The notes below the pieces were generated by a model. That model was not told where the DNA came from and did not search any database. It saw only the letters and a program-made list of their open reading frames with translations. Shown piece after piece: positions 1-64,000 of a stretch of DNA of 64,000 bases. Within the stretch, counting starts at the first letter, position 1, and each line of letters begins with the position of its first letter. Origin of the DNA: Faecalibacterium prausnitzii (lineage in GTDB: Bacteria; Bacillota; Clostridia; Oscillospirales; Ruminococcaceae); assembly GCF_003287405.1 (NCBI RefSeq), contig NZ_PRLD01000011.1, positions 1-64,000 of the forward strand. Direction: 5' to 3'. The translations under genes were made by a program, and so were the position numbers.

Positions 1-15
1 AAAGGAGACATGCCT

Positions 16-315
16 ATGACGAATGTCCGCAAAAATTCCGCCAAACTGACCCGTGAGGACTTGAAAATCGCGCCCGATTCCCCTACAATGAAATTGTCCG
101 AAACCCCTGCCGTAGAACCTTCTGACCAGACCAGCAAAACCGTCCGACACGCCCCGCTCGTTTACCGGGTGGAGGAGATTGCCCAACTGTTGGCGATCTC
201 CAACCGTGCTGCGTACAATCTGTGCAACACCACGAAAGACTTCAAGGTGATCCGCCTCGGTACCAGCATCCGGGTAAGCAAGCAGAGCTTCGATGATTGG
301 TTTGCTGCGGTCTGA
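16..315 (+). CDS. Excisionase-like helix-turn-helix protein of element A
   Basis: A small DNA-binding protein of 99 residues. The C-terminal half (about residues 50-99) has the pattern of MerR/excisionase-type winged helix proteins: a YRVEEIAQLLAIS helix-turn-helix followed by NRAAYNLCN and a basic strand ending in SFDDWF. Such proteins bend DNA and steer the partner integrase towards excision. An ATG also lies at 10, but the AAAGGAG box at 1-7 is well spaced (8 nt) only from the ATG at 16, and the paralogue at 16166 has the same geometry. It sits 14 bp before the integrase gene. The N-terminal 45 residues are low-complexity and differ from the paralogue. The family call is by motif only. Confidence 0.8.
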   Translation: MTNVRKNSAKLTREDLKIAPDSPTMKLSETPAVEPSDQTSKTVRHAPLVYRVEEIAQLLAISNRAAYNLCNTTKDFKVIRLGTSIRVSKQSFDDWFAAV

Positions 316-329
316 GGGAGGGAACATCT

Positions 330-1730
330 ATGGCATCTATTATGAAACGTGGCAACACGTATTCCGTCCGATACAACTACAAAGATCATGCTGGCAAGCC
401 CTGCAAGGGCTGGGAAACCTTCAAGACCAAGGCCGAAGCGCAGGAGCGCAAGATCACGGTGGAGAAGGAACTGCTGGACGGCACCTTCCTCGTGCCCGAC
501 ACCATGACGGTCGAGGAGATGCTGTACAAGTGGATCCCCATTCAGTCCAGCAAACACAAGTGGTCTCCCAAGACCTACACCCAATCTGTGGCGATGGTGC
601 AGAACCTCATCGTGCCGTATATCGGAAAGCGGAAGGTGCAAGACCTCCGCACCTATGACATTGAGCAGTTCTACGCCACCCTGAGCCAGACCCCTTGCGG
701 CCAGTACGTTCACGGCGAAAAGCAGGAGCTGACGGAAAATCAGAAGAAACGGCTGTTATCCAGCACGTCCATTCACGAAGTCCACACGCTCCTGAAGACC
801 GCCTTTTCGTATGCCGTTGACTGGGATCTGATTCACAAGTCACCTACTCCCCGTGAAGCACCCAAGATCAATACCGAAGAACGCACCATCTGGGATGAGC
901 GCACCATGTTGGCGGCGCTGCAGACCATCGAGAACCCTGCCCTGCATCTGGCGGTGCACATGAGCATGATCCTCTCCTTGCGAGAGGGTGAGATCCTCGG
1001 CTTACAGCCGAGTGATCTGGACTTTGACGCAGCAGACGGACGGGGAACCATCTCGGTGAACAAAGCCCTGCAGCGTGCCGACAAGGTCGCCTTGTCCAAG
1101 ATTGATCCTACCCAGATCTACCACACCTTCCCGGACAGACGGGAGGGGAGCAAGTCCTCGCTGATTCTCAAGCGGACTAAGACCAAAAAATCCAACCGCA
1201 TCCTGTACATGACCAAGCCCTTGAAAGAGGAGCTTCTGGCATGGCTGGAAAAGATGAAGCAGGACGAGCAGAGCGCCCCGGAAAAGTACAGCAACTGCGG
1301 TCAGCTGTTCCGCTTACCAGACGGCTTACCCATTGCCCCGGACGTTCTGACCAAGTGGTATCGTATGTGGCGGGCAGAGCACCCAGAGTTTGAGAAGATC
1401 GTGTTCCACGGTCTGCGCCATTCCAGTGCCACCTACCAGCTGCTGCAGTCTGGCGGTGACTTCAAGTCGGTGCAGGGCAACACCGGCCATGCAACCGCCA
1501 CCGTCCTGATGGACACCTACGCCCACACGCAGGACAAACCCCGGTTGGAGTTGACCGAGAAGATCGAAGCCGACTTCTACACGCAGGATGTGGCCGGTGC
1601 AAAGCCGCAGGAACCCCCGGAAAGCAAAACGCCGGTGGCAACAAAAATCACGGGTAAAATGATCCTTGAAGCCATCCGGCAGATGGACGCAGAGGAACGC
1701 CGCGAGCTGACGCGGGTGCTCTTCGCGTAA
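330..1730 (+). CDS. Tyrosine recombinase (integrase) of element A
   Basis: A 466-residue phage/ICE-type tyrosine recombinase. An N-terminal AP2-like arm-binding domain (about 1-55, GNTYSVRYNYKDHAGK) is followed by a SAM-like core-binding domain (60-180) and the catalytic domain (about 195-410). Visible catalytic residues are Arg in SLREGE (about 218), Lys in the RTKTKKS strand, HGLRH (about 358-362), His in NTGHA, and the Tyr nucleophile in MDTYAH (about 395). The start at 330 follows a GAGGGAGGG box. The gene reads towards the 88-bp att repeat at 1841, as expected for an integrase using the 3' end of tRNA-Arg. It is clearly paralogous to the integrase at 16487, and part of the HGLRHSSATYQ segment is identical at DNA level. 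Confidence 0.93.
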   Translation: MASIMKRGNTYSVRYNYKDHAGKPCKGWETFKTKAEAQERKITVEKELLDGTFLVPDTMTVEEMLYKWIPIQSSKHKWSPKTYTQSVAMVQNLIVPYIGKRKVQDLRTYDIEQFYATLSQTPCGQYVHGEKQELTENQKKRLLSSTSIHEVHTLLKTAFSYAVDWDLIHKSPTPREAPKINTEERTIWDERTMLAALQTIENPALHLAVHMSMILSLREGEILGLQPSDLDFDAADGRGTISVNKALQRADKVALSKIDPTQIYHTFPDRREGSKSSLILKRTKTKKSNRILYMTKPLKEELLAWLEKMKQDEQSAPEKYSNCGQLFRLPDGLPIAPDVLTKWYRMWRAEHPEFEKIVFHGLRHSSATYQLLQSGGDFKSVQGNTGHATATVLMDTYAHTQDKPRLELTEKIEADFYTQDVAGAKPQEPPESKTPVATKITGKMILEAIRQMDAEERRELTRVLFA

Positions 1731-1743
1731 AAGATTCTTTTTT

Positions 1744-1835
1744 GTGCAGCGAAATACACGCTGTGCAAGCGATGCAAAGAGTTCATGGCTTTTTTGTAAA
1801 GTGTGCAGGAGATGTGCAAAAGTGTGCAGACTCTG
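1744..1835 (+). other. Probable integrase arm-type sites of element A
   Basis: Between the integrase stop and the att repeat lie several short GTGCA-containing words (GTGCAG, GTGCAA, TGTGCAG). They resemble the better-ordered GTGCA arrays beside element B's att sites. Their position between int and att is where arm-type integrase sites usually lie. This is inferred from position and repetition. Confidence 0.4.
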
Positions 1836-1840
1836 CCAGA

Positions 1841-1928
1841 AAAACAAAAAAGCCATGAAATCTTTCGATTTCACGGCATTTTCTGGTGCGATGGAAGGGA
1901 CTCGAACCCCCGGCCTACTGATTCGTAG
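1841..1928. repeat. att site 1: 88-bp direct repeat with truncated tRNA-Arg
   Basis: A perfect 88-bp copy of 17983-18070. It contains the 3' half of tRNA-Arg (1884-1928, minus strand, including encoded CCA) plus that tRNA's hairpin terminator. Identity stops exactly at the edge of the anticodon loop (TTCGTAG). That is the usual crossover position for tyrosine recombinases targeting tRNA genes. It is the junction between element A on the left and element B on the right. Confidence 0.93.
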
Positions 1929-2045
1929 CGCACGCCGGGCGATTCCCTCAATTTTTGGAAGTTACGTTTTATCGTTAATTCTTTACGAGGCATCGCAGAT
2001 TTTTAGCTTCGAGTTTCTGCACCCTTTGTCCGATTTTGCAACGAT

Positions 2046-2098
2046 TTGCACCCTTTGCACGTTTTGAAACCGTGCAAAAACCGTGCAGAAACCGTGCA
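2046..2098 (+). other. Integrase arm-type sites, left end of element B
   Basis: The 30-nt stretch 2069-2098 is identical to 17941-17970 at the other end of the element. It holds three CCGTGCA words at 11-bp spacing, one helical turn apart. Two inverted copies (TTTGCAC) lie just before, at 2046-2060. Ordered repeats near both att cores are typical of arm-type binding sites for the integrase N-terminal domain. No gene is seen in the rest of 1929-2199. Confidence 0.6.
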
Positions 2099-2138
2099 CT
2101 TACTCCCGGACAAACTAAAAACCACTTCATCCGACAAC

Positions 2139-2165
2139 GACTTGACGGCATTGGTTCGAGTGACC
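2139..2165 (-). repeat. 27-bp inverted match to the 5' part of the excisionase gene
   Basis: This stretch is the exact reverse complement of 16255-16281, which lies inside the excisionase coding region. Read on the minus strand it encodes the same VTRTNAVKS peptide, and the similarity then fades. It may be a gene-conversion scar, a remnant of an excisionase from an earlier insertion, or a shared protein-binding site. Confidence 0.6.
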
Positions 2166-2199
2166 GCACACCATAAATCAAGTCTTGGAGGATACAACT

Positions 2200-2448
2200 A
2201 TGACGAAATTGCTTTCCTGCCGCTACAACATGGACACCAACCGGGTGGAGGCCCGGTTCGAGGATGGCACCACTCTTACCATTGACTGCATCGCCATCGA
2301 GGAAGAGTACGGTGGCACCCCGGTACAGCGGGCAGAGCTGGACTGGATGCTCTACAATAAGCCCTTGGAGTACGCACAGATGGTGCTGAGAGGGGAGATG
2401 GAGCACTATCTGTCGCTGGGGTGTGACCACGGCAGGCTGGAAGATTGA
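2200..2448 (+). CDS. Small conserved protein (DUF6061-like)
   Basis: An 82-residue soluble protein. The start is the ATG at 2200, preceded by a GGAG box around 2188; a TTG at 2185 is in frame but is the poorer choice. The sequence opens MTKLLSCRYNMDTN, then a beta-rich acidic stretch with RFEDGTTLTIDC, and ends in an alpha-helical half with LDWMLYNKPLEYAQM. From memory it resembles DUF6061 proteins common in Faecalibacterium-type mobile elements. No catalytic motif is visible and the function is unknown. It is the only rightward gene at the left end of element B and faces the exopolysaccharide operon tail to tail. Confidence 0.7.
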   Translation: MTKLLSCRYNMDTNRVEARFEDGTTLTIDCIAIEEEYGGTPVQRAELDWMLYNKPLEYAQMVLRGEMEHYLSLGCDHGRLED

Positions 2449-2498
2449 GCCTTAGAAAACGCGCGGCAAAACCGCTAATCGCGCGGCGCGCATTCTTT

Positions 2499-2582
2499 TC
2501 AGCGTAAATTCAGCGTAAACCATGCCAAGTCAGCGTATTTTCAGCGTAAATCCCGGAAAGTCAGCGTAAGAATCAGCGCAAA
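2499..2582 (+). repeat. Iteron-like array of TCAGCGTAA
   Basis: Six copies of TCAGCGTAA or a one-base variant start at 2499, 2510, 2530, 2541, 2561 and 2573. The spacing alternates 11 and 20 bp, so the array is three tandem units of about 31 bp with two sites each. Regular same-strand spacing near helical periodicity suggests repeated binding by one protein. It lies in the gap between the convergent small gene and the exopolysaccharide operon. Confidence 0.7.
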
Positions 2583-2681
2583 ATTTTACTTAACGCTTTT
2601 ATACTTTGTACTTTGGCCTACTCCATCGACCTGTAATAGGCCTTTCTTACATCTCTAACGCAGGATATCATGTAGTAAATT

Positions 2682-3722
2682 TTATAACCGCCACAGACTA
2701 ATGAACACCTTTTCGCCGGTCAGTTCTCCAAGGCACCTTGCCCACTGGGCAAGGGTCTGTTCATCCGCATACCAAACGGTATCGTTTTTTCGGCCCTCGG
2801 TGTAAGAAAAATACAGTGCCCCGCTGCTCTCATCTCGCTCTGGGGTCACACCCGCTTTTTCTGCCAGCGCCTTTGCCTCTGCCGCGCGGCACTGGGTTGC
2901 CGTTGTTCCATCGTTCTCCCAGATATAACCGCCATTGGCCAGCGCATAAGAGATGTTCGGCAACACACGGAATTTTTCGTATATCTGTTGCAAGAATGCA
3001 AAATCGGCTTTGGGACCCGGCACGGTGCCATTGCCGTAAAGGTTATAACACATCACCACATATTCTGCCCCTGCCGGGAAATCCAGCTGCTCCACCGGCG
3101 TGCTTGGTTCCAGCACGATCCGCACCTTCAACCCGGCATCCTCTGCCAGCAGCAGCAGTTTTTCTTCAAACTTCAGGAACGCCTGCCACAGATCCAGATC
3201 CTTACGGATCTTTTCGTAGTCGATCTCAATGCCGTCAAACCCGTTTTCACTTGCCAGCCGAACCAGTTGCTCCGCATGGCTTTGTGCGGCTTCGTCCGTG
3301 CCAAGAACTTTTTGCAGGATAGCTGTATCCTTCTGGGTGGTCTTGCCGTTCTCCGTCACATCGTTCACGATGGACAGGTAGACCGTTTTATTTTTAGTCT
3401 GCTCCCTGCGCCGGATCTTTTTCAGCATCCGGGTGGTCGGCTCCGGGATCGTCACCTCACCATTCTGGAACGATGCCGCAAACAAGCTGATCTCGTCCAC
3501 CTTTTCCGCTTCATCCTGCAGCACCTCTATGTCACCGGCACAGTCCCAGTAAGTGCTCCAAATTGTCAGCTGTGTGCTCTCCGGCACCAGCGCCTCCACC
3601 TCTTGCACAGTACAGGTATCCGGTTCCACTGTTTCCGGCTCTTCCGCTGTTTTATGTCCCATGCATCCGGTTAGAAATGGCAGACACAGCAAAGCTGCAA
3701 GCGCTCTTTCCAAAATGTTCAT
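2682..3722 (-). CDS. GH18-like glycosidase lipoprotein
   Basis: A 346-residue lipoprotein. The signal peptide ends in a lipobox LTGC (Cys20), so it should be anchored outside the membrane. The fold looks like a GH18-type TIM barrel: GFDGIEIDYE at 161-170 matches the family motif DxxDxDxE with the acid Glu170 present, followed by barrel strands VRIVLEP and YVVMCYN. It is the last gene of the operon, 9 bp after the deacetylase-like gene. By analogy with glycosidases in other synthase-dependent polysaccharide loci it may trim or release the polymer. The substrate cannot be told from sequence. Confidence 0.8.
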   Translation of the reverse strand: MNILERALAALLCLPFLTGCMGHKTAEEPETVEPDTCTVQEVEALVPESTQLTIWSTYWDCAGDIEVLQDEAEKVDEISLFAASFQNGEVTIPEPTTRMLKKIRRREQTKNKTVYLSIVNDVTENGKTTQKDTAILQKVLGTDEAAQSHAEQLVRLASENGFDGIEIDYEKIRKDLDLWQAFLKFEEKLLLLAEDAGLKVRIVLEPSTPVEQLDFPAGAEYVVMCYNLYGNGTVPGPKADFAFLQQIYEKFRVLPNISYALANGGYIWENDGTTATQCRAAEAKALAEKAGVTPERDESSGALYFSYTEGRKNDTVWYADEQTLAQWARCLGELTGEKVFISLWRL

Positions 3723-3731
3723 ACCCTCTCC

Positions 3732-5603
3732 TTACAAGTTCTCAATAAACCAGTTCAGCGTAGCGTTCCACGCATTCTGAATTACATCCAGTACCTTTGC
3801 CCAGCCGTGCAGACAGTTGTCGTACAGAGTTATATCCCCGGCGGTGATGGTCAGATTTTTGAACACACCGTCATACACGTCGTCCGCAACATTGCGCTGA
3901 CTGTAACCCCAGCCGCCCCAGCTTGCGCCCAGTGCAATCCCCCCTGCATCCTGTACCGAAACATCCACTGCGCCGGTCACATCTTCCCCATTCACCAGCA
4001 CACGCAGGGTATCGCCCTGCAGCTGGATCTTAAGGTTCGTATCGCCCTGCTCGTTGATCTGGATATCCGCCACATATTCTTCAGCGCCCTGCGCCACCGT
4101 ATCGGCCTGCTGCTGGCCGGCTTTGCGGGCGGCAGCATAAAACACAAGGCTGTCTGCCGCACTGTCCGCAAATCGGCCACGCATCGTGTATTCTGCGGTC
4201 AGTGCGTCCCGGTCATCCTCTTCCACAGAGATCCGCTCCTCTGCGGGAACAAGATCGTGCAAATCCAGTTCAAACAGATCACTGCGTGAGCCGCCGTCCT
4301 TTTCCGAGACGACCAGATGATCGTTCTGCAGCGATACCATGATGCAGCGGCTTCGTTCCTCGTTTGCCCGCAGATAAATCGTCTGCGTTCCAATTTTGTT
4401 GCCTTGTAAGTCCACAGATACCTGTACATCCTCTGCGTCGGCGTTTTTCAAAGTGACAACACCTTCGCCCTGCGGCAGACTGGTCAGGACGATACGACCC
4501 GTTTTATACTCCACTGCACCGCTTTTCAGCAGCCAGTTTTCACTTTCCTGCTCTGCAAGAGCCTGACTGCCCTTTACAAAGAGGATGCTGCTCTTCTGAC
4601 CCTCCGGCAGATCGTCCCACAAGCGCATCAACAGGTGGTTTGTGCTCCAGCAAGCCTGCGGCTGGATGCGGGTAAGATCGTACAGAGAGGATCCCTTGTT
4701 GTTGCAGGAATAACCATCCCGGTTGAAGTTCATCTCAAACAGATCTTCGATGTTTTCCGCATTCACAGCGCTGACGCTGGCATTGTTGCCAAAGCGGCCC
4801 GTATTGGAGTGCATCAGGCAGTACAGCTTTGGCACACTGCCCAACTGTTCAGTGTAGATCTGCTCCATATAGCGGTAGTCCTGCGTGATGCGGTGCTCCA
4901 TAGCAGTGCGGCTCTCCACAGGGATGCGATCCTTATCCCTGATATAGTCCATCAGGTAATGGTTGTAGTCCCGGCCAAGGTACTGGTTCACCCGCACAAA
5001 TTCATCGCTGGTCATCTGTCCCAGAAACCGGCCGTACCGGTCATAGCTGTTGATGTACGAAAGTCGGTAGCCGTTGGTGCCCAGCTCCCAGAAGCCGTTT
5101 TTCTCCAGATTTTTTAGATCCTTTGCCGAGAGAAATTTCGGATCCTTTTCCGCAAACTTATCGGCATAGCTCAGGATCGTAGCCTTGAAGTTGTATTTTT
5201 CCAAGATCTTGCTGGCAAACAGCGCCGTATCCCGGCGGCCATCCTCAAACATGAGGAACAGCGCCTTATCCGGCAGAGCGGTTCCGTTCTGATAATAGTT
5301 CAGGATGTCCTGCTGGCTGACCGTAACATAGCCCAGATCGTGCAGAGCTTTGAGCTGTTCATCCAGCTGTTTTGTCGAGATCAGGGTATCCGTGCCCTGA
5401 CGATCCACGCCAAAGTAGGACACGACAATAAAGCCGTTGTCCGCTCCGCTGACGATGGCCGGGTTGGAAGGGTCATAGGGCTCGTAGCTCTTACTGATGC
5501 TCAGCGCACGGATGGCGGCAAAAAGCACCGCCAGAAGCACCAGCCCTTCCAATATGGTTCGCACGATCTTGATCTTGTCTTTTCGTGTTTCTATTTTATA
5601 CAT
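3732..5603 (-). CDS. Membrane-anchored degenerate NodB-like protein with C-terminal beta-sandwich
   Basis: A 623-residue protein. The ATG at 5603 overlaps the stop of the synthase gene by 8 bp, pointing to translational coupling. One membrane segment (about 11-34) is followed by an extracytoplasmic polysaccharide-deacetylase-like domain (about 58-330). That domain keeps the FEDG strand (119-122), but the usual SHTxxH metal ligands are replaced by GTNGYR (175-180), so deacetylase activity is doubtful. The C-terminal half (about 340-620) is beta-rich and LamG/DUF1080-like (YTMRGRFAD, ALGASWGGWGYS), which suggests glycan binding. It probably assists export or modification of the polymer made by the upstream synthase. 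Confidence 0.72.
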   Translation of the reverse strand: MYKIETRKDKIKIVRTILEGLVLLAVLFAAIRALSISKSYEPYDPSNPAIVSGADNGFIVVSYFGVDRQGTDTLISTKQLDEQLKALHDLGYVTVSQQDILNYYQNGTALPDKALFLMFEDGRRDTALFASKILEKYNFKATILSYADKFAEKDPKFLSAKDLKNLEKNGFWELGTNGYRLSYINSYDRYGRFLGQMTSDEFVRVNQYLGRDYNHYLMDYIRDKDRIPVESRTAMEHRITQDYRYMEQIYTEQLGSVPKLYCLMHSNTGRFGNNASVSAVNAENIEDLFEMNFNRDGYSCNNKGSSLYDLTRIQPQACWSTNHLLMRLWDDLPEGQKSSILFVKGSQALAEQESENWLLKSGAVEYKTGRIVLTSLPQGEGVVTLKNADAEDVQVSVDLQGNKIGTQTIYLRANEERSRCIMVSLQNDHLVVSEKDGGSRSDLFELDLHDLVPAEERISVEEDDRDALTAEYTMRGRFADSAADSLVFYAAARKAGQQQADTVAQGAEEYVADIQINEQGDTNLKIQLQGDTLRVLVNGEDVTGAVDVSVQDAGGIALGASWGGWGYSQRNVADDVYDGVFKNLTITAGDITLYDNCLHGWAKVLDVIQNAWNATLNWFIENL

Positions 5604-7605
5604 TTGCGTGCTTTCCCCGTTTGTTCTCTGCGTGTTTTCCTGCGCTGGGCGCAGCGTGCTTTTCACCGGAGACTGCGTCCGCCTTGGCTCTCGTTCCCTC
5701 GTTTTTTTCTATGGCATCCGGCTCAGCTGTATCCACCGGAGCATTTTTGTGCCGCTGACGCTTTTCTTTTTCCTTCACGTCGCTTGGGGTCATGCGCGTT
5801 CCCCATGTAGACTTCCAGAAAGTGACCCATGCAAGCGGCATCTGCCACAGCAAAACCACCTCGTAGTACAGGCAGAACAAAAAGCCGAAGTACCATGTAG
5901 AGCTCTTGCGGAAAAACAGCTGCGCAATGCTCATCATCAGCGACATCAGAAGCAGACCCACAAGGAAGGTTGTAGGGAAAATGTGCTGCGTGAACGGCAC
6001 ATAAAACAGATTGTATGCCACCACAATGGGTGCAAGAATGGGCACCAGCAGGCCGATGTAGAAATTCAGTGCAGCAAACGGCTCCTTGCGCCACATGAAC
6101 GCACCTGCCATCAGGGATTCCCGCAACCATGAGCGCTTCCATCGCATCTGCTGCTTGAGAAAAACCTTCTGCTTGTTGGGCACGATGGTAGAGCAGACCG
6201 CCGTATCCTGATAATAGGTGCGGTGATGGCTCAGCACAAAATTCGTCATGGCGCGGTCATCGCCGAATGTGGCCTTATGTCCCAGAAATTTCTGGTTCAG
6301 CCACGCTTCCTCATGCTCCTTGACGATGGACTTCCGGTAGCAGGAGAGAGGACCAGAAAGGCAGGTGACCGTATCAAACAGTGCCTCGGACGCCTTCATA
6401 ACGCGGAATGCGATATAATAACGGACAGACTGCATCTTGGTCAGGCTGTTGGTATAGGTGTTGGCCACATCGGTGCGCCCGGCCACGCCACCCATCTTCG
6501 GGTCCTTGAACGGCTGCACCAGATTCACCACCGCATAGGGATCCAGAAAGCTGTCTGAATCCACAAAAATCACAAACTCGCCCTTTGCCACATCCACGCC
6601 GCGGCACAATGCCGCACGCTTGCCAGCGTTCTGCTCCTGCACGATATAGGACAGCCGGTTTCGGATATCCGTGCGTTCTCCCTCGGCAGAGGCTATTTTT
6701 TCAATGGTATCCTTGATCACCTCCACCGAGCGGTCAGTGGAGCAGTCATCCACCACGATCACCTCCAGCTTATCCGGCGGATAGCTTTGGTTCATACAGG
6801 AGATGATCGTGCGGCTGATCCATGTTTCCTCGTTGAAGCAGGGGATAATAATAGTCACGCTGGGCTTGAACGCCGGGTCGATCTTTACCGGGCGGTACAG
6901 TGCACCGAAGGCATACCGGGTAAGCAGGAACATAGCCGCAATGATGCTGTAAGAGTACATGACGGCATTGTACTTGAAGTAGATCACGCTCTCGCTGCGC
7001 ATCAGCACTACCATCATGCTGATGAACAGCAGCAGGATCACACTGCTCACATACAGATAGCGATCCTTATGGCGGTGCATATATGTACCCAGGTCCTCAG
7101 CAAATTCAAAACCGGCGCAGGTCTCGCCATCCCGCTCAAAAACGCGCACACAGGAAGCTGCCGTATGGATCGACATCTCGTGGCCTTCCGGCATACTTCC
7201 GGGCGGGATATCGAACCGCAGCTCTGTTTCTGAAGCTTCCTTCAGCTGCTCTGCATCCTCTTTTTCCAGCCGGACAAGAATACCCGTTTCGGAGATATCG
7301 CGGCTCTCGCCCTTCAGCGTGTGTGCCTTGCCGTCCTGATCTCTGAAATCTACTGTGACCGGAAACTTTGACTTATACCGGATGCCGGACTTGCGCTTTT
7401 TCATCACCGCATCCACATCGTTTGGATCGTCCACAACACCGCGTCGGTCAAAGGACGTACGCTGTCCGGTGGGATCCGGTACGTCCGGCAGGATACGCCG
7501 GTCTAGCCGCTCACTGAGCAGAATGTCCCCGTCAAATGTTTCCAGCGTCACGTTTTTCTTTTTATCCGCGGTATGTTTTTCTGCCTTTTTTCGAAAAAAA
7601 CTCAC
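5596..7605 (-). CDS. PilZ-domain processive glycosyltransferase (GT2 polysaccharide synthase)
   Basis: A 669-residue inner-membrane synthase. The start is a GTG at 7605, six bases after AAGGAG; the frame is open further upstream but without a better site. Residues about 69-170 form a PilZ domain with R71-x3-R75 and DISETG (103-108), the residues that bind c-di-GMP. Two membrane segments follow (about 184-202 and 212-233). The GT2 domain starts at 250 (VTIIIPCFNEE) and has VVDD (284-287), DSDS (349-352), GDD (448-450) and QQMRW (485-489), the D, DxD, ED-like and QxxRW signature of cellulose, alginate and hyaluronan synthases. Several C-terminal membrane helices complete the channel. Fusing synthase and c-di-GMP sensor parallels Alg8/Alg44 in one chain. 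Confidence 0.9.
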   Translation of the reverse strand: MSFFRKKAEKHTADKKKNVTLETFDGDILLSERLDRRILPDVPDPTGQRTSFDRRGVVDDPNDVDAVMKKRKSGIRYKSKFPVTVDFRDQDGKAHTLKGESRDISETGILVRLEKEDAEQLKEASETELRFDIPPGSMPEGHEMSIHTAASCVRVFERDGETCAGFEFAEDLGTYMHRHKDRYLYVSSVILLLFISMMVVLMRSESVIYFKYNAVMYSYSIIAAMFLLTRYAFGALYRPVKIDPAFKPSVTIIIPCFNEETWISRTIISCMNQSYPPDKLEVIVVDDCSTDRSVEVIKDTIEKIASAEGERTDIRNRLSYIVQEQNAGKRAALCRGVDVAKGEFVIFVDSDSFLDPYAVVNLVQPFKDPKMGGVAGRTDVANTYTNSLTKMQSVRYYIAFRVMKASEALFDTVTCLSGPLSCYRKSIVKEHEEAWLNQKFLGHKATFGDDRAMTNFVLSHHRTYYQDTAVCSTIVPNKQKVFLKQQMRWKRSWLRESLMAGAFMWRKEPFAALNFYIGLLVPILAPIVVAYNLFYVPFTQHIFPTTFLVGLLLMSLMMSIAQLFFRKSSTWYFGFLFCLYYEVVLLWQMPLAWVTFWKSTWGTRMTPSDVKEKEKRQRHKNAPVDTAEPDAIEKNEGTRAKADAVSGEKHAAPSAGKHAENKRGKHANV

Positions 7606-7633
7606 GCTTTTCTCCTTATCAAAAAATCCAATA

Positions 7634-10228
7634 TCATCCGACCGTATGTGTTCGGAGATAATCGACCCACAGAGTATATCCAGCAGGCTTGAGGTGATAT
7701 CCATCTTCCTGTGCGATTTCTGCTTTTAGATTTCCATTTTCATCTGCCAGCACATCCCACAAATCCAGATAGTAGCAATTTTTTTCTTGTGCAATTAAAG
7801 CCAATTCCTGATTAACTTGTTTCAATCTTGTCTGATTCAATCCAGGATGCTCCACAGAGGCAGAAAGCTGCACAGGCGTAATAGATTGAATGTAAATCGT
7901 TGCCCCAGGCACCGCCTGCGCAACCGCATCCAGCATAAGACGATAATATGCAAGAAAGCCGTTATAATCGCCGTCTGAACCTAATACATTGGTGCCAAGC
8001 AAAATATAGACCGCTTTCGGATTTTGTGCCGCAAGCTTTTCCAGCGGTTTCTCCGATGTGCCATCTTCCCGCATACAAGTCATATCGGTTGCAATGGCAT
8101 TGGGGCCGATGCCCTTATATGCACAGAACTTCGCATTGGGCAAACCAGTTTTATAGGATTCCATTCCAAGCGTCAAACTATCGCCTATAAAAGTAACATC
8201 ATCGAAATAGTTCAGAGGGACTGCTGTCGTTTCAGGAACTGTTACAACGCCATTCAAAACCTTGCCCAACACGATTTTGACCAGCTTGCACCCGCTTGCG
8301 CTGATTGCTTCACTGACCGCATCCGACGCAGTTTCGCTCGGCATCAAAACAACATCTGATTCCGAATTATATCGCCATTTCGCATATTTCTCCCATGCAT
8401 TCAAGTAATTCATCATTGCGTCAAACGTCTGTGGATAGTCATCTGATGGTTTATATGCAATGCCAATTCTATTTCCTTCTTTTAGTGTTTTCTCTACCGC
8501 ATCTGGGCAGTTCATAAGTTCATTCAGCGTCAGAAAGAACATTCCTTTGGCATCTGGATCTTTTACTTTAGCGATCGTGCTGACCGCTGCAGCTTTTCCA
8601 CCCATTCCGTACTGCGAAAATCCCTCCGAACGCTCACTTGTGTAAACCATATTCTCTACTGTTGCCAGCTTGTGGTCATTCTGTTTGCGCAGGGCGCTGA
8701 GCTCCTGCGGGGTCAGTGTGGGCAGCGTACCGGATTTTTGGATCACTGTTGCCAGATCTGTCAGTTGCAGTCCGGCCTGCTCTGCCTGCTGCTTCAGGGC
8801 GGAAAGGTGCTCTGTGTCCAGTGTGTCCAACAGATACAACGAGCCTGCCTGCATTTGCTCCGGATTTTCCGGCATCACGATCTTTGTGTTCAGCAGACGC
8901 GCCGCAACCCGGAGCGAAGTCAGAGCCTCTGCATCGGTCTGCGCATCGGCAAGCACCAGTCCGGAAGCACTTTCAAATGTGCAAAGTGCATCGTACAGCT
9001 TATCGAATACTGCCGTGCGGGAAAGGCCCTTCAGCTGCTCTGCAGGCAGATACAGACCAACGCTGCACCCTGCCGCTTCCAGCCTTGCAAGCTCCTCGCT
9101 GCGCGCAGCGGCTTCTTCCGCTGTGGCGAAATAGGTCGCAGTTATATTCTGCTGCGTCAGAATTTCCAGTGCAGCATCCATGCCGTCCGCAGACGGCAGT
9201 GTTCTGATCGCCACACCTGCCTGCTTTTGATTTGTCAGACAGCTGCGGTAAATCGGAGCCATCTCGGCATCCGCTGCCTCCGCTTCGCTCCGCAGCACAT
9301 CCAGCCCCTTTACGCGGCTAAAACGGCTTACATATTCCGTTTTCATATCCTGCGCTTTCAGTGCCTGCACCAGCCAGTTCACCTGTGTCAGAATATCTGC
9401 TTTTTCGTCTTCCGGCTGCTTGGTATCGTCCAGCTCCGGCTGCTTGTCGATGGCAGGCTTTTCAGCGGTGACAGCGTCTTCGTTCTGTATTTCTTCCGCT
9501 ACGCCTCGCAGGTTGACCACCACAACGGCATCGCCCTGCAATCCGGCCACAAAGCTCTCCGCATCGGCGGCAGCTTCAAAGCTGCTCTCGCTCAGCACAT
9601 GGCTGTCTGCCGCCTGCACCACCGCTTCATAGCCACTGACAGACGCCGCCCGCAGCACATCGCCGGTCAATGCGGTACTGCTGCAATACAGCAGCGGAAC
9701 GCTCTCGTTCGCCGCTGTGGCAATAGCCTCGCGGGATTTAAGCATGGTGCTCACCATTTCCTGCGTGGTCCTGGTATGCAGGTTGCTTTCGCCCGCCGCG
9801 CCATTGCTCAGCAGGTCGTTCCCCTCCGCCAGCATATCCGTAAGAAAGTCCTCATTATCCAGTGCCTCGGCAGCTGAAAGGGCAAAGCTAGCCTTCAGTC
9901 CATTCTGCTTTATCAGCTCCAGAACAGCATGGTTCGTGTCCGCTTCCTCCGTCAGACCCACGAACACAAGACCCACGCGGGTGGTTTCACCCGGAGCGCC
10001 CTGAATGATATCAGCCGGAGCACTCTCGCTCAGACCCTTCAGCGCCAGCTCCACCGCATTACTTCCCGTCTCGATGGTGCCGTCCACATTCGCTACGGCA
10101 TCCGAAAGATAGGTGCGATTGTGGTAGTACAGCAGCCAGACCACTGCAGCCGCAATGCACAGACCCAGCAGAACGCCCAGCAGCGCCAGGCTGCGGACCC
10201 GCCTGCGTTTCGTCACATTCTCCACCAT
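7634..10228 (-). CDS. Membrane-anchored triple NodB-like repeat protein with C-terminal SGNH esterase
   Basis: An 864-residue type II membrane protein with an N-terminal TM at about 13-35. Three successive regions (about 75-255, 330-510 and 545-665) each resemble the polysaccharide-deacetylase barrel but lack the Asp-His-His metal site. A PEDEK-rich acidic linker lies near 265-285. The C-terminal 185 residues are an SGNH/GDSL hydrolase with FIGDS (Ser684), LGTN (745-747) and DGYH (Asp842, His845), so the esterase triad is intact. O-acetyl transfer or removal on the exported glycan is the likely role, as for AlgX/AlgJ-type proteins. It overlaps the upstream dehydrogenase gene by 16 bp, with AAGGAG inside that gene. 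The fusion architecture is not one I recognise. Confidence 0.75.
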   Translation of the reverse strand: MVENVTKRRRVRSLALLGVLLGLCIAAAVVWLLYYHNRTYLSDAVANVDGTIETGSNAVELALKGLSESAPADIIQGAPGETTRVGLVFVGLTEEADTNHAVLELIKQNGLKASFALSAAEALDNEDFLTDMLAEGNDLLSNGAAGESNLHTRTTQEMVSTMLKSREAIATAANESVPLLYCSSTALTGDVLRAASVSGYEAVVQAADSHVLSESSFEAAADAESFVAGLQGDAVVVVNLRGVAEEIQNEDAVTAEKPAIDKQPELDDTKQPEDEKADILTQVNWLVQALKAQDMKTEYVSRFSRVKGLDVLRSEAEAADAEMAPIYRSCLTNQKQAGVAIRTLPSADGMDAALEILTQQNITATYFATAEEAAARSEELARLEAAGCSVGLYLPAEQLKGLSRTAVFDKLYDALCTFESASGLVLADAQTDAEALTSLRVAARLLNTKIVMPENPEQMQAGSLYLLDTLDTEHLSALKQQAEQAGLQLTDLATVIQKSGTLPTLTPQELSALRKQNDHKLATVENMVYTSERSEGFSQYGMGGKAAAVSTIAKVKDPDAKGMFFLTLNELMNCPDAVEKTLKEGNRIGIAYKPSDDYPQTFDAMMNYLNAWEKYAKWRYNSESDVVLMPSETASDAVSEAISASGCKLVKIVLGKVLNGVVTVPETTAVPLNYFDDVTFIGDSLTLGMESYKTGLPNAKFCAYKGIGPNAIATDMTCMREDGTSEKPLEKLAAQNPKAVYILLGTNVLGSDGDYNGFLAYYRLMLDAVAQAVPGATIYIQSITPVQLSASVEHPGLNQTRLKQVNQELALIAQEKNCYYLDLWDVLADENGNLKAEIAQEDGYHLKPAGYTLWVDYLRTHTVG

Positions 10229-11526
10229 GTAATTTCAAGCTCCTTCAACTGCGACACCGGCCATTCGCCTTTTACATCCAGCAGCACACGCTTTGCCCCG
10301 CCATCCGGGCGGAACAGTGCCATCAGTCCGGGCAATCCCATTTCACGGAACTGCCGGTGCGCCACCGCGTGCAGAATGCAGTCGGCGTTTTCCACCTGCT
10401 CCAAATCGGTCAGCGCAACGCCATATTCCTTCTGTACCAGCGCCTTGTCTGCACAGGGATCCACTACAACAGGGCAGATGCCGTACTCTTCCAAAGTATG
10501 TACAATGTCGGCCACCCGGGTATTACGGACATCCGGGCAGTTTTCCTTAAAGGTGAACCCAAGGATCACCACACGGGCCTGCGCCGGTGCAAGCCCGGCC
10601 TGCACCATCTTTTTTACCGCCATCTCTGCCACGAAGCGCCCCATGGAATCGTTCATTCTGCGGCCGGCTGCCACGATCTGACTTTCATAGCCCACCTGAT
10701 GCGCCTTGTAAATAAAGTAATAGGGATCCACCCCGATGCAGTGGCCGCCCACCAGCCCCGGGCGAAAACCCAGTGCATTCCACTTGGTGTTCATGCCGTC
10801 CACAACTTCGTTGGTATCGATTCCAATTTTTTCAAAGACCTCCGCCGCCTCGTTCATGAATGCTATATTGATATCCCGCTGGCTGTTTTCTACCAGCTTG
10901 ATCGCTTCAGCAGTTTTGATGGAGGAGACCGGGAAGGTACCGGCGTCAATGATCCTGTCGTAGACGTTCTTTACCTTTGTCAGTGTTTCCGCGTCCATGC
11001 CCGAAACGATTTTTTGGATGGTGCGCAGCGTATGGACTTTGTCGCTCGGATTGATGCGTTCCGGCGAATATCCGATCTTGAAGTCTGTGCCGCCCTTCAG
11101 TCCACTTTCTTGCTCCAGGACCGGCAGACAGAGTTCCTCTGTCACGCCGGGGTAGACCGTGCTCTCATAGACCACCGTTGCGCCCAGCTTCAGGTTACGC
11201 CCCACCGTACGGCTGGCCGAAATGACCGGGGTCAGATCTGGGGTATTGTCCGGGTGGATCGGCGTCGGAACTGCCACAATGACGAAATCCGCCTGCCGGA
11301 GCTCCGCTTCCTTTGCTGTAAAATGAACAGAGCTGGCCGCAACAGCTGCATCACCAACTTCTGTTGTCACGTCCTCGCCCTTGCAGTAACGTGCAATTTT
11401 CTGTGCATCAACATCATATCCGATCACATCCATGATCTCCGAAAAGGCAACTGCCAGCGGCAAGCCCACATAGCCCAAACCGACCACAGCCAGCTTGCCT
11501 TCAAAAGCTTCTGTTTGATGACTCAT
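10213..11526 (-). CDS. Nucleotide-sugar 6-dehydrogenase (TviB/WbpO type)
   Basis: A 437-residue cytoplasmic NAD-dependent enzyme that oxidises C6 of a UDP-sugar to the uronate. It shows the Rossmann motif VVGLGYVGLP (14-23), YESTVYPG, YSPERINPSDK, and GGHCIGVDPYY with the catalytic Cys263. It also has FTFKENCPDVRNTR in the C-terminal domain. These segments match Vi-antigen TviB and WbpO (UDP-GlcNAc or UDP-GalNAc 6-dehydrogenases) better than UDP-glucose dehydrogenases. The product is thus likely UDP-HexNAcA. It is the first gene of the operon and has a GGAGG site. It supplies an acidic precursor for the synthase two genes downstream. The exact sugar is inferred. Confidence 0.87.
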   Translation of the reverse strand: MSHQTEAFEGKLAVVGLGYVGLPLAVAFSEIMDVIGYDVDAQKIARYCKGEDVTTEVGDAAVAASSVHFTAKEAELRQADFVIVAVPTPIHPDNTPDLTPVISASRTVGRNLKLGATVVYESTVYPGVTEELCLPVLEQESGLKGGTDFKIGYSPERINPSDKVHTLRTIQKIVSGMDAETLTKVKNVYDRIIDAGTFPVSSIKTAEAIKLVENSQRDINIAFMNEAAEVFEKIGIDTNEVVDGMNTKWNALGFRPGLVGGHCIGVDPYYFIYKAHQVGYESQIVAAGRRMNDSMGRFVAEMAVKKMVQAGLAPAQARVVILGFTFKENCPDVRNTRVADIVHTLEEYGICPVVVDPCADKALVQKEYGVALTDLEQVENADCILHAVAHRQFREMGLPGLMALFRPDGGAKRVLLDVKGEWPVSQLKELEITWWRM

Positions 11527-11622
11527 TTTACACTTCCTCCATTTCGAATCACTTGGTACCTTTTGATAGAGCCGATTATTATCTCATGTTCTCCTAAATT
11601 TTTTAAACACTGTATTTTTTTC

Positions 11623-11651
11623 ATTATATCGCTTTTTTGCAGATGCCGCAA
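11623..11651 (-). promoter_or_regulatory. Promoter of the exopolysaccharide operon
   Basis: On the minus strand, TTGCGG (11646-11651) and TATAAT (11623-11628) are 17 bp apart, a good vegetative promoter. The leader is about 90 nt. It holds an extra AGGAG box followed after three bases by ATG-AGA-TAA, a two-codon minimal reading frame, before the true start at 11526. Confidence 0.7.
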
Positions 11652-11679
11652 GACATTTTTTAAGCATCACATTACTTCC

Positions 11680-11765
11680 ATACAGGGAATTCGCTTGTCG
11701 TTCCTCTTGTCACGGCCATGGGCCAGCGGATCAGCGCACTGGCCGAGTATGAGCAGCGCAGTTGA
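11680..11765 (+). pseudogene. Possible 3' remnant of a coding gene
   Basis: The frame ending at 11765 reads TAMGQRISALAEYEQRS then stop. It looks like the amphipathic C-terminus of a real protein, but it has no start or upstream body. It sits just before the oriT region, so it may be the tail of a lost mobilization gene. The identification is weak. Confidence 0.25.
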
Positions 11766-11770
11766 TGGGC

Positions 11771-11870
11771 GTTTCTCTTGGGTTTCCAAAGGGGTGCGGG
11801 TCGCCAGTGGCGACCTCAAAATGCAGCGCATTTTGAAGCACCTGACCGAGCCGACAGGCGAGAGGCAGTA
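11771..11870. other. Short palindromes before oriT
   Basis: Two perfect short palindromic stems stand out: GTCGCC-AGT-GGCGAC and AAAATG-CAGCG-CATTTT. They lie directly upstream of the oriT core and may be accessory protein sites or hairpins of the transfer origin. Nothing coding is seen from 11766 to 12110. Confidence 0.4.
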
Positions 11871-11885
11871 CCCCTTTGGCACACG

Positions 11886-11915
11886 ACTTTGCCTGCAAAG
11901 TCTAGTGTGTTACAC
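11886..11915 (+). other. Origin of transfer (oriT), pMV158/MobV type
   Basis: The inverted repeat ACTTTGC-CT-GCAAAGT (11886-11901) is followed after one base by TAGTGTGTTA (11903-11912). This is the arrangement of the pMV158 MobM origin, where the nick falls in TAGTGTG/TTA. The predicted nick is between 11909 and 11910. GTGT/ACAC (11905-11915) forms the second small inverted repeat. The cognate MobV relaxase gene lies 3.3 kb to the right on the same strand, unusually far for this family. Confidence 0.72.
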
Positions 11916-12110
11916 CTTGGTTCCGGCTGACGCGGAAAAGGGGCTGCGAAAGGCTCCGGCAAGCACCTGTTCTGTGGCAGAAGGATGCGCGGATGGGCGT
12001 TGCTATTGACGGTCTCCGCCCGCCCAGCGCAGGCTTGCAGAGGAACCAATGGTGTACGTTCTCCCGTCCTGCCGCAGCAGCGTTTCCCCTATAAGGCGCA
12101 GGGCAAATGA

Positions 12111-12926
12111 TCAGCGTCTGTGCTTGCCCCGGTTGCCTGCAAGTGTCCCCGGTTTCAGCATTGCCGTTTTATAAAGAATCTTCTTTATCAGCTTTCTTTC
12201 ATCTTCTGTCAGCTTATCGTAGTTGATGCCGATCGCCTTCAATGCCGTTCGGATCTTCTTTTCATCCGCAGACCCTTCAAGTTTCTGTGCATCCTCCAGT
12301 TCCTTCATCAGGTTGTCGATCATTGCACCATCCGAAGTGGTCTTGTCCTTGCGGTGTTCCGTCTTGATGTTCTTCAGGATAGCCACCAACTCGTCATACA
12401 AGACCCGGCCAAAGTACTCATCTTCATCGATCTGCCCCAGCTTCAAGGTGCTCATGTACAGATCATTTTCATCTGCTGCATACTTCTTTTTCAGCATTTG
12501 CCGGGTCGCTTCCAGACCAGCATTGAGGTTTTGAATGTTTGCGCTGACATATCCATCCACATAGATTTCCAGATCGGTCATGAACCGCCGGAAATTCTCA
12601 TGCACGATCAGTTCGCACAGCAGCCGATGATTGAATTTTCCATTCCTTAATACGTCCACTGCGCCATCGCTCAGATGCAAGTCCGAAAGGACTGCATCTG
12701 GGCGTTTTTTGTTTTCCGTCACACCCAGCAGGTAGTCGGTGGTCACGCCATAGAACTCAGCCAGCGTTGTCACCGCATAAATGCTGAGGTCGGTCACATC
12801 GTCGCTCTCATATTTCGACAGTGCCGATTTGGACAGACCCGTCTGCTCTGCCAGCGTTTCCAACTTCAGATTCCGCTCCACACGCAGGTCTTTGAGCCGT
12901 TCTCCCAGTGTCAGCTTGATGTTCAT
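12111..12926 (-). CDS. XRE-family transcriptional regulator with long C-terminal domain
   Basis: A 271-residue protein. The N-terminal 65 residues form a Cro/CI helix-turn-helix (LGERLKDLRVERN, LAEQTGLSKSALSKYES, LAEFYGVTTDYLLG). The remaining 200 residues are mostly helical and charged, a probable sensing or oligomerisation domain of unknown ligand. The start at 12926 is set by GGAGGTG six bases upstream. It lies between oriT and the CoiA-like gene, oriented away from the relaxase gene. Regulation of transfer or of the cargo operon is plausible but not shown. Confidence 0.82.
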   Translation of the reverse strand: MNIKLTLGERLKDLRVERNLKLETLAEQTGLSKSALSKYESDDVTDLSIYAVTTLAEFYGVTTDYLLGVTENKKRPDAVLSDLHLSDGAVDVLRNGKFNHRLLCELIVHENFRRFMTDLEIYVDGYVSANIQNLNAGLEATRQMLKKKYAADENDLYMSTLKLGQIDEDEYFGRVLYDELVAILKNIKTEHRKDKTTSDGAMIDNLMKELEDAQKLEGSADEKKIRTALKAIGINYDKLTEDERKLIKKILYKTAMLKPGTLAGNRGKHRR

Positions 12927-12989
12927 GGTCGCACCTCCGATGTTTTTTGCACAGTATACCACTTCCGGCGGTTCCTGTCCATAAGCGTG

Positions 12990-13383
12990 GAATTTTGCAG
13001 TTTCTGCACCTGTTTTCCGACATTATGGATATACGGCACAGCGGCCATAGAGGTGCTATCCTATAGACAGAAAGAAAACATATTAACTCCCCCGCAGCGA
13101 ACATATTAAGGGCTTCCCGCGAAAGCCCTCTGAAATATCTTTCATAACAGGACCTTGACAACAGAATGACCGTCCGAACTGCCCAGACCGCCAAGACCTC
13201 CCATCGGGGGAGCGAGCGCCCTGCATGGGGCCGACACAAAGTCCAAAAAGATTTCCTGTCGGGAGGCAGCAAGGGAGACCGGCTTCACCGAAGTTCCCAT
13301 TTGGGGAACACCGGTGACCTCGAACGTGGCAGGGATCAAAACGATCCGTGCCAAAGCCTTTGAGCAAAGGAGAAATTTTGAGT
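12990..13383. other. Gene-poor gap in element B
   Basis: No convincing gene. The sequence contains short stems such as GGGCTTTCGC with GCGAAAGCCC near 13110-13125, and paired words around 13290-13320. It may hold the promoter region of the XRE gene and the 3' region of the CoiA-like gene. Confidence 0.35.
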
Positions 13384-14859
13384 TTACAGAGTATCGAGGT
13401 TTTGAATGAACTCAATTTCTTTTCCTAAACTAATCCATTTTTCCTGTATATATTGAAAAGGACTATTTGTGTCTGGAAATCTCATCAACAATCCTTCTAA
13501 GAAGGTCGCATAGTTTCTTCTCAGCGGCTTTAACGACCTGTGCATTATTCTGTGATTCAATCCAGAATATGGGTAAAAATAATACCGAATATCAATAAAG
13601 CCTAATGCTGACAAATGCACCAGATATTCTTCAATCGCACAGCGGAGAAGATCTTCCTCGGGTGAAAATTTGACCTTTCCCTTCTTTTTCCAAATATAGA
13701 CAAACTTTGGGTTCAACAGTCCTTCCCGACAGCCCGCAAAATAGCAATATATTCTCGCACTATTCACATCGTCATATTGCCATTGATAGAACACTTTTTC
13801 AAATAAAATCGTTTGCCAGATTCTCCGGTCACAATTAAACACGACCTCTCCAAAGACTGGGATATTCAAAAAGAAAGGTATCTCATCTGTTGTCTTAAAC
13901 CTCAGATTGTAGATTCCCAGACGATTGATGCAATTCAGAACGGCAGTATCCGCCCCTTTGGTTTTAGCCTTGCAGCTCAAATAATACGGTTCATCCGTGT
14001 GAAGCCGTTCTACTTCAACATCGATCTGCTCCCGGAGCCTTTGCTGTTCTTGTATCCAACTCTCCTGCTGTTCCTCCCGCTTTTTCCGTTCTTCCTGCTC
14101 CTTTAGTATCTTTATGCGATTTTGTTGATATTCTATTTCAAGTTCTCGGTTTCGCTCACAGAGTTTTTTGATTCCCTCATTTTCGCTCGGGTGGTAGATC
14201 CATGTTTTGTTTTCAACGTTTTCTACCAGATTGTTCCTCAGTTTTTTCTCAAAATCATTTATCGAGTCTGTTTCTTCCTCTTTATAGTCTTTTATAAAAT
14301 CAGCAATATTGATTTCTACTGTTGGCATCTGCGCCATTTTTATCTTGCTATATTTTTCCGCATCAACATAGTGCGTTACGGCAATCTCAATAAGGATATT
14401 TTTTCGCTCTCGAAAAATGCAAACATCCGGCTTGAATCCATCAAACGGCACTTCTGTTTTAGCATTTTGATAGTGAAGCTTAAACTTTTCTCCCAACAAT
14501 AATGGCTCTTGCTGTTTATAGTCCTCCACATTGCGATCAGGATCATTTTGTTCCGATATCGTCACTGGGGGCAGCCAAATATATTCGCTCTTGCAAACGA
14601 TTTCTTTTGCTATTTTATGAAGTCCGCTTTCATTTGCTTCATCTGCCGAACACGTTGTTCTTCCTTCTTCTGCCAAATGTGCAAAGTGTGCAGTCTTTTT
14701 TCCGCGCCCCAATTTAGCAACCAAAGGGTGACCGCAACAGAGACAAATGCACTCACACGCCTTTCCTCTATCTTTTTCCACCATCTCAGAGATGTGTACC
14801 ACTTGATTAGATTCTTCTTTTAAGGCGAAATAAATCATTCCGCTATGATTCAATTCCAT
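13384..14859 (-). CDS. CoiA-like protein with zinc-finger and nuclease-like domain
   Basis: A 491-residue protein. The N-terminus carries a CICLCCGHPL zinc-finger-like motif and AHFAH (about 35-60), the opening seen in competence protein CoiA and relatives. It is followed by FKPDVCIF and ILIEIAVTH (about 130-150), a fair match to a PD-(D/E)xK nuclease core. A long basic/glutamine coiled coil (about 220-275) precedes a C-terminal domain with no known motif. CoiA-type proteins act on single-stranded DNA or recombination intermediates during DNA uptake. The gene is visibly AT-rich compared with its neighbours, suggesting a separate origin. ATG at 14859 follows AGGTG at six bases. Confidence 0.65.
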   Translation of the reverse strand: MELNHSGMIYFALKEESNQVVHISEMVEKDRGKACECICLCCGHPLVAKLGRGKKTAHFAHLAEEGRTTCSADEANESGLHKIAKEIVCKSEYIWLPPVTISEQNDPDRNVEDYKQQEPLLLGEKFKLHYQNAKTEVPFDGFKPDVCIFRERKNILIEIAVTHYVDAEKYSKIKMAQMPTVEINIADFIKDYKEEETDSINDFEKKLRNNLVENVENKTWIYHPSENEGIKKLCERNRELEIEYQQNRIKILKEQEERKKREEQQESWIQEQQRLREQIDVEVERLHTDEPYYLSCKAKTKGADTAVLNCINRLGIYNLRFKTTDEIPFFLNIPVFGEVVFNCDRRIWQTILFEKVFYQWQYDDVNSARIYCYFAGCREGLLNPKFVYIWKKKGKVKFSPEEDLLRCAIEEYLVHLSALGFIDIRYYFYPYSGLNHRIMHRSLKPLRRNYATFLEGLLMRFPDTNSPFQYIQEKWISLGKEIEFIQNLDTL

Positions 14860-15020
14860 ATTCTGCACCTCTGCAACGTTCCAAAGAAACCGTTTTTATC
14901 ATTCTAACATACTTTTTCCTCTTGTCTATCATTTGATACTACTTTTCATGGGCATCGAGCCGCTTGTCCACCCCTGCCCGTAAAAAGTGCATTTTTTCAC
15001 GGAAGAAGTTCGTACAACCT

Positions 15021-15119
15021 GTACGGTCTGTACTTGTACGCACCTGTACGGCGAATTGAAGCAAATTAAAACGTGTTATCGTTTATATTTCAGATTTCCG
15101 TACACCGTACAGACCGTAC
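15021..15119. promoter_or_regulatory. GTAC-rich inverted repeats upstream of the relaxase gene
   Basis: A 13-bp word (GTACGGTCTGTAC, 15021-15033) is repeated in inverted orientation at 15107-15119, with further TGTAC/GTACG words between and after. A small palindrome AAACG-TGTTAT-CGTTT lies in the centre (about 15068-15083). Such symmetry just before mobV suggests an operator or accessory relaxosome sites. The central TGTTA recalls a nick site, but it lacks the upstream stem found at 11886. Confidence 0.5.
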
Positions 15120-15175
15120 GGGTTATTTGAGGTCCGTACAGATTTTTTTGTACACCCCAAGAAGGAGCGTGATCT

Positions 15176-16153
15176 ATGAAAGCCCAATACGGCATTTTAA
15201 GGTTCAAAAAGTATAAGGGGCCAGCAATCAGCCCCATCGAAGCCCACAACGAGCGCACCAAGGAGCAGTACGCCAGCAACCCGGACATCGACACGAGCCG
15301 GAGCCGCTACAACCTCCATCTGGTGCAGCCACAGGGCAGGTACCGGGAAGAAGCCGACCGCATGATAGCCGCCGCCCACTGCCGTGTCCGCAAGGACAGC
15401 GTGCGAGTGGTGGAAGCACTCGTCACCGCCAGCCCGGAGTTTTTCAAAGGCAAGACGCACAGCGAAGTCAAGGCGTACTTTGCGTACGCCCTGAAATTTT
15501 TGGAGGGCAGACAGCACCCGGATACCTTTCTCTCTGCCGTTGTCCACATGGATGAGAAAACGCCCCACCTGCACCTCTGTTTTGTGCCCTTGACCGCTGA
15601 CGGGCGGCTGAGCGCCAAAGAGATCATCGGCAACCGCAAGAACCTTGTGAAGTGGCAGGACGAGTTCTGGCAGCACATGGTCAAGCAGTATCCGGAACTG
15701 GAGCGTGGCGAAAGCGCCAGCCAGACCGGGCGAGAGCACATCCCGCCCCGCATCTTCAAGGAGATGACCCAGCTGACCAAGCAGAAGGAGCAGTTGGATG
15801 CCCTGCTGGTGGGTATCACCCCCTTCAACGGCAAGAGCCGTGCGGCGGAGATCAGCAAGGTGCTGGACAGCTATATCCCCAACGTGGCACGGATGAAGGA
15901 CCAGCTGCGAAAGTATAACGTAGCCTTCACCAAGACCGCCGCCGAAAACGAAAAGTTAAAAGAGAAGAACAAGACGCTCTCTGCCTCGCTGGACAAAGCG
16001 AAGGAAGGGAGCGTCTTGAAGCGTCTGGAGGATGCCAAGCTGCGGCAGGACTACGAAGCCGCCCTGAAAACGCTGGACAGCATCCCGCCGGAGGTCATTC
16101 GTTTTTATGAGAACCGCAGCACGCAGGAATCTGCGATGCGCCACGATAAGTAA
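15176..16153 (+). CDS. MobV-family relaxase (Mob/Pre)
   Basis: A 325-residue plasmid mobilization relaxase that nicks oriT and pilots the strand. Motif I HNERTK..SRYNLHL lies at about 24-49 and motif III HMDEKTPHLHL at about 124-134, the histidine-rich metal site of MobV enzymes. A C-terminal coiled coil (about 255-300) is typical for dimerisation. Start ATG at 15176 follows AAGGAG. The excisionase gene begins 12 bp after the stop, so mob, xis and int probably form one transcript. Length is somewhat shorter than pMV158 MobM but all catalytic motifs are present. Confidence 0.92.
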   Translation: MKAQYGILRFKKYKGPAISPIEAHNERTKEQYASNPDIDTSRSRYNLHLVQPQGRYREEADRMIAAAHCRVRKDSVRVVEALVTASPEFFKGKTHSEVKAYFAYALKFLEGRQHPDTFLSAVVHMDEKTPHLHLCFVPLTADGRLSAKEIIGNRKNLVKWQDEFWQHMVKQYPELERGESASQTGREHIPPRIFKEMTQLTKQKEQLDALLVGITPFNGKSRAAEISKVLDSYIPNVARMKDQLRKYNVAFTKTAAENEKLKEKNKTLSASLDKAKEGSVLKRLEDAKLRQDYEAALKTLDSIPPEVIRFYENRSTQESAMRHDK

Positions 16154-16165
16154 GGAGAACTGCCT

Positions 16166-16471
16166 ATGTGTAATAAAATGTACGAGAATGTGAAATCTTT
16201 TGATTATACGAAAAAGTCCTTGCAGTCGGACTCTGATCCGGCTACAATGGAGGTGGTCACTCGAACCAATGCCGTCAAGTCTCCGACCAACAGCCCTGAG
16301 ACCACTAAGCTGGTGTACACGGTAAAGGAGGTCGCACAGATGCTGGCCATCAGCCAGCGCGCCGCCTACAACCTGTGCAACAGCACCACCGAATTCCGTG
16401 TCCTGCGGGCAGGCGGAAGCATCCGCATCCCGAAAGACAGCTTCGATGCGTGGCTCTACCGGGCAGCTTGA
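16166..16471 (+). CDS. Excisionase-like helix-turn-helix protein of element B
   Basis: A 101-residue paralogue of the protein at 16-315. Its C-terminal half carries YTVKEVAQMLAISQRAAYNLCN and IPKDSFDAW, a winged-helix DNA-binding domain of the excisionase/MerR type. AAGGAG stands eight bases before the ATG. It lies directly before the integrase gene and after the relaxase gene. It presumably controls integration versus excision at the tRNA-Arg att sites. The N-terminal 50 residues are unrelated to those of the element A protein, apart from general polarity. Confidence 0.82.
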   Translation: MCNKMYENVKSFDYTKKSLQSDSDPATMEVVTRTNAVKSPTNSPETTKLVYTVKEVAQMLAISQRAAYNLCNSTTEFRVLRAGGSIRIPKDSFDAWLYRAA

Positions 16472-16486
16472 TAAGGAGGCAAATCT

Positions 16487-17875
16487 ATGGCATATATCAC
16501 GAAACGCGGCAGTTCTTACAGTGTCCGCTACACCTATCAGGACGAGCACGGCAAGAGCTGCGACAAATGGGAAAGCTTTCCCACTAAGGAGGAGGCGGTG
16601 AAACGCCAGAAGCAGATCGAGCATGAGCTGGCGACCGGCAATTTCCTGATCCCGTCCGCCGTGACGGTGGCAGAGTTCCTGATGGACTGGCTGCCCAAGC
16701 AGTGCAGCAAGCACAAGTGGGCACCCAAGACCTACCAGTCCAATCTGGCGCTCATCCAGAACCTCATCATCCCCTATATCGGGGAGATGCAGATGCAGAA
16801 GCTGCGGCCCTACCACATCGAAGCCCTGTACGACACCCTGAGCAAGACCCCCTGCGGGCAGTATGTGGGCGGCAAGCGGCGAGACCTCTCGCCCAAGCAG
16901 CAGAAGCGCACCCTCTCCGGCACCACCCTCCATGAAGTCCACCAGTTGCTGCACAATTCCTTTCTGCTGGCGGTGGAGTGGGGCATCCTCATCAAAAGCC
17001 CCGTCCCGGTGGAAGCGCCCAAAAAGACCACCCAAGAGCGCAGCATCTGGGAGGTGGAGGAGATGCGGGCAGCGCTGGACAGCATGGAGGACCCCATCCT
17101 GCATCTGGCGGTGCACCTGACGCTGGTGGGTGCGCTGCGGGAAGGGGAGGTGGCAGGTCTGACCCCGGAGGACATCGACTTTGATGCTGCCAACGGCATG
17201 GGCACCTTCACCGTCAACCGTTCCATGCAGCGGGTGCAGAAGGACACGCTGGCGCAGGTGGACAAGGGCTGCATCCTCCGCATCTTCCCGGACAAGCTGG
17301 AGGGCAGCAAGACCTCCCTTATCCTGAAGGACACAAAGACGGAAGCCTCCTGCCGCACCATCTTTATGACCGCTGCCTTGCGGGAGGAGCTGAAGCAGTG
17401 GCTGGAACGGCTGAAACGGGAAGAAACCCTCGACCCGGAACGATACCGCAACAGCGGGATGCTGCTGCGGCTCCCCAACGGTCTGGCGGTAGAGCCGGTG
17501 CTCATCCGCAAGAAGTTCCTGAAATGGCAGGACACACACCCGGAGTTTCCTCGCATCGTGTTCCACGGTCTGCGCCATTCCAGTGCCACCTACCAGTTAA
17601 TGATCTCCGGCGGCGACATCAAGGCGGTGCAGGGGACCACTGGTCACGCCAGTGCGGATATGCTGGTGAACACCTACGCCCATATCCAGCAGTCCTCCCG
17701 TGTAGAGCTGGGCAAGAAGTTTGAAAGCGGCTTCTATGCCAAGCCCGACACCTCCAGCCCGCAGGCTGTACCCGCCGCAGGCGAACCTACCATCTCCATG
17801 ACGGCTCTTTTGGAATTGCTGAAGGATGCCGACCCGGAAATGAAGGCAAAACTCCGCTTAGCACTGCTCACCTGA
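16487..17875 (+). CDS. Tyrosine recombinase (integrase) of element B
   Basis: A 462-residue tyrosine recombinase. It has an N-terminal arm-binding domain (GSSYSVRYTYQDEHGK, about 7-22), a core-binding domain (about 60-180) and a catalytic domain. The active-site set is Arg in ALREGE (about 217), Lys in KDTKTE (about 284), HGLRH (about 358-362), His in TTGHA and Tyr in VNTYAH (about 395). It reads towards the right att and the tRNA-Arg 3' end. A good AAGGAGG site precedes the ATG. The close similarity to the integrase at 330 fits two elements using the same tRNA site. Confidence 0.94.
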   Translation: MAYITKRGSSYSVRYTYQDEHGKSCDKWESFPTKEEAVKRQKQIEHELATGNFLIPSAVTVAEFLMDWLPKQCSKHKWAPKTYQSNLALIQNLIIPYIGEMQMQKLRPYHIEALYDTLSKTPCGQYVGGKRRDLSPKQQKRTLSGTTLHEVHQLLHNSFLLAVEWGILIKSPVPVEAPKKTTQERSIWEVEEMRAALDSMEDPILHLAVHLTLVGALREGEVAGLTPEDIDFDAANGMGTFTVNRSMQRVQKDTLAQVDKGCILRIFPDKLEGSKTSLILKDTKTEASCRTIFMTAALREELKQWLERLKREETLDPERYRNSGMLLRLPNGLAVEPVLIRKKFLKWQDTHPEFPRIVFHGLRHSSATYQLMISGGDIKAVQGTTGHASADMLVNTYAHIQQSSRVELGKKFESGFYAKPDTSSPQAVPAAGEPTISMTALLELLKDADPEMKAKLRLALLT

Positions 17876-17940
17876 TGCAAAAAAGGGCACTGATTGCAAA
17901 GCAATACAGCGCCCTACATAATCGGACATGGAAAACACCG

Positions 17941-17970
17941 ACCGTGCAAAAACCGTGCAGAAACCGTGCA
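17941..17970 (+). other. Integrase arm-type sites, right end of element B
   Basis: Three CCGTGCA words at 11-bp spacing, identical over 30 nt to 2069-2098. They lie 13 bp from the att repeat and just after the integrase stop, as expected for arm sites. Confidence 0.6.
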
Positions 17971-17982
17971 GCCATGGCTTAC

Positions 17983-18070
17983 AAAACAAAAAAGCCATGA
18001 AATCTTTCGATTTCACGGCATTTTCTGGTGCGATGGAAGGGACTCGAACCCCCGGCCTACTGATTCGTAG
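17983..18070. repeat. att site 2: 88-bp direct repeat at the intact tRNA-Arg
   Basis: Perfect copy of 1841-1928. It covers the 3' half of tRNA-Arg up to the anticodon loop, the encoded CCA and the tRNA terminator. The stem-loop ACTGA-TTCGTAG-TCAGT in the intact gene provides the symmetric core site. Confidence 0.93.
17988..18019 (-). terminator. Terminator of tRNA-Arg
   Basis: On the minus strand, an 11-bp stem (18009-18019 with 17994-18004, one G-U pair) closes a GAAA tetraloop and is followed by TTTTTTG. Because it lies in the att repeat, each inserted element carries its own copy. Confidence 0.85.
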
Positions 18071-18102
18071 TCAGTCACTCTATCCAGCTGAGCTACCAAC
18101 GC
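18026..18102 (-). tRNA. tRNA-Arg (anticodon ACG)
   Basis: A full cloverleaf on the minus strand: acceptor GCGTTGG with CCATCGC (one T-T mismatch), D-arm AGCTCAGCTGGATAGAG, anticodon stem ACTGA/TCAGT around CTACGAA with ACG at 34-36, T-loop TTCGAGT, discriminator A, encoded CCA at 18026-18028. ACG reads CGN arginine codons after A-to-I editing. It is the integration target of both elements. Confidence 0.95.
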
Positions 18103-18127
18103 ATACGTTCCGTTCGGAACATGATGT

Positions 18128-18156
18128 ATTTTATCACGAAGTGCGGGGTTTGTCAA
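18128..18156 (-). promoter_or_regulatory. Promoter of tRNA-Arg
   Basis: Minus-strand TTGACA (18151-18156) and TAAAAT (18128-18133) with 17-bp spacing, about 25 bp before the tRNA 5' end. It is a near-consensus vegetative promoter, outside the mobile element. Confidence 0.8.
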
Positions 18157-18309
18157 CAGCTTTTTTAAAATATTTTTATATTTTCCAAAAAAGAACGTCT
18201 TTTCTTTGATTTTACTGCGTTTTTTCTGTAAACCTTCTGCCGTCCCGGCGCAAAAGCGGCATTTACAGCCGTTTTTCGCCCGCCGGGCGGGGGAGAGCGG
18301 GCGTGGTGC

Positions 18310-19185
18310 TCAGCCCTCCTGCGCCAGCTGGCGGGCAATCTTTACGCCGGTGGGGGTGGCGGCAAGACCGCCCTGACCAGTCTCGCGCAGGTCGGGGGAG
18401 AGCAGGCTGCCCACGCGGCCCATGGCATCGATGACCTCATCGCAGGGGATGGCGTAGTCCACCCCAGCCAGCGCCATGTTGGCGCAGGAGACCGCATTCA
18501 CCGCGCCCACCACGTTGCGCTTGATGCAGGGCACCTCCACCAGACCGGCCACGGGGTCGCAGACCAGCCCCAGCAGGTTGCCCAGTGCCATGGCGGCGGC
18601 GGCAGCGCACTGCTCCGGGGTGCCGCCCTTCAGGTTACACAGGGCGGCGGCAGCCATGGCGCTGGCAGCGCCCACCTCGGCCTGACAGCCGCCCTCTGCG
18701 CCCGCCAGCGTGGCGCGGGCAGCGATGACCTGCCCGAAGCCCGCCGCAACATACAGTGCATCGCAGACGGTGTCCTCGTCTGCCTGTCCGGCGCGCGCCA
18801 GCGGCAGCAGCACCGCCGGCAGCACCCCGCAGCTGCCCGCCGTGGGCGCGGCTACGATGCGCTTCATGCAGGCGTTGCACTCGGCGGTCTTCAGGGCTTC
18901 CGCTGTTACTGCGGCCAGATAGTCATCGCCCAGCAGGCGTCCCTGCTGCCACGCCTGCTCTACCTTGGCGGCATCGCCGCCGGAAAGGCCGCTGCGGCTG
19001 CGCTGCGCGGGGTCGTATTCCTGACTGGTGGCCTGCATCACCTGCCACAGGTGCCGCATGGCGGCGCGGCTGTGTGCCTCGGTCAGGCGGCTCTCCTCCA
19101 AATCGCTGCGCAGCACCGCTTCTGCCAGCGTGATCTTCTGGCTGCGGGCAGCGGCCAGCATCTCTTCACAGGACAAAAATGCCAT
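18310..19185 (-). CDS. sdaAA: L-serine dehydratase, alpha subunit
   Basis: A 291-residue iron-sulfur subunit that deaminates L-serine to pyruvate and ammonia together with the beta subunit. Family landmarks are CNACMKRIVAAPTAGSCG, EGGCQAEVG, and CDPVAGLVEVPC, which supply the cysteines for the [4Fe-4S] cluster and the active site. Length matches clostridial SdaAA. It begins 3 bp after the beta-subunit stop, so the pair is one operon. The pyruvate formed can feed the oxidoreductase encoded at 47341. Confidence 0.95.
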   Translation of the reverse strand: MAFLSCEEMLAAARSQKITLAEAVLRSDLEESRLTEAHSRAAMRHLWQVMQATSQEYDPAQRSRSGLSGGDAAKVEQAWQQGRLLGDDYLAAVTAEALKTAECNACMKRIVAAPTAGSCGVLPAVLLPLARAGQADEDTVCDALYVAAGFGQVIAARATLAGAEGGCQAEVGAASAMAAAALCNLKGGTPEQCAAAAAMALGNLLGLVCDPVAGLVEVPCIKRNVVGAVNAVSCANMALAGVDYAIPCDEVIDAMGRVGSLLSPDLRETGQGGLAATPTGVKIARQLAQEG

Positions 19186-19188
19186 GGC

Positions 19189-19869
19189 TCATTCCTCCGT
19201 TTCTTCCGGCTCGTCCACGTTCAGGCAGGTCACCTTCAGCAGACCCGGCATTACCGCCAGCTGCCGCTCCAGCGCGTGGGGGATGTGGGAGTCGCACTCC
19301 AGCACCATCACCGCATAGCCGCCCGCAGCGGCGCGGAATACCTGCATGGACGCAATATTGATGCGCCGCAGTGCCAGCGCCATGGTCACCTCGGCAATGC
19401 AGCCGGGGGTGTCCTCGTTGTGGATGATGAGGGTGTTGCTGTCCCCGCCAAAATCCGCCGGTACGCCGTCAATTTCTGTGACACGGATGCGTCCGCCGCC
19501 CACCGACGCCGCCTTGAGCGAAAGCTGCCGCCCGGTGCGGCTGGTCAGGGTGAGCACGGCGGTGTTGGGGTGGGCAGAGCGCAGCTCTACCGGGTGGATG
19601 CTGAACTGCATTCCCTGCTGCGCAGCCAGCGCAAAGCTATCCGGCAGGCGGGGGTCGTCCGGGCGCAGACCCAGCAGCCCCGCCACCAGTGCGCGGTCGG
19701 TGCCGTGGCCCTTGCCGGTGGTGGCAAAGCTGCCGTACAGGCCGATGTCTGCCTGCGCCGGAACCTCGCCCAGAAGCTTTTGTGCGGTATAACCGATCTT
19801 TGCCGCACCGGCGGTGTGGCTGGAGGAGGGTCCGATCATCACCGGGCCCAAAACATCAAATAATCGCAT
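19189..19869 (-). CDS. sdaAB: L-serine dehydratase, beta subunit
   Basis: A 226-residue subunit. The N-terminal domain carries FDVLGPVMIGPSSSHTAGA, the family signature, and the C-terminal 75 residues are an ACT domain (NTLIIHNEDTPGCIAEV), which senses amino acids in related enzymes. The frame is open further upstream, but MRLFDV at 19869 is the family start. It is the first gene of the sdaAB-sdaAA pair. Confidence 0.94.
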   Translation of the reverse strand: MRLFDVLGPVMIGPSSSHTAGAAKIGYTAQKLLGEVPAQADIGLYGSFATTGKGHGTDRALVAGLLGLRPDDPRLPDSFALAAQQGMQFSIHPVELRSAHPNTAVLTLTSRTGRQLSLKAASVGGGRIRVTEIDGVPADFGGDSNTLIIHNEDTPGCIAEVTMALALRRINIASMQVFRAAAGGYAVMVLECDSHIPHALERQLAVMPGLLKVTCLNVDEPEETEE

Positions 19870-19992
19870 AGGGGACAGCCTTCCTTTCCTGAGGGTTTTC
19901 CCACTTTTGCGCGGCAGCTGCTGCCGCAAAACGCGCTTTTTTCCTGTTTGAATGGACAAAAATTGCCAAAACGGCACATTTTTATCAAGTTT

Positions 19993-20025
19993 ATTATACC
20001 GCTTTTGCTGCACTTGTGCTATAAT
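19993..20025. promoter_or_regulatory. Divergent promoters of sdaAB and tig
   Basis: Minus-strand TATAAT at 19993-19998 serves sdaAB. Plus-strand TGCTATAAT (-10 at 20020-20025, extended -10 type) serves tig. The -35 boxes overlap and are poor. The two transcripts start only a few tens of bases apart. Confidence 0.55.
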
Positions 20026-20125
20026 AACTTTACTAATGTTTGAAAATGTCCCCAAAATGGCGTTCCGGCTGCTGCCTTGGCAGCGCCGCCCCGCCGCCAA
20101 GGGAACAACACGGAGGGTAGATCCT

Positions 20126-21430
20126 ATGAAACTGGTAAGCGTGGAAACTCCTGAAAAGAGTGTCTGCAAAATGACCTTCAGCGCTACGGCTGAGGAACTG
20201 GAGGCCGCCTCCAACGCGGTCTATGAGCGCACCCGCGCCACTTACACCATCAAGGGCTTCCAGAAGGGCGAGGCCGACCGCGCACAGATCGAAGCTGACC
20301 GCGGCGAGCACACCTTCTGGTACGATGCCATCAACGACCTGATGGATCAGGATGTGCCTGCTTTGTACGAGGCTGCTTTAAAGGAACACGGCTTTGCGCC
20401 GGTGGATGATCCCAGCTATGATCTGGTAAGTGTGAAAAAGGATGAGGGCTTTGTGGCTACCGCCACCGTGGCGCTGCAGCCCGAGCTGAAGCTGACCAAG
20501 ACCACCGGCTTTACCTCCCAGTGCGTCACCCCGGAGGTGACCGACAAGGAGATCGACACGGTGCTGGAGCGCCGCCGCAACTACGCCGCAGAGCTGGTGC
20601 CCCACAAGGGCCCCGCTGTAAAGGGCAATGTGGTGCACATGGACTTTGAGGGTCTTTTGGACGGTGTGGCCTTTAAGGGCGGCACGGCAAAGGATCAGTC
20701 CGTGCAGCTGGGCAGCGGCCGCATGATCCCCGGTTTCGAGGACGGCATTCTGGGCCACAAGGCAGGGGACGAGTTCGAGATCAACGTCACCTTCCCCCAG
20801 AACTACCCCAACAAGGAGCTGGCGGGCAAGCCTGTCGTGTTCAAGATCAAGCTGCATGACGTGTGCGTGCGTCAGCTGCCCGCCCTGAACAGCGACTTTG
20901 CCAAGAAGATGGGCAAGGAGACCATGGAGGAGTACCGCGCCTTCGTGAAGCAGCAGTTGTTTGACGGCCGCCACGGCGGTGCGCTGAACCACGCCAAGGA
21001 CATGATCCTTGGTCAGCTAGCGGATGCTGCAGAGGGCGAGATCCCCAGCATTCTGGTGGAAAACGCCTACCAGCAGCAGATGCAGGTCATCCAGCAGCAG
21101 CTGCAGATGCAGCGCATGAGCCTGAACACCTACCTGAGCCAGATCCATGAGACCCGCGAGAGCTTTACTGCCAAGGTGCGTGCCGCCGCAGAAAAGAACA
21201 CCCGCGCCCGCATGGCACTGCTGCAGATCGCACAGCAGGAGAACCTGCTGCCCACCGATGAGGAGATCGACAAGCAGCTGGCTGAGCGCGCCGAAAAGAC
21301 CAAAAAGACGGTGGAGGAGATCAAGGCCAGCACCGACGTTGCCGCCCTGCGCCGCAACGAGGGCATCCGCAAGGCTGCCGACTGGGTCATCGACCACTCC
21401 ACCATCGAGGAAAAGGTAGAGAGCAAGTAA
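20126..21430 (+). CDS. tig: Trigger factor (ribosome-associated chaperone, peptidyl-prolyl isomerase)
   Basis: A 434-residue three-domain chaperone. The N-terminal ribosome-binding domain (1-110) has the TIKGFQKGEADR loop in place of the usual GFRKGKxPR signature, so the ribosome-docking segment is slightly altered. The FKBP-like isomerase domain (about 150-235) shows GNVVHMDFEG and MIPGFEDGILG. The C-terminal helical arm-domain is rich in Gln and charged residues. CGGAGGG precedes the ATG at 20126. It is monocistronic and ends at the palindrome 21500-21535. Confidence 0.95.
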   Translation: MKLVSVETPEKSVCKMTFSATAEELEAASNAVYERTRATYTIKGFQKGEADRAQIEADRGEHTFWYDAINDLMDQDVPALYEAALKEHGFAPVDDPSYDLVSVKKDEGFVATATVALQPELKLTKTTGFTSQCVTPEVTDKEIDTVLERRRNYAAELVPHKGPAVKGNVVHMDFEGLLDGVAFKGGTAKDQSVQLGSGRMIPGFEDGILGHKAGDEFEINVTFPQNYPNKELAGKPVVFKIKLHDVCVRQLPALNSDFAKKMGKETMEEYRAFVKQQLFDGRHGGALNHAKDMILGQLADAAEGEIPSILVENAYQQQMQVIQQQLQMQRMSLNTYLSQIHETRESFTAKVRAAAEKNTRARMALLQIAQQENLLPTDEEIDKQLAERAEKTKKTVEEIKASTDVAALRRNEGIRKAADWVIDHSTIEEKVESK

Positions 21431-21435
21431 GCGCT

Positions 21436-21569
21436 GACGGTTTGGAATGCGCTCCGCTTCGCTTTGCGCACACACAGCGGAATTATTATTTTTAATAGAG
21501 CAATGCCGGGCGGTCTGCGGACCGCCCGGCATTGCATTTTCACGGGAAAGGCCGTAAAGGAGAACTGCA
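21436..21569 (+). repeat. Family B intergenic repeat, copy 1
   Basis: Conserved left flank (GACGGTTTGGAATG to CAGCGGAA), then a perfect 16-bp stem around TGCG (21500-21535), then the conserved right flank TTTTCACGGGA to ACTGCA. The hairpin also serves as the likely terminator of tig. The stem sequence is unique to this copy. Confidence 0.8.
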
Positions 21570-21682
21570 TTCCCTTCTGTGAAAAATGAACCGGGAAAAT
21601 CCGCAGATTTTCCCGGTTCTCAAATTTAAAATTGTTTTTCCTCTATTGATGCGCAGAGCAGCGCGGCGCGCATTTAAATCGT
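21568..21682 (-). repeat. Family B intergenic repeat, copy 2 (inverted)
   Basis: Minus-strand copy placed tail to tail with copy 1. Its 14-bp stem (21588-21601 with 21606-21619) has an unrelated sequence, but again encloses TGCG on the minus strand. It is the probable terminator of the exporter gene at 21686. Confidence 0.78.
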
Positions 21683-21685
21683 TTT

Positions 21686-22462
21686 TCAGGTCAAGAGGTT
21701 GAAGCCCATAATGACCACGCCAAGCACCACCAGCACTACGCCGGTGGCGCGATTCAGGGTCTTGGGGGCAGCCTTGTTGGCAAACACGGCGGCAATGCGC
21801 GCCCACAGCAGGGTGAACACCACGCACAGCGCCCATACCAGCCAATCGGGCGTGCCGCCGATCATAAAGTGGGACACCGCACCGGTCAGGGCGGTAAAGG
21901 TCATGATGAACACGCTGGTGCCCACGGCGGTTTTCAGCTCGTACCCCAGCACGCTGGTGAGGATAAGCAGCATCATCATGCCGCCGCCCGCGCCGATAAA
22001 GCCGCAGATGAAGCCGATGAGCACGCCGCACACCACCGACTGCACCGCACGTTTTTGTGCGCTGACCCCCTGCATGGCTTCCTTGGTGGTCATCACCGGG
22101 CGCAGGATGAACTTGACACCCAACAAGAAGGTCATGAACACCGAGAAGCCGCCCATAGTGGCCGAGGGCACCTTGCTGGCCACCCAGCTGCCCACCACCG
22201 TAAAGGTAAGCACGCTTGCCATCATGATCAGGCCGTTTTTGATGTCCAGATTCTTGTTTTTATGGTAGGTATAGGCAGACACCGCGCTGGCCAGCACATC
22301 CGAGGAAAGGGCAATACCCACCGCCATGTAGGGGTCCATGTGCAGAAAGGTGATCAGCATGGGGCTGATGACCGCCGCCGCGCTCATACCGGCAAAGCCG
22401 GTGCCAAGGCCGGCACCCATGCCGGCAAAAAAGGTGACAAGCACCGTAAACAGCAAGTGCAT
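21686..22462 (-). CDS. TauE/SafE-family anion exporter
   Basis: A 258-residue membrane protein with about eight hydrophobic segments in two repeats, each starting with a glycine-rich helix (GMGAGLGTGFAGM near the N-terminus, GFIGAGGGMMM near 155). This is the sulfite/sulfonate exporter family, whose substrates are sulfur-containing anions. The ATG at 22462 has GGAG at ten bases; an ATG at 22471 is also in frame but too near that box. It directly follows the MarR gene stop, so the two are co-transcribed. Confidence 0.85.
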   Translation of the reverse strand: MHLLFTVLVTFFAGMGAGLGTGFAGMSAAAVISPMLITFLHMDPYMAVGIALSSDVLASAVSAYTYHKNKNLDIKNGLIMMASVLTFTVVGSWVASKVPSATMGGFSVFMTFLLGVKFILRPVMTTKEAMQGVSAQKRAVQSVVCGVLIGFICGFIGAGGGMMMLLILTSVLGYELKTAVGTSVFIMTFTALTGAVSHFMIGGTPDWLVWALCVVFTLLWARIAAVFANKAAPKTLNRATGVVLVVLGVVIMGFNLLT

Positions 22463-22463
22463 T

Positions 22464-22898
22464 TTATCCATTCTCCTTTAAGATCTCGTCCAGATTTTTC
22501 CCGATGACCTCCATGGTGCGGAAAAACGTCTCCCGGGTGGGAGCGTCCGTGTTGTCCAGCAGGCGGGCAAAAAAGCGCTCCTGCACCTCGCGCCCCCGTG
22601 CGATGACCGGCTGCGCCTTTTCGGTGCACAGCAGCTGGGTCTTGCGGCGGTCGCCCGCCACGGCGCGGCGCTCCAGATACCCCTCCTGCACCAGACGATC
22701 CACGTTTACCGACACAAGGTTTGCTTTGATCTTGCGGATCTCCACGATATCCCGGGCGGTGGTACAGTCCGGGTTGTTGGCTAAAAACATCAGGATATCA
22801 AAGGCGGTCTGGGGCAGCTTGAGTTCCTGACACAGCGGCTTGCACATGGCGTTGTACGCCTGCGCAGTCTTGAAGCTGATCTCTATGGTAGGGTTCAT
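22464..22898 (-). CDS. MarR-family transcriptional regulator
   Basis: A 144-residue winged-helix regulator. The DNA-recognition region is TARDIVEIRKIKANLVSVNVDRLVQEGYLERR, followed by the wing AGDRRKTQLL and a C-terminal dimerisation helix. Members usually repress their own operon and respond to small anions or phenolics. Upstream, a minus-strand TATAAT (22943-22948) and the small palindrome TTCATTTTTGAA (22930-22941) could be promoter and operator. It is first in the operon with the exporter, which it probably controls. Confidence 0.87.
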   Translation of the reverse strand: MNPTIEISFKTAQAYNAMCKPLCQELKLPQTAFDILMFLANNPDCTTARDIVEIRKIKANLVSVNVDRLVQEGYLERRAVAGDRRKTQLLCTEKAQPVIARGREVQERFFARLLDNTDAPTRETFFRTMEVIGKNLDEILKENG

Positions 22899-22980
22899 GC
22901 GGCGCTCCTTTTGTTCTTATATAGACAGTTCATTTTTGAAGTATTATAGTACAGATGAAGGGAGATGTCAAGAGAAAAAA

Positions 22981-23013
22981 GGGTCCTGAAAAGCCTACGG
23001 CTTTTCAGGACCC
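22981..23013 (-). terminator. Terminator of feoB
   Basis: A perfect 15-bp stem (22981-22995 with 22999-23013) with a three-base loop. On the minus strand it is followed by TTTTTTCTCT. It ends the iron-transport transcript. Confidence 0.88.
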
Positions 23014-23031
23014 AAAAATCGAACTAGTATT

Positions 23032-25374
23032 TCAGAACACCGCCACGACGACCAGGCGCACCAGCAGGGCGCACAGCCATGCCACGGCGCACTGGTTGAC
23101 CACCATGATGGTAGCCCACTTGCCGCCAAGCTCCCGCTTGACCGACGCCACCGCCGCGATGCAGGGGGTGTACAGCAGGCAGAACACCAGCAGGGGTGCG
23201 GCCTGCGCCGGGGTAAGGGCTGTGGTCAGGGCAGCCGTAGAGCCGAAGAGGATGAGCAGCGAGGACACCACGCTCTCCTTGGCCATAAAGCCGGTGATGA
23301 GGGCGGTGGAGATGCGCCAGTCCGCAAAGCCCAGCGGGGCAAACAGCGGGGCAATATCGCCCGCGATGCGCGCCAGAATGCTGGCCTGCGGGTCGGCGGT
23401 CAGCCGCAGCTGCAAATCAAAGTTCTGCAGGAACCAGATGACGATGGTGGCGGCAAAGATGACCGTAAAGGCCTTCTGTAAGAAGTCCCGCGCCTTTTCC
23501 CACAGCAGCTGCGCCACGTTTTTCAGGCCGGGCAGGCGGTAGTTGGGCAGCTCCATGACAAAGGGCACGGCCTCGCCCTTGAACACGGTGCTCTTGAGCA
23601 GCAGCGCCGCCAGCACGCCCACCAGAATGCCGGTGAAGTACAGCAGCACCATCACAAGCCCCGCGTACTTGGGGAAGAACGCCGCCGCAAACAGGCTGTA
23701 GATGGGCAGCTTTGCGGAGCAGCTCATGAACGGGGTGAGCAGGATAGTCATTTTGCGGTCGCGCTCCGAGGGCAGGGTGCGGCTTGCCATCACGCCGGGC
23801 ACGGTGCAGCCAAAGCCGATGAGCATGGGCACGATGCTGCGGCCGGACAGGCCGATGCGGCGCAGCAGCTTATCCATCACAAAGGCGACACGCGCCATGT
23901 AGCCGGTATCCTCCAGCATGGAGAGGAAGAAGAACAGCACCACGATGATGGGCAGAAAGCTCAGCACGCTGCCCACGCCGGTAAAGATGCCGTCGATGAC
24001 CAGCGAGTGCACCGCCGCATTGACGTTCCAGTTGGTCAGGGCGGTGTCCACAACGCCGGTCAGGGCGTCGATGCCCATCTCCATGAGGTTCTGGAAGAAC
24101 AGGCCGATGACATTGAAGGTGAGGAAGAACACCAGACCCATGATGGCGATAAACGCCGGGATGGCGGTGTACTTGCCGGTAAGGAACTTGTCGATACGGT
24201 TGGAGCGCAGCTGCTCCTTGCTCTCGTGGGGCTTGACCACCGTCTGCGCCACCAGCTCCTGAATGAAGGAGAAGCGCATATCCGCAATGGCGGCGGCGCG
24301 GTCCAGCCCGCGCTCCTGCTCCATCTGCACGATGATATGCTCGATCATTTCTTTTTCGTTTTGGTCCAGCTTCAGGGCTTCCTCAATGCGGGGGTCACCC
24401 TCCACCAGCTTGGTGGCGGCAAACCGCACCGGGATGCCCGCCGCCTTGGCGTGATCCTCGATGAGGTGCTGGATGCCGTGGATGCAGCGGTGCACCGCGC
24501 CGCCGTGGTCGTCCTCACTGCAAAAATCCATCCGCCCGGGGCGTTCCTGATACTTTGCCACATGGACGGCGTGGTCTACCAGCTCGTCCACGCCCTCGTT
24601 CTTGGCGGCGGAGATGGGGATGACCGGGATGCCCAGCATGGCTTCCATCTTGTTGATGCGCACCGTGCCGCCGTTGCCGCGCATCTCGTCCATCATGTTC
24701 AGCGCCAGCACCATGGGGATGTCCAGTTCCATCAGCTGCATCGTCAGGTAAAGGTTGCGCTCGATGTTGGTGGCGTCCACGATATTGATAATGCCGGTGG
24801 GCTTTTCGCCGATGATGAACTGCCGGGTGACGATCTCCTCGCTGGAATAGGGAGACATGGAGTAGATGCCCGGCAGGTCGGTGACTTCGGTCTCCGGGTG
24901 TCCCTTGATGGCGCCGCTCTTGCGGTCCACCGTCACACCCGGAAAGTTGCCCACGTGCTGGTTGGAGCCGGTGAGCTGGTTGAACAGGGTGGTCTTGCCG
25001 CAGTTCTGGTTGCCCGCCAGCGCAAAGGTCAGGGTCTTATCCTCCGGCAGGGGATGCTCCCCCTCCTTGGTGTGGTACTTGCCGCCCTCGCCAAGACCCG
25101 GGTGCTCCACCATTTTTTCCGCCACCGGGGCGTGCACCGCCGGGGTCTTTTCGGTGGGGGTCACGGTGATCTGTGCCGCGTCATCCAGACGCAGGGTCAG
25201 CTCATAGCCGTGGATGCGCAGCTCCATGGGGTCGCCCATGGGTGCCAGCTTTACCAGCGTGACCTCTGCCCCGGGGATCAGACCCATATCCAGAAAATGC
25301 TGCCGCAGTGCGCCCGCACCGCCCACAGCATCTACTATGGCGCTTTTGCCGATCTGTAACTCTTTTAACGTCAT
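23032..25374 (-). CDS. feoB: FeoA-FeoB fusion, ferrous iron transporter
   Basis: A 780-residue inner-membrane Fe(II) importer. Residues 1-74 are a FeoA SH3-like domain fused in front, then a linker. The G domain starts near 116, with G1 GNQNCGKT (121-128), G3 DLPG and G4 NMMD. The GDI helical domain follows, then the membrane domain from about 395 with two Gate repeats (GRSIVPMLIGFGCTVPGV and the C-terminal copy). Separate FeoA and FeoB are usual; the fusion is common in Clostridia. Its promoter overlaps a DtxR-like inverted repeat. Confidence 0.95.
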   Translation of the reverse strand: MTLKELQIGKSAIVDAVGGAGALRQHFLDMGLIPGAEVTLVKLAPMGDPMELRIHGYELTLRLDDAAQITVTPTEKTPAVHAPVAEKMVEHPGLGEGGKYHTKEGEHPLPEDKTLTFALAGNQNCGKTTLFNQLTGSNQHVGNFPGVTVDRKSGAIKGHPETEVTDLPGIYSMSPYSSEEIVTRQFIIGEKPTGIINIVDATNIERNLYLTMQLMELDIPMVLALNMMDEMRGNGGTVRINKMEAMLGIPVIPISAAKNEGVDELVDHAVHVAKYQERPGRMDFCSEDDHGGAVHRCIHGIQHLIEDHAKAAGIPVRFAATKLVEGDPRIEEALKLDQNEKEMIEHIIVQMEQERGLDRAAAIADMRFSFIQELVAQTVVKPHESKEQLRSNRIDKFLTGKYTAIPAFIAIMGLVFFLTFNVIGLFFQNLMEMGIDALTGVVDTALTNWNVNAAVHSLVIDGIFTGVGSVLSFLPIIVVLFFFLSMLEDTGYMARVAFVMDKLLRRIGLSGRSIVPMLIGFGCTVPGVMASRTLPSERDRKMTILLTPFMSCSAKLPIYSLFAAAFFPKYAGLVMVLLYFTGILVGVLAALLLKSTVFKGEAVPFVMELPNYRLPGLKNVAQLLWEKARDFLQKAFTVIFAATIVIWFLQNFDLQLRLTADPQASILARIAGDIAPLFAPLGFADWRISTALITGFMAKESVVSSLLILFGSTAALTTALTPAQAAPLLVFCLLYTPCIAAVASVKRELGGKWATIMVVNQCAVAWLCALLVRLVVVAVF

Positions 25375-25411
25375 ATCCGTCTGCCTTCTTTTATATGTAC
25401 TGTTCCTGCAT

Positions 25412-25446
25412 GTTAGTCTGTGTTAACAAATGTAGTATAGGCTAAC
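25412..25446 (-). promoter_or_regulatory. Promoter and candidate iron operator of feoB
   Basis: An inverted repeat GTTAGTCT (25412-25419) with AGGCTAAC (25439-25446) surrounds a minus-strand TATACT (25434-25439). The half-sites recall DtxR/IdeR-type boxes. Iron-dependent repression is an inference from the neighbouring gene. Confidence 0.45.
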
Positions 25447-25498
25447 TGGCAGCGGATGTCAATAGAGAATATGGGGGAGTTGCTCGGCGGGCAGCATC

Positions 25499-25633
25499 CT
25501 CGCCCTCTCCGTCTTTGCTTCGCAAATCCACCTCTCCCAAAGGGAGAGGCCTTGGCAAAGAGATAAACTTTGCGTGGACTGCCAAGGGCTCCCACTTTGG
25601 GGGAGCTGGCGCGTAAGCGCCTGAGAGGGCGAG
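25499..25633. repeat. Family A intergenic repeat, copy 1
   Basis: This is the prototype of a roughly 140-bp imperfect palindrome. It opens CTCGCCCTCTCC and closes GGAGAGGGCGAG or a close form. Two inner stems, CTCTCCCAAAGGGAGAG and CTCCCACTTTGGGGGAG, are joined by a conserved CTTGGCAAAGAGAT...CTGCCAAGG segment. All copies lie between genes. No reading frame is conserved across them. They may act as terminators or mRNA processing sites, or be mobile by a host transposase as MITEs or REP-like units are. Confidence 0.88.
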
Positions 25634-25713
25634 CCCGCTAAAGTTAAAATGGTAACAAAAAAGCACCGCACACTCTCAGGCGAGAATATGCGGTGCTCCG
25701 GTTCAAATCATTA

Positions 25714-26739
25714 TTACTTCATGGTATGGTAGCCATCGGGGTTGTTCTTCTGCCAGTTCCAGCTGTCGGCGCACATCTCATCGATGCCGTACTCAGCCAC
25801 CCAGCCCAGCTCGTTCTTAGCCTTGGTGGGGTCGGCGTAGCACTCGGCGATGTCGCCGGGGCGGCGCGGGTCGATGACGTAGGGGATCTCCTTGCCGCAG
25901 GCCTTGGAGAAGGCGTGGATGACATCCAGCACGCTGTAGCCCTTGCCGGTGCCCAGATTGCAGATGAAGAGACCGCAGCCGGTCTCCAGCTTGCGGATGG
26001 CGCACACATGGCCCCGGGCCAGATCCACAACGTGGATGTAGTCACGCACACCGGTGCCGTCCGGGGTGGGGTAGTCGTTGCCAAAGACGTGTACCTTTTC
26101 CAGCTTGCCCACAGCCACCTTGGCGATGTAGGGCATCAGGTTATTGGGGATACCGTTGGGATCCTCGCCGATCAGGCCGCTCTTGTGGGCACCGATGGGG
26201 TTGAAGTAGCGCAGCAGCGCCACATTCAGGCTGGGGTCTGCATGGCAGACGTCCTGCAGAATGCGCTCGGTAAAGGCCTTGGTAGTGCCATAGGGGTTGG
26301 TGGTAGCGCCCACAGGGAAGTCCTCGGTGATGGGCACACTGGCGGGGTCGCCGTAGACGGTAGCGGAGGAGCTGAACACGAAGTTGTGGCAGTCATGATG
26401 GCGCATCACGTCCAGAATGACCAGCGTGCAGTTGAGGTTATTATAGTAGTACTCGATGGGCTTGGACACGCTCTCGCCCACAGCCTTGTAGGCTGCAAAC
26501 TGGATGACAGCGGTGATGTCCGGGCACTCGGAGAAGATCTTCTCCACATCCTCATGGCGGGTCATGTCTGCATTGTAGAAGCGGAAGTCCTTGCCGGTGA
26601 TCTGCTTGACCCGATCCAGAACCACGGGAGAAGCGTTATAATAGTTATCTGCCACTACGATATCGTAGCCAGCGTTCAACAGTTCGATGCAGGTGTGGCT
26701 GCCGATGTAGCCGGCACCGCCGGAAACCAAAATTGCCAT
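25714..26739 (-). CDS. galE: UDP-glucose 4-epimerase
   Basis: A 341-residue extended short-chain dehydrogenase that interconverts UDP-glucose and UDP-galactose. The NAD site VSGGAGYIGSHT lies at 5-16, SSSATVYG near 125 supplies the catalytic Ser/Thr, and YGTTKAFTE near 150 has the YxxxK pair. The length is typical. A separate transcript from galM is likely, as a family A repeat and an intergenic gap lie between them. Together the two genes form a Leloir-pathway neighbourhood without galK or galT in the window. Confidence 0.95.
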   Translation of the reverse strand: MAILVSGGAGYIGSHTCIELLNAGYDIVVADNYYNASPVVLDRVKQITGKDFRFYNADMTRHEDVEKIFSECPDITAVIQFAAYKAVGESVSKPIEYYYNNLNCTLVILDVMRHHDCHNFVFSSSATVYGDPASVPITEDFPVGATTNPYGTTKAFTERILQDVCHADPSLNVALLRYFNPIGAHKSGLIGEDPNGIPNNLMPYIAKVAVGKLEKVHVFGNDYPTPDGTGVRDYIHVVDLARGHVCAIRKLETGCGLFICNLGTGKGYSVLDVIHAFSKACGKEIPYVIDPRRPGDIAECYADPTKAKNELGWVAEYGIDEMCADSWNWQKNNPDGYHTMK

Positions 26740-26976
26740 AGCCGAGTACCTCTCTCACATAGTATTTCTTGCTTTTTCTCTTTGCGCCGGGCGCTGCCCG
26801 GTCTGCTTAAAGAATACCGCTTTTTGCCGCCGACTGCAAGGGGCGCTTTCTTTATTCAGATATATTTTTGTTGCATATTCGTACAGTACACATTTGATTG
26901 ACAGAGATTTTTCGCATTATTCACATGGAGAGAATGCGCCGTTTGTGCAAAACATAGAAATGGAGAGGGAAACTCC

Positions 26977-27120
26977 CTCGCCCTCTCCGTCACGGCATAC
27001 GCCGTGCCACCTCTCCCAAAGGGAGAGGCTTTGGCAGTCCACACAAAGTTCCCGGTTTTGCCAAGGGCTCTCCCTTTGGGAGAGCTGGCAAAGCCGACAG
27101 GCTTTGACTGAGAGGGCGAG
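26977..27120. repeat. Family A intergenic repeat, copy 2
   Basis: Same termini and inner stems as copy 1, between galE and galM. The distal stem reads TGACTGAGAGGGCGAG. Confidence 0.88.
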
Positions 27121-27192
27121 CCCGCTATAAGCAACACCATTTACGCAAAAAACGCCTGCCGGAGCAGACGTTTTTTGCGTGATGTATCCTTT

Positions 27193-28266
27193 TTAAAGTT
27201 TTCCGCACTGCTTGCCGGTGAAGAACCGCAGGGTGGTGGTGGCGCGGAACACCTTGCCTGCGCGCAGCACCGTGGAGGGGAACTCCGGGTGAGAGGGGCT
27301 GCACGGATAGTGCTGGGTCTCCAGTGCAAAGCCGCCGTACTTGCGCAGGGGCTCGCCGCCCTTGCCCGGGGCGGGGCAGTCCTGCAAAAAGTTGCCGGTA
27401 TACAGCTGGATGCCCGGCTGGGTGGTGTACAGCTTCATGCTGATGCCGGTCTTATCGCTGGTAGCCCATGCGCAGATGCTCTGGCTGGAGCCGCGTGCGC
27501 GGTCGATGACATAGCAGTGGTCGTAGCCGCCGCCCACCATGGTGGTCTGGGAGAAGCCGGTGTCGATTTCCTTGCCGATAAGCTTGCCGGCGGTAAAGTC
27601 CATGGGGGTGTTCGCCACGGGCAGGATATTGCCGGTAGGGCAGGTGGTATTGTTGCCTTCCAGATAGCGGGAAGCGTAGATGCGCAGCTTCTGGTTCAGC
27701 ACATCGCCGCCGCCATCCAGATTGAAGTAGCTGTGGTTGGTCAGGTTTACAAGGGTGTCGGCGTCCGAGGACACACGGTAGTCCATGCGGAAGGTGTTGT
27801 CGTCGGTGAGGGTATAGCGCACCGCGATCTTCAGCGTGCCGGGAAAACCGTCCTCACCGTCGGGGCTTACGGCTTCCATCAGCAGGGTATCGCCGAAGTA
27901 TTTCACCTCATAGATTTTCCGGGAAAAACAGCCGTGCAGGTGGTTTTCGCCGTTGTTTTTTTCCAGCTGGTAGGTCTTGCCGCCCAGCGTAAAGACGGCG
28001 TTTTCGATGCGGTTGGCATAGCGCCCCACAAAAGCACCGCAGCAGGTGCTGCCGGACGAGGTGAAGTCGTTTTCGTAATCTGCCATGGTGTCGTGACCCA
28101 GCACCACATCCACCGGGCCGTTTTTGGCCGGGACGATGATATTTTTGATCACGCAGCCGTAATCCAGCACACTGACGGACATTCCGCCGGGGTTCGAGAG
28201 GATGTACTCGGTAACATTAGCGCCCTCTTTGGTCACACCGAAGGGCTTAGAACGGATCTGTGCCAT
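27193..28266 (-). CDS. galM: Aldose 1-epimerase (mutarotase)
   Basis: A 357-residue beta-sandwich enzyme that equilibrates alpha and beta anomers of galactose and glucose. NHSYFNLDG (catalytic His region), YGNRIENA-like YANRIENAVF and ALETQHYP with the catalytic Glu are recognisable. The start at 28266 follows AGGAGG. A strong hairpin (about 28300-28327) lies in the leader, about 35 bp before the start. It encodes a cytosolic protein without signal peptide. Confidence 0.93.
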   Translation of the reverse strand: MAQIRSKPFGVTKEGANVTEYILSNPGGMSVSVLDYGCVIKNIIVPAKNGPVDVVLGHDTMADYENDFTSSGSTCCGAFVGRYANRIENAVFTLGGKTYQLEKNNGENHLHGCFSRKIYEVKYFGDTLLMEAVSPDGEDGFPGTLKIAVRYTLTDDNTFRMDYRVSSDADTLVNLTNHSYFNLDGGGDVLNQKLRIYASRYLEGNNTTCPTGNILPVANTPMDFTAGKLIGKEIDTGFSQTTMVGGGYDHCYVIDRARGSSQSICAWATSDKTGISMKLYTTQPGIQLYTGNFLQDCPAPGKGGEPLRKYGGFALETQHYPCSPSHPEFPSTVLRAGKVFRATTTLRFFTGKQCGKL

Positions 28267-28500
28267 TGGGCCTCGCCTCCTAAAGCTTTTTTCGGAAATG
28301 CAAAAGGGGCAGACTGCCCCCTTTTGCATTTTGTCTGTATTTATGATTATATCACAGTTTTACAGTTTTGTGTTGGATTCCTTTTAGAATTACCATCCAA
28401 TTTTTACGGCGATTTTTTGTTGGAATCATCGAAAGTGCCCACAATAGCGCTGCTGGCGGCGCGTCTGCGGAGAAAAAAATTGTTGTATAAGGGTAGCATC

Positions 28501-28644
28501 CTCGCCCTCTCAGTCATCTCGCTTTGCTCGATGCCAGCTCCCCCAAAGTGGGAGCCCTTGGCAGTCCACACAAACTTCATCTCTTTGCCAAGGCCTCTCC
28601 CTTTGGGAGAGGTGGATTTGCGAAGCAAAGACGGAGAGGGCGAG
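28501..28644. repeat. Family A intergenic repeat, copy 3
   Basis: Same termini and inner stems, between galM and the RND pump gene. It is inverted relative to copy 1 with respect to the inner stem order. Confidence 0.88.
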
Positions 28645-28746
28645 CCCGCTAAAATCCAAATCGTCCCGTCTGCGGGCAGACAGCCAAAAAGCGCCCCGCA
28701 CTTCCGGTGGAAATGCGGGACGCTTTGGTGATACGGGCTGTATGCC

Positions 28747-31700
28747 TTATGCTTCCGGCTGAGGCTGTGCCGCAGAGGACTGGGCGGCAATGAACTCGGC
28801 GGCATCGTCCGGGATGTCGTCCAAATCCTCGTCGCTGCCGATGTCCACGTTGAGCGGCGGCTTCTTGAACAGGATATCGTACAGGATCGGCACGATATAC
28901 AGGGTCATCAGGGTGGCGTAGCTCAGACCGCAGATGATGACGATGGCCATGCCGCTCATCAGCTGGCTTGCCATATCGTTGCTGAGCACCATTTGCAGCA
29001 TCGCCAGCACGGTGGTCAGGGTGGTCATCAGGATGGGGCGCATACGGGTCTTGCCGGTAGCCACCAGCGCGGCGCGGCGCTCCATGCCGCCCATGCGCAG
29101 CTGGTTGGCGTAGTCCACGAACACGATGCCGTTGTTGACGACTGTACCCATCAGCACGATGAAGCCCATCATGGAGATCATGGTCAGCTGCTGGCCGGTG
29201 AGCAGCAAGCCCAGCAGACCGCCGGTAAAGGCCAGCGGCACGGTAAACAGCACGATGAAGGGGGACAGCAGGCTCTGGAACTGTGCCACCATGACAAGGT
29301 ACACAAAGGGCAGAGCCAGTGCCATCCACTGGATCATTTCGTCAGTCATATAGTTGACGCTGTCGCTCTCGCCGCCCATGGAGAAGGAGCAGCCTTCCGG
29401 CATCTCGTCGGTGAGGGCAAAGGCATCCAGCGCCTTTTTCACGGCACGCGCCTGCACCGTGGTGTTGTAGCCCGGGGCAGTCTCGGCGGTGACGGTAACG
29501 TACTGGTTCTGGTTCTCGCTGGTGATGGAGTCCGGCGCGGTGCCGGTGGTCCAGCTGGCGATATCTGCCAGTGTGCAGGTACCGGTGGCGGTGGTGCCGT
29601 CTGCGGACATGACGGTGGTCTCAAAGGTCATGTCCATCATGTTTTCCTTGGTCAGCGGGTCCAGATTGTTGCTGATCTGCACATCCATAGTGGTGCCGTC
29701 CACGGTAACAGGGGTCTGTGCCGTGGTGGTGGTGGTCAGCTTTGCCGCGATCTGCTGGTACACCTGTGCAACGGTCAGACCGTAGGCACGCACCTTGTCG
29801 CGGTCCACCTGCAGGATGATGGTGGAATCACCCGCACCCAGACCGTTGGTGGCATTCTGGAAGCCATCGGTGTTGTTCACGATGTCCATGACCTTCTCGG
29901 ACAGGGCGGTCAGGGTCTCGGCATCAGTGCCGTAGATCTTGATGGTCAGACCGGTGGACAGCTGGCTGGTCAGGTCATCCGTCATGCCGTACTGCTTGAC
30001 GGTGGCGGTGCAGTCCGCCACCCCTGCCACGGCTTCCTCCATGGCTTTGCAGGCGGCGTCGATCTTGGAAGAGGAGAGATCCTCGTTGAGCTTGACGTTG
30101 ATCTTATACTTGCCGTAACCGTTGGCGGCGTTCAGCAGGTCGGTGATGGCAGAGGGCAGGCCGAGGTTGGAAACATCCATGCCCGCCACGGTGTTGTCGG
30201 GGGTAATGCCTACCTCCTCCACGCCGTCCACGGCCATCACAGCCTGCACCACTTTACCGGCCACATCGTAGGACTCGTCCTTCGAGAGGGTGTCGGTAGT
30301 GGAAAGGGTGATCATGGCCTCGTTACTGGTGCTGGTGGGCAGCAGCACGATGCCCATGGAGACCACCCGCCAGCAGCAGAACACCAGCAGCAGCACAGCG
30401 GCTGCCAGCGGCACAAAGCGCTTTTGCAGCGCCTTTTCCAGACTGCGGCCGTAGGCGTCCTGAATTTTATCGAACCATGCCAGCTTTTTGGGCTGGGCGT
30501 TCTTCAGCACGGTAGCCGAAGCGGCGGGCACCACGGTCAGTGCCACGATGAGGGAAGCCATCAGGCAGTAGCCGATGCACAGGGACATGGGGCCCATCAG
30601 GCTGCGGATGAGGCTGGCAGAGAACACCGCCGGCAGGAACACGCACACCGAGGTAAGGGTAGACGCCACAACAGACATACCCACCTGACGCGCACCCTGC
30701 ACCGCAGCGCGGGCGGCGGGCACGCCGCGGCCGCGCAGACGATAGATATTCTCGATGACGACCACCGAGTTATCCACCAGCATACCAATGCCCAGCGAAA
30801 GACCGGCCAGCGTCATAACGTTCAGGTCAAGCCCGGTGAAGTACATCAGCACCACGGCGCACAGCACCGACAGGGGGATACTGACACCGACCACCAGCGT
30901 AGGCTTGACGTCCTTCAGGAAGATGGCCAGCACGATGATGGCCAATGCGGCACCCACCAGCATACTGGTGAGGATGCTCTTGATCAGGATGCTGATGTAG
31001 TTGCCCTGATTGGACAGCACCACAACGTGCAGCCCCTCATACTGGGCTTCCAGCTCCTTGAAAGCGTCCAGACAGTTGGCGGATACGTCACCTGCGCTGG
31101 AGCTGTCGTCCTTGTAAATTTTCAGCACCGAAGCCTGCTCGCCGTTCAGGCGGGTGTAGCTGTCGGCGGCGTTGTCGATGATCTCCACGTCTGCCACGTC
31201 GGAAAGGCGCACGTCGCCGTAGCCCTCCACATGGAGCAGCAGTGCACCGCGGATATCCTCCACGCTGTCGTATTCCTCGCCCACCTTCAGCAGCCACGAC
31301 TCGCCGCTTTCGTCCTTGACGTAACCGGCGGGCATGGAAAAGTTCTGGGCATAGATGAGGGTGGCAAGGGTCTTGATATCCAGCTGCTTGGTCACATCGG
31401 CGCTGGCAAGCGCCTTTTCCTTGGCGGTCTCGTACTGGGTCTTGGCCTCGTTGAGCTGCTTTTCGTACTCGTTCAGCTGCTCGCGGGCTTCGGTAAACTG
31501 CATATAGGCAGCCAGCTGCTGCTGGGTAAAGCTGCCCAGTGCGTTGGAGAACTCGGTCATCATGCCGGGCACGTTGTCCATGGCCTTGATGGTGTCCTCC
31601 AGCGTCTTATAGATGACATTCAGGCTGTCCTGCAATTGCAGCTCGTCTACCAGATCCTCGGCGCCCTCACCCTGTGCGCCGGTCTCGGTGTTGATGCGGT

Positions 31701-32691
31701 TCTGCAGGGTCTGCAAAGCAGAGGAAAGCTTATCGGTGATATCGCGCAGCTCGGACACGATCTCGATCAAAGAATCGATATCCCGCATACCGGTGCTGTT
31801 GAACTTATCCAGAACGCGCTGCAAGCCGGCCTGCACTTCGATGAGTGCCTGCTGCACCTCGGGCTCCTTGACCACGGCGATCAGGTTGTTGACGCTTTGC
31901 AGCAGCGCTTCGGCCTGTTTGCGCACCACCTCTACGGCGCTGCCGACATCAGAGCTCAGGGTGCCCATGACCGTGTTGGACACGGTATTGCCGAAGTTTT
32001 TGAACTGTTTATCGTATTCTGCGCGGCCGGCCTTGATCTTGGCCTCGGCATCCTCCAGCTGGGCGTGCGCCGCTTCCAGCTGGCTGTCGATGAGCTCCAT
32101 CAGCTTTTCGTTGATGGCATCCACCTTTTCCTGATTCAGCTGCACCTGCACCAGCTGCTCCACAAGGCCGCTGGCGGACACGCTGGACACACCGCCCTTG
32201 CGCTGGACGTAGGGGGTCATGGTGTTCTTGATAAAATCAGAAAGGTCGTACACCGAACTGCCCTCGCGGCTGACAGCCACGGTCATAAAGGCGTTCATGT
32301 TCATGCTGTACTGCACGATAGAAGGAGTCAGTGCGGTCTCCGGCAGGTCGCTTTTGGCCTGATCCAGTTTGTTGGACACCTGCACCAGTGCGCTGTTCAT
32401 GTCCGTGTCATCCACGAACTGCATCAGCAGCAGGCTGTAGTTTTCGGCCGAGGTGGCGGTGATCTTTGAAACACCGGGCACCGTAAGCGCATTTTGCAGC
32501 ACGTCCGAGACCTCGGTCTCCACACGCTCCGGGCTGGCGCCGGGATACACGGTGACCACCATCAGGTACGGTGTGCTGACATCCGGCAGCAGGTTGGTCT
32601 TCATCTTGGTGATCGACACAAAGCCGAGCATCAGCACCATGATGACTGCAACCAGCACCGTAAATGGTTTTTTGACACTGAATTTTTCCAT
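28747..32691 (-). CDS. RND-family efflux transporter with coiled-coil insertion
   Basis: A 1314-residue proton-driven exporter of the AcrB/SwrC superfamily. The N-terminal TM and porter domain (FSVKKPFTVLVAVIMV, PDVSTPYLMV) are followed by an unusual charged, helical insertion at about residues 185-470. The second helix bundle carries GIGMLVDNSVVVIENI, the TM4 proton-relay region with Asp. The second half repeats the plan, ending in an acidic tail. Related pumps are about 1040 residues, so the extra 270 residues are an added coiled coil, possibly bridging to the cell wall since there is no outer membrane. The substrate is unknown. No membrane-fusion partner is adjacent. Confidence 0.9.
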   Translation of the reverse strand: MEKFSVKKPFTVLVAVIMVLMLGFVSITKMKTNLLPDVSTPYLMVVTVYPGASPERVETEVSDVLQNALTVPGVSKITATSAENYSLLLMQFVDDTDMNSALVQVSNKLDQAKSDLPETALTPSIVQYSMNMNAFMTVAVSREGSSVYDLSDFIKNTMTPYVQRKGGVSSVSASGLVEQLVQVQLNQEKVDAINEKLMELIDSQLEAAHAQLEDAEAKIKAGRAEYDKQFKNFGNTVSNTVMGTLSSDVGSAVEVVRKQAEALLQSVNNLIAVVKEPEVQQALIEVQAGLQRVLDKFNSTGMRDIDSLIEIVSELRDITDKLSSALQTLQNRINTETGAQGEGAEDLVDELQLQDSLNVIYKTLEDTIKAMDNVPGMMTEFSNALGSFTQQQLAAYMQFTEAREQLNEYEKQLNEAKTQYETAKEKALASADVTKQLDIKTLATLIYAQNFSMPAGYVKDESGESWLLKVGEEYDSVEDIRGALLLHVEGYGDVRLSDVADVEIIDNAADSYTRLNGEQASVLKIYKDDSSSAGDVSANCLDAFKELEAQYEGLHVVVLSNQGNYISILIKSILTSMLVGAALAIIVLAIFLKDVKPTLVVGVSIPLSVLCAVVLMYFTGLDLNVMTLAGLSLGIGMLVDNSVVVIENIYRLRGRGVPAARAAVQGARQVGMSVVASTLTSVCVFLPAVFSASLIRSLMGPMSLCIGYCLMASLIVALTVVPAASATVLKNAQPKKLAWFDKIQDAYGRSLEKALQKRFVPLAAAVLLLVFCCWRVVSMGIVLLPTSTSNEAMITLSTTDTLSKDESYDVAGKVVQAVMAVDGVEEVGITPDNTVAGMDVSNLGLPSAITDLLNAANGYGKYKINVKLNEDLSSSKIDAACKAMEEAVAGVADCTATVKQYGMTDDLTSQLSTGLTIKIYGTDAETLTALSEKVMDIVNNTDGFQNATNGLGAGDSTIILQVDRDKVRAYGLTVAQVYQQIAAKLTTTTTAQTPVTVDGTTMDVQISNNLDPLTKENMMDMTFETTVMSADGTTATGTCTLADIASWTTGTAPDSITSENQNQYVTVTAETAPGYNTTVQARAVKKALDAFALTDEMPEGCSFSMGGESDSVNYMTDEMIQWMALALPFVYLVMVAQFQSLLSPFIVLFTVPLAFTGGLLGLLLTGQQLTMISMMGFIVLMGTVVNNGIVFVDYANQLRMGGMERRAALVATGKTRMRPILMTTLTTVLAMLQMVLSNDMASQLMSGMAIVIICGLSYATLMTLYIVPILYDILFKKPPLNVDIGSDEDLDDIPDDAAEFIAAQSSAAQPQPEA

Positions 32692-33004
32692 CTTATCCTA
32701 CCGTTTCTCTGCCGCACCGCCCGGCGCAACAGTTCCTCCCTCTTTATGGGGCAATGGGTTCCTAACATTCCTATTATACACGCAAGGCGTATGCTTTCAA
32801 TAGCGGGGCGGCGAATCTTTTGCGAAAGTTCTGTCAAAATCTGCAAAACGCACAACTTTGCCGCCCCAAAACCGGCATTCTGTCTGCTTTCCTCCCTTCT
32901 GCCGCCGGACAGAATTCCGACACCTTTCCCGTACTGCATACGGTTGAGCGGGGTGTATCATTGCAGGGGAGGGGAAAAAATTGGGGATGTACCCCGCAAG
33001 CGTC

Positions 33005-33141
33005 CTCGCCCTCTCCGTCACGGCTTACGCCGTGCCACCTCTCCCAAAGGGAGAGGCCTTGGCAAAAAGATGAAGTTTGCGGGGACTGCCAAGGGCTCTC
33101 CCTTTGGGAGAGCTGTCACCGTAGGTGACTGAGAGGGCGAG
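33005..33141. repeat. Family A intergenic repeat, copy 4
   Basis: Same family, upstream of the RND gene and abutting a family B copy. The distal side reads CACCGTAGGTGACTGAGAGG. Confidence 0.87.
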
Positions 33142-33150
33142 GATGCTAAC

Positions 33151-33320
33151 CGCAGCGCCGCGCTTTCGCAGAAAGCGGCGCTGCAAATGCCGTTTTCCGT
33201 TACGACCCCTCCCGTGAAAATGCGTTTGGAGCGCTCCGCAGAGCGCGACAAACGCGAAATTTAAAATATTCTTTCCGCTGAATATGCGCAAAGCGAACGC
33301 GGAGGGCATTTCCAATCGTC
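33151..33320 (-). repeat. Family B intergenic repeat, copy 3
   Basis: Minus-strand copy with both flanks. The stem CGTTTG..GCGCTC (33223-33236) pairs with 33241-33254 around the TGCG loop, with one internal two-base mismatch. An extra GCGCCGC-type hairpin (33153-33185) at its distal end is shared with copy 6. Confidence 0.8.
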
Positions 33321-33445
33321 CCGCCGTGGGGCGCAAAGACTTTTCTTTTTGCATAGAAATGTGCTTTTGATTATGGTATACTAACAGCATACTGAAAAAG
33401 TTGCCCCTTGTAAGGGGCTTATCCGATACAAAAACGAGGAACACT

Positions 33446-34387
33446 ATGAAAAAAGTCATTTCGGTCCGTTTTAAGGAAAACGGCAAAAGCTATTATTTTG
33501 ATCCCGGCGATGCTGCTATCCACACCGGGGAATACGTTATTGTGGAAACTGCCCGCGGCGTGGAGTGCGGCGAGGTGGTGCAGGGCGTGCGGGAGCTGGC
33601 GGATGCCGCCGTCCCCAAGGCGCTGAAGCCCATCACCCGCATGGCCGACAGCGTAGATATCCGCCGGATGCGCCAGAACCGCGAGGACGAAAAACGCGCC
33701 TTCCACACCTGTCAGGAGTGCATCGTCCGCCACGGGCTGGAGATGAAGCTGGTGGAGGCCGAGTACACGCTGGACCGCTCCAAGATCATGTTCTACTTCA
33801 CCGCCGACGGACGGGTGGACTTCCGGGAGCTGGTCAAGGATCTGGCAGGCATCTTCCACACCCGCATCGAGCTGCGCCAGATCGGCGTGCGCGACGAGAG
33901 CAAGATGATCGGCGGTCTGGGCATCTGCGGTCAGCCTTTCTGCTGCAGCCGCTTTTTAAAGGATTTCCAGCCCGTTTCCATCAAGATGGCAAAGGAGCAG
34001 GGACTTTCGCTGAACCCCACCAAGATCAGCGGTGCCTGCGGCCGTCTGATGTGCTGCCTTGCCTACGAGGAAAGCGCCTACGAGTACCTGAACAGCATCA
34101 TGCCCATGGTGGGCAGCACGGTGCGCACCCCGGACGGTCTGGGCACCGTGCTGGAGGTGAACCCGGTGTCCGGCTACCTGCGGGTGCGCTGCGGCACCGA
34201 GAGCCTTGCGCCCCGGTACTACAAGGTGGGCGTGTGCGAGTATGTGAGCGGCGGCAAGCGCCCGCCCCGCCGTCCCGACCCGGACGATGATTACTCCGGC
34301 GTGCGCAACCCCGCCCCGGTGGTGGCAAGCTCCGACGACGAAAAGCGCCCCGCCTGCCCCCGCCGCCGCGCAAGTGAAAAGGAATAA
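33446..34387 (+). CDS. ricT: PSP1-domain protein RicT (YaaT)
   Basis: A 313-residue protein. The PSP1 domain runs from the start to about 210, with cysteines in CGQPFCCSRFL and CGRLMCCLAYE that ligate Fe-S clusters in the B. subtilis Ric complex. That complex (RicA, RicF, RicT) promotes RNase Y-dependent mRNA maturation and affects sporulation and biofilm formation. The C-terminal tail is basic and proline-rich. ATG at 33446 is the family start. The partners ricA and ricF are not in this window. holB, a frequent neighbour, lies 7 kb away. Confidence 0.93.
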   Translation: MKKVISVRFKENGKSYYFDPGDAAIHTGEYVIVETARGVECGEVVQGVRELADAAVPKALKPITRMADSVDIRRMRQNREDEKRAFHTCQECIVRHGLEMKLVEAEYTLDRSKIMFYFTADGRVDFRELVKDLAGIFHTRIELRQIGVRDESKMIGGLGICGQPFCCSRFLKDFQPVSIKMAKEQGLSLNPTKISGACGRLMCCLAYEESAYEYLNSIMPMVGSTVRTPDGLGTVLEVNPVSGYLRVRCGTESLAPRYYKVGVCEYVSGGKRPPRRPDPDDDYSGVRNPAPVVASSDDEKRPACPRRRASEKE

Positions 34388-34443
34388 GCACCCATAGAGA
34401 GCGATTTTCCGGTAAGGGGCTGTTGTTGCACATGGTCAGCGGA

Positions 34444-34578
34444 CTCGCCCTCTCAGGCGCTAACGCGCCAGCTCTCCCAAAGGGAGAGCCTTTGGCAGTC
34501 CCCGCAGACTTCATCTCTTTGCCAAGGCCTCTCCCTTTGGGAGAGGTGGATTTGCGAAGCAAAGACGGAGAGGGCGAG
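34444..34578. repeat. Family A intergenic repeat, copy 5
   Basis: Same family, just after ricT. Termini are CTCGCCCTCTCAGG and GGAGAGGGCGAG. Confidence 0.87.
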
Positions 34579-34639
34579 CAAGCTAAAGTAAAAGTATCTG
34601 CAAATAAATGCTGACTTTCTGGATTTAGGAGCGAATATA

Positions 34640-34812
34640 AAAGGGACAAGCGTTAAGCTTTGAGATGAACATCCGGGCGGTTAGTATTATAAAACTAACT
34701 AGGCTTCGTGATTTTCGCTAAAAATCTCCGGCAATTTTGGCTATAAGTTAGGCCGTGCTTTTGTGCAACCCCACAAAATATTTTATTTTGTGGTTGTGGC
34801 AGCACGGTTAGT
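34640..34812. other. Structured AT-rich intergenic region of unknown role
   Basis: Strong potential stems: GTTAGT/ACTAAC (34680-34699), and CCGTGCT (34753-34759) with AGCACGG (34800-34806), which encloses CCACAAAATA and its complement. No open frame and no match to 6S, SRP, RNase P or tmRNA signatures that I know. It lies between the ricT-side repeat and the ferredoxin promoter. It could be a small RNA on either strand or a decayed insertion sequence end. Confidence 0.4.
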
Positions 34813-34813
34813 C

Positions 34814-34842
34814 TTGCCTTTTCCGGCCTGCTTTGTTAGAAT
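34814..34842 (+). promoter_or_regulatory. Promoter of the ferredoxin gene
   Basis: TTGCCT (34814-34819) and TAGAAT (34837-34842) at 17 bp, with TG in the extended -10 position. The leader carries a small stem CCGTGCC/GGCACGG (34879-34885 with 34913-34919) just before the GGAG site. Confidence 0.68.
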
Positions 34843-34940
34843 GCAGACAAGGATACAAATTCCGGGGGGCGTGCGTGGCCGTGCCAAGGTACGTTTCTTC
34901 ATACATTACATCGGCACGGGATAAAAAAGGAGAGTTTATT

Positions 34941-35111
34941 ATGGCACACAAGGTTTCTGACGCATGTGTTGGCTGCGGCGCTTGCGAGGGCGCTTGCCCG
35001 GTTGGCGCTATCACCATCGAGAACGGCGCTGCAGTTGTGAACGCTGATTCCTGCATCGATTGCGGTGCTTGCGAGGGTGCTTGCCCCACTGGTGCAATCG
35101 CTGCTGAATAA
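34941..35111 (+). CDS. 2[4Fe-4S] ferredoxin
   Basis: A 56-residue clostridial-type ferredoxin. Two motifs, CVGCGACEGACPVGA and CIDCGACEGACPTGA, give CxxCxxCxxxCP twice, ligating two cubane clusters. It carries low-potential electrons, for example from pyruvate:ferredoxin oxidoreductase (47341) to hydrogenase or Rnf/Bcd complexes. The codons are biased and it has its own strong promoter and terminator, indicating high expression. Confidence 0.96.
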   Translation: MAHKVSDACVGCGACEGACPVGAITIENGAAVVNADSCIDCGACEGACPTGAIAAE

Positions 35112-35137
35112 TCAGTAGTTTTTGCTGAAAACGCATC

Positions 35138-35176
35138 AAAAAGGACTGCTGCACATCTGTGCAGCAGTCCTTTTTT
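35138..35176 (+). terminator. Terminator of the ferredoxin gene
   Basis: A 16-bp stem AAAAGGACTGCTGCAC with its complement (35139-35154 with 35159-35174), four-base loop, ending in six T. Confidence 0.92.
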
Positions 35177-35206
35177 GTGGTATCATAAAGTAAATTCATG
35201 AAAAAC

Positions 35207-35303
35207 GCAGTTCGGCGCGTCCGCAGACGCGCCGAACTGCTGAATCAAAAACATTTTTCCGCCGCACATGGCCAAAGCACACGCGGTGGCCATTCCAAAT
35301 CGT
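35207..35303 (-). repeat. Family B intergenic repeat, copy 4 (truncated)
   Basis: A 15-bp perfect stem (35207-35221 with 35226-35240) around TGCG on the minus strand, followed by the family flank ending at GACGATTTGG (35294-35303). The other flank is missing or decayed. Confidence 0.72.
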
Positions 35304-35421
35304 CCGCGCCAAAAAAGAGGCACTGCGCAAAACACTGCGCAGCCGCCCCGCTTTTTGTTTCATGCACAAATTCCGCAGGAAAATACCCTGCATTTTTTGG
35401 AAGGGAAACGGCACACTGTCT

Positions 35422-36096
35422 ATGGAACATTCTACGGAAGTTTTGTATAATAGAACTATGGTCTACTGCGCCCCGGAGCACCGGTTCGGCTCGGATGCGC
35501 TGCTGCTGGCACGCTTCTGTGAGCCGAAACGCGGCCAGAAAGCCGCAGACCTGTGCTCCGGCTGCGGCATCGTGGCGCTGGAATGGCACGACCGGGGGCA
35601 CCGCGGCCCCTGCACCGCGCTGGAATTGCAGCCCGAGGGCAGTGCCCTGCTGGCGGCAGCGGTGGAAGAGCAGCAGCTTACCCACATCACCCCCGCCTGT
35701 GCCGACCTGCGCACATGGCGGCAGGACGAGGGTCAATTTGACGTGTGTGCGTGCAATCCCCCTTATTTTACCGAGGGGCCGCAGAGCAAAAACGCCGCCC
35801 ACGCCCTTGCCCGGCACGAAAACACCTGCGCTTTGGAGGATGTCTGTGCCTGCGGCTTCCGGCTTTTGAAGGACGGCGGGCGGCTGGCGCTGTGCCACCG
35901 CCCCGAGCGGCTGGCTGAGGTGCTTGCCGTGCTGCGCGCCCACCGGCTGGAACCCAAGCGGCTGGCCTTTGTGAAGAACGCCCCGGAAAACGCCCCGTGG
36001 CTGTTCCTTGTGGAAGCCCAGAAGAACCGTAAAACCGGCCTGCGGGTGGAGCCGGACGTGCTCATCCGCGCCGGTGCGGCGCTGTACGGACGATAA
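35422..36096 (+). CDS. TrmN6-like tRNA (adenine-N6)-methyltransferase (YabB family)
   Basis: A 224-residue class I SAM-dependent methyltransferase. It has FGSDALLLARF at the N-terminus, the SAM-binding motif ADLCSGCGIVAL and the N6-adenine signature NPPY (about 111-114). The family methylates A37 of tRNA1(Val). The start at 35422 keeps the family N-terminus; an ATG at 35458 lies close after a TATAAT box and would remove 12 residues. It heads a tight rightward run with rsmI, a phosphodiesterase and birA. Confidence 0.87.
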   Translation: MEHSTEVLYNRTMVYCAPEHRFGSDALLLARFCEPKRGQKAADLCSGCGIVALEWHDRGHRGPCTALELQPEGSALLAAAVEEQQLTHITPACADLRTWRQDEGQFDVCACNPPYFTEGPQSKNAAHALARHENTCALEDVCACGFRLLKDGGRLALCHRPERLAEVLAVLRAHRLEPKRLAFVKNAPENAPWLFLVEAQKNRKTGLRVEPDVLIRAGAALYGR

Positions 36097-36111
36097 ATTC
36101 AGGAGGTAATT

Positions 36112-36960
36112 ATGGCAGGAACTCTCTACATCGTGGCGACCCCCATCGGCAATCTGGAGGATATGCCGCCCCGGGTGGCTGCCACCTTTGGCGCGGCAGA
36201 CTTTATCGCCGCCGAGGACACCCGCGTGACCATGAAGCTGCTGAATTATCTGGGACTGAAAAAGCCCATGGTCAGCTACTACGAGCACGCTTTGCAGAAG
36301 GGCGAAGCCATTTTGCAGCGCATCGAGGCAGGGGAGAGCTGCGCCTTGTGCAGTGACGCCGGAATGCCCTGCGTGTCCGACCCGGGCGAGGTCATCGTGC
36401 GGGACGCGCTGGCGCGGGGCATCAAGGTGGTACCCATCCCGGCCGCTTCTGCCTGCGTTACGGCGCTGGCGGTCTCCGGGCAGGACACCTCCCGCTGGGT
36501 GTTCGAGGGCTTTCTGCCGGTGAACCGCAAGCAGAAAAAGGAGCGTCTGGCCGAGCTTTTGCAGGAAAAGCGCACGGTCATCTTTTACGAAGCGCCCCAC
36601 AAGCTGCGCACCACGCTGGACGATCTGACCGCCGCCTTTGGCGCAGAGCGCAGCATTACCCTGTGCCGGGAGCTGACCAAGCTCCACGAGGAGATCTGGA
36701 AAACCACCTTGGGCGAAGCCGTGGAGCACTACCGCGCCGCCGAGCCCCGGGGCGAGTATGTGCTGGTGATGGCGGGTGCGCCCGCCGGTGCCGCCGAGGA
36801 AGAGGAGCTGACCCTGGAGCAGGCGGCGCAGCGTGCTTTTGCGCTGACCAGCGAGGGCTTCAGCGCTTCTGCCGCCGCCAAGGCTGCTGCACAGGGCACA
36901 GCCTATTCCAAGAGCGAAGTGTACAAGCAGCTGCTGCTGTTGCAGCAGGCTGCCGAATGA
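36112..36960 (+). CDS. rsmI: 16S rRNA (cytidine1402-2'-O)-methyltransferase
   Basis: A 282-residue tetrapyrrole-methylase-fold enzyme. It shows YIVATPIGNLEDM at the start, IAAEDTRVT, and SDAGMPCVSDPG, the three RsmI signatures. It methylates the ribose of C1402 in the decoding centre. AGGAGG stands six bases before the ATG, 15 bp after the preceding gene. Length agrees with the family. Confidence 0.96.
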   Translation: MAGTLYIVATPIGNLEDMPPRVAATFGAADFIAAEDTRVTMKLLNYLGLKKPMVSYYEHALQKGEAILQRIEAGESCALCSDAGMPCVSDPGEVIVRDALARGIKVVPIPAASACVTALAVSGQDTSRWVFEGFLPVNRKQKKERLAELLQEKRTVIFYEAPHKLRTTLDDLTAAFGAERSITLCRELTKLHEEIWKTTLGEAVEHYRAAEPRGEYVLVMAGAPAGAAEEEELTLEQAAQRAFALTSEGFSASAAAKAAAQGTAYSKSEVYKQLLLLQQAAE

Positions 36961-36982
36961 GTATAGAGGAGGATATCTTTCC

Positions 36983-37474
36983 GTGACAAAACTACTGGTC
37001 CTGAGCGACAGCCACGGCGCGCGTGACGCCATTAAGCGCATTTTGAGCAAAGAGCAGAACAACGTGGATGCCGTGATCTTTTTGGGGGACGGTCTGCGGG
37101 ATCTGGAACAGGCGCTGGCCTTTTTCCCCCATCTGCGGGTATATTCCGTGGCCGGCAACTGCGATTTTGGTGCACTGGAGCCGCTGGACGGCTTGGCAGG
37201 CTTCGATCAGACGGTGGTTTTCTATACACATGGCCATATGTACGGTGTAAAATACGATCTGGATACGTTGGCAGACGCTGCCGCCGCCCGGGGCGCAGAG
37301 GTGGCGCTGTTCGGCCACTCCCACATCCCCCACGCAGAGCAGCGGGGCAATGTATTTTTGTTCAACCCCGGCTCCTGCGGGCGCTGCTACACCGGCCCGG
37401 ACACCTACGGTCTGCTGACGCTGGAAAACGGCGCAGTGACCGCCTATGAGCACAAAGAGGTACCCAAGCAATGA
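36983..37474 (+). CDS. YfcE/MJ0936-type phosphodiesterase
   Basis: A 163-residue calcineurin-like metallophosphoesterase. The start is GTG at 36983 after GGAGGA. Metal-binding motifs are in order: LSDSHG, FLGDG, GNCD, YTHGH and FGHSH. The substrate of cellular members is unknown. The gene overlaps birA by four bases (ATGA). Confidence 0.9.
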   Translation: MTKLLVLSDSHGARDAIKRILSKEQNNVDAVIFLGDGLRDLEQALAFFPHLRVYSVAGNCDFGALEPLDGLAGFDQTVVFYTHGHMYGVKYDLDTLADAAAARGAEVALFGHSHIPHAEQRGNVFLFNPGSCGRCYTGPDTYGLLTLENGAVTAYEHKEVPKQ

Positions 37475-38238
37475 GCATCAACGAGGTGCGCTATCTGCCG
37501 GAATGCGGCAGCACCAACGCCTATGTAAAGGAACATTTTGAAGAGTTCGGCCCGGTGGCGGCGGTGTATACCCAAAACCAGACCGCCGGGCGCGGGCGGC
37601 TTGGCCGCAGCTGGGTAAACGCCGAGGGCAAGGCGCTGTACTACACGGTGGCCATCAAGGAGCCGCTGGCGCAGCCCGCCACCCTGCCGCTGCTGGCAAG
37701 CCTTGCGGTGCGCCGCCAGCTGCAGCTGCGCTATGGCGTGGACTGCCAGATCAAGTGGCCCAACGACCTTTTGCTGAACGGTAAAAAGATCGTGGGCATC
37801 CTGTGCGAGAGCGTGAGCTACGGCTACCAGCAGCAGGGGCGCGGCATTTTGTGCGGCATTGGCATCAACCTTGCCCAGCCCCAGAGCTATTTTGACGCCG
37901 CCGACCTGCCCCACGGCACCTCGCTGGCACTGCAGGGCGCAGCGGTGGATCTTGCCACCGACCCCGCATGGCTGGCGGAGGGGCTGACAGATTTCGGCTT
38001 TGACCGCAATCTGTACACCTTTGCCCGGGACGGCTTTGCGCCCTTCCGGGAGGAGTACAAAGCCGCCTGCATCAATCTGGGCCGCCGGGTCACCTTTGAC
38101 CTGCCGGACGGCAGTCAGGGCGCAGGCGAAGCCGTGGATGTGGACGCCGAAGGGCGTTTAGTGGTGCGCACCGATGCCGGGGAACAGCACGTTTTCACCG
38201 GGGAAGTGTCGGTGCACGGCATCTACGGAGCAGTATAA
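37471..38238 (+). CDS. birA: Biotin-[acetyl-CoA-carboxylase] ligase
   Basis: A 255-residue biotin protein ligase. GRGRLGRSW near residue 37 is the biotinoyl-AMP loop, KWPNDLLLNGKK lies near 90, and the C-terminal SH3-like cap spans about 205-255. There is no N-terminal helix-turn-helix, so it is the monofunctional type and does not regulate biotin genes. It biotinylates carboxylase carrier domains. Confidence 0.94.
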   Translation: MSINEVRYLPECGSTNAYVKEHFEEFGPVAAVYTQNQTAGRGRLGRSWVNAEGKALYYTVAIKEPLAQPATLPLLASLAVRRQLQLRYGVDCQIKWPNDLLLNGKKIVGILCESVSYGYQQQGRGILCGIGINLAQPQSYFDAADLPHGTSLALQGAAVDLATDPAWLAEGLTDFGFDRNLYTFARDGFAPFREEYKAACINLGRRVTFDLPDGSQGAGEAVDVDAEGRLVVRTDAGEQHVFTGEVSVHGIYGAV

Positions 38239-38244
38239 AGGATA

Positions 38245-38279
38245 AAAGCGCCTGTCCGGCTTCGCCGGACAGGCGCTTT
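38245..38279. terminator. Bidirectional terminator between birA and dacA
   Basis: A 16-bp perfect stem (38245-38260 with 38264-38279), with A- and T-ends, between convergent genes. Confidence 0.87.
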
Positions 38280-38286
38280 ACGCTTC

Positions 38287-39579
38287 CTATCTTCTCCGTT
38301 TCATCTGGCGGCGGCGCTGGTTGAGGGTCAGCCCGCCGCCGCAGCGCAGGGTGACAAAGCCCAGTGCGCACAAAATCAAAATCAGAGCGCAGAGCAGCAG
38401 CAGGGTGGCTTTGATATCGGTGCGGAAGTCCGACACATACTCCCGGTGGGTCACAAGGTCTACCTGTCCCACCTCGTAGCCGTCCAGATAGACGGTAGCG
38501 GTGCCCAGCTTCTGACCTTCCTTGACGGTAGCGGAGACGCGCTCGGGCAGGTCGAAGGAATAGCTTACCTTATCATCGCTGTGGCCGTAGCCGCTGACCG
38601 GCGCGGCGGCGTACAGCTCCACCACCGGCTCGGTGCGGCACTTGTTCAGGTCTACGGTGGTCAGCACGGTCTTGGTATCCACCAGCGGACGGTCGGCAAA
38701 GCTGGCAAACGCCCAGTCGAACAGGTCGTCGCACTCGGTAAACAGGTGCTCCAGCGTGTCGCAGCCAAGGATCACCAGCCCGTAGCTGTGGCCGTCCTGC
38801 TGGGCAAAGGCCACGATACAGCGGCCTGCCAGCGTGGTAAAGCCGCCCTTGACCCACTGGACATACTCCCGGTAGTTTGAGCTTTCGCTGTTCATCAGGC
38901 TGTTGGAGCTGCTGATGGTACGCTCTTCCTTGCGCAGATTGGTGGCAGGCATCACATAGCTGGCAGTGCCCGCCACCTGTGCAAAGGTCTGGTTCTCCGC
39001 GCAGGCGGCGGCGATCTTTGCCAGATCCTGCGCGGTGGACACGTTGCCGTAGTCAAACAGGCCGTGGGCACAGGTAAAGTTCGTGCCGGTGCAGCCCAGT
39101 TCTGCCGCCTTGGCGTTCATCTGCTGCACAAAGCCCACCACGCTGCCCCCCACGTCCCACGCGATGACGCTGGCGGCGTCGTTGGCGCTGACGATGAGCA
39201 TGGCGTTCAGCAGGTCGATGCGGCGCACGGTCTCGCCGATGCGCAGCCCTATGGTGGTGCCGTTGGCGTTCTGGATATCCTTGAACTCCTGCGTCAGGTC
39301 GGTGGGCACGGTCACTTCACCGTTCAGGTCCTTGCCGCTTTCCACCAGCAGCAGGGCGGTCATCAGCTTGGTCAGGCTTGCCACATATTTCTGCTGGTCG
39401 GCGTTCTGACTCAGGATGGTCTTGCCGGTGTCCGCGTTGAACAGATACACCGACTCGGTCTCGGTAGCGGTCTGGACGGGCATGGGGTATGCCGCAAACC
39501 CCGGCAGCGCTGCCGAAAGAGCCACTGCCAATGTGAGCACCAGCGCCGCCAGCCGGCGGCAGAACGTGTTATGAAGCAT
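38287..39579 (-). CDS. dacA: D-alanyl-D-alanine carboxypeptidase (PBP5/DacA family)
   Basis: A 430-residue exported enzyme that trims the terminal D-Ala from peptidoglycan pentapeptides. The signal peptide ends at about 30 (AALPGFAAYP). The active site has SLTK (Ser68-Lys71) and SAN (131-133). The third motif is KGG (244-246) instead of the usual KTG, which is atypical. A beta-rich C-terminal domain and a final membrane helix (about 395-415) with a very basic tail follow. The start at 39579 matches the signal peptide and has an AAGGGGG site. Confidence 0.92.
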   Translation of the reverse strand: MLHNTFCRRLAALVLTLAVALSAALPGFAAYPMPVQTATETESVYLFNADTGKTILSQNADQQKYVASLTKLMTALLLVESGKDLNGEVTVPTDLTQEFKDIQNANGTTIGLRIGETVRRIDLLNAMLIVSANDAASVIAWDVGGSVVGFVQQMNAKAAELGCTGTNFTCAHGLFDYGNVSTAQDLAKIAAACAENQTFAQVAGTASYVMPATNLRKEERTISSSNSLMNSESSNYREYVQWVKGGFTTLAGRCIVAFAQQDGHSYGLVILGCDTLEHLFTECDDLFDWAFASFADRPLVDTKTVLTTVDLNKCRTEPVVELYAAAPVSGYGHSDDKVSYSFDLPERVSATVKEGQKLGTATVYLDGYEVGQVDLVTHREYVSDFRTDIKATLLLLCALILILCALGFVTLRCGGGLTLNQRRRQMKRRR

Positions 39580-39686
39580 GAGCGTACCCCCTTGAATCCC
39601 GCTCCGGCAAAACCGGCGCGCACATTTTTGTTCCTTACTTATAAGAATACCATAAAAGAACCAAAAGAGAAAGGTGGTTTTTAACA

Positions 39687-40205
39687 ATGTTCTTATCCTT
39701 TTGTGGAAAAACGCCCCGCGATGAGGGCGCAGCTTTTGTAGCTCCCAGCGCCACCGTGCAGGGGGATGTGGTTTTAAAGCCCGGCTCTACCGTCTGGTAC
39801 GGCGCGGTGCTGCGCGGCGATGACGGCACGCTGACCATCGGCAAAAACAGCAACGTGCAGGACAACGCGGTGCTGCACTGCGACATTGGCGGCTGCGTGA
39901 CCCTTGGCGAAAACGTCACGGTAGGGCACTGCGCACTGGTGCACGGCTGCACCGTAGGGGACGGCAGTCTGATCGGGATGCACGCCACATTGCTGAACCA
40001 CTGCGTGGTGGGCAAAAACTGCATCATCGGGGCAGGGGCGCTTGTGCCGGAGGGCATGGTCATCCCGGACAATTCGGTGGCGGTGGGCGTGCCCGCCCGG
40101 GTCATCAAGCAGGTGAGCGCGGCGCAGGTGGAAGCCAACCTGCACAATGCTGCCCATTATGTGGAGCACGGCAGACTGCACGCGGAGCAGATGAAAAACG
40201 GGTGA
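39687..40205 (+). CDS. Gamma-carbonic anhydrase-like hexapeptide-repeat protein
   Basis: A 172-residue left-handed beta-helix protein with repeated V-x-G-D and I-G-x-N turns. Three His residues that bind zinc in gamma carbonic anhydrases are present in VLHCD and VGHCALVHGC. PaaY/CaiE-type proteins share this fold, so activity is uncertain. It is transcribed divergently from dacA. Confidence 0.86.
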   Translation: MFLSFCGKTPRDEGAAFVAPSATVQGDVVLKPGSTVWYGAVLRGDDGTLTIGKNSNVQDNAVLHCDIGGCVTLGENVTVGHCALVHGCTVGDGSLIGMHATLLNHCVVGKNCIIGAGALVPEGMVIPDNSVAVGVPARVIKQVSAAQVEANLHNAAHYVEHGRLHAEQMKNG

Positions 40206-40233
40206 GAGTGCGGCGCTGCGCGGGGGAATCAAC

Positions 40234-40372
40234 CTCGCCCTCTCAGGCGCTTTCGCGCCAGCTCTCCCAAAGGGAGAGCCCTTGGCAGTCCACACAAGCT
40301 TCATCTCTTTGCCAAGGCCTCTCCCTTTGGGAGAGGTGGATGCGAACGCAGTGAGCAGACGGAGAGGGCGAG
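40234..40372. repeat. Family A intergenic repeat, copy 6
   Basis: Same family, after the carbonic anhydrase-like gene. Confidence 0.87.
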
Positions 40373-40481
40373 CACGCTGCCCATCAGAACACGCGCGACT
40401 TCTCAAACGTTTCATTTTGTATTTTTTTCGCAGTGCGGTACAAAGTTTCAGGAACTTTTTTGATTTTTCACAAAAATGTAA

Positions 40482-40646
40482 TGACTTTTTTCGTAAAATC
40501 GGGTATACTGTATCTTGCAGGGACAGTGGGGCCGCAACCACTTCCCCGCACATGATTCCTCCTCACACCAAAGCAATACCCCAAACAAGAACCCCCTCCG
40601 GTGTACCGCAAGCGCCGGAGGGGGTTCTTGTTGTTTCGTTATTTTT
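40482..40646 (+). ncRNA. Small RNA copy 1 with promoter, anti-SD loop and terminator
   Basis: Promoter TGACTT (40482-40487) and TATACT (40504-40509), 16 bp apart, predict a transcript from about 40516. The 5' region can fold AGTGG...CCACT around GGGGCCGCAACC. An unpaired stretch ATTCCTCCTCACACC (40555-40569) is complementary to Shine-Dalgarno sequences. A 17-bp perfect terminator stem (40585-40601 with 40615-40631) and a T-rich tail follow. The same body recurs at 45803-45923 on the other strand with a different but equally complementary stem. That compensatory change is the main evidence that this is an RNA. Confidence 0.65.
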
Positions 40647-41612
40647 TCAAAGGGTACGCAGCTTTGCCGCAAACACCGAGAGCACCACTTTGGGGTTCAC
40701 CTGTGCGCCCAGCCGCTGCAAGGCGGCATCTGCCAGACGCACCGCCTGCCGCGCCTGTGTGCCCTGCACCGGGGCGCGGGGACTGCTGCGCAGACCAGCT
40801 GCTGCCACGGCGCGAAAATCGGTCAGCAGGGCGGCTGCGGCGGCTTTATCCTTTTCGTAAGCGGCAAGCAGCACGGCGGCGGTGTAGCTGTCCCGGGCGG
40901 CGGCAGCGCGGGCAAGTTCCAGCGCCTTTTCTACCTGTGCGGCGCGGGCTTCGTCCCGGGCGACCGCCAGCACCGTGCCGATATGACCATCGAACAGCTC
41001 ACTGTACAGTGCGGCTGTTTTTTTATCCACCCCCTGCGCCGCGCAGTAGCGGGTGCAGTCGGCGGGGGACACCGGTGCCACCGCAAAGCTGACGCAGCGG
41101 CTGCGGATGGTGGGCAGCACGCTGGCCAGCGAATCCGCCGTGAGCAGGAACAGCACCCCCTCCGGCGGCTCTTCCATGACCTTGAGCAGGGCGTTGGCGG
41201 ATTCCTCGTTCATCCGCTCCACATGGTACAAAAGCACCGCGCGCCCCTCGGCGGAAAGGCTGGTGTTGAAAATTTCGCTGCGCATGGCGGTGACCTGACC
41301 GACCAGATACTTCCCGCCGCTGCCCATACCGGACACCGAGATGGCTTCCCGCACGATGCCGGTCTCCACCGTGCCGCTGTCGCGCTTACCGGCCTTTGCC
41401 ACGGCGCGGCAGCACTCGCCGCGCAAAAGGGCTTCGGCGGCGGCACCGCCTGCCGGGTAGAGGTAGTCGGCGGCGATGCAGCGGGCGGCAAAGCCGGTGC
41501 CAAGACCGGCTTCGCCCACCAGCAGCACACTATGGGTCAGCCGGCGGGTGGCCAGCATCTGCTGCACGCTGGTTTTCAGTTCTGCGTTGCCTTCCATGCG
41601 GTCCAGCATCAT
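40647..41612 (-). CDS. holB: DNA polymerase III delta' subunit-like protein
   Basis: A 321-residue AAA+ clamp-loader component. It keeps a degenerate Walker A (GEAGLGTG), a sensor region NALLKVMEEPPEGVLFLL and the SRC motif (TIRSRC), all typical of delta prime, which does not hydrolyse ATP itself. The C-terminal half is helical and Ala-rich. AGGAG precedes the ATG. The stop lies next to the small-RNA terminator. Confidence 0.88.
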   Translation of the reverse strand: MMLDRMEGNAELKTSVQQMLATRRLTHSVLLVGEAGLGTGFAARCIAADYLYPAGGAAAEALLRGECCRAVAKAGKRDSGTVETGIVREAISVSGMGSGGKYLVGQVTAMRSEIFNTSLSAEGRAVLLYHVERMNEESANALLKVMEEPPEGVLFLLTADSLASVLPTIRSRCVSFAVAPVSPADCTRYCAAQGVDKKTAALYSELFDGHIGTVLAVARDEARAAQVEKALELARAAAARDSYTAAVLLAAYEKDKAAAAALLTDFRAVAAAGLRSSPRAPVQGTQARQAVRLADAALQRLGAQVNPKVVLSVFAAKLRTL

Positions 41613-41641
41613 GATGGGGGTACTCCTTTTGTGAGACGTAA

Positions 41642-41868
41642 GACGATTTAAAATGGCTTCCGCTGCGCTCTAGCCATGTTCAGCGGAAAGATTATTTTAT
41701 ATTTCGCAATTCTGGAAAATCTGCGGAGCTTGTCGGGGCAAAGCCCCTCCATCTGCTAACGCAGACCGCTCTGCCGCTTAAAAGCCCCACTGGGGCTTTC
41801 ATTGCTACGCAAACGCGGATTTTCCAGAATTGCCTTTTCACGGGTAGGGTCGTGGAGGAAAACGGCAG
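41642..41868 (+). repeat. Family B intergenic repeat, copy 5, interrupted by another palindrome
   Basis: Both flanks are intact. The 16-bp stem (41706-41721 with 41818-41833) is perfect, but 92 bp (41726-41817) are inserted directly after the TGCG loop. The insert has its own inverted repeats (GGGGCAAAGCCCC; AGCCCCACTGGGGCT), so it is probably a nested element. Confidence 0.75.
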
Positions 41869-41925
41869 CTGCCGCGCTTGTTTCCTGCGGAAACAGCCGC
41901 GCAGTGGGCAGCTGGCTCGCCCTCT

Positions 41926-42108
41926 CCGTCACGGCTTACGCCGTGCCACACTCCCCCTTTTGTCGCTGCGCGACATCTTCCCCCGGAGCGGGGGAAGTCT
42001 TTCCTCAAAGGGAGAGGCTCTGGCGAAACCGGAAACTTTGCCGCTATGCCAAGGGCTCTCCCTTTGGGAGAGCTGGCAAGCCCGACAGGGCTTGACTGAG
42101 AGGGCGAG
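41926..42108. repeat. Family A intergenic repeat, copy 7, with nested module
   Basis: A family A repeat with an extra 55-bp palindromic module (about 41951-42005: CTCCCCCTTTTGTCGC...GGGGGAAGTCTTTCC) replacing part of the proximal stem. The same module sits at the same place in the copies at 51332, 53613 and 57793. Confidence 0.85.
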
Positions 42109-42126
42109 GACGCTTCACGGGAGGAT

Positions 42127-42771
42127 TTACCTTCTATTCTTCCTCTTCCACTGCTCCCGGCGCACCCATGCGCGGAGAGAGCGGTAGGCCATGGGGGCAA
42201 AGAAGAGCCAGACGTTGAGCATGGACAGCAGATAGTCCAGCTTGCCGGGCAGGGAAGCGCCCAGAAAGCTGAACACCCACAGCACAGCCGCAAAAATGCC
42301 GAAGTACTTCACCCGGATGGGGATGACAAAGAAGAGCAGCAGCTGCACCTCCGGGTACAGCATGGCAAAGGCCAGCAGCAGTGAGAGGGACAGGCAGTAG
42401 GTGCTGGCGGTCACGCCGGTGAGCAGACAGCCCAGCACTGTGCCCAGCACGCCGGACAGCAGATACACCGTGTAGCGGAAATCGCCCCACTCCCGTTCCA
42501 GCGCCGTACCGACGAACCATGTGAAGTAGATGCCCAGCACCACGCTGAGGATGCTGCCGCCGGAAAAGGGGATGAATATAAAGCTGATCACCCGCCAGAT
42601 CTGCCCCTGCAGCAGCAGGCTGCGGCTGAGCCCCAGCCAGTAGGGGATGGTGCGGTCAACAAACAGCTCGATGGCCAGCACTAAGATCTGCCCCGCCACC
42701 AGAATATTGGTCAGGTTCGGGATGCCATAGCGGCCATACTTGCGCTCCAGCCTGTTCAGCCAGTTGTTCAT
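42127..42771 (-). CDS. Rhomboid-like membrane protein
   Basis: A 214-residue membrane protein with six hydrophobic segments arranged like a rhomboid. The loop-1 region (WRVISFIFIPFSGGSI) and GTALEREWG resemble rhomboid family members. The catalytic GxSG and His positions are not clearly kept (SLSLLLAFAMLYPE in the Ser helix), so it may be a pseudoprotease. The start at 42771 follows GGAGG. The C-terminus is very basic. The function is unknown. Confidence 0.72.
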   Translation of the reverse strand: MNNWLNRLERKYGRYGIPNLTNILVAGQILVLAIELFVDRTIPYWLGLSRSLLLQGQIWRVISFIFIPFSGGSILSVVLGIYFTWFVGTALEREWGDFRYTVYLLSGVLGTVLGCLLTGVTASTYCLSLSLLLAFAMLYPEVQLLLFFVIPIRVKYFGIFAAVLWVFSFLGASLPGKLDYLLSMLNVWLFFAPMAYRSLRAWVRREQWKRKNRR

Positions 42772-42903
42772 GTGTTTCGCCTCCGTTGCGGGATGCCCCG
42801 CCAGTTTCATGTTACTCCTATTTTACCATGACAGGCCCCCGCATTCAAGAAAATCCACGCGGAAGGCGTTGAAATCAACTTTCGCAGCTTGCCCCAGAGC
42901 AAA

Positions 42904-43015
42904 AGCCTTCACCCCTTGGGGGGAAGGTGGCGCGTAGCGCCGGATGAGGGGTAACTACGGCAACAGCGCCCTCATCAGTCACCTGCGGTGACAGCTTCCC
43001 CCGTCCGGGGGAAGC
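42904..43015. repeat. Family C palindromic repeat
   Basis: AAAGCCTTCACCCC...GGGGGAAGG and CTTCCCCCGTCCGGGGGAAG form two hairpins, with GCGCCGGATGAGGG and CCCTCATCAG between. It is related in style to the nested module inside family A copies. Confidence 0.65.
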
Positions 43016-43159
43016 CTTCAGCGGAAAACCGATTTTTTCACCCCGCAGCCGCCGGGGTGTGGAAAAGGCGGAAAAAACACAGCATTCATGCGGGTTTTAA
43101 GTCCCAAAACGACAACCGGAAATTGTATAGACTATCCGTTCTGGAATGAACTTTTCACT

Positions 43160-43494
43160 TTTTCCACCGGGTTTTCCACCGTTTTTGTGAAAAAGAAGCG
43201 CAGTTTCCAACGATGTTTTCCACCTTTTCCACATAGTTTTCCACATCCAGTGGAGGAAAGTCCTATACAAGCCGTAATGGATGCCGCCGCATTCTGGAAG
43301 TTTCTGGGCTAAAATGTGGGCATTCTGCCTTTTATAAAAAAGAAAGTCGAAGGTTTTTCTTTTGTTTTTACAGTTTACTCCGGCTTACGGTTTTGCTTTT
43401 CTCCAATCTGGAATTTTGCCCCGGGCAGTTTTCCACAAACCGCCGGGGAGAAAAACCCGGTGTGGAAAACGGACACAAACAGCGGTTTTCCACA
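43160..43494. other. Cluster of DnaA-box-like TTTTCCAC[AC] sites
   Basis: Eight copies: starts 43160, 43172, 43216, 43225, 43237, 43429 and 43486, and inverted at 43461. Five are TTTTCCACA, one base from the TTATCCACA DnaA box. Three lie 9-12 bp apart. The dnaA-dnaN gap (63005-63402) carries similar TTTCCAC words. The host DnaA may thus bind here. No gene is visible between 43016 and 43525. Confidence 0.5.
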
Positions 43495-43525
43495 CTGGAA
43501 AAAGCTGCTGCACAAGGGTAGCATC

Positions 43526-43665
43526 CTCGCCCTCTCAGTCACCTTCGGTGCCAGCTCTCCCAAAGGGAGAGCCTTTGGCAGTCCACGCAAACTTCATCTC
43601 TTTGCCAAGGCCTCTCCCTTTGGGAGAGGTGGATGCGAACGCAGTGAGCAGACGGAGAGGGCGAG
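43526..43665. repeat. Family A intergenic repeat, copy 8
   Basis: Same family, downstream of mgtE. Confidence 0.87.
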
Positions 43666-43671
43666 GATTCT

Positions 43672-43713
43672 AAAAAAGCACCCCGGACAAGCGAGTTTGC
43701 TTGTCCGGGGTGC
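43672..43713 (-). terminator. Terminator of mgtE
   Basis: A 15-bp stem GCACCCCGGACAAGC (43678-43692) with its complement (43699-43713), followed on the minus strand by TTTTTTAG. Confidence 0.88.
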
Positions 43714-43726
43714 AGTAGCTGACAGC

Positions 43727-45301
43727 TTACATCATATTGCGGAACACCAGCTGTGCGATCTGGAAATAGAGGATCAGGCTGCAGGCGTCCACAATGGTGG
43801 TGATGAAGGGGGTAGCCATAATAGCGGGGTCGGCACCCAGCTTTTTGGCGGCAAGCGGCAGCATACCGCCCACCAGTTTTGCCAGAATGACGCTGAAGAA
43901 CAGCGACACGCTGACCACGATGGCGTAGCCCATCACGTTGGCGTACTGACCGGGGAAGAGGAAGGTGTACATCAGGTAGATGCGCAGGCCGTTCACAACG
44001 CCCAGCACCGCGCCCACGATGGCAGACACCCGCAGCTCCTTGGCCAGCACCCGCACAAAGTCGGCGGGCTCTACCTCGCCCAGTGCCAGACCGCGCACCA
44101 TCAGGGTGCTGATCTGGTTGCCGCAGTTACCGGCGGTATCCATCAGCATGGGCATGAAGGACACCAGCAGCGGCAGGCTGACAAAGGCTTCCTCGTAGTG
44201 GGTGGTGACCATGCCGGTAAAAGTAGCGGACAGCATCAGGATCAGCAGCCACGGGATGCGCTGCTTGGCGTGGGTCCACACGCTGGTGCCAAAGTAGGTG
44301 GTGGCGTCGTCATCCGGGAGAATGGCGGCCATCTTCTGCATATCCTCGGTGCTCTCGTCGGTCAGAACGTCAATAGCATCGTCGATGGTGATGATACCCA
44401 CGAACATCCCCTCGTTGTCCAAAACGGGCATGGCGGTAAAGTCGTAGCGCTGCATCTCACGGGCCACGAACTCCTGATCGTCGGTGACCTTCACGGTGAC
44501 CAGATTGTCCTCCATGATCTCCGTGATGGGGGTCTTGGGGTCTGCCAGCAGCAGATTGCGGGCCGAGACAACGCCCTGCAGCCGGTTGCTCTCCACCACA
44601 TAGCAGGTGTAGACGGTCTCGGCATTCTCGCCCTGCTTGCGGATGGCGGCAAAAGCCTGTTCCACCGTCATATCCATGCGCAGACGCACATATTCCGGGG
44701 TCATCAGGCTGCCGGCAGAGCTTTCCGGGTAGTTCAGCAGCTTGTTCAGGCTCTCGCGGGTCTCCCGGGAGGATTTTTCCAGCACCCGCTTGACCACGCC
44801 TGCGGGCATATCTTCCAGCAGGTCGGCGGCATCGTCAAGGCTCATCTCCTCGATGGCGCTCACCAGTTCCACGTCCGAGAAGGCGTTTACCAGATCGTCC
44901 CGGGCTTCGTCGGACATATAGGCAAAGGCTTCGGTGGCAACTTCCTTTTTCAGCAGACGGAACACCACCAGACGGTTGTTCTCGTCCAGTTCTTCCAGCA
45001 GCTCGGCAAGGTCGGCGGGCTGCTCTTCCTCGGTCACCTCGCGCAGCTTGACGTACTGCTTTTTGATCAGCAGCTTCAGCAGACGGCTCTTGGTCAGCAT
45101 CTCGGGGTTTGCCTTGACCTCTTCGTCATTGGCTTCCTCCCGCTCTGCCTCCCGCATATCCTGCTTCAGATCCTCGGTGGCTTCCTCGTTCAGATCCTCC
45201 GCCAGCTTCTGACGCACCTCGGCGGGAATATCGGCGGGCAGCTCCTGCACCGGCAGGTTCTGTTCCGTGTTGGTTTCCAGCTTCTTTTCTTCCATTTCCA
45301 T
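43727..45301 (-). CDS. mgtE: Magnesium transporter MgtE
   Basis: A 524-residue Mg2+ channel. An acidic N-terminal extension precedes the MgtE N domain (about 70-210). Two CBS domains follow (about 215-340; AGSLMTPEYV, AMPVLDNEG), which close the channel when Mg2+ is high. Five membrane helices complete the protein, with DTAGNCGNQ, the conserved GNxGxQ loop. AGGAGG is six bases before the ATG. A structured leader precedes the gene and may add metal control. Confidence 0.95.
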   Translation of the reverse strand: MEMEEKKLETNTEQNLPVQELPADIPAEVRQKLAEDLNEEATEDLKQDMREAEREEANDEEVKANPEMLTKSRLLKLLIKKQYVKLREVTEEEQPADLAELLEELDENNRLVVFRLLKKEVATEAFAYMSDEARDDLVNAFSDVELVSAIEEMSLDDAADLLEDMPAGVVKRVLEKSSRETRESLNKLLNYPESSAGSLMTPEYVRLRMDMTVEQAFAAIRKQGENAETVYTCYVVESNRLQGVVSARNLLLADPKTPITEIMEDNLVTVKVTDDQEFVAREMQRYDFTAMPVLDNEGMFVGIITIDDAIDVLTDESTEDMQKMAAILPDDDATTYFGTSVWTHAKQRIPWLLILMLSATFTGMVTTHYEEAFVSLPLLVSFMPMLMDTAGNCGNQISTLMVRGLALGEVEPADFVRVLAKELRVSAIVGAVLGVVNGLRIYLMYTFLFPGQYANVMGYAIVVSVSLFFSVILAKLVGGMLPLAAKKLGADPAIMATPFITTIVDACSLILYFQIAQLVFRNMM

Positions 45302-45484
45302 GGGCTACCTCCTCTGGGCACTATACGGCGCGGAGGGCTTTCTCCGCGCCGGAGGATGCAGCAGGTCGGGAAACAAAAAACGCGCCGCCCGGTGCCGGAA
45401 TGCCGCAAAAGCAGCCGTTTCCGCGCACGCAAAGCCGCGCCTTTCCTATGCCGGGGGCTTTTTATAAGCCGCCGGGGGCAAAAA

Positions 45485-45571
45485 GGCGAACGCAGTACTT
45501 TTTGTTGTCCGATCTACCGCATCGGTGGAGCTACTTCGACTATGATCAGGGTCCATTGTCCTGCGTTCACC
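45485..45571 (-). promoter_or_regulatory. Candidate riboswitch-like leader upstream of mgtE
   Basis: On the minus strand an 11-bp closing stem (45561-45571 with 45485-45495, one G-U) encloses two hairpins: TGGA/TCCA with an inner part, and CCGAT/ATCGG. The joining strands are GGACAA and GGACAACAAAAAG, so a GGACAA motif occurs twice. The compact three-way junction resembles a metal riboswitch aptamer. I could not match it to the M-box consensus. A GC-rich hairpin region with a T-run follows before the gene. Confidence 0.5.
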
Positions 45572-45747
45572 TCCCAGTTTTCGTAAATTCCGCAGCCGCA
45601 GCACCCGCGCCGGGCGCTGCATTGGCTATATCCTTTTTTATTATAGCGCCGCAAAAAAAGGGGGTCAACCCTAAAGCGAGGTTTTGCAAAGATTTTTATC
45701 GCAAGGCAAGAAATCAGTGCAACATTCAAACAGCATATTTGCGATAT

Positions 45748-45789
45748 GCAATTCAACGTTGTTGCCGCTGCATTAAAAAGTTGAATTGC
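45748..45789. other. Inverted repeat far upstream of mgtE
   Basis: GCAATTCAAC (45748-45757) and GTTGAATTGC (45780-45789) are exact complements separated by 22 bases. No gene lies in 45600-45800; this is the only structure I see there. Confidence 0.4.
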
Positions 45790-45802
45790 AATACGGCGTC
45801 TT

Positions 45803-45935
45803 ACAGAAACAAAACACCCTTCTCCGTGTTGCGGCACACAGAGAAGGGTGTTTTGCTTGGATATTGCCTTGGTGTGAGGAGGAATCATGTTACTTGGGAA
45901 GTGGTTGCGGCCCCGCTTCCCATGGCAAAAGTATA
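45803..45935 (-). ncRNA. Small RNA copy 2
   Basis: Minus-strand paralogue of the RNA at 40482-40646. TATACT (45930-45935) is the -10 box. GGGGCCGCAACCACTTCCC and GATTCCTCCTCACACC (core 45876-45882) are conserved. The terminator stem (45811-45824 with 45841-45854) has a different sequence from copy 1, but is again perfectly paired, and its loop keeps GCCGCA. T-rich tail TTTTGTTTCTG. It is divergent from the three-gene cassette at 46092. Confidence 0.65.
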
Positions 45936-46027
45936 ACAGCTTTCACCATTCATTTCGTTAAGAAGCTATGAAGAAACTGTAAAAAGGAAGCGGAAAATTC
46001 TGGAAGATTTTGTGATAAGCTTTTTGG

Positions 46028-46056
46028 TTGACGTTCGGTTGCAGAGATGCTAAAAT
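46028..46056 (+). promoter_or_regulatory. Promoter of the three-gene cassette
   Basis: TTGACG (46028-46033) and TAAAAT (46051-46056) at exactly 17 bp, followed by GGAGG before the first ATG. Confidence 0.8.
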
Positions 46057-46091
46057 GAAACTGTAAAAGCAGCCATGAAGGAGGTACTCTT

Positions 46092-46361
46092 ATGAGCGAT
46101 TGTGCATTTTTGAACAACAGCGGTAATTTTACCGCGTTCACCTACAACGGCAGAACCATCCGGTTCCGCACACCTTCTTCGCTGGAACGTTACACGGATA
46201 TTCTGGAATGGGACAAGGGCTATCTTGTAGTCATGGCAAAATACAAGGGTGCTCCCGCAGAAGAAGAGTATATCGATCTGGTTCCCATCCTGAACAATTT
46301 GTATATTGATGCCGATGCTTTTTTAAAGCCGATCCGAAAGGTAGAGTTGCAATATGCCTGA
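46092..46361 (+). CDS. Small protein of unknown function, cassette gene 1
   Basis: An 89-residue soluble protein with no domain I recognise. The first half is beta-rich (GNFTAFTYNGRTIRFRTP), then LEWDKGYLVVMAKYKG and EEEYIDLVPILNNLYIDADAFL. It has an excellent GGAGG site and promoter. It overlaps the next gene by eight bases, so the three genes are translated as a unit. Toxin-antitoxin or metabolic roles are both possible. Confidence 0.75.
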   Translation: MSDCAFLNNSGNFTAFTYNGRTIRFRTPSSLERYTDILEWDKGYLVVMAKYKGAPAEEEYIDLVPILNNLYIDADAFLKPIRKVELQYA

Positions 46362-46578
46362 TATTTTAAGCGTTGCTGACCACGCAGACATGATCGTAAA
46401 TGGCTATGCCTTTTCAAAAAGCAATGATTCTGTCCGTGTTTTGAATTTGAATAACCCCGCAAGTGCCTGTGTACTGTCTGCCGATGGAAAGGTACTGGAA
46501 ACCACCATGGATGATATTGAATTAGCCATTGTTCAGGACTATTACAGCCGGAACCGGAAGCATCTGGAGGAATCGTAA
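46354..46578 (+). CDS. Small protein of unknown function, cassette gene 2
   Basis: A 74-residue acidic protein with no recognised domain. The order is ILSVADHADMIVNGYAF, a beta-rich middle (VRVLNLNNPASACVL) and an acidic helix (MDDIELAIVQDYYSRNRK). It overlaps both neighbours by a few bases (ATG inside the preceding gene; TAATG with the following). Size and placement resemble the partner of DUF4160 genes, which is usually DUF2442, but the sequence does not clearly match. Confidence 0.72.
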   Translation: MPDILSVADHADMIVNGYAFSKSNDSVRVLNLNNPASACVLSADGKVLETTMDDIELAIVQDYYSRNRKHLEES

Positions 46579-46859
46579 TGCCGAAATATTATGATTTCAA
46601 AATTTGCGGTTACTATCTTTATTTTACCGCGCACTGCATCATTGAATGTATGCACGTCCATGCCAGTGACCGTAAATTGACTGAGGGCGGTTCTGCAAAA
46701 TTCTTTGTAAAAAGCAATGGAGACACTGTGATACAAAATCGCGGGGTGCTGACCGACAGGGAACTGAGCAAGATTCAAAGTTTCATCAAAGACAACTATA
46801 AGGAAATGTACCTCAAGTGGGCATCTATGAGCGAAAATGGTTTCTTTGGCGAGAACTGA
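46578..46859 (+). CDS. DUF4160-family protein, cassette gene 3
   Basis: A 93-residue protein matching DUF4160: an opening YYDFKICGYYLYFTAH strand pair, a His-x-His (MHVHASDR) near residue 30, a GGSAKFFV strand and a C-terminal LSKIQSFIKDNYKEMYLKW helix. DUF4160 genes often stand beside DUF2442 genes and have been suggested as toxin-antitoxin-like pairs; no activity is established to my knowledge. The cassette ends at a strong terminator. Confidence 0.8.
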   Translation: MPKYYDFKICGYYLYFTAHCIIECMHVHASDRKLTEGGSAKFFVKSNGDTVIQNRGVLTDRELSKIQSFIKDNYKEMYLKWASMSENGFFGEN

Positions 46860-46873
46860 TGCAAAATTAAATT

Positions 46874-46926
46874 CAGCAAGTGCTGCTGCACCGGACAACG
46901 TGCAGCAGCACTTGCTGTTTTTTTTT
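46874..46926 (+). terminator. Terminator of the three-gene cassette
   Basis: An 18-bp perfect stem (46874-46891 with 46900-46917), eight-base loop, then nine T. Confidence 0.93.
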
Positions 46927-46933
46927 ACAAAAA

Positions 46934-46972
46934 AATACGCCCCGGTCACCTTGCGGTGAGCGGGGCGCTAAA
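46934..46972 (-). terminator. Minus-strand terminator after the structured RNA region
   Basis: GCCCCGGTCACC pairs with GGTGAGCGGGGC around TTGC, with one mismatch. On the minus strand it is followed by TATTTTTTTG. It would end transcripts coming from the PFOR side. Confidence 0.8.
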
Positions 46973-46992
46973 AACTGATGCAGTTTTTTCAC

Positions 46993-47119
46993 TGAGACAA
47001 GATCCCTGCAAAGCAGGTCTTATGCCGCAGGCGGAGCAAGGTATCTGCACGCAGACCTTATGCTCCTGACACACGCGGGGTGTGCTCTCAAGGGCCCTCG
47101 CGGGCGCTTTGGTATCTCA
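46993..47119 (-). ncRNA. Candidate structured RNA downstream of PFOR
   Basis: TGAGA (46993-46997) pairs with TCTCA (47115-47119) and encloses four consecutive hairpins: CCTGC/GCAGG, GGAGC..GCTCC with inner CTGC/GCAG, CACA/TGTG and GCCC/GGGC. Two of them share the plan AAG-R-CTGC...GCAG-Y-CTTATGC, as if duplicated. A minus-strand terminator follows at once. It could be an independent small RNA or the 3' UTR of PFOR. The rest of 47120-47340 shows no gene. Confidence 0.45.
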
Positions 47120-47340
47120 AGCCCCTGCGCAAAAGGCGGGGAATGAAATCAGGTTTTTCGACCGTTCTGTCAGGTACAGGGCAAAACGTTCAGCCTGTTC
47201 TGTGCACGGCAAAGGCAAATTCCACAGTTCCGCACCGCTGCATTGCGCAGTAACCGCCGATGCGGGGCTGCCGCTCTTCACACGGGAAAGAGCAGGAGCC
47301 GCTGGTTCATTTGGTGTCTCTGCCGCTGCTTTGAAACAGC

Positions 47341-50300
47341 TTACTTGTACAGCTCGACCAGACGGGTCAGGTGCTCGTAGCGGTCGTTTGCAACCTCCTG
47401 GTTGCGAGCGAACAGCTCCTTAGCACGCTCGGGGAAGGCGCGAGTCAGACGGCTGTAACGGGTCTCGTTTGCCAGCAGAGCCTGATACTTCTCGTTGTCC
47501 ACAGCCTTGGAGGTCAGGGTGAAGGGGTTCTTGCCCTGAGCCTTGTTGGCGGGGTTGAAGGTGAACAGGTTCCAGTAGCCAGCCTCGACTGCCTTCTTCA
47601 TCTCGTTCTGGCAGTTGGTCATGCCGCCCTTGACACCGTGCAGCTCGCAGGGAGCGTAGCCGATGATCAGAGAGGGGCCGGGGTAAGCCTCAGCCTCGGC
47701 AATCGCCTTGACAGCCTGGTTCATGTTAGCGCCCAGAGCGATCTGAGCAACATAGATGTAACCGTAGGTCATTGCGATCTCGGACAGGCTCTTCTTGCTG
47801 ATCTCCTTACCCGCAGCAGCGAACTGGCAGACCTCGCCGATGTTGGAGGCCTTGGAAGCCTGTCCACCGGTGTTGGAGTACATCTCAGTATCGAAGACCA
47901 TCACGTTGACATCCTCGCCGGAAGCCAGAACGTGATCCAGACCGCCGAAGCCGATGTCGTATGCCCAGCCGTCGCCGCCGAAGATCCAGACGGACTTCTT
48001 GGCGATGTACTGCTTGCTCTTCAGGATCTCTGCAGACTTCTCGCAGCCGGCAGCAGCAGCCTTCTCCAGCTCAGCGATCAGGGCCTTTGCGGGCTCGTCG
48101 TTGGCCTTGGTGTTGTTCTTGGTAGCCATGAACTGCTCGAAAGCAGCCTTCAGCTCAGCAGAAGCCTTGTCGGAACCAGCAACCTCTGCGATCTCCTTGA
48201 TCAGGTTCTCGCGGACGGTCTTCTGGCCGATGTACAGGCCCAGACCATGCTCTGCGTTATCCTCGAACAGGGAGTTGCACCATGCAGGACCATGGCCGCT
48301 GTCCTTGTTGACGGTGTACGGAGAGATGGAAGCGGTGCCGCCCCAGATAGAGGAGCAGCCGGTAGCGTTGGAGATGTACATCTTCTCGCCGAACAGCTGA
48401 GTGATCAGGCGAGCGTAAGAGGTCTCGGCACAGCCTGCGCAGGAGCCAGAGAACTCCAGCAGGGGCTGGTTGAACTGAGAGCCCATAACGGTGTCATCAG
48501 CCATCTTGGTAGCCTTCTTGGAGATGTTGGCCACGCAGTAGTCAAAGACTGCCTGCTGATCGGCCTGGCTGTCCTGAGGAACCATGGTGATAGCCTTGGT
48601 GGGGCAGACGGTGACGCACTCGCCGCAGCCCATGCAGTCCAGCGGAGAAACAGCCATAACAAACTTGTACTCGGGGGTCAGCTTGTTATCGCGGCTCTTG
48701 GTCTGGGCAGGAGCAGCTGCCAGCTCGTCAGCGGTCAGCAGGAAGGGACGGATGGTTGCATGAGAGCACACGAATGCACACTGGTTGCAGCCAACGCACT
48801 TTGCAGCATCCCACTCGGGGACGTTGACAGCAGTGCCGCGCTTCTCGTATGCAGAAGCGCCCTGCTCCCACTCGCCGTTTGCATTTGCCACGAAGGAGGA
48901 GACAGGCAGGCTGTCGCCATCCATACGGGCAATGGGCTCCATGACGTCGCGGATCTGCTTGACCAGTTCCGGACGGCCAGCCAGAGCCTTGGGTGCGGGA
49001 TCAGCCTCGGGGTTGGACCAGGATGCGGGCACGTCTACCTTGTGGATAGCGTCAACGCCTGCGTCAATGGCCTTCCAGTTCATCTCAACGACGTCCTGGC
49101 CCTTCTTGCCGTAGCTCTTCTGAGCGGCCTGCTTCATGAAGTTGATGGCGTCATCAATGGGCATGACGTCAGCCAGCTTGAAGAATGCAGACTGCAGGAT
49201 GGTGTTGGTGCGCTTGCCCATGCCGATCTCGATAGCCTTATCGATAGCATTGATGGTATACAGCTGGATGTTGTTGTCAGCGATATACTTCTTTGCCTCG
49301 GCGTTCAGGTGCTGGCCCAGCTCCTCATCGGACCACTGGCAGTTGATCATGAACACGCCGCCGGGCTTGACATCTTGGACCATCTTCATGCCCATGTGGA
49401 TGTAAGCGGGGTTGTGGCAGGCCACGAAGTCAGCCTGGTTGATGTAGTAGGGGCTGCGGATGGGCTTGTCGCCGAAACGCAGGTGGCTGATGGTCACGCC
49501 GCCGGTCTTCTTGGAGTCATACTGGAAGTATGCCTGAACATACTTGTCGGTATGGTCGCCAATGATCTTGACGGAGTTCTTGTTTGCGCCGACGGTGCCG
49601 TCGCCGCCCAGACCCCAGAACTTGCACTCCTTGGTGCCAGCAGCTGCGGTGATGGGAGCGGGCTTGACCTCGGGCAGGGACAGGAAGGTGACGTCATCGG
49701 TGATACCCAGAGTGAAACGCTCCTTCGGCTGATCCTTCTCCAGCTCCTTGAACAGAGCGAAGATGGAGGACGGGGGAGTGTCCTTGCTGCCCAGACCGTA
49801 GCGGCCGCCGGTCAGAACGACATCGTTCAGGCCAGCCTCACGCAGGGTAGCGGCAACATCCAGATACAGGGGCTCGCCCAGAGAGCCGGGCTCCTTGGTG
49901 CGGTCCAGCACAGCCACCTTCTTGGCGGTCTTGGGCAGGACCTTCAGCAGAGCGGAGGACACCCAGGGACGGTACAGGCGGACCTTGATGATACCGACCT
50001 TCTCGCCCTTGGCGTTCAGGTAGTCGATGACCTCGTCAGCAACGTCGCAGATGGAGCCCATAGCCACGATCACACGGTCAGCATCGGCTGCGCCGTAGTA
50101 GTTGAACAGATCGTAGTTGGTGCCCAGCTTTGCGTTGATCTTAGCCATGTACTTCTCAACAACAGCCGGCAGAGCGTTGTAAACGCTGTTGCAGGCCTCG
50201 CGGTGCTGGAAGAACACGTCGCCGTTCTCGTGGGAACCGCGCATCTTGGGGCTTTCGGGGTTCAGAGCCTTCTTGCGGAACTCCTCAACAGCCTCCATGT

Positions 50301-50886
50301 TGCACATTTCCTTCAGATCAGCGTAGTCCCACTTCTCGATCTTCTGGTACTCGTGAGAGGTACGGAAGCCATCGAAGAAGTTCAGGAAGGGAACCTTGCC
50401 CTCGATGGCGCACAGATGTGCGACAGGGGACAGATCCATAACTTCCTGCACGCTGCTCTCGACCAGCATTGCAAAGCCGGTCTGGCGGCAAGCCATAACG
50501 TCGCTGTGATCACCAAAGATGTTCAGGGACTGGGTAGCAACGGTACGTGCAGAAACATCGAACACGCAGGGCAGCTGCTCAGCAGCGATCTTGTACATGT
50601 TGGGGATCATCAGCAGCAGGCCCTGAGAAGCGGTGAAGGTGGTGGTAACAGCACCTGCACCCAGAGAGCCGTGGACAGCACCAGCGGCGCCGGCCTCGGA
50701 CTCCATCTCAACGACCTTGACCTGGTTGCCGAAGATGTTCTTCTGGCCGGCTGCAGACCACTGGTCCACAGAGTCAGCCATCGGAGAAGACGGGGTAATG
50801 GGGTAGATGGCAGCCACGTCCGTGTAGGCATACGCTACATGGGCGGCAGCGGTATTGCCATCCATAGTTTGCTTTGCTCTAGGCAT
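47341..50886 (-). CDS. nifJ: Pyruvate:ferredoxin (flavodoxin) oxidoreductase
   Basis: A 1181-residue single-chain PFOR. It oxidises pyruvate to acetyl-CoA and CO2, reducing ferredoxin. Domain order: domain I with YPITPSSPMAD, domain II, domain III with GGDGTVGANKNS (CoA side), a two-cluster ferredoxin domain (CVGCNQCAFVCSHA and CMGCGECVTVCPTKA), and the TPP domain with GDGWAYDIG and the proximal cluster cysteines CAGCAET. The start at 50886 follows GGAGG. Central to butyrate fermentation, with the ferredoxin at 34941 as likely partner. Confidence 0.97.
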   Translation of the reverse strand: MPRAKQTMDGNTAAAHVAYAYTDVAAIYPITPSSPMADSVDQWSAAGQKNIFGNQVKVVEMESEAGAAGAVHGSLGAGAVTTTFTASQGLLLMIPNMYKIAAEQLPCVFDVSARTVATQSLNIFGDHSDVMACRQTGFAMLVESSVQEVMDLSPVAHLCAIEGKVPFLNFFDGFRTSHEYQKIEKWDYADLKEMCNMEAVEEFRKKALNPESPKMRGSHENGDVFFQHREACNSVYNALPAVVEKYMAKINAKLGTNYDLFNYYGAADADRVIVAMGSICDVADEVIDYLNAKGEKVGIIKVRLYRPWVSSALLKVLPKTAKKVAVLDRTKEPGSLGEPLYLDVAATLREAGLNDVVLTGGRYGLGSKDTPPSSIFALFKELEKDQPKERFTLGITDDVTFLSLPEVKPAPITAAAGTKECKFWGLGGDGTVGANKNSVKIIGDHTDKYVQAYFQYDSKKTGGVTISHLRFGDKPIRSPYYINQADFVACHNPAYIHMGMKMVQDVKPGGVFMINCQWSDEELGQHLNAEAKKYIADNNIQLYTINAIDKAIEIGMGKRTNTILQSAFFKLADVMPIDDAINFMKQAAQKSYGKKGQDVVEMNWKAIDAGVDAIHKVDVPASWSNPEADPAPKALAGRPELVKQIRDVMEPIARMDGDSLPVSSFVANANGEWEQGASAYEKRGTAVNVPEWDAAKCVGCNQCAFVCSHATIRPFLLTADELAAAPAQTKSRDNKLTPEYKFVMAVSPLDCMGCGECVTVCPTKAITMVPQDSQADQQAVFDYCVANISKKATKMADDTVMGSQFNQPLLEFSGSCAGCAETSYARLITQLFGEKMYISNATGCSSIWGGTASISPYTVNKDSGHGPAWCNSLFEDNAEHGLGLYIGQKTVRENLIKEIAEVAGSDKASAELKAAFEQFMATKNNTKANDEPAKALIAELEKAAAAGCEKSAEILKSKQYIAKKSVWIFGGDGWAYDIGFGGLDHVLASGEDVNVMVFDTEMYSNTGGQASKASNIGEVCQFAAAGKEISKKSLSEIAMTYGYIYVAQIALGANMNQAVKAIAEAEAYPGPSLIIGYAPCELHGVKGGMTNCQNEMKKAVEAGYWNLFTFNPANKAQGKNPFTLTSKAVDNEKYQALLANETRYSRLTRAFPERAKELFARNQEVANDRYEHLTRLVELYK

Positions 50887-51161
50887 TTTTCTTCCTCCAT
50901 TATTCAGAATTTGGTACCTTTTGCGCGGGGCAATATGCCCGCTGGGACCGGAGAACCCCATAAAAGGCACTATTGCTTGTATACTATAATAGCAGATTCC
51001 GGCAATAAAGTAAACGCAAACCGCCCGACAAACGCACCAAAAATTAAGAAATTTTTTAGCGGTTTTGTACTTTCTTTAGTGCGCTAAAGCAAGCAGTGAT
51101 GCTGATTTTCGGTTTTTGCCCACCGTCGCTTCCAGAAATTGTGATTTTTTTCGCGAAAGGA

Positions 51162-51319
51162 AACTCCCTCAGTCAAAACCTGACGGTTTTGCCAGCTCCC
51201 TCGGGGAGGGAGCCTCTGGCGCGCCCGCAAGCTTTTCGCTTTAGCCGGAAACTTTGCCGCTATGCCAAAGGCCCCATCTTAGAGGGGGCTGGCATCGCGC
51301 AGCGATGACTGGGGGAGTT
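51162..51319. repeat. Family A repeat, CTCCC-ended variant 1
   Basis: It has the same internal plan as family A (GCCAGCTCCCTCGGGGAGGG; TGCCAAAGGCCCC), but its termini are AACTCCCTCAGTC and TGACTGGGGGAGTT. It abuts the next family A copy. Confidence 0.78.
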
Positions 51320-51331
51320 CAGGCAAGCGTC

Positions 51332-51524
51332 CTCGCCCTCTCCGTCTTTGCTTCGCAAATCCACACTCCCCCTTTTGTCGCTTTGCGACATCTTCCCCCG
51401 GCGCGGGGGAAGTCTTTCCTCAAAGGGAGAGGCCTTGGCAAAGAGATGAAGTTTGCGGGGACTGCCAAGGGCTCCCACTTTGGGGGAGCTGGCAAAGCCG
51501 ACAGGCTTTGACTGAGAGGGCGAG
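51332..51524. repeat. Family A intergenic repeat, copy 9, with nested module
   Basis: Family A copy containing the 55-bp CTCCCCCTTTTGTCGC module at about 51366-51421. Confidence 0.85.
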
Positions 51525-51644
51525 CCAGCTAAAGGTTTTCCCTCTCCTCTTGTATTTATCATATCTTTATTGACAACAAACCGCACTTTGCCGTAAACTG
51601 AGAGCATAAAACCGGCGCTGCGCCGGAAAAGGGGCGTAAAACAA

Positions 51645-52199
51645 ATGAACGATACCGTACACTTTGAAAAAACTCTCTCCAGCGAGACCCTGTTCGAGGG
51701 GCGGGTCATCACCCTGACCAAGGACACCGCGCTGCTGGAAAACGGCAAGACCGCTACCCGCGAGGTGGTGCACCACCACGGCGGCGCCTGCATCCTGCCT
51801 TATTTTGCAGACGGCTCCATCTGCATGGTGCGGCAGTTCCGCTATGCCATGCAGCAGCAGCTGTGGGAGCTGCCCGCCGGTAAGCTGGAAAAGGGCGAGG
51901 ACCCCTTTGCAGCTGCCAAACGGGAGCTGGAAGAGGAGTGCGGTCTGACCGCCGACAACTACATCTCGCTGGGCGAATTCTACCCCACCGTGGGCTACGA
52001 TACCGAGGTCATCTACACATGGGTCGCCACCGGTCTGCACGAGACCAAGATGCACCTTGATGCGGACGAGTTCCTGACTCCCGACCGGGTGCCGCTGGAA
52101 AAGGCGTATCAGATGGTCATGAGCGGCGAGATCAAGGACGGCAAGACCATTGCGGGCATCCTGAAGCTGAAGGCTCTGCTGGCCGAGGGCAAGCTGTGA
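51645..52199 (+). CDS. nudF: ADP-ribose pyrophosphatase (Nudix hydrolase)
   Basis: A 184-residue Nudix enzyme that hydrolyses ADP-ribose to AMP and ribose-5-phosphate. The Nudix box GKLEKGEDPF..KRELEEECG lies at about 79-100 with all metal-binding acids. The N-terminal strand pair REVVHHHGG is typical of ADP-ribose pyrophosphatases. The last bases overlap the GTG start of the next gene. Confidence 0.91.
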   Translation: MNDTVHFEKTLSSETLFEGRVITLTKDTALLENGKTATREVVHHHGGACILPYFADGSICMVRQFRYAMQQQLWELPAGKLEKGEDPFAAAKRELEEECGLTADNYISLGEFYPTVGYDTEVIYTWVATGLHETKMHLDADEFLTPDRVPLEKAYQMVMSGEIKDGKTIAGILKLKALLAEGKL

Positions 52200-52891
52200 T
52201 CTTATACGAGGATGCCGCCCTTGTGGTGCTGGACAAGCCTGCCGGGCTTTCCAGCGAGGAGGGCGTGCCCGCCGCGCTGCGCGCCCACTGGAACGCGCCC
52301 GATGCCTTTGTGGGGGTGGTGCACCGGTTGGACACCGGTGTGTCCGGGTTGATGGTCTATGCCCGCACCCCGGCAGCTGCCGCCGCCCTGAGCCGTCAGG
52401 TCACCCAAAGTCAGGACGCCTACGCCGTGCAGGATGGCCGCGCCGAGGGCAAAGCCGCCGCGCCGCAGTTCGTCAAGCAGTACCGCGCCGTCCTCGCCGG
52501 TGTGCCGGACGCGCAGCTGCCCGCCGCCGGAGTGCTGCGGGACTACCTGTTCAAGGACAGCCGCAAGGGCAGGGTGTTCCCGGTCAGCCGTTCCCGCAAG
52601 GGGGTGCGGGAGGCGGTGCTGGAATACCGCATCCTTGCCACGGCAGGGGAGAACAGCCTTGCCGAGATCACCCTGCACACCGGGCGCACCCATCAGATCC
52701 GGGTACAGTTTGCCAGCCGCAAACACCCGCTGTACGGCGACGGCAAATACGGCAGCCGCCAGAAGGGCAGCATCGCCCTGCAAAGCTGCGGCCTGCGCTT
52801 TGTGCACCCGGACACCGGCAAGCCCATGGCCTTTTCTCTGCCCCTGCCCGCCGCCGCACCGTGGAAGGAGTTTTTGGAATTAGGTGAGTGA
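52196..52891 (+). CDS. RluA-family pseudouridine synthase
   Basis: A 231-residue enzyme that isomerises uridines in rRNA or tRNA. The catalytic Asp is in HRLDTGVSGL (about 43-52). LDKPAGLSS at the start and GRTHQIRVQF near 163 are family motifs. It lacks the N-terminal S4 domain. The start is GTG at 52196, coupled to nudF (GTGA overlap). Confidence 0.92.
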   Translation: MILYEDAALVVLDKPAGLSSEEGVPAALRAHWNAPDAFVGVVHRLDTGVSGLMVYARTPAAAAALSRQVTQSQDAYAVQDGRAEGKAAAPQFVKQYRAVLAGVPDAQLPAAGVLRDYLFKDSRKGRVFPVSRSRKGVREAVLEYRILATAGENSLAEITLHTGRTHQIRVQFASRKHPLYGDGKYGSRQKGSIALQSCGLRFVHPDTGKPMAFSLPLPAAAPWKEFLELGE

Positions 52892-52892
52892 T

Positions 52893-53579
52893 ATGGAACA
52901 GCAATACAAGACTGATGCCGAAATTTACGCCGTGCTGGAGCGGGAGATCATCGATCTGACCATCCGTCCCGGTTCTGCGCTGAGTGAGAATCCGCTGTGC
53001 ACCCGGTTCGGTGCGCCGCGCTCCATGATCCGGGTGGTGCTGCAAAAACTGCAGGAAAACGGGCTGGTGCGCATCGTGCCCTACAAGGGCACCACCGTCA
53101 CCCGGCTGAACCGGCGCATCGTGGACGAGCTGATCTACGAGCGCACCGCTGTGGAGGGGCGCATCCTGCGCGATTTTGCCCCCATCGCCACCCCGGCGCA
53201 GCGGGCGCAGATCCGTGCGCGGGTGGACGCATACGAAGCCCTTGCCCGCGCCGAGAACCCGGACTTCAACAAGCTGTACGAAGCCGACTGCCGCCTGCAC
53301 GAGACGTGGTTTTCTGCCATGGACAAGATGTACCTGTGGAGCACCCTGCAGAACGCCCACGCCGATTACAGCCGTTTCCGTATGCTGGACACCATGACCA
53401 CCGGCGGGTTGGACGAGGTGATTGCCGACCACCGCAACCTGCTGAACGCCATCGAGCGGTGCGACCTTGCCGCCTTTGAGCCGCTGGTGGAGCGGCACCT
53501 ATACGGCGGTATCCGCCGCCTTGGCAGCAAGCTGACCAAGGAATACGCCGACTTTTTTGAGCCGGAGACCGTGAAATAA
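52893..53579 (+). CDS. GntR-family regulator with FCD domain
   Basis: A 228-residue FadR-subfamily regulator. A winged helix (about 10-75: YAVLEREIIDLTIRPG, PRSMIRVVLQKLQENGLV) is followed by an all-helical FCD domain with an Asp/His metal or acid-binding set (LHETWF, DHRNLLNAIE, HLYGGI). Such proteins sense carboxylic acids. ATG at 52893 has AGGTG five bases upstream; a GTG at 52884 is less suited. It is the last gene of the nudF-rluA-gntR run. Confidence 0.88.
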   Translation: MEQQYKTDAEIYAVLEREIIDLTIRPGSALSENPLCTRFGAPRSMIRVVLQKLQENGLVRIVPYKGTTVTRLNRRIVDELIYERTAVEGRILRDFAPIATPAQRAQIRARVDAYEALARAENPDFNKLYEADCRLHETWFSAMDKMYLWSTLQNAHADYSRFRMLDTMTTGGLDEVIADHRNLLNAIERCDLAAFEPLVERHLYGGIRRLGSKLTKEYADFFEPETVK

Positions 53580-53612
53580 TGCCAAATTGTTCCACGGGGA
53601 ACAAAGACGAAA

Positions 53613-53819
53613 AACTCCCCCAGTCATCGCTACGCGATGCCAGACTCCCCCTTTTGTCACCTGCGGTGACATCTTCCCCCGGAGCGGGGGAAGTCGTCCT
53701 CTGGGATGGGGCCTTTGGCATGGCGATAAACTTTCCGGTCAAACCGTGAAGTTTCCGGTTCCGCCAGAGGCTCCCTCCCCGAGGGAGCTGTCGCGGCGTA
53801 TGCCGTGACTGAGGGAGTT
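53613..53819. repeat. Family A repeat, CTCCC-ended variant 2, with nested module
   Basis: Termini AACTCCCCCAGTC and TGACTGAGGGAGTT. It contains the nested module at about 53644-53700. Confidence 0.8.
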
Positions 53820-53824
53820 AAAGC

Positions 53825-53862
53825 AAAAAGCCCGGAGTGTCCGCAGACGCTCCGGGCTTTTT
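53825..53862 (-). terminator. Terminator of mntP
   Basis: AAAAAGCCCGGAG pairs with CTCCGGGCTTTTT around a short GTC/GAC-capped CGCA loop. T-runs are on both strands. Confidence 0.87.
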
Positions 53863-53866
53863 ATAT

Positions 53867-54448
53867 TCAGAACACCCCGGTGATGAAGATCTCCAGTCCG
53901 ATGCCGATAAGGATGACGCCGCCCAGGATATTCGCCTTGCCGGAAAGCTGTGTGCCGAACTTTTTGCCGATGCGCAGACCCGCCATGCAGAGGATGAAGG
54001 TGACCACCGCAATGATGATAGCAGCGGTGAGCGCCATCAGCCAGCCGTATTCCGAGATGGTAAAGCCCACCGAGAGCGCATCAATGCTGGTGGCGACACC
54101 CTGCATGAACAGCGCCCCGGCGCTGAGCTCTGCCGCTTCTTCGGCTTCCTCGCCGTGGATACCGTCCATCAGCATCTTGCCGCCGATGTAGCTCAGCAGC
54201 GCCAGCGCGATCCACGGGATCAGGGTCTCGAAGGACGCAAACAGCTCCACGATGGTATGCACGCACACCCAGCCGATCATAGGCATTGCGGCCTGAAAAA
54301 TGCCAAAAGTGCCCGCGATTTTGCACATCGTGCCCTTGTTCATTTTAGGGTCGTGCAGGCCGTTTGCCATGGACACCGAAAACGCATCCATCGCAAGCCC
54401 CACGCCCAGCAAAACGCTGTTGAGAAAAAACACAAAACTCCATTCCAT
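53867..54448 (-). CDS. mntP: Manganese efflux pump MntP
   Basis: A 193-residue membrane protein with six helices in two repeats. Each repeat carries the MntP acidic motif (GLAMDAFSVSMANG and GVATSIDALSVGF). It exports Mn2+. The start at 54448 follows AGGAGG. A yybP-ykoY manganese riboswitch with a terminator lies directly upstream, which independently supports the assignment. Confidence 0.95.
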   Translation of the reverse strand: MEWSFVFFLNSVLLGVGLAMDAFSVSMANGLHDPKMNKGTMCKIAGTFGIFQAAMPMIGWVCVHTIVELFASFETLIPWIALALLSYIGGKMLMDGIHGEEAEEAAELSAGALFMQGVATSIDALSVGFTISEYGWLMALTAAIIIAVVTFILCMAGLRIGKKFGTQLSGKANILGGVILIGIGLEIFITGVF

Positions 54449-54492
54449 TCTGTCTGCCTCCTGTTTGTTGACCGTAATCCAAACCAAAACAA

Positions 54493-54675
54493 AACCCGGC
54501 CCCGGGCGCATTGTACGTCCGGGACCGGGTGATTTTTTGAGATCCACTCCATGTGCACGGGCGCAGCAAACACGCACCAAAACACATGAGTCTCGCAAAT
54601 GAAAGCAAGCCAGACTGAAACAGTCATTATGTTGACTTGCTGCGCTCTGCAAAGCGCCTGCTACTCCCCCACGGG
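54493..54675 (-). promoter_or_regulatory. yybP-ykoY manganese riboswitch with terminator
   Basis: Minus strand: the conserved GGGGGAGTAG (54661-54670), GTCAAC in the junction (about 54631-54636), and the paired distal arm identify the yybP-ykoY class. A strong GC hairpin (about 54494-54529) with TTTTGTTTTGG follows and would be the expression terminator. Mn2+ binding should let mntP transcription proceed. A minus-strand TAGAAT (-10) with TGGACT at 17 bp lies just upstream of 54675. Confidence 0.85.
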
Positions 54676-54770
54676 TATTGTGATTTCGTTTATTCTAGCA
54701 CAGTTCCAAGGGGAAGTCCAGACAAACCTGACGGTAGGAACGCGCAAAAAATGCGCTTTCCACCGGGCGA

Positions 54771-54943
54771 GACGATTTAGAATGCCCGCCGCGTGCGCTT
54801 TGGGCATTTTCAGCGGAAAAATCATTTGATATTTCGGGTTTCAGGAAAGTCTGCGGACTTTCCTGAAACCCATTTTCACAGGAGAGGGCGTAGAGGAAAA
54901 CGGCAGTTGCAGCGCCGCTTTCTACGAAAGCGCGGCGCTGCGG
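54771..54943 (+). repeat. Family B intergenic repeat, copy 6
   Basis: The most complete copy: left flank from GACGATTTAG, a 16-bp perfect stem (54836-54851 with 54856-54871) around TGCG, right flank TTTTCACAGGAG to AAAACGGCA, and the extra GCGCCGC hairpin (to 54943) that copy 3 also has. Confidence 0.82.
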
Positions 54944-54951
54944 GAAGCGTC

Positions 54952-55094
54952 CTCGCCCTCTCCGTCACGGCTTACGCCGTGCCACCTCTCCCAAAGGGAG
55001 AGGCCTTGGCAAAAAGATGAAGTCCGTGTGGACTGCCAAGGGCTCCCCCTTTGGGGGAGCTGGCAAATCCGAAGGATTTGACTGAGAGGGCGAG
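54952..55094. repeat. Family A intergenic repeat, copy 10
   Basis: Same family, directly after family B copy 6 and downstream of gyrA. The B-then-A order is the same as at 33005-33320. Confidence 0.87.
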
Positions 55095-55143
55095 CCTGCT
55101 TCAGTAAAACAATCAACAGCAAAGAGTTCCTGTTTCAGCTCAA

Positions 55144-57726
55144 TTATTCCTTCTCCTCGGGGTCTGCCTCCGGGGCTTCGGTGGCGGCAGCAGCATCGGC
55201 GGCTTCCATCTCGGCCAGCTGCTCGGCGGTGGGCTCGGCATCGGCTTCGGAAGCATCGATCTTCTCGGTCTGTGCTTCGTCGTCGTGGTCGGTGCGTGCC
55301 AGCACCATCACCTTGTCGTTCTCGCCCAGACGCATCACCCGCACGCCGGAGCCGTAGCGGCTCTGCAGCGGGATCTCGTTGGCGTGCAGGCGGATGATGA
55401 TGCCCTCCTGACTGCTCAGCAGCACGTCATCCACGTCATCCACGATCTTCACGGCGGCAACCTTGTCGCGGCTCACATCGTAGTTGCGGATGCCCTTGCC
55501 GCCGCGGGCGGTGATGCGGTAGGTGTCGATATCCGAGCGGCGTCCCTTGCCGTTCTCGGTCACGGTCAGCACCGTGCCGCCCTCGCGGCAGATGCACACG
55601 CCGACAACTTCGTCGCCCTCTGCCAGACGGATGGCGCGCACGCCGTGGCCGTTACGGCCCATCGGGCGGGCGTTTTCCTCGTTGAAGCGGATGGCCTGAC
55701 CGTTGCGGGTGGCAACGATGAGCATATCGTGGCCGGAGGTCAGGCGGGTCCATGCCAAGGCATCGCCCTCGTTCAGGGCAATGCCGATCAGGCCGCTCTT
55801 GCGGATGTTGGCGTACTGCTCCAGCGGGGTGCGCTTGATCAGACCCTGCTTAGTGACCATGGTCACATAGCCGCCCGACTGCTCGGCGTCCTTGCTCTGG
55901 CAGATCATATTGGTGACCTTTTCGCCCTCCGCCAGCTGCAGCAGGTTGACGATGTTCATGCCCTTGCTGGTGCGGCTGCCCTCGGCGATGGTGTAGCCCT
56001 TGATGCGGAACAGGCGGCCCCGGTCGGTGACAAAGAGCACATAGTCGTGGGTGGAGCCTACGAACATCTCCTGCACGATATCCTCTTCCTTGCGGGTCAT
56101 GCCGGAGATGCCGCGTCCGCCGCGGCGCTGTGCCTGATAGGTGGCCTTGAGCTGACGCTTGATATAACCGGCTTCGGTCAGGGTGTAGACGCACTGTTCC
56201 TCGGCGATCAGATCCTCGATATCCACCTCACCGGTCACGGACTGGATCTCGGTGCGGCGCTCGTCGCCGAAGCGCTTCTTCATTTCCAGCAGCTCGTCCT
56301 TGACGATGGCAAGCACCCGGGCGTCATCCGCCAGAATAGCTTCCCAGTCCTCGATCTTGGCGCGCAGGCCGGCCAGTTCTTCCTCGATCTTCAAAATTTC
56401 CAGACCAGCCAGACGGCCCAGCTGCAGCTTGACGATGGCGTCTGCCTGCGGGTCATCAAAGCCGAACTGCTCCATGATGGCAGCCTTGGCTTCTGCCATG
56501 CCGCCCTTGCAGGCGCGGATGGTGGCGATCAGCTCGTCCACGATATCGGTGGCCTTCTTCAGACCTTCCAGAATGTGGGCGCGCTCCTTGGCCTTTTTCA
56601 GGTCGTACTGGGTGCGGCGGCGCACCACTTCATCCTGAAACTCCACATACTTCTGCAGCATCTGCTTCAGGGTGAGCACCTTGGGCACCTTATGGTCGAT
56701 GGCCAGCATAATGACGCCCACGGTATCCTGCAGCTGGGTGTACTGGTACAGCTGGTTCAGGATGACCTGTGCATTGGCGTCCTTGCGGATATCCACCACG
56801 ATGCGCATACCCTTGCGGTTGGTCTCATCGTTCAGGCCGGTAATGCCCTCGATGCGCTTTTCCTTGACAAGGTCTGCCATGTGCTCGATGAGACGCGCCT
56901 TGTTGACCATATAGGGGATCTCGGTAATGACGATCTGGGTGCGGCCGTTCTTGGTCTCCTCAATGGTGGCGCGGCCGCGCAGGGTGATCTTGCCGCGTCC
57001 GGTGGCGTAGGCGGCGCGGATGCCGCTGCGTCCCATGATGATGCCGGCAGTGGGGAAGTCCGGTCCCTTGATGTGCTCCATCAGGCCGGGCAGGTCGATG
57101 TCCGGGTCATCGATATAGGCGATGCAGCCGTCAATGACTTCGCTCAGGTTGTGGGGCGGGATGTTGGTGGCCATACCGACCGCAATGCCCTGACTGCCGT
57201 TGACCAGCAGGTTCGGGAAGCGGCAGGGCAGCACGCTGGGCTCCTTTTTGGTCTCGTCAAAGTTGGGGTCCCAGTCGATGGTATCCTTCTCGATATCGGT
57301 CAGCATCTCCACCGCCATGCGGCTCATGCGGGCTTCGGTGTAACGGTAAGCAGCCGGGGGGTCGCCGTCCACAGAACCAAAGTTACCCTGACCATCCACC
57401 AGCGGATAGCGCAGCGAGAAATCCTGTGCCAGACGTACCATGGCATCGTAGACCGATGCGTCGCCGTGGGGGTGGTAAGAGCCCAGCACTGCACCAACGG
57501 TATCGGCAGATTTGCGGTATGCATGGCTGGGGTCGTTGCCGCGCTCATGCATGGTGTACAGAATGCGGCGATGGACGGGTTTCAAGCCGTCCCGCACATC
57601 GGGCAGGGCGCGGGACACGATGACCGACATGGAATAATCCAGGAAGGCCGTTTCGATCTCCTTTTTGACATCGCGGATGATCTTTTTGGTTCCGCTGCCC
57701 GGTATCATCACATAATCTTCTTCCAT
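55144..57726 (-). CDS. gyrA: DNA gyrase subunit A
   Basis: An 860-residue type II topoisomerase breakage-reunion subunit. The winged-helix and tower domains carry the active-site Tyr in [10 protein letters not shown]. The C-terminal beta-pinwheel has the GyrA box QRRGGRG, which wraps DNA for negative supercoiling, so it is gyrase rather than Topo IV. In the quinolone region [10 protein letters not shown] the residue at the E. coli Ser83 position is Ala. An acidic tail ([10 protein letters not shown] onward) ends the protein. CGGAGG precedes the ATG. Confidence 0.97.
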
Positions 57727-57792
57727 TTGTTCCTCCGTAGGGTTTGACCCTCTCTTTTGTACAGGAAAGGGATTTTTTTCTCGGAAAACAGC

Positions 57793-57981
57793 CTCGCCCT
57801 CTCAGGCGCTTACGCGCCAGATTCCCCCTTTTGTCGCTGCGCGACATCTTCCCCCGGCGCGGGGGAAGTCTTTCCTCAAAGTGGGAGCCCTTGGCAGTCC
57901 ACGCAAAGTTTATCTTTTTGCCAAGGCCTCTCCCTTTGGGAGAGGTGGCAGTGAGCGAAGCGAACTGACGGAGAGGGCGAG
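57793..57981. repeat. Family A intergenic repeat, copy 11, with nested module
   Basis: Lies between gyrB and gyrA and contains the nested module at about 57821-57878. Its insertion inside an otherwise conserved operon suggests mobility. Confidence 0.86.
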
Positions 57982-57986
57982 CACGC

Positions 57987-59999
<2,013 letters not shown>

Positions 60000-60200
60000 T
60001 CATTTTTGCGTTTGTTTTTTCAAATTATAGCAAAGCGGGAACCGGTACACCATGGTGTACTTTTTTCTCGCCGTTTTGTTGTGTTTTCACGCGCTGCCCG
60101 CAGCGGGCGTTCCGGCTGGCACGGTGCAGCTTTCCGGGCAGTTCCGGGGCTTTCCCATCCCTCTTTTTTCTGTGGATCTTCCGCCCGTTTTCCGCAAATT

Positions 60201-60458
60201 TCACTCCACCATCTTTTGCGCTCTGCGGCGCATGGCGGCGCTGGACAGCTCCGAAAGATACACCGCATCCACCAGCCCTCCGTCTGCCAGCACATAGCAC
60301 TGGGGCAGCTCGTCCGAAAGACTGACCACCGCCCCGTTCTTCTGGGCGTAATTCAGAAACTCCCGCCCCCGGGGAGAGGTGGTGGTGGTCTCCAGATCAA
60401 AGATGCCAATGATATCACGGTCGTTCAGGACATAGTCCCGCCCCAGATGAATATACAT
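60201..60458 (-). CDS. remB: RemB-like extracellular matrix regulator (DUF370)
   Basis: An 85-residue protein. MYIHLGRDYVLNDRDIIGIFDLE is the DUF370 opening of B. subtilis YaaB/RemB. RemA/RemB proteins activate biofilm matrix genes by DNA binding. The position between recF and gyrB is the same as in B. subtilis. The C-terminal 20 residues are basic. A regulatory link to the exopolysaccharide operon on element B would be interesting but is not shown. Confidence 0.86.
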   Translation of the reverse strand: MYIHLGRDYVLNDRDIIGIFDLETTTTSPRGREFLNYAQKNGAVVSLSDELPQCYVLADGGLVDAVYLSELSSAAMRRRAQKMVE

Positions 60459-60547
60459 ACTGTATTTTCTCCCGTGTCTTTTGTTTGCATAAAATCCGCG
60501 AAATTGTAGTTTTTATGCAATGCTTTCTGCAACATTCCTCTATGCCG

Positions 60548-61669
60548 TCAGACCCGGTTCAGCACCCCGCCGTCCATGCGGTACACCTCGCCGTCGGTCT
60601 TTAAAAAGTCCGTGTCATCGCAGCTGGTCACAAAGGTCTGCTTTTCCTTCATGCAGGTGAGCAGATACTGCTTGCGCCCTTCGTCCAGCTCGCTCAGCAC
60701 ATCATCCAGCAGCAGTACCGGGTGCTCCCCGGTGATCTGCGCCGCTGCTGCGGCTTCCGCCATTTTCAGGCTCAGCACCACGCTGCGCTGCTGTCCCTGA
60801 CTGGCATACACCCGGGCGGGTTGGTCGTCCAGCAGCAGCTCCAGGTCCTCGCGGTGGATGCCGCACAGGCTCTGCCCGGCGCGCAGCTCCTCCTCCTGCC
60901 GCTGGCGCAGCAGTGCGGCAAGCCCGCCCGGTGCAAACTGGGCGGCATAGCGGATGCTCATCCGCTCCGCCCCATGGGAAAGTTCTGCATAGTTGGCACA
61001 GGCGCGGGGAGCAAGCAGTGTCAGATACTCCCGCCGCCGCTGCTGCAAGGCCTCGCCCTGCGCGGCAAGCTCGGTATTGAGCACCTCCAACAGGGTGCGC
61101 TTTTCCGCATAGGGGCGCTCCTGCCCGTTTGCAGAGTGGCGTAGCAGCGCATTTTTTTGCTGTAATACCCGCACATAGCGGCGGTAGCTGGCCAGATACC
61201 CGGGGTACAGCTGGCACAGCGCAGCGTCCAGAAATTTACGCCGCCCTTCCGGAGCCCCCTTGACAAGGCTCAGGTGGCCGGGGTCGAACACCACCGCCGG
61301 AAAGCTGCCCGCCAGTGCTGCCGCCCGCTTGGGCGCTGCGCCGTTTACTGCCGCATAGCGGCCGGGCTTTGCGGCTTCCGGGGTGCCCACGGTCATGCGG
61401 ATATGGGCAGGCTCAGCGGGCTCGCAGCCCTCGGGCCGGTCCCGCTGGGTGTCGGCTTCCAGCACCGCGAATGCTTCTCCCCGGCGCACAAGCTCGGCAT
61501 CCTTGCCGCCCCGGAAGCTTTTGCCGCCGGTCAGCAGCCAGATGGCTTCCAGAAGGTTCGTTTTACCCTGCCCGTTGTTGCCGCAGATGACGGTAAGCTC
61601 CCGGCCGGGCTCCAGCCGTGCCGCACAAATATTGCGATAGTTCTGTACTTCCAGCGAAAGCAGACGCAT
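60548..61669 (-). CDS. recF: DNA replication and repair protein RecF
   Basis: A 373-residue ABC-type ATPase that loads RecA at gaps. Walker A is GNNGQGKTN (about 31-39), signature QGQQRSVVLSLKMAEA, Walker B LLLDDVLSELDE. Its start abuts the yaaA stop. It belongs to the origin cluster. Confidence 0.96.
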   Translation of the reverse strand: MRLLSLEVQNYRNICAARLEPGRELTVICGNNGQGKTNLLEAIWLLTGGKSFRGGKDAELVRRGEAFAVLEADTQRDRPEGCEPAEPAHIRMTVGTPEAAKPGRYAAVNGAAPKRAAALAGSFPAVVFDPGHLSLVKGAPEGRRKFLDAALCQLYPGYLASYRRYVRVLQQKNALLRHSANGQERPYAEKRTLLEVLNTELAAQGEALQQRRREYLTLLAPRACANYAELSHGAERMSIRYAAQFAPGGLAALLRQRQEEELRAGQSLCGIHREDLELLLDDQPARVYASQGQQRSVVLSLKMAEAAAAAQITGEHPVLLLDDVLSELDEGRKQYLLTCMKEKQTFVTSCDDTDFLKTDGEVYRMDGGVLNRV

Positions 61670-61885
61670 TTACTGACCCTGCCCGATCTCTACGCTCTGC
61701 CCGTCCAGCTCGATGATATCCCCGGCGCGGCACTTTTTGCCCCGCATGGTGCACACCTCGCCGTTCACTTTCACAGCACCGCCCTGCACCAGCTCCTTGG
61801 CTTCGCCGCCGGTCTCGCACAGGCCGGCAAATTTGAGCAGGGCATCCAGCTTGATAAACTCGGTATGAATAAGAATCTTCTGCAT
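61670..61885 (-). CDS. yaaA: S4-domain RNA-binding protein YaaA
   Basis: A 71-residue S4-fold protein ([35 protein letters not shown]). In Bacillus the homologue between dnaN and recF takes part in ribosome assembly. Its gene follows dnaN after 12 bp and ends directly at the recF start. Confidence 0.9.
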
Positions 61886-61897
61886 AAAACGCGCTCC

Positions 61898-63004
61898 TTA
61901 GTCGTTTTTAAACCGTACCGGCAGTACCAGATACAAAAAGTCGTTGCCCTCTACCGGCAGCACCTTCACCGGGCTCAAGGGGCCGCTGATCTCCATGCGC
62001 ACCTGCTCGGTGCGGGCGTTGCGCAGCGCATCCAGCAGATAGCGGTTGTTGAAGCCGATCTCCACCTCATCGCCCTCGCAGGCGGCGCTGAACTCGTCCA
62101 CCACGCGGCCAAGGTTCGTCTGGCAGCGCACCACGACTTTACCCTCTGTAAAGGAGATGCGGAGGGGATTTTTTAAACGCTCTGTAATAATCAGGGAAGC
62201 ACGCTCGATGGTGGAGATGAAGTCCTTGGTGTCGATGGTCACCCGGGTGCGGCTTCCGGCGGGGATGACGTTGCGGTAATTCAGGAACTCGCCCTCGATC
62301 AGGCGGCTCATGATGGTGTAACCGGCGGTGGTGAACACCACATAGCGGCGGTTGGCACTGATGTGCACGTCCTCCTCGTCATCGTTGGCCAGCAGGTGGG
62401 ACACCTCGGTCATGGTCTTGCTGGGCACGATGATGCGGATATCCTTCACGGCGGTGATGGGACGCTCCACGATGGCAAGGCGGTAGCCGTCCAGCGCCAC
62501 CATAGTCAGCTTGTCCAGCTCGATCTCGAACAGCTCGCCGGTGTGGGCGGGTTTTTTCTCGTCCTGACTGACAGCGTACAAGGTGCGTTCGATCATGTCC
62601 CGCAGCACGCCGGTCTTGATGGTCAGGGTCTGCTCCGCGCCGGTGTTGGGCAGATCCGGGAAATCGGTGGCGGGCATGGACTGGATCTCGAACTGTGCCA
62701 CGCCGCTCTGGATGGTGGTCTTGCCGTTATCGGCAGCCACAATGCTGATCTGACCTGCCGGCATCCGGCTGATCATGCTGCTGAGCAGCTTTGCATTCAG
62801 TACGATCTCGCCGGGCTCCTTGATGTTGGCTTCGATGGTGGTCACAATGCCCATTTCCAGATCGTAGCCGGTCAGGGTGAGCTGAAAACCTTCGGCCTTC
62901 AGCAGAATGCCCTCCAGCACCGGGATGGACGAGCGCATGGTGACAGCTTTGGAAACGCCGTCGATGGCTGCACTGAGCAGCGTTTTATCGCAGACGATGT
63001 TCAA
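61898..63004 (-). CDS. dnaN: DNA polymerase III beta subunit (sliding clamp)
   Basis: A 368-residue clamp monomer with three similar clamp domains (about 1-118, 127-245, 247-368). AVTMRSSIPVLEGILL near 20 and the C-terminal LPVRF are family landmarks. It confers processivity on the polymerase. It is second in the origin operon. GGAGA precedes the ATG. Confidence 0.97.
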   Translation of the reverse strand: MNIVCDKTLLSAAIDGVSKAVTMRSSIPVLEGILLKAEGFQLTLTGYDLEMGIVTTIEANIKEPGEIVLNAKLLSSMISRMPAGQISIVAADNGKTTIQSGVAQFEIQSMPATDFPDLPNTGAEQTLTIKTGVLRDMIERTLYAVSQDEKKPAHTGELFEIELDKLTMVALDGYRLAIVERPITAVKDIRIIVPSKTMTEVSHLLANDDEEDVHISANRRYVVFTTAGYTIMSRLIEGEFLNYRNVIPAGSRTRVTIDTKDFISTIERASLIITERLKNPLRISFTEGKVVVRCQTNLGRVVDEFSAACEGDEVEIGFNNRYLLDALRNARTEQVRMEISGPLSPVKVLPVEGNDFLYLVLPVRFKND

Positions 63005-63402
63005 AACAGTATCTCTCCTTTTTTCACACTTCCGGCGGAATATCTGTCCTTTGGGCTGCTGCCGGAAGGCAGTAATATATTGAACTTGTTGTAGTAACCG
63101 TAGTAGGGGGTGGGGAAGATGTTGAAAACCCGGAAATGTCTTGCCGGGATGCGGGGCTTTGGCTTTCCACCGGGTTGTGGAAGGCTCGTGAAGGAAATGT
63201 TGAAAGGTGGGGAACGGTGTTTCTTTCCACAGCCGATGTGAAGAACTGATGTTAAATGTTGAAAACTAAGTGGAAAGTGTGGAAAGCTTCGCCTTTTTGC
63301 CACAAGATATAGGCGTATTTTCCCCTTTTTGTTCCGGTTTCTCCCCATATTTTGGGGTCACACCCTGAAATGAGTATGACTTTTGTCCAGTTTTCCCCCG
63401 GT
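63005..63402. other. dnaA-dnaN intergenic region with DnaA-box-like sites
   Basis: No gene. TTTCCAC-type words occur at 63164 and 63224 and, inverted, at about 63175, 63269 and 63278. Three direct ATGTTGAAA words lie at about 63119, 63198 and 63256. Gram-positive origins usually have DnaA boxes both before dnaA and in this gap. The left half is AT-rich near 63071-63080 (AATATATTG). Confidence 0.55.
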
Positions 63403-64000
63403 TTAAGCCTTCACGTTCTTGATGATATCGCTCACGGTCTCCCGCAGATGCTGGTCGTTCTTCATGTCCCGCTCCATGGTCTTGAGGGAGTAGACGATGG
63501 TGGAGTGGTCGCGGCCGGAGAATTCCCGCCCGATCTCCTCCATGCTCATGCCGGTGACTTCCCGCAGGATATAGATGGCAACGCGCCGGGCGGAAGCCAC
63601 GTTGGCGTTGCGCTTGGTGCCCCGGATGTCGGCAGGGGACACGTTGAAGGTGCGGGATACCTCGCCGATGATCTTTTCGATGGTCACCGGCACCGGCTGG
63701 GTCTCGTTGAGGATATCCTTGATGGCGTTCTGTGCCACGCTGATCACCGGCTGGATGCCCTCCAGCATATAATAGGCGTTCAGCTTTTTCACTGCGCCCT
63801 CCAGCTGGCGGATGTTGTTTTTCAGGTGGTTGGCAATGAACTCTGCCACGTCCTCGGGCAGGTCCAGATGCAGCAGCTCTGCCTTGCGCTTCACGATGGC
63901 AACGCGGGTCTCAAAATCCGGCGGCTGCACATCGGCGGTCAGACCCCACTCAAAGCGGGTGCGCAGACGCTCCTCCAGGCTCTTGATCTCCTTGGCGGGG
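63403..64000 (-). CDS. dnaA: Chromosomal replication initiator DnaA (C-terminal part)
   Basis: The gene runs off the right edge; about 199 C-terminal residues are visible. The AAA+ domain end has EERLRTRFEWGL and DFETRVAIV. The DNA-binding domain IV carries the signature MSMEEIGREFSGRDHSTIVYS, which recognises DnaA boxes. It marks the edge of the origin region. Confidence 0.96.
   Translation of the reverse strand, partial: PAKEIKSLEERLRTRFEWGLTADVQPPDFETRVAIVKRKAELLHLDLPEDVAEFIANHLKNNIRQLEGAVKKLNAYYMLEGIQPVISVAQNAIKDILNETQPVPVTIEKIIGEVSRTFNVSPADIRGTKRNANVASARRVAIYILREVTGMSMEEIGREFSGRDHSTIVYSLKTMERDMKNDQHLRETVSDIIKNVKA

Follow-up and report, generated by a model that had tools for sequence, protein, structure and literature searches.

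A 64,000-nucleotide stretch of Faecalibacterium prausnitzii DNA (the window, which is the start of one contig of a 3.03-Mb genome in 70 contigs) contains five leftward genes that were proposed, from the sequence alone, to form an exopolysaccharide (EPS) operon within a mobilizable element. This raises the questions of whether the element moves, what the operon makes and whether its activity is governed by c-di-GMP. The five open reading frames lie at the positions given in that sequence-only reading, and their domain profiles agree with it in outline (Table 1). The element, which is 16.1 kb between its repeats and therefore exceeds the region 2682..11526 first noted, is mobilizable by its gene content and is located at tRNA-Arg(acg). 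It quite likely carries a self-contained operon for a secreted polysaccharide under the control of c-di-GMP.

Table 1. Features of the EPS element in the window
Feature	Position	Strand	Basis or remark
Left attachment repeat	1841..1928	.	88 bp, identical to 17983-18070
DUF6061 small protein, element gene, role unassigned	2185..2448	+	Pfam 1.4e-38
GH18-like protein, lipobox FLTGC (read by eye)	2682..3722	-	Pfam PF00704 3.7e-8
Helix (28-55), PgaB/IcaB-like CE4 fold without metal-ligand His, CBM66-like beta-sandwich, C-terminal helix	3732..5666	-	
Processive synthase: N-terminal arginine segment (DRR..R..DRR), PilZ, GT2	5596..7704	-	profiles, motifs, fold
Degenerate NodB-like stretches and C-terminal SGNH (GDSL...GTN...DGYH)	7634..10228	-	PF13472 3.4e-19
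UDP-N-acetylhexosamine 6-dehydrogenase, TviB type	10213..11526	-	profiles
Xre-family HTH protein, probable regulator of element	12111..12962	-	Pfam HTH_19/HTH_3
CoiA_N-like protein, variable slot of element	13384..14868	-	21.8 bits, below cut-off 26.3
Mob_Pre relaxase	15176..16153	+	Pfam PF01076 4.3e-50
HTH_17 protein, probable excisionase	16166..16471	+	Pfam
Tyrosine integrase	16487..17875	+	Pfam PF00589 3.3e-11
Right attachment repeat	17983..18070	.	overlaps tRNA-Arg(acg) 18026-18102 (-)

The right copy of the exact 88-bp direct repeat covers the 3' half of the tRNA gene, and the left copy doubles as the end of a neighbouring element to the left. An integrase, a relaxase and a probable excisionase are encoded between the repeats, and a Pfam scan of the 11 ORFs between the att sites detects no mating-pair genes. 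The combination of integrase, relaxase and tRNA att repeats with the absence of conjugation machinery of its own is that of an integrative and mobilizable element, probably one with the 3' end of tRNA-Arg(acg) as its insertion site, so that this part of the proposal is borne out. Islands with integrases and mobilization genes are reported for F. prausnitzii in the available part of PMC6295017. The G+C content is 53.5% for the operon versus 58.9% for 18310-64000. The Xre protein, which has a capH-like HTH, is probably the regulator of the element; defence-system models match this HTH alone (PADLOC capH). A 27-nt sequence at 2139-2165, upstream of the DUF6061 gene, has an exact inverted match at 16255-16281 in the HTH_17 gene, and this pair is also found in the second species described below.

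The EPS element is located at 71166-87969 in a second Faecalibacterium species (G029), in third place, counted from the tRNA, in a stack of three elements. The middle element of this stack is the one to which the integrase at 297-1730 of the window belongs. In the window itself, it is the EPS element that adjoins the tRNA, and this other element lies beyond it. The two copies of the EPS element are 98.4% identical over 10.75 kb and 96.5% identical over 3.1 kb, and those of the neighbouring element are 97.3% identical over the 1.9 kb seen. The different position of the EPS element in the arrays of two species at 96-98% identity suggests that it has probably moved, and independent insertion or re-insertion is the simplest reading of these sequences. 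The region 13386-14944 of the window is not common to the G029 copy; G029 has a CHC2 primase and a D5/DUF5906 protein in the swapped module (L099:2250-4353), versus the CoiA_N-like gene in the window. Throughout the genus, the tRNA-Arg(acg) gene is a hotspot at which related elements stack; in at least 14 of the 31 species-level genomes of the genus that were compared, its contig holds an additional att-like copy. The synthase and the dehydrogenase are each detected in the same 2 of these 31 genomes, own genome included (E <= 1e-60), and hence are not fixed in the core genome at genus level; fixation in the core genome of the species had been named as counting against the proposal. The synthase of Faecalibacterium sp. 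I4-1-79 (L009) is 99% identical to that of the window.

Of 116 synthase relatives obtained in a scan of the species-genome collection, the best 80 were analysed, a sample biased to close relatives. When the proteins of the window were used as queries (BLAST, 1e-10) against 81 rows (these 80 loci and the window), the synthase was detected in 81 rows, the NodB-like protein in 80, the protein at the SGNH position in 71, the GH18 protein in 68 and the dehydrogenase in 29, in 27 of which it lies upstream. The four-gene core (esterase/deacetylase, PilZ-synthase, NodB-like, GH18) is present in this order in 61 of the 80 loci (62 of 81 with the window), mostly of Clostridia and Negativicutes. The 19 rows without the full core have either no GH18 match (13 rows, one of them also without NodB) or no upstream protein (6 rows), and several of them sit on short contigs. 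The same gene order is found on a Paenibacillus plasmid, the one plasmid relative detected, where the genes are named only generically. These results indicate that the set is not peculiar to this element, as had been thought. Likewise, a general location of the operon in tRNA-linked elements is not supported. Integrase and relaxase of the window type are limited to the window and L009 among the 81 rows, with a distant integrase in L044. Of the 12 tRNAs in the 80 loci, only one, in L062, has its last 18 bases repeated, and not across the operon; the operon is therefore not generally tRNA-linked. The synthase is detected in 4 of 391 genomes of the class sample, own genome included (E <= 1e-100), a patchy and rare occurrence. 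No relative was found in the viral contigs and phage records searched. No description of the gene set was found in the literature searched, which covers few subscription papers so that one may exist elsewhere, nor in the available parts of PMC10374906, PMC7710045, PMC7112194, PMC6123363, PMC6295017, PMC6200980, PMC8461298, PMC5122149 and PMC8669469.

The synthase contains the DxD, GDDR and QQxRW motifs and has the fold of hyaluronan synthase (HAS), its closest solved relatives being processive hyaluronan synthases in a fold comparison that covers residues 214-634 of the model. It belongs to the hyaluronan-synthase/NodC class, not to the cellulose synthases. The best NCBIfam equivalog is NodC, with 178 bits at a cut-off of 550. 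A cellulose (Bcs/Ccs) identity was rejected with 49 bits for the CelA/BcsA model at a cut-off of 699, and a PNAG identity with 118 bits for the PgaC/IcaA model at a cut-off of 422 and the absence of the PgaB/IcaB metal site. The known partner of hyaluronan synthase is HasB, a UDP-glucose 6-dehydrogenase. The profile scores of the operon's dehydrogenase, 428 bits for the TviB model versus 118 bits for the TuaD UDP-glucose dehydrogenase, do not identify it as an enzyme of this type, and hyaluronan proper was rejected for this reason. The product is probably a sugar polymer that resembles chitin or hyaluronan and is secreted. The dehydrogenase is found at 53-60% identity in 8 of 12 relatives' genomes tested, either within the locus or elsewhere, and the other four, all labelled Clostridium, have a match of only 34-36% identity. 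The uronate may therefore have been added to an aminosugar backbone in some lineages only.

The GH18 protein, of which the nearest solved relative is YdhD (1e-4), has the DxxDxDxE motif as DGIEIDYE, with the catalytic Glu retained. In the alignment of its 68 rows, the last D and the E are conserved in all 68, the E at the middle position in 65 and the first D in 46. Both parts of what had been called a NodB-like/beta-sandwich protein (3732..5666) are present, but the PgaB-like domain lacks the metal ligands, and the sandwich is CBM66-like. FEDGRRD and TNGYR are found where FDDG and HxxxH-type motifs are expected, so the metal site of active PgaB/IcaB is absent and the protein is unlikely, by these motifs, to be an active deacetylase. 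In the protein preceding the synthase, the GDSL, GTN and DGYH blocks of an SGNH enzyme are read from the ORF, and the solved protein closest to this SGNH domain bears the name sialate O-acetylesterase / lysophospholipase L1 (1.4e-9). The corresponding protein ends in a CE4 domain in 68 of the 81 rows, and a CE4 protein lies downstream of the operon in two further rows (L078, L087), giving 70 rows with CE4 within 6 kb of the synthase. It ends in SGNH in seven rows (window, L009, L054, L056, L058, L066 and L082), and neither domain is present in four, three of which are near contig ends. TFDDW and HxxxH-type motifs can be read in the CE4 domains of L011, L012, L025 and L073. In the synthase tree, which includes one wrongly extracted row (L058) placed at the root, the window and L009 lie inside a clade with 13 CE4 rows (SH-aLRT 99). 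An SGNH domain thus takes the place of the CE4 deacetylase found in most relatives, and the polymer of the mobile version is probably modified in another way than theirs; we infer that N-deacetylation has given way to O-acyl chemistry. MBOAT and DHHW/AlgX cluster genes are present as well at the five other SGNH loci (one member of each scanned with Pfam).

Ten loci have an additional gene for a protein of approximately 500 amino acids at the operon head (e.g. L077:4301-5866), nine in Negativicutes, a placement that is presumed for some of them, and one in a genome labelled Acholeplasmataceae. No Pfam match was obtained for the one member scanned. The last residue is Phe in eight of the ten proteins, usually within ..YYF or a similar ending, the alternation score beats all 50 shuffles in four of ten, and three N-termini are taken by us to resemble SLH. 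These features, mainly the C-termini, suggest an outer-membrane-barrel-like protein as a candidate export pore. Such a gene in diderm relatives fits, weakly, a secreted polymer.

The proposal that the operon is probably under c-di-GMP control named two binding motifs of the PilZ domain. The domain itself is detected in the synthase with 29.8 bits (Pfam cut-off, 22.5), and no PilZ match to this region is found in the PDB by sequence profile. The D/NxSxxG motif is present as DISETG in the window and is kept in 50 of 50 rows, but canonical RxxxR is absent, the window having KSGIR; Arg is found at position -4 in 3 of 50 rows, with Lys in the window. R109 is invariant in all 50 rows. D68-R69-R70, R82 and R87-R88 are invariant in the 49 ungapped rows, in which position 86 is Asp in 45 and Glu in four. 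A c-di-GMP riboswitch is located 40-207 nt upstream of the first gene of the operon, on the same strand, in 7 of 34 loci scanned with Rfam; it is of class II in L073 and of class I in L040, L052, L068, L070, L077 and L079. The other 27 loci have none at this place, and no further c-di-GMP riboswitch above threshold is present in the 34 loci. Because five of the six loci with class I belong to a single clade in the synthase tree, the independent cases number about three. This linkage provides independent support for c-di-GMP control. In the window, no riboswitch is detected at gathering score, nor at E up to 1 over 11400-12200. The own genome has 11 GGDEF matches (of eight read, five are GGDEF, two SGDEF and one GSDEF) and two EAL matches. 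Hence the PilZ domain, the GGDEF/EAL proteins and the riboswitches of relatives agree with the proposal, while the absence of RxxxR and of a riboswitch in the window does not, and c-di-GMP control of the operon is plausible on these sequences. In the genus, GGDEF is found in 30 of 31 genomes and PilZ in two, in both cases in this synthase. The element therefore brings the only PilZ domain found in the genus but not the only possible receptor of c-di-GMP, because a c-di-GMP-I riboswitch is present in 13 of 31 genomes. The own genome has one such riboswitch outside the window, at G000:C50:151894-151988.

The operon may work as follows. The TviB-type dehydrogenase would oxidise UDP-N-acetylhexosamine to its uronate, and the membrane synthase would polymerise GlcNAc, probably with this uronate, and extrude the chain. 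The N-terminal arginine segment and PilZ domain would sense c-di-GMP made by the resident GGDEF enzymes and open the synthase. Outside the membrane, the anchored PgaB-like/CBM66-like protein would hold or guide the chain without deacetylating it, the SGNH domain would remove (or place) O-acyl groups, a step for which most relatives would use a CE4 N-deacetylase, and the GH18 lipoprotein would trim the chain.

Other explanations agree with part of these results. The PilZ domain may be a structural relic, with the synthase constitutive or otherwise regulated, as for the Romboutsia synthase (RiGT2; PMC10374906, available part). RxxxR is not kept in the family, the window has no riboswitch, and the PilZ domain of the Clostridium carboxidivorans synthase is below the Pfam cut-off (19.1 versus 22.5 bits). 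However, D/NxSxxG and six arginines, located before the domain and at its start, are conserved in 49-50 diverse rows, and seven relatives place the operon behind a c-di-GMP riboswitch, so that a relic is rather unlikely. That the element has decayed into an immobile island, its operon simply an accessory chromosomal locus, is improbable, because its integrase, HTH_17 and relaxase ORFs are uninterrupted, its 88-bp att is perfect and the array order differs in two species at 96-98% identity, although the primase and D5-type genes seen in G029 are missing from the window copy, mating-pair genes are absent among the 11 ORFs scanned and only two of 31 genomes are carriers.

The product could also be a short chito-oligosaccharide, a glycolipid or a wall-bound glycan, as made by NodC or, reportedly, by HexSDF-type clusters. 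NodC is the best equivalog, albeit with a score (178 bits) below the cut-off (550), the fold score of a mannosyltransferase is almost as good, and the GH18 enzyme could cut chains short. We consider such a product unlikely, because the synthase is, among solved structures, closest to processive hyaluronan synthases, the presence of a carbohydrate-binding-like sandwich and of a hydrolase is in keeping with a polymer system, and Negativicutes relatives add the outer-membrane-barrel-like protein. A PNAG-type system making partly deacetylated poly-GlcNAc is very unlikely. The PgaB-like fold and the PgaC/IcaA similarity (118 bits) agree with it, but this score is far under the cut-off (422 bits), the metal ligands of the deacetylase are absent and the CE4 domain of relatives is replaced by SGNH. 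In addition, the dehydrogenase has, to our knowledge, no place in PNAG synthesis.

The operon can be compared with the known systems that come closest to it. The HAS systems (Xenopus HAS1, Chlorella virus HAS) resemble the operon in the fold and motifs of the synthase and in the nucleotide-sugar dehydrogenase alongside. In contrast to them, the operon has a dehydrogenase of the TviB/UDP-HexNAc type, not of the UDP-glucose type, a PilZ domain fused to the synthase, and extracellular modification enzymes. The PNAG systems (PgaABCD, IcaADBC) share with it a PgaB/IcaB-like domain, a GT2 and a hydrolase-like partner, but the deacetylase site of the operon is degenerate, its synthase is below the PgaC/IcaA cut-off, and no PgaD/IcaD match is found among its five proteins. 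The Gram-positive Pel cluster consists of other gene families than the operon. This cluster is likewise a synthase-dependent EPS system of Gram-positives (PMC7112168, available part). PilZ-GT2 proteins occur in Clostridia in ccsZABHI (PMC7710045) and as the RiGT2 glucan synthase (PMC10374906), and the MBOAT/DHHW pair of ccs is also found in some relatives of the operon; according to the available parts of these papers, both synthases are BcsA-like, RiGT2 with a C-terminal PilZ, whereas that of the operon is HAS-like with an N-terminal PilZ. NfrB of E. coli is a GT2 with a c-di-GMP-binding domain that controls a secreted EPS, but this domain is MshEN, not PilZ, and its partners differ from those of the operon (PMC8669469, available part). 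Judged by its sequence, the operon is a new variant among synthase-dependent EPS systems, and the gene set itself recurs in many anaerobes.

More tentatively, with the odds somewhat against it, the operon may represent a separate class, in which a HAS-type synthase has an N-terminal c-di-GMP sensor with DRR-x11-R-x3-DRR in place of RxxxR, makes an anionic aminosugar/aminouronate polymer, has an interchangeable CE4/SGNH head and is plugged into the signalling network by the element. If so, one transfer would give the recipient a new c-di-GMP-controlled surface polymer. Faecalibacterium is among the commonest genera of the human gut, as is stated for F. prausnitzii (PMC6295017, available part), and carriers and non-carriers in this genus, with GGDEF in 30 and PilZ in two of 31 genomes, offer a natural comparison for the contribution of a c-di-GMP output. 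The family also provides a Gram-positive, single-enzyme relative of HAS that may be switched by c-di-GMP, and its apparently exchanged head domain is useful for asking how polymer modification evolves.
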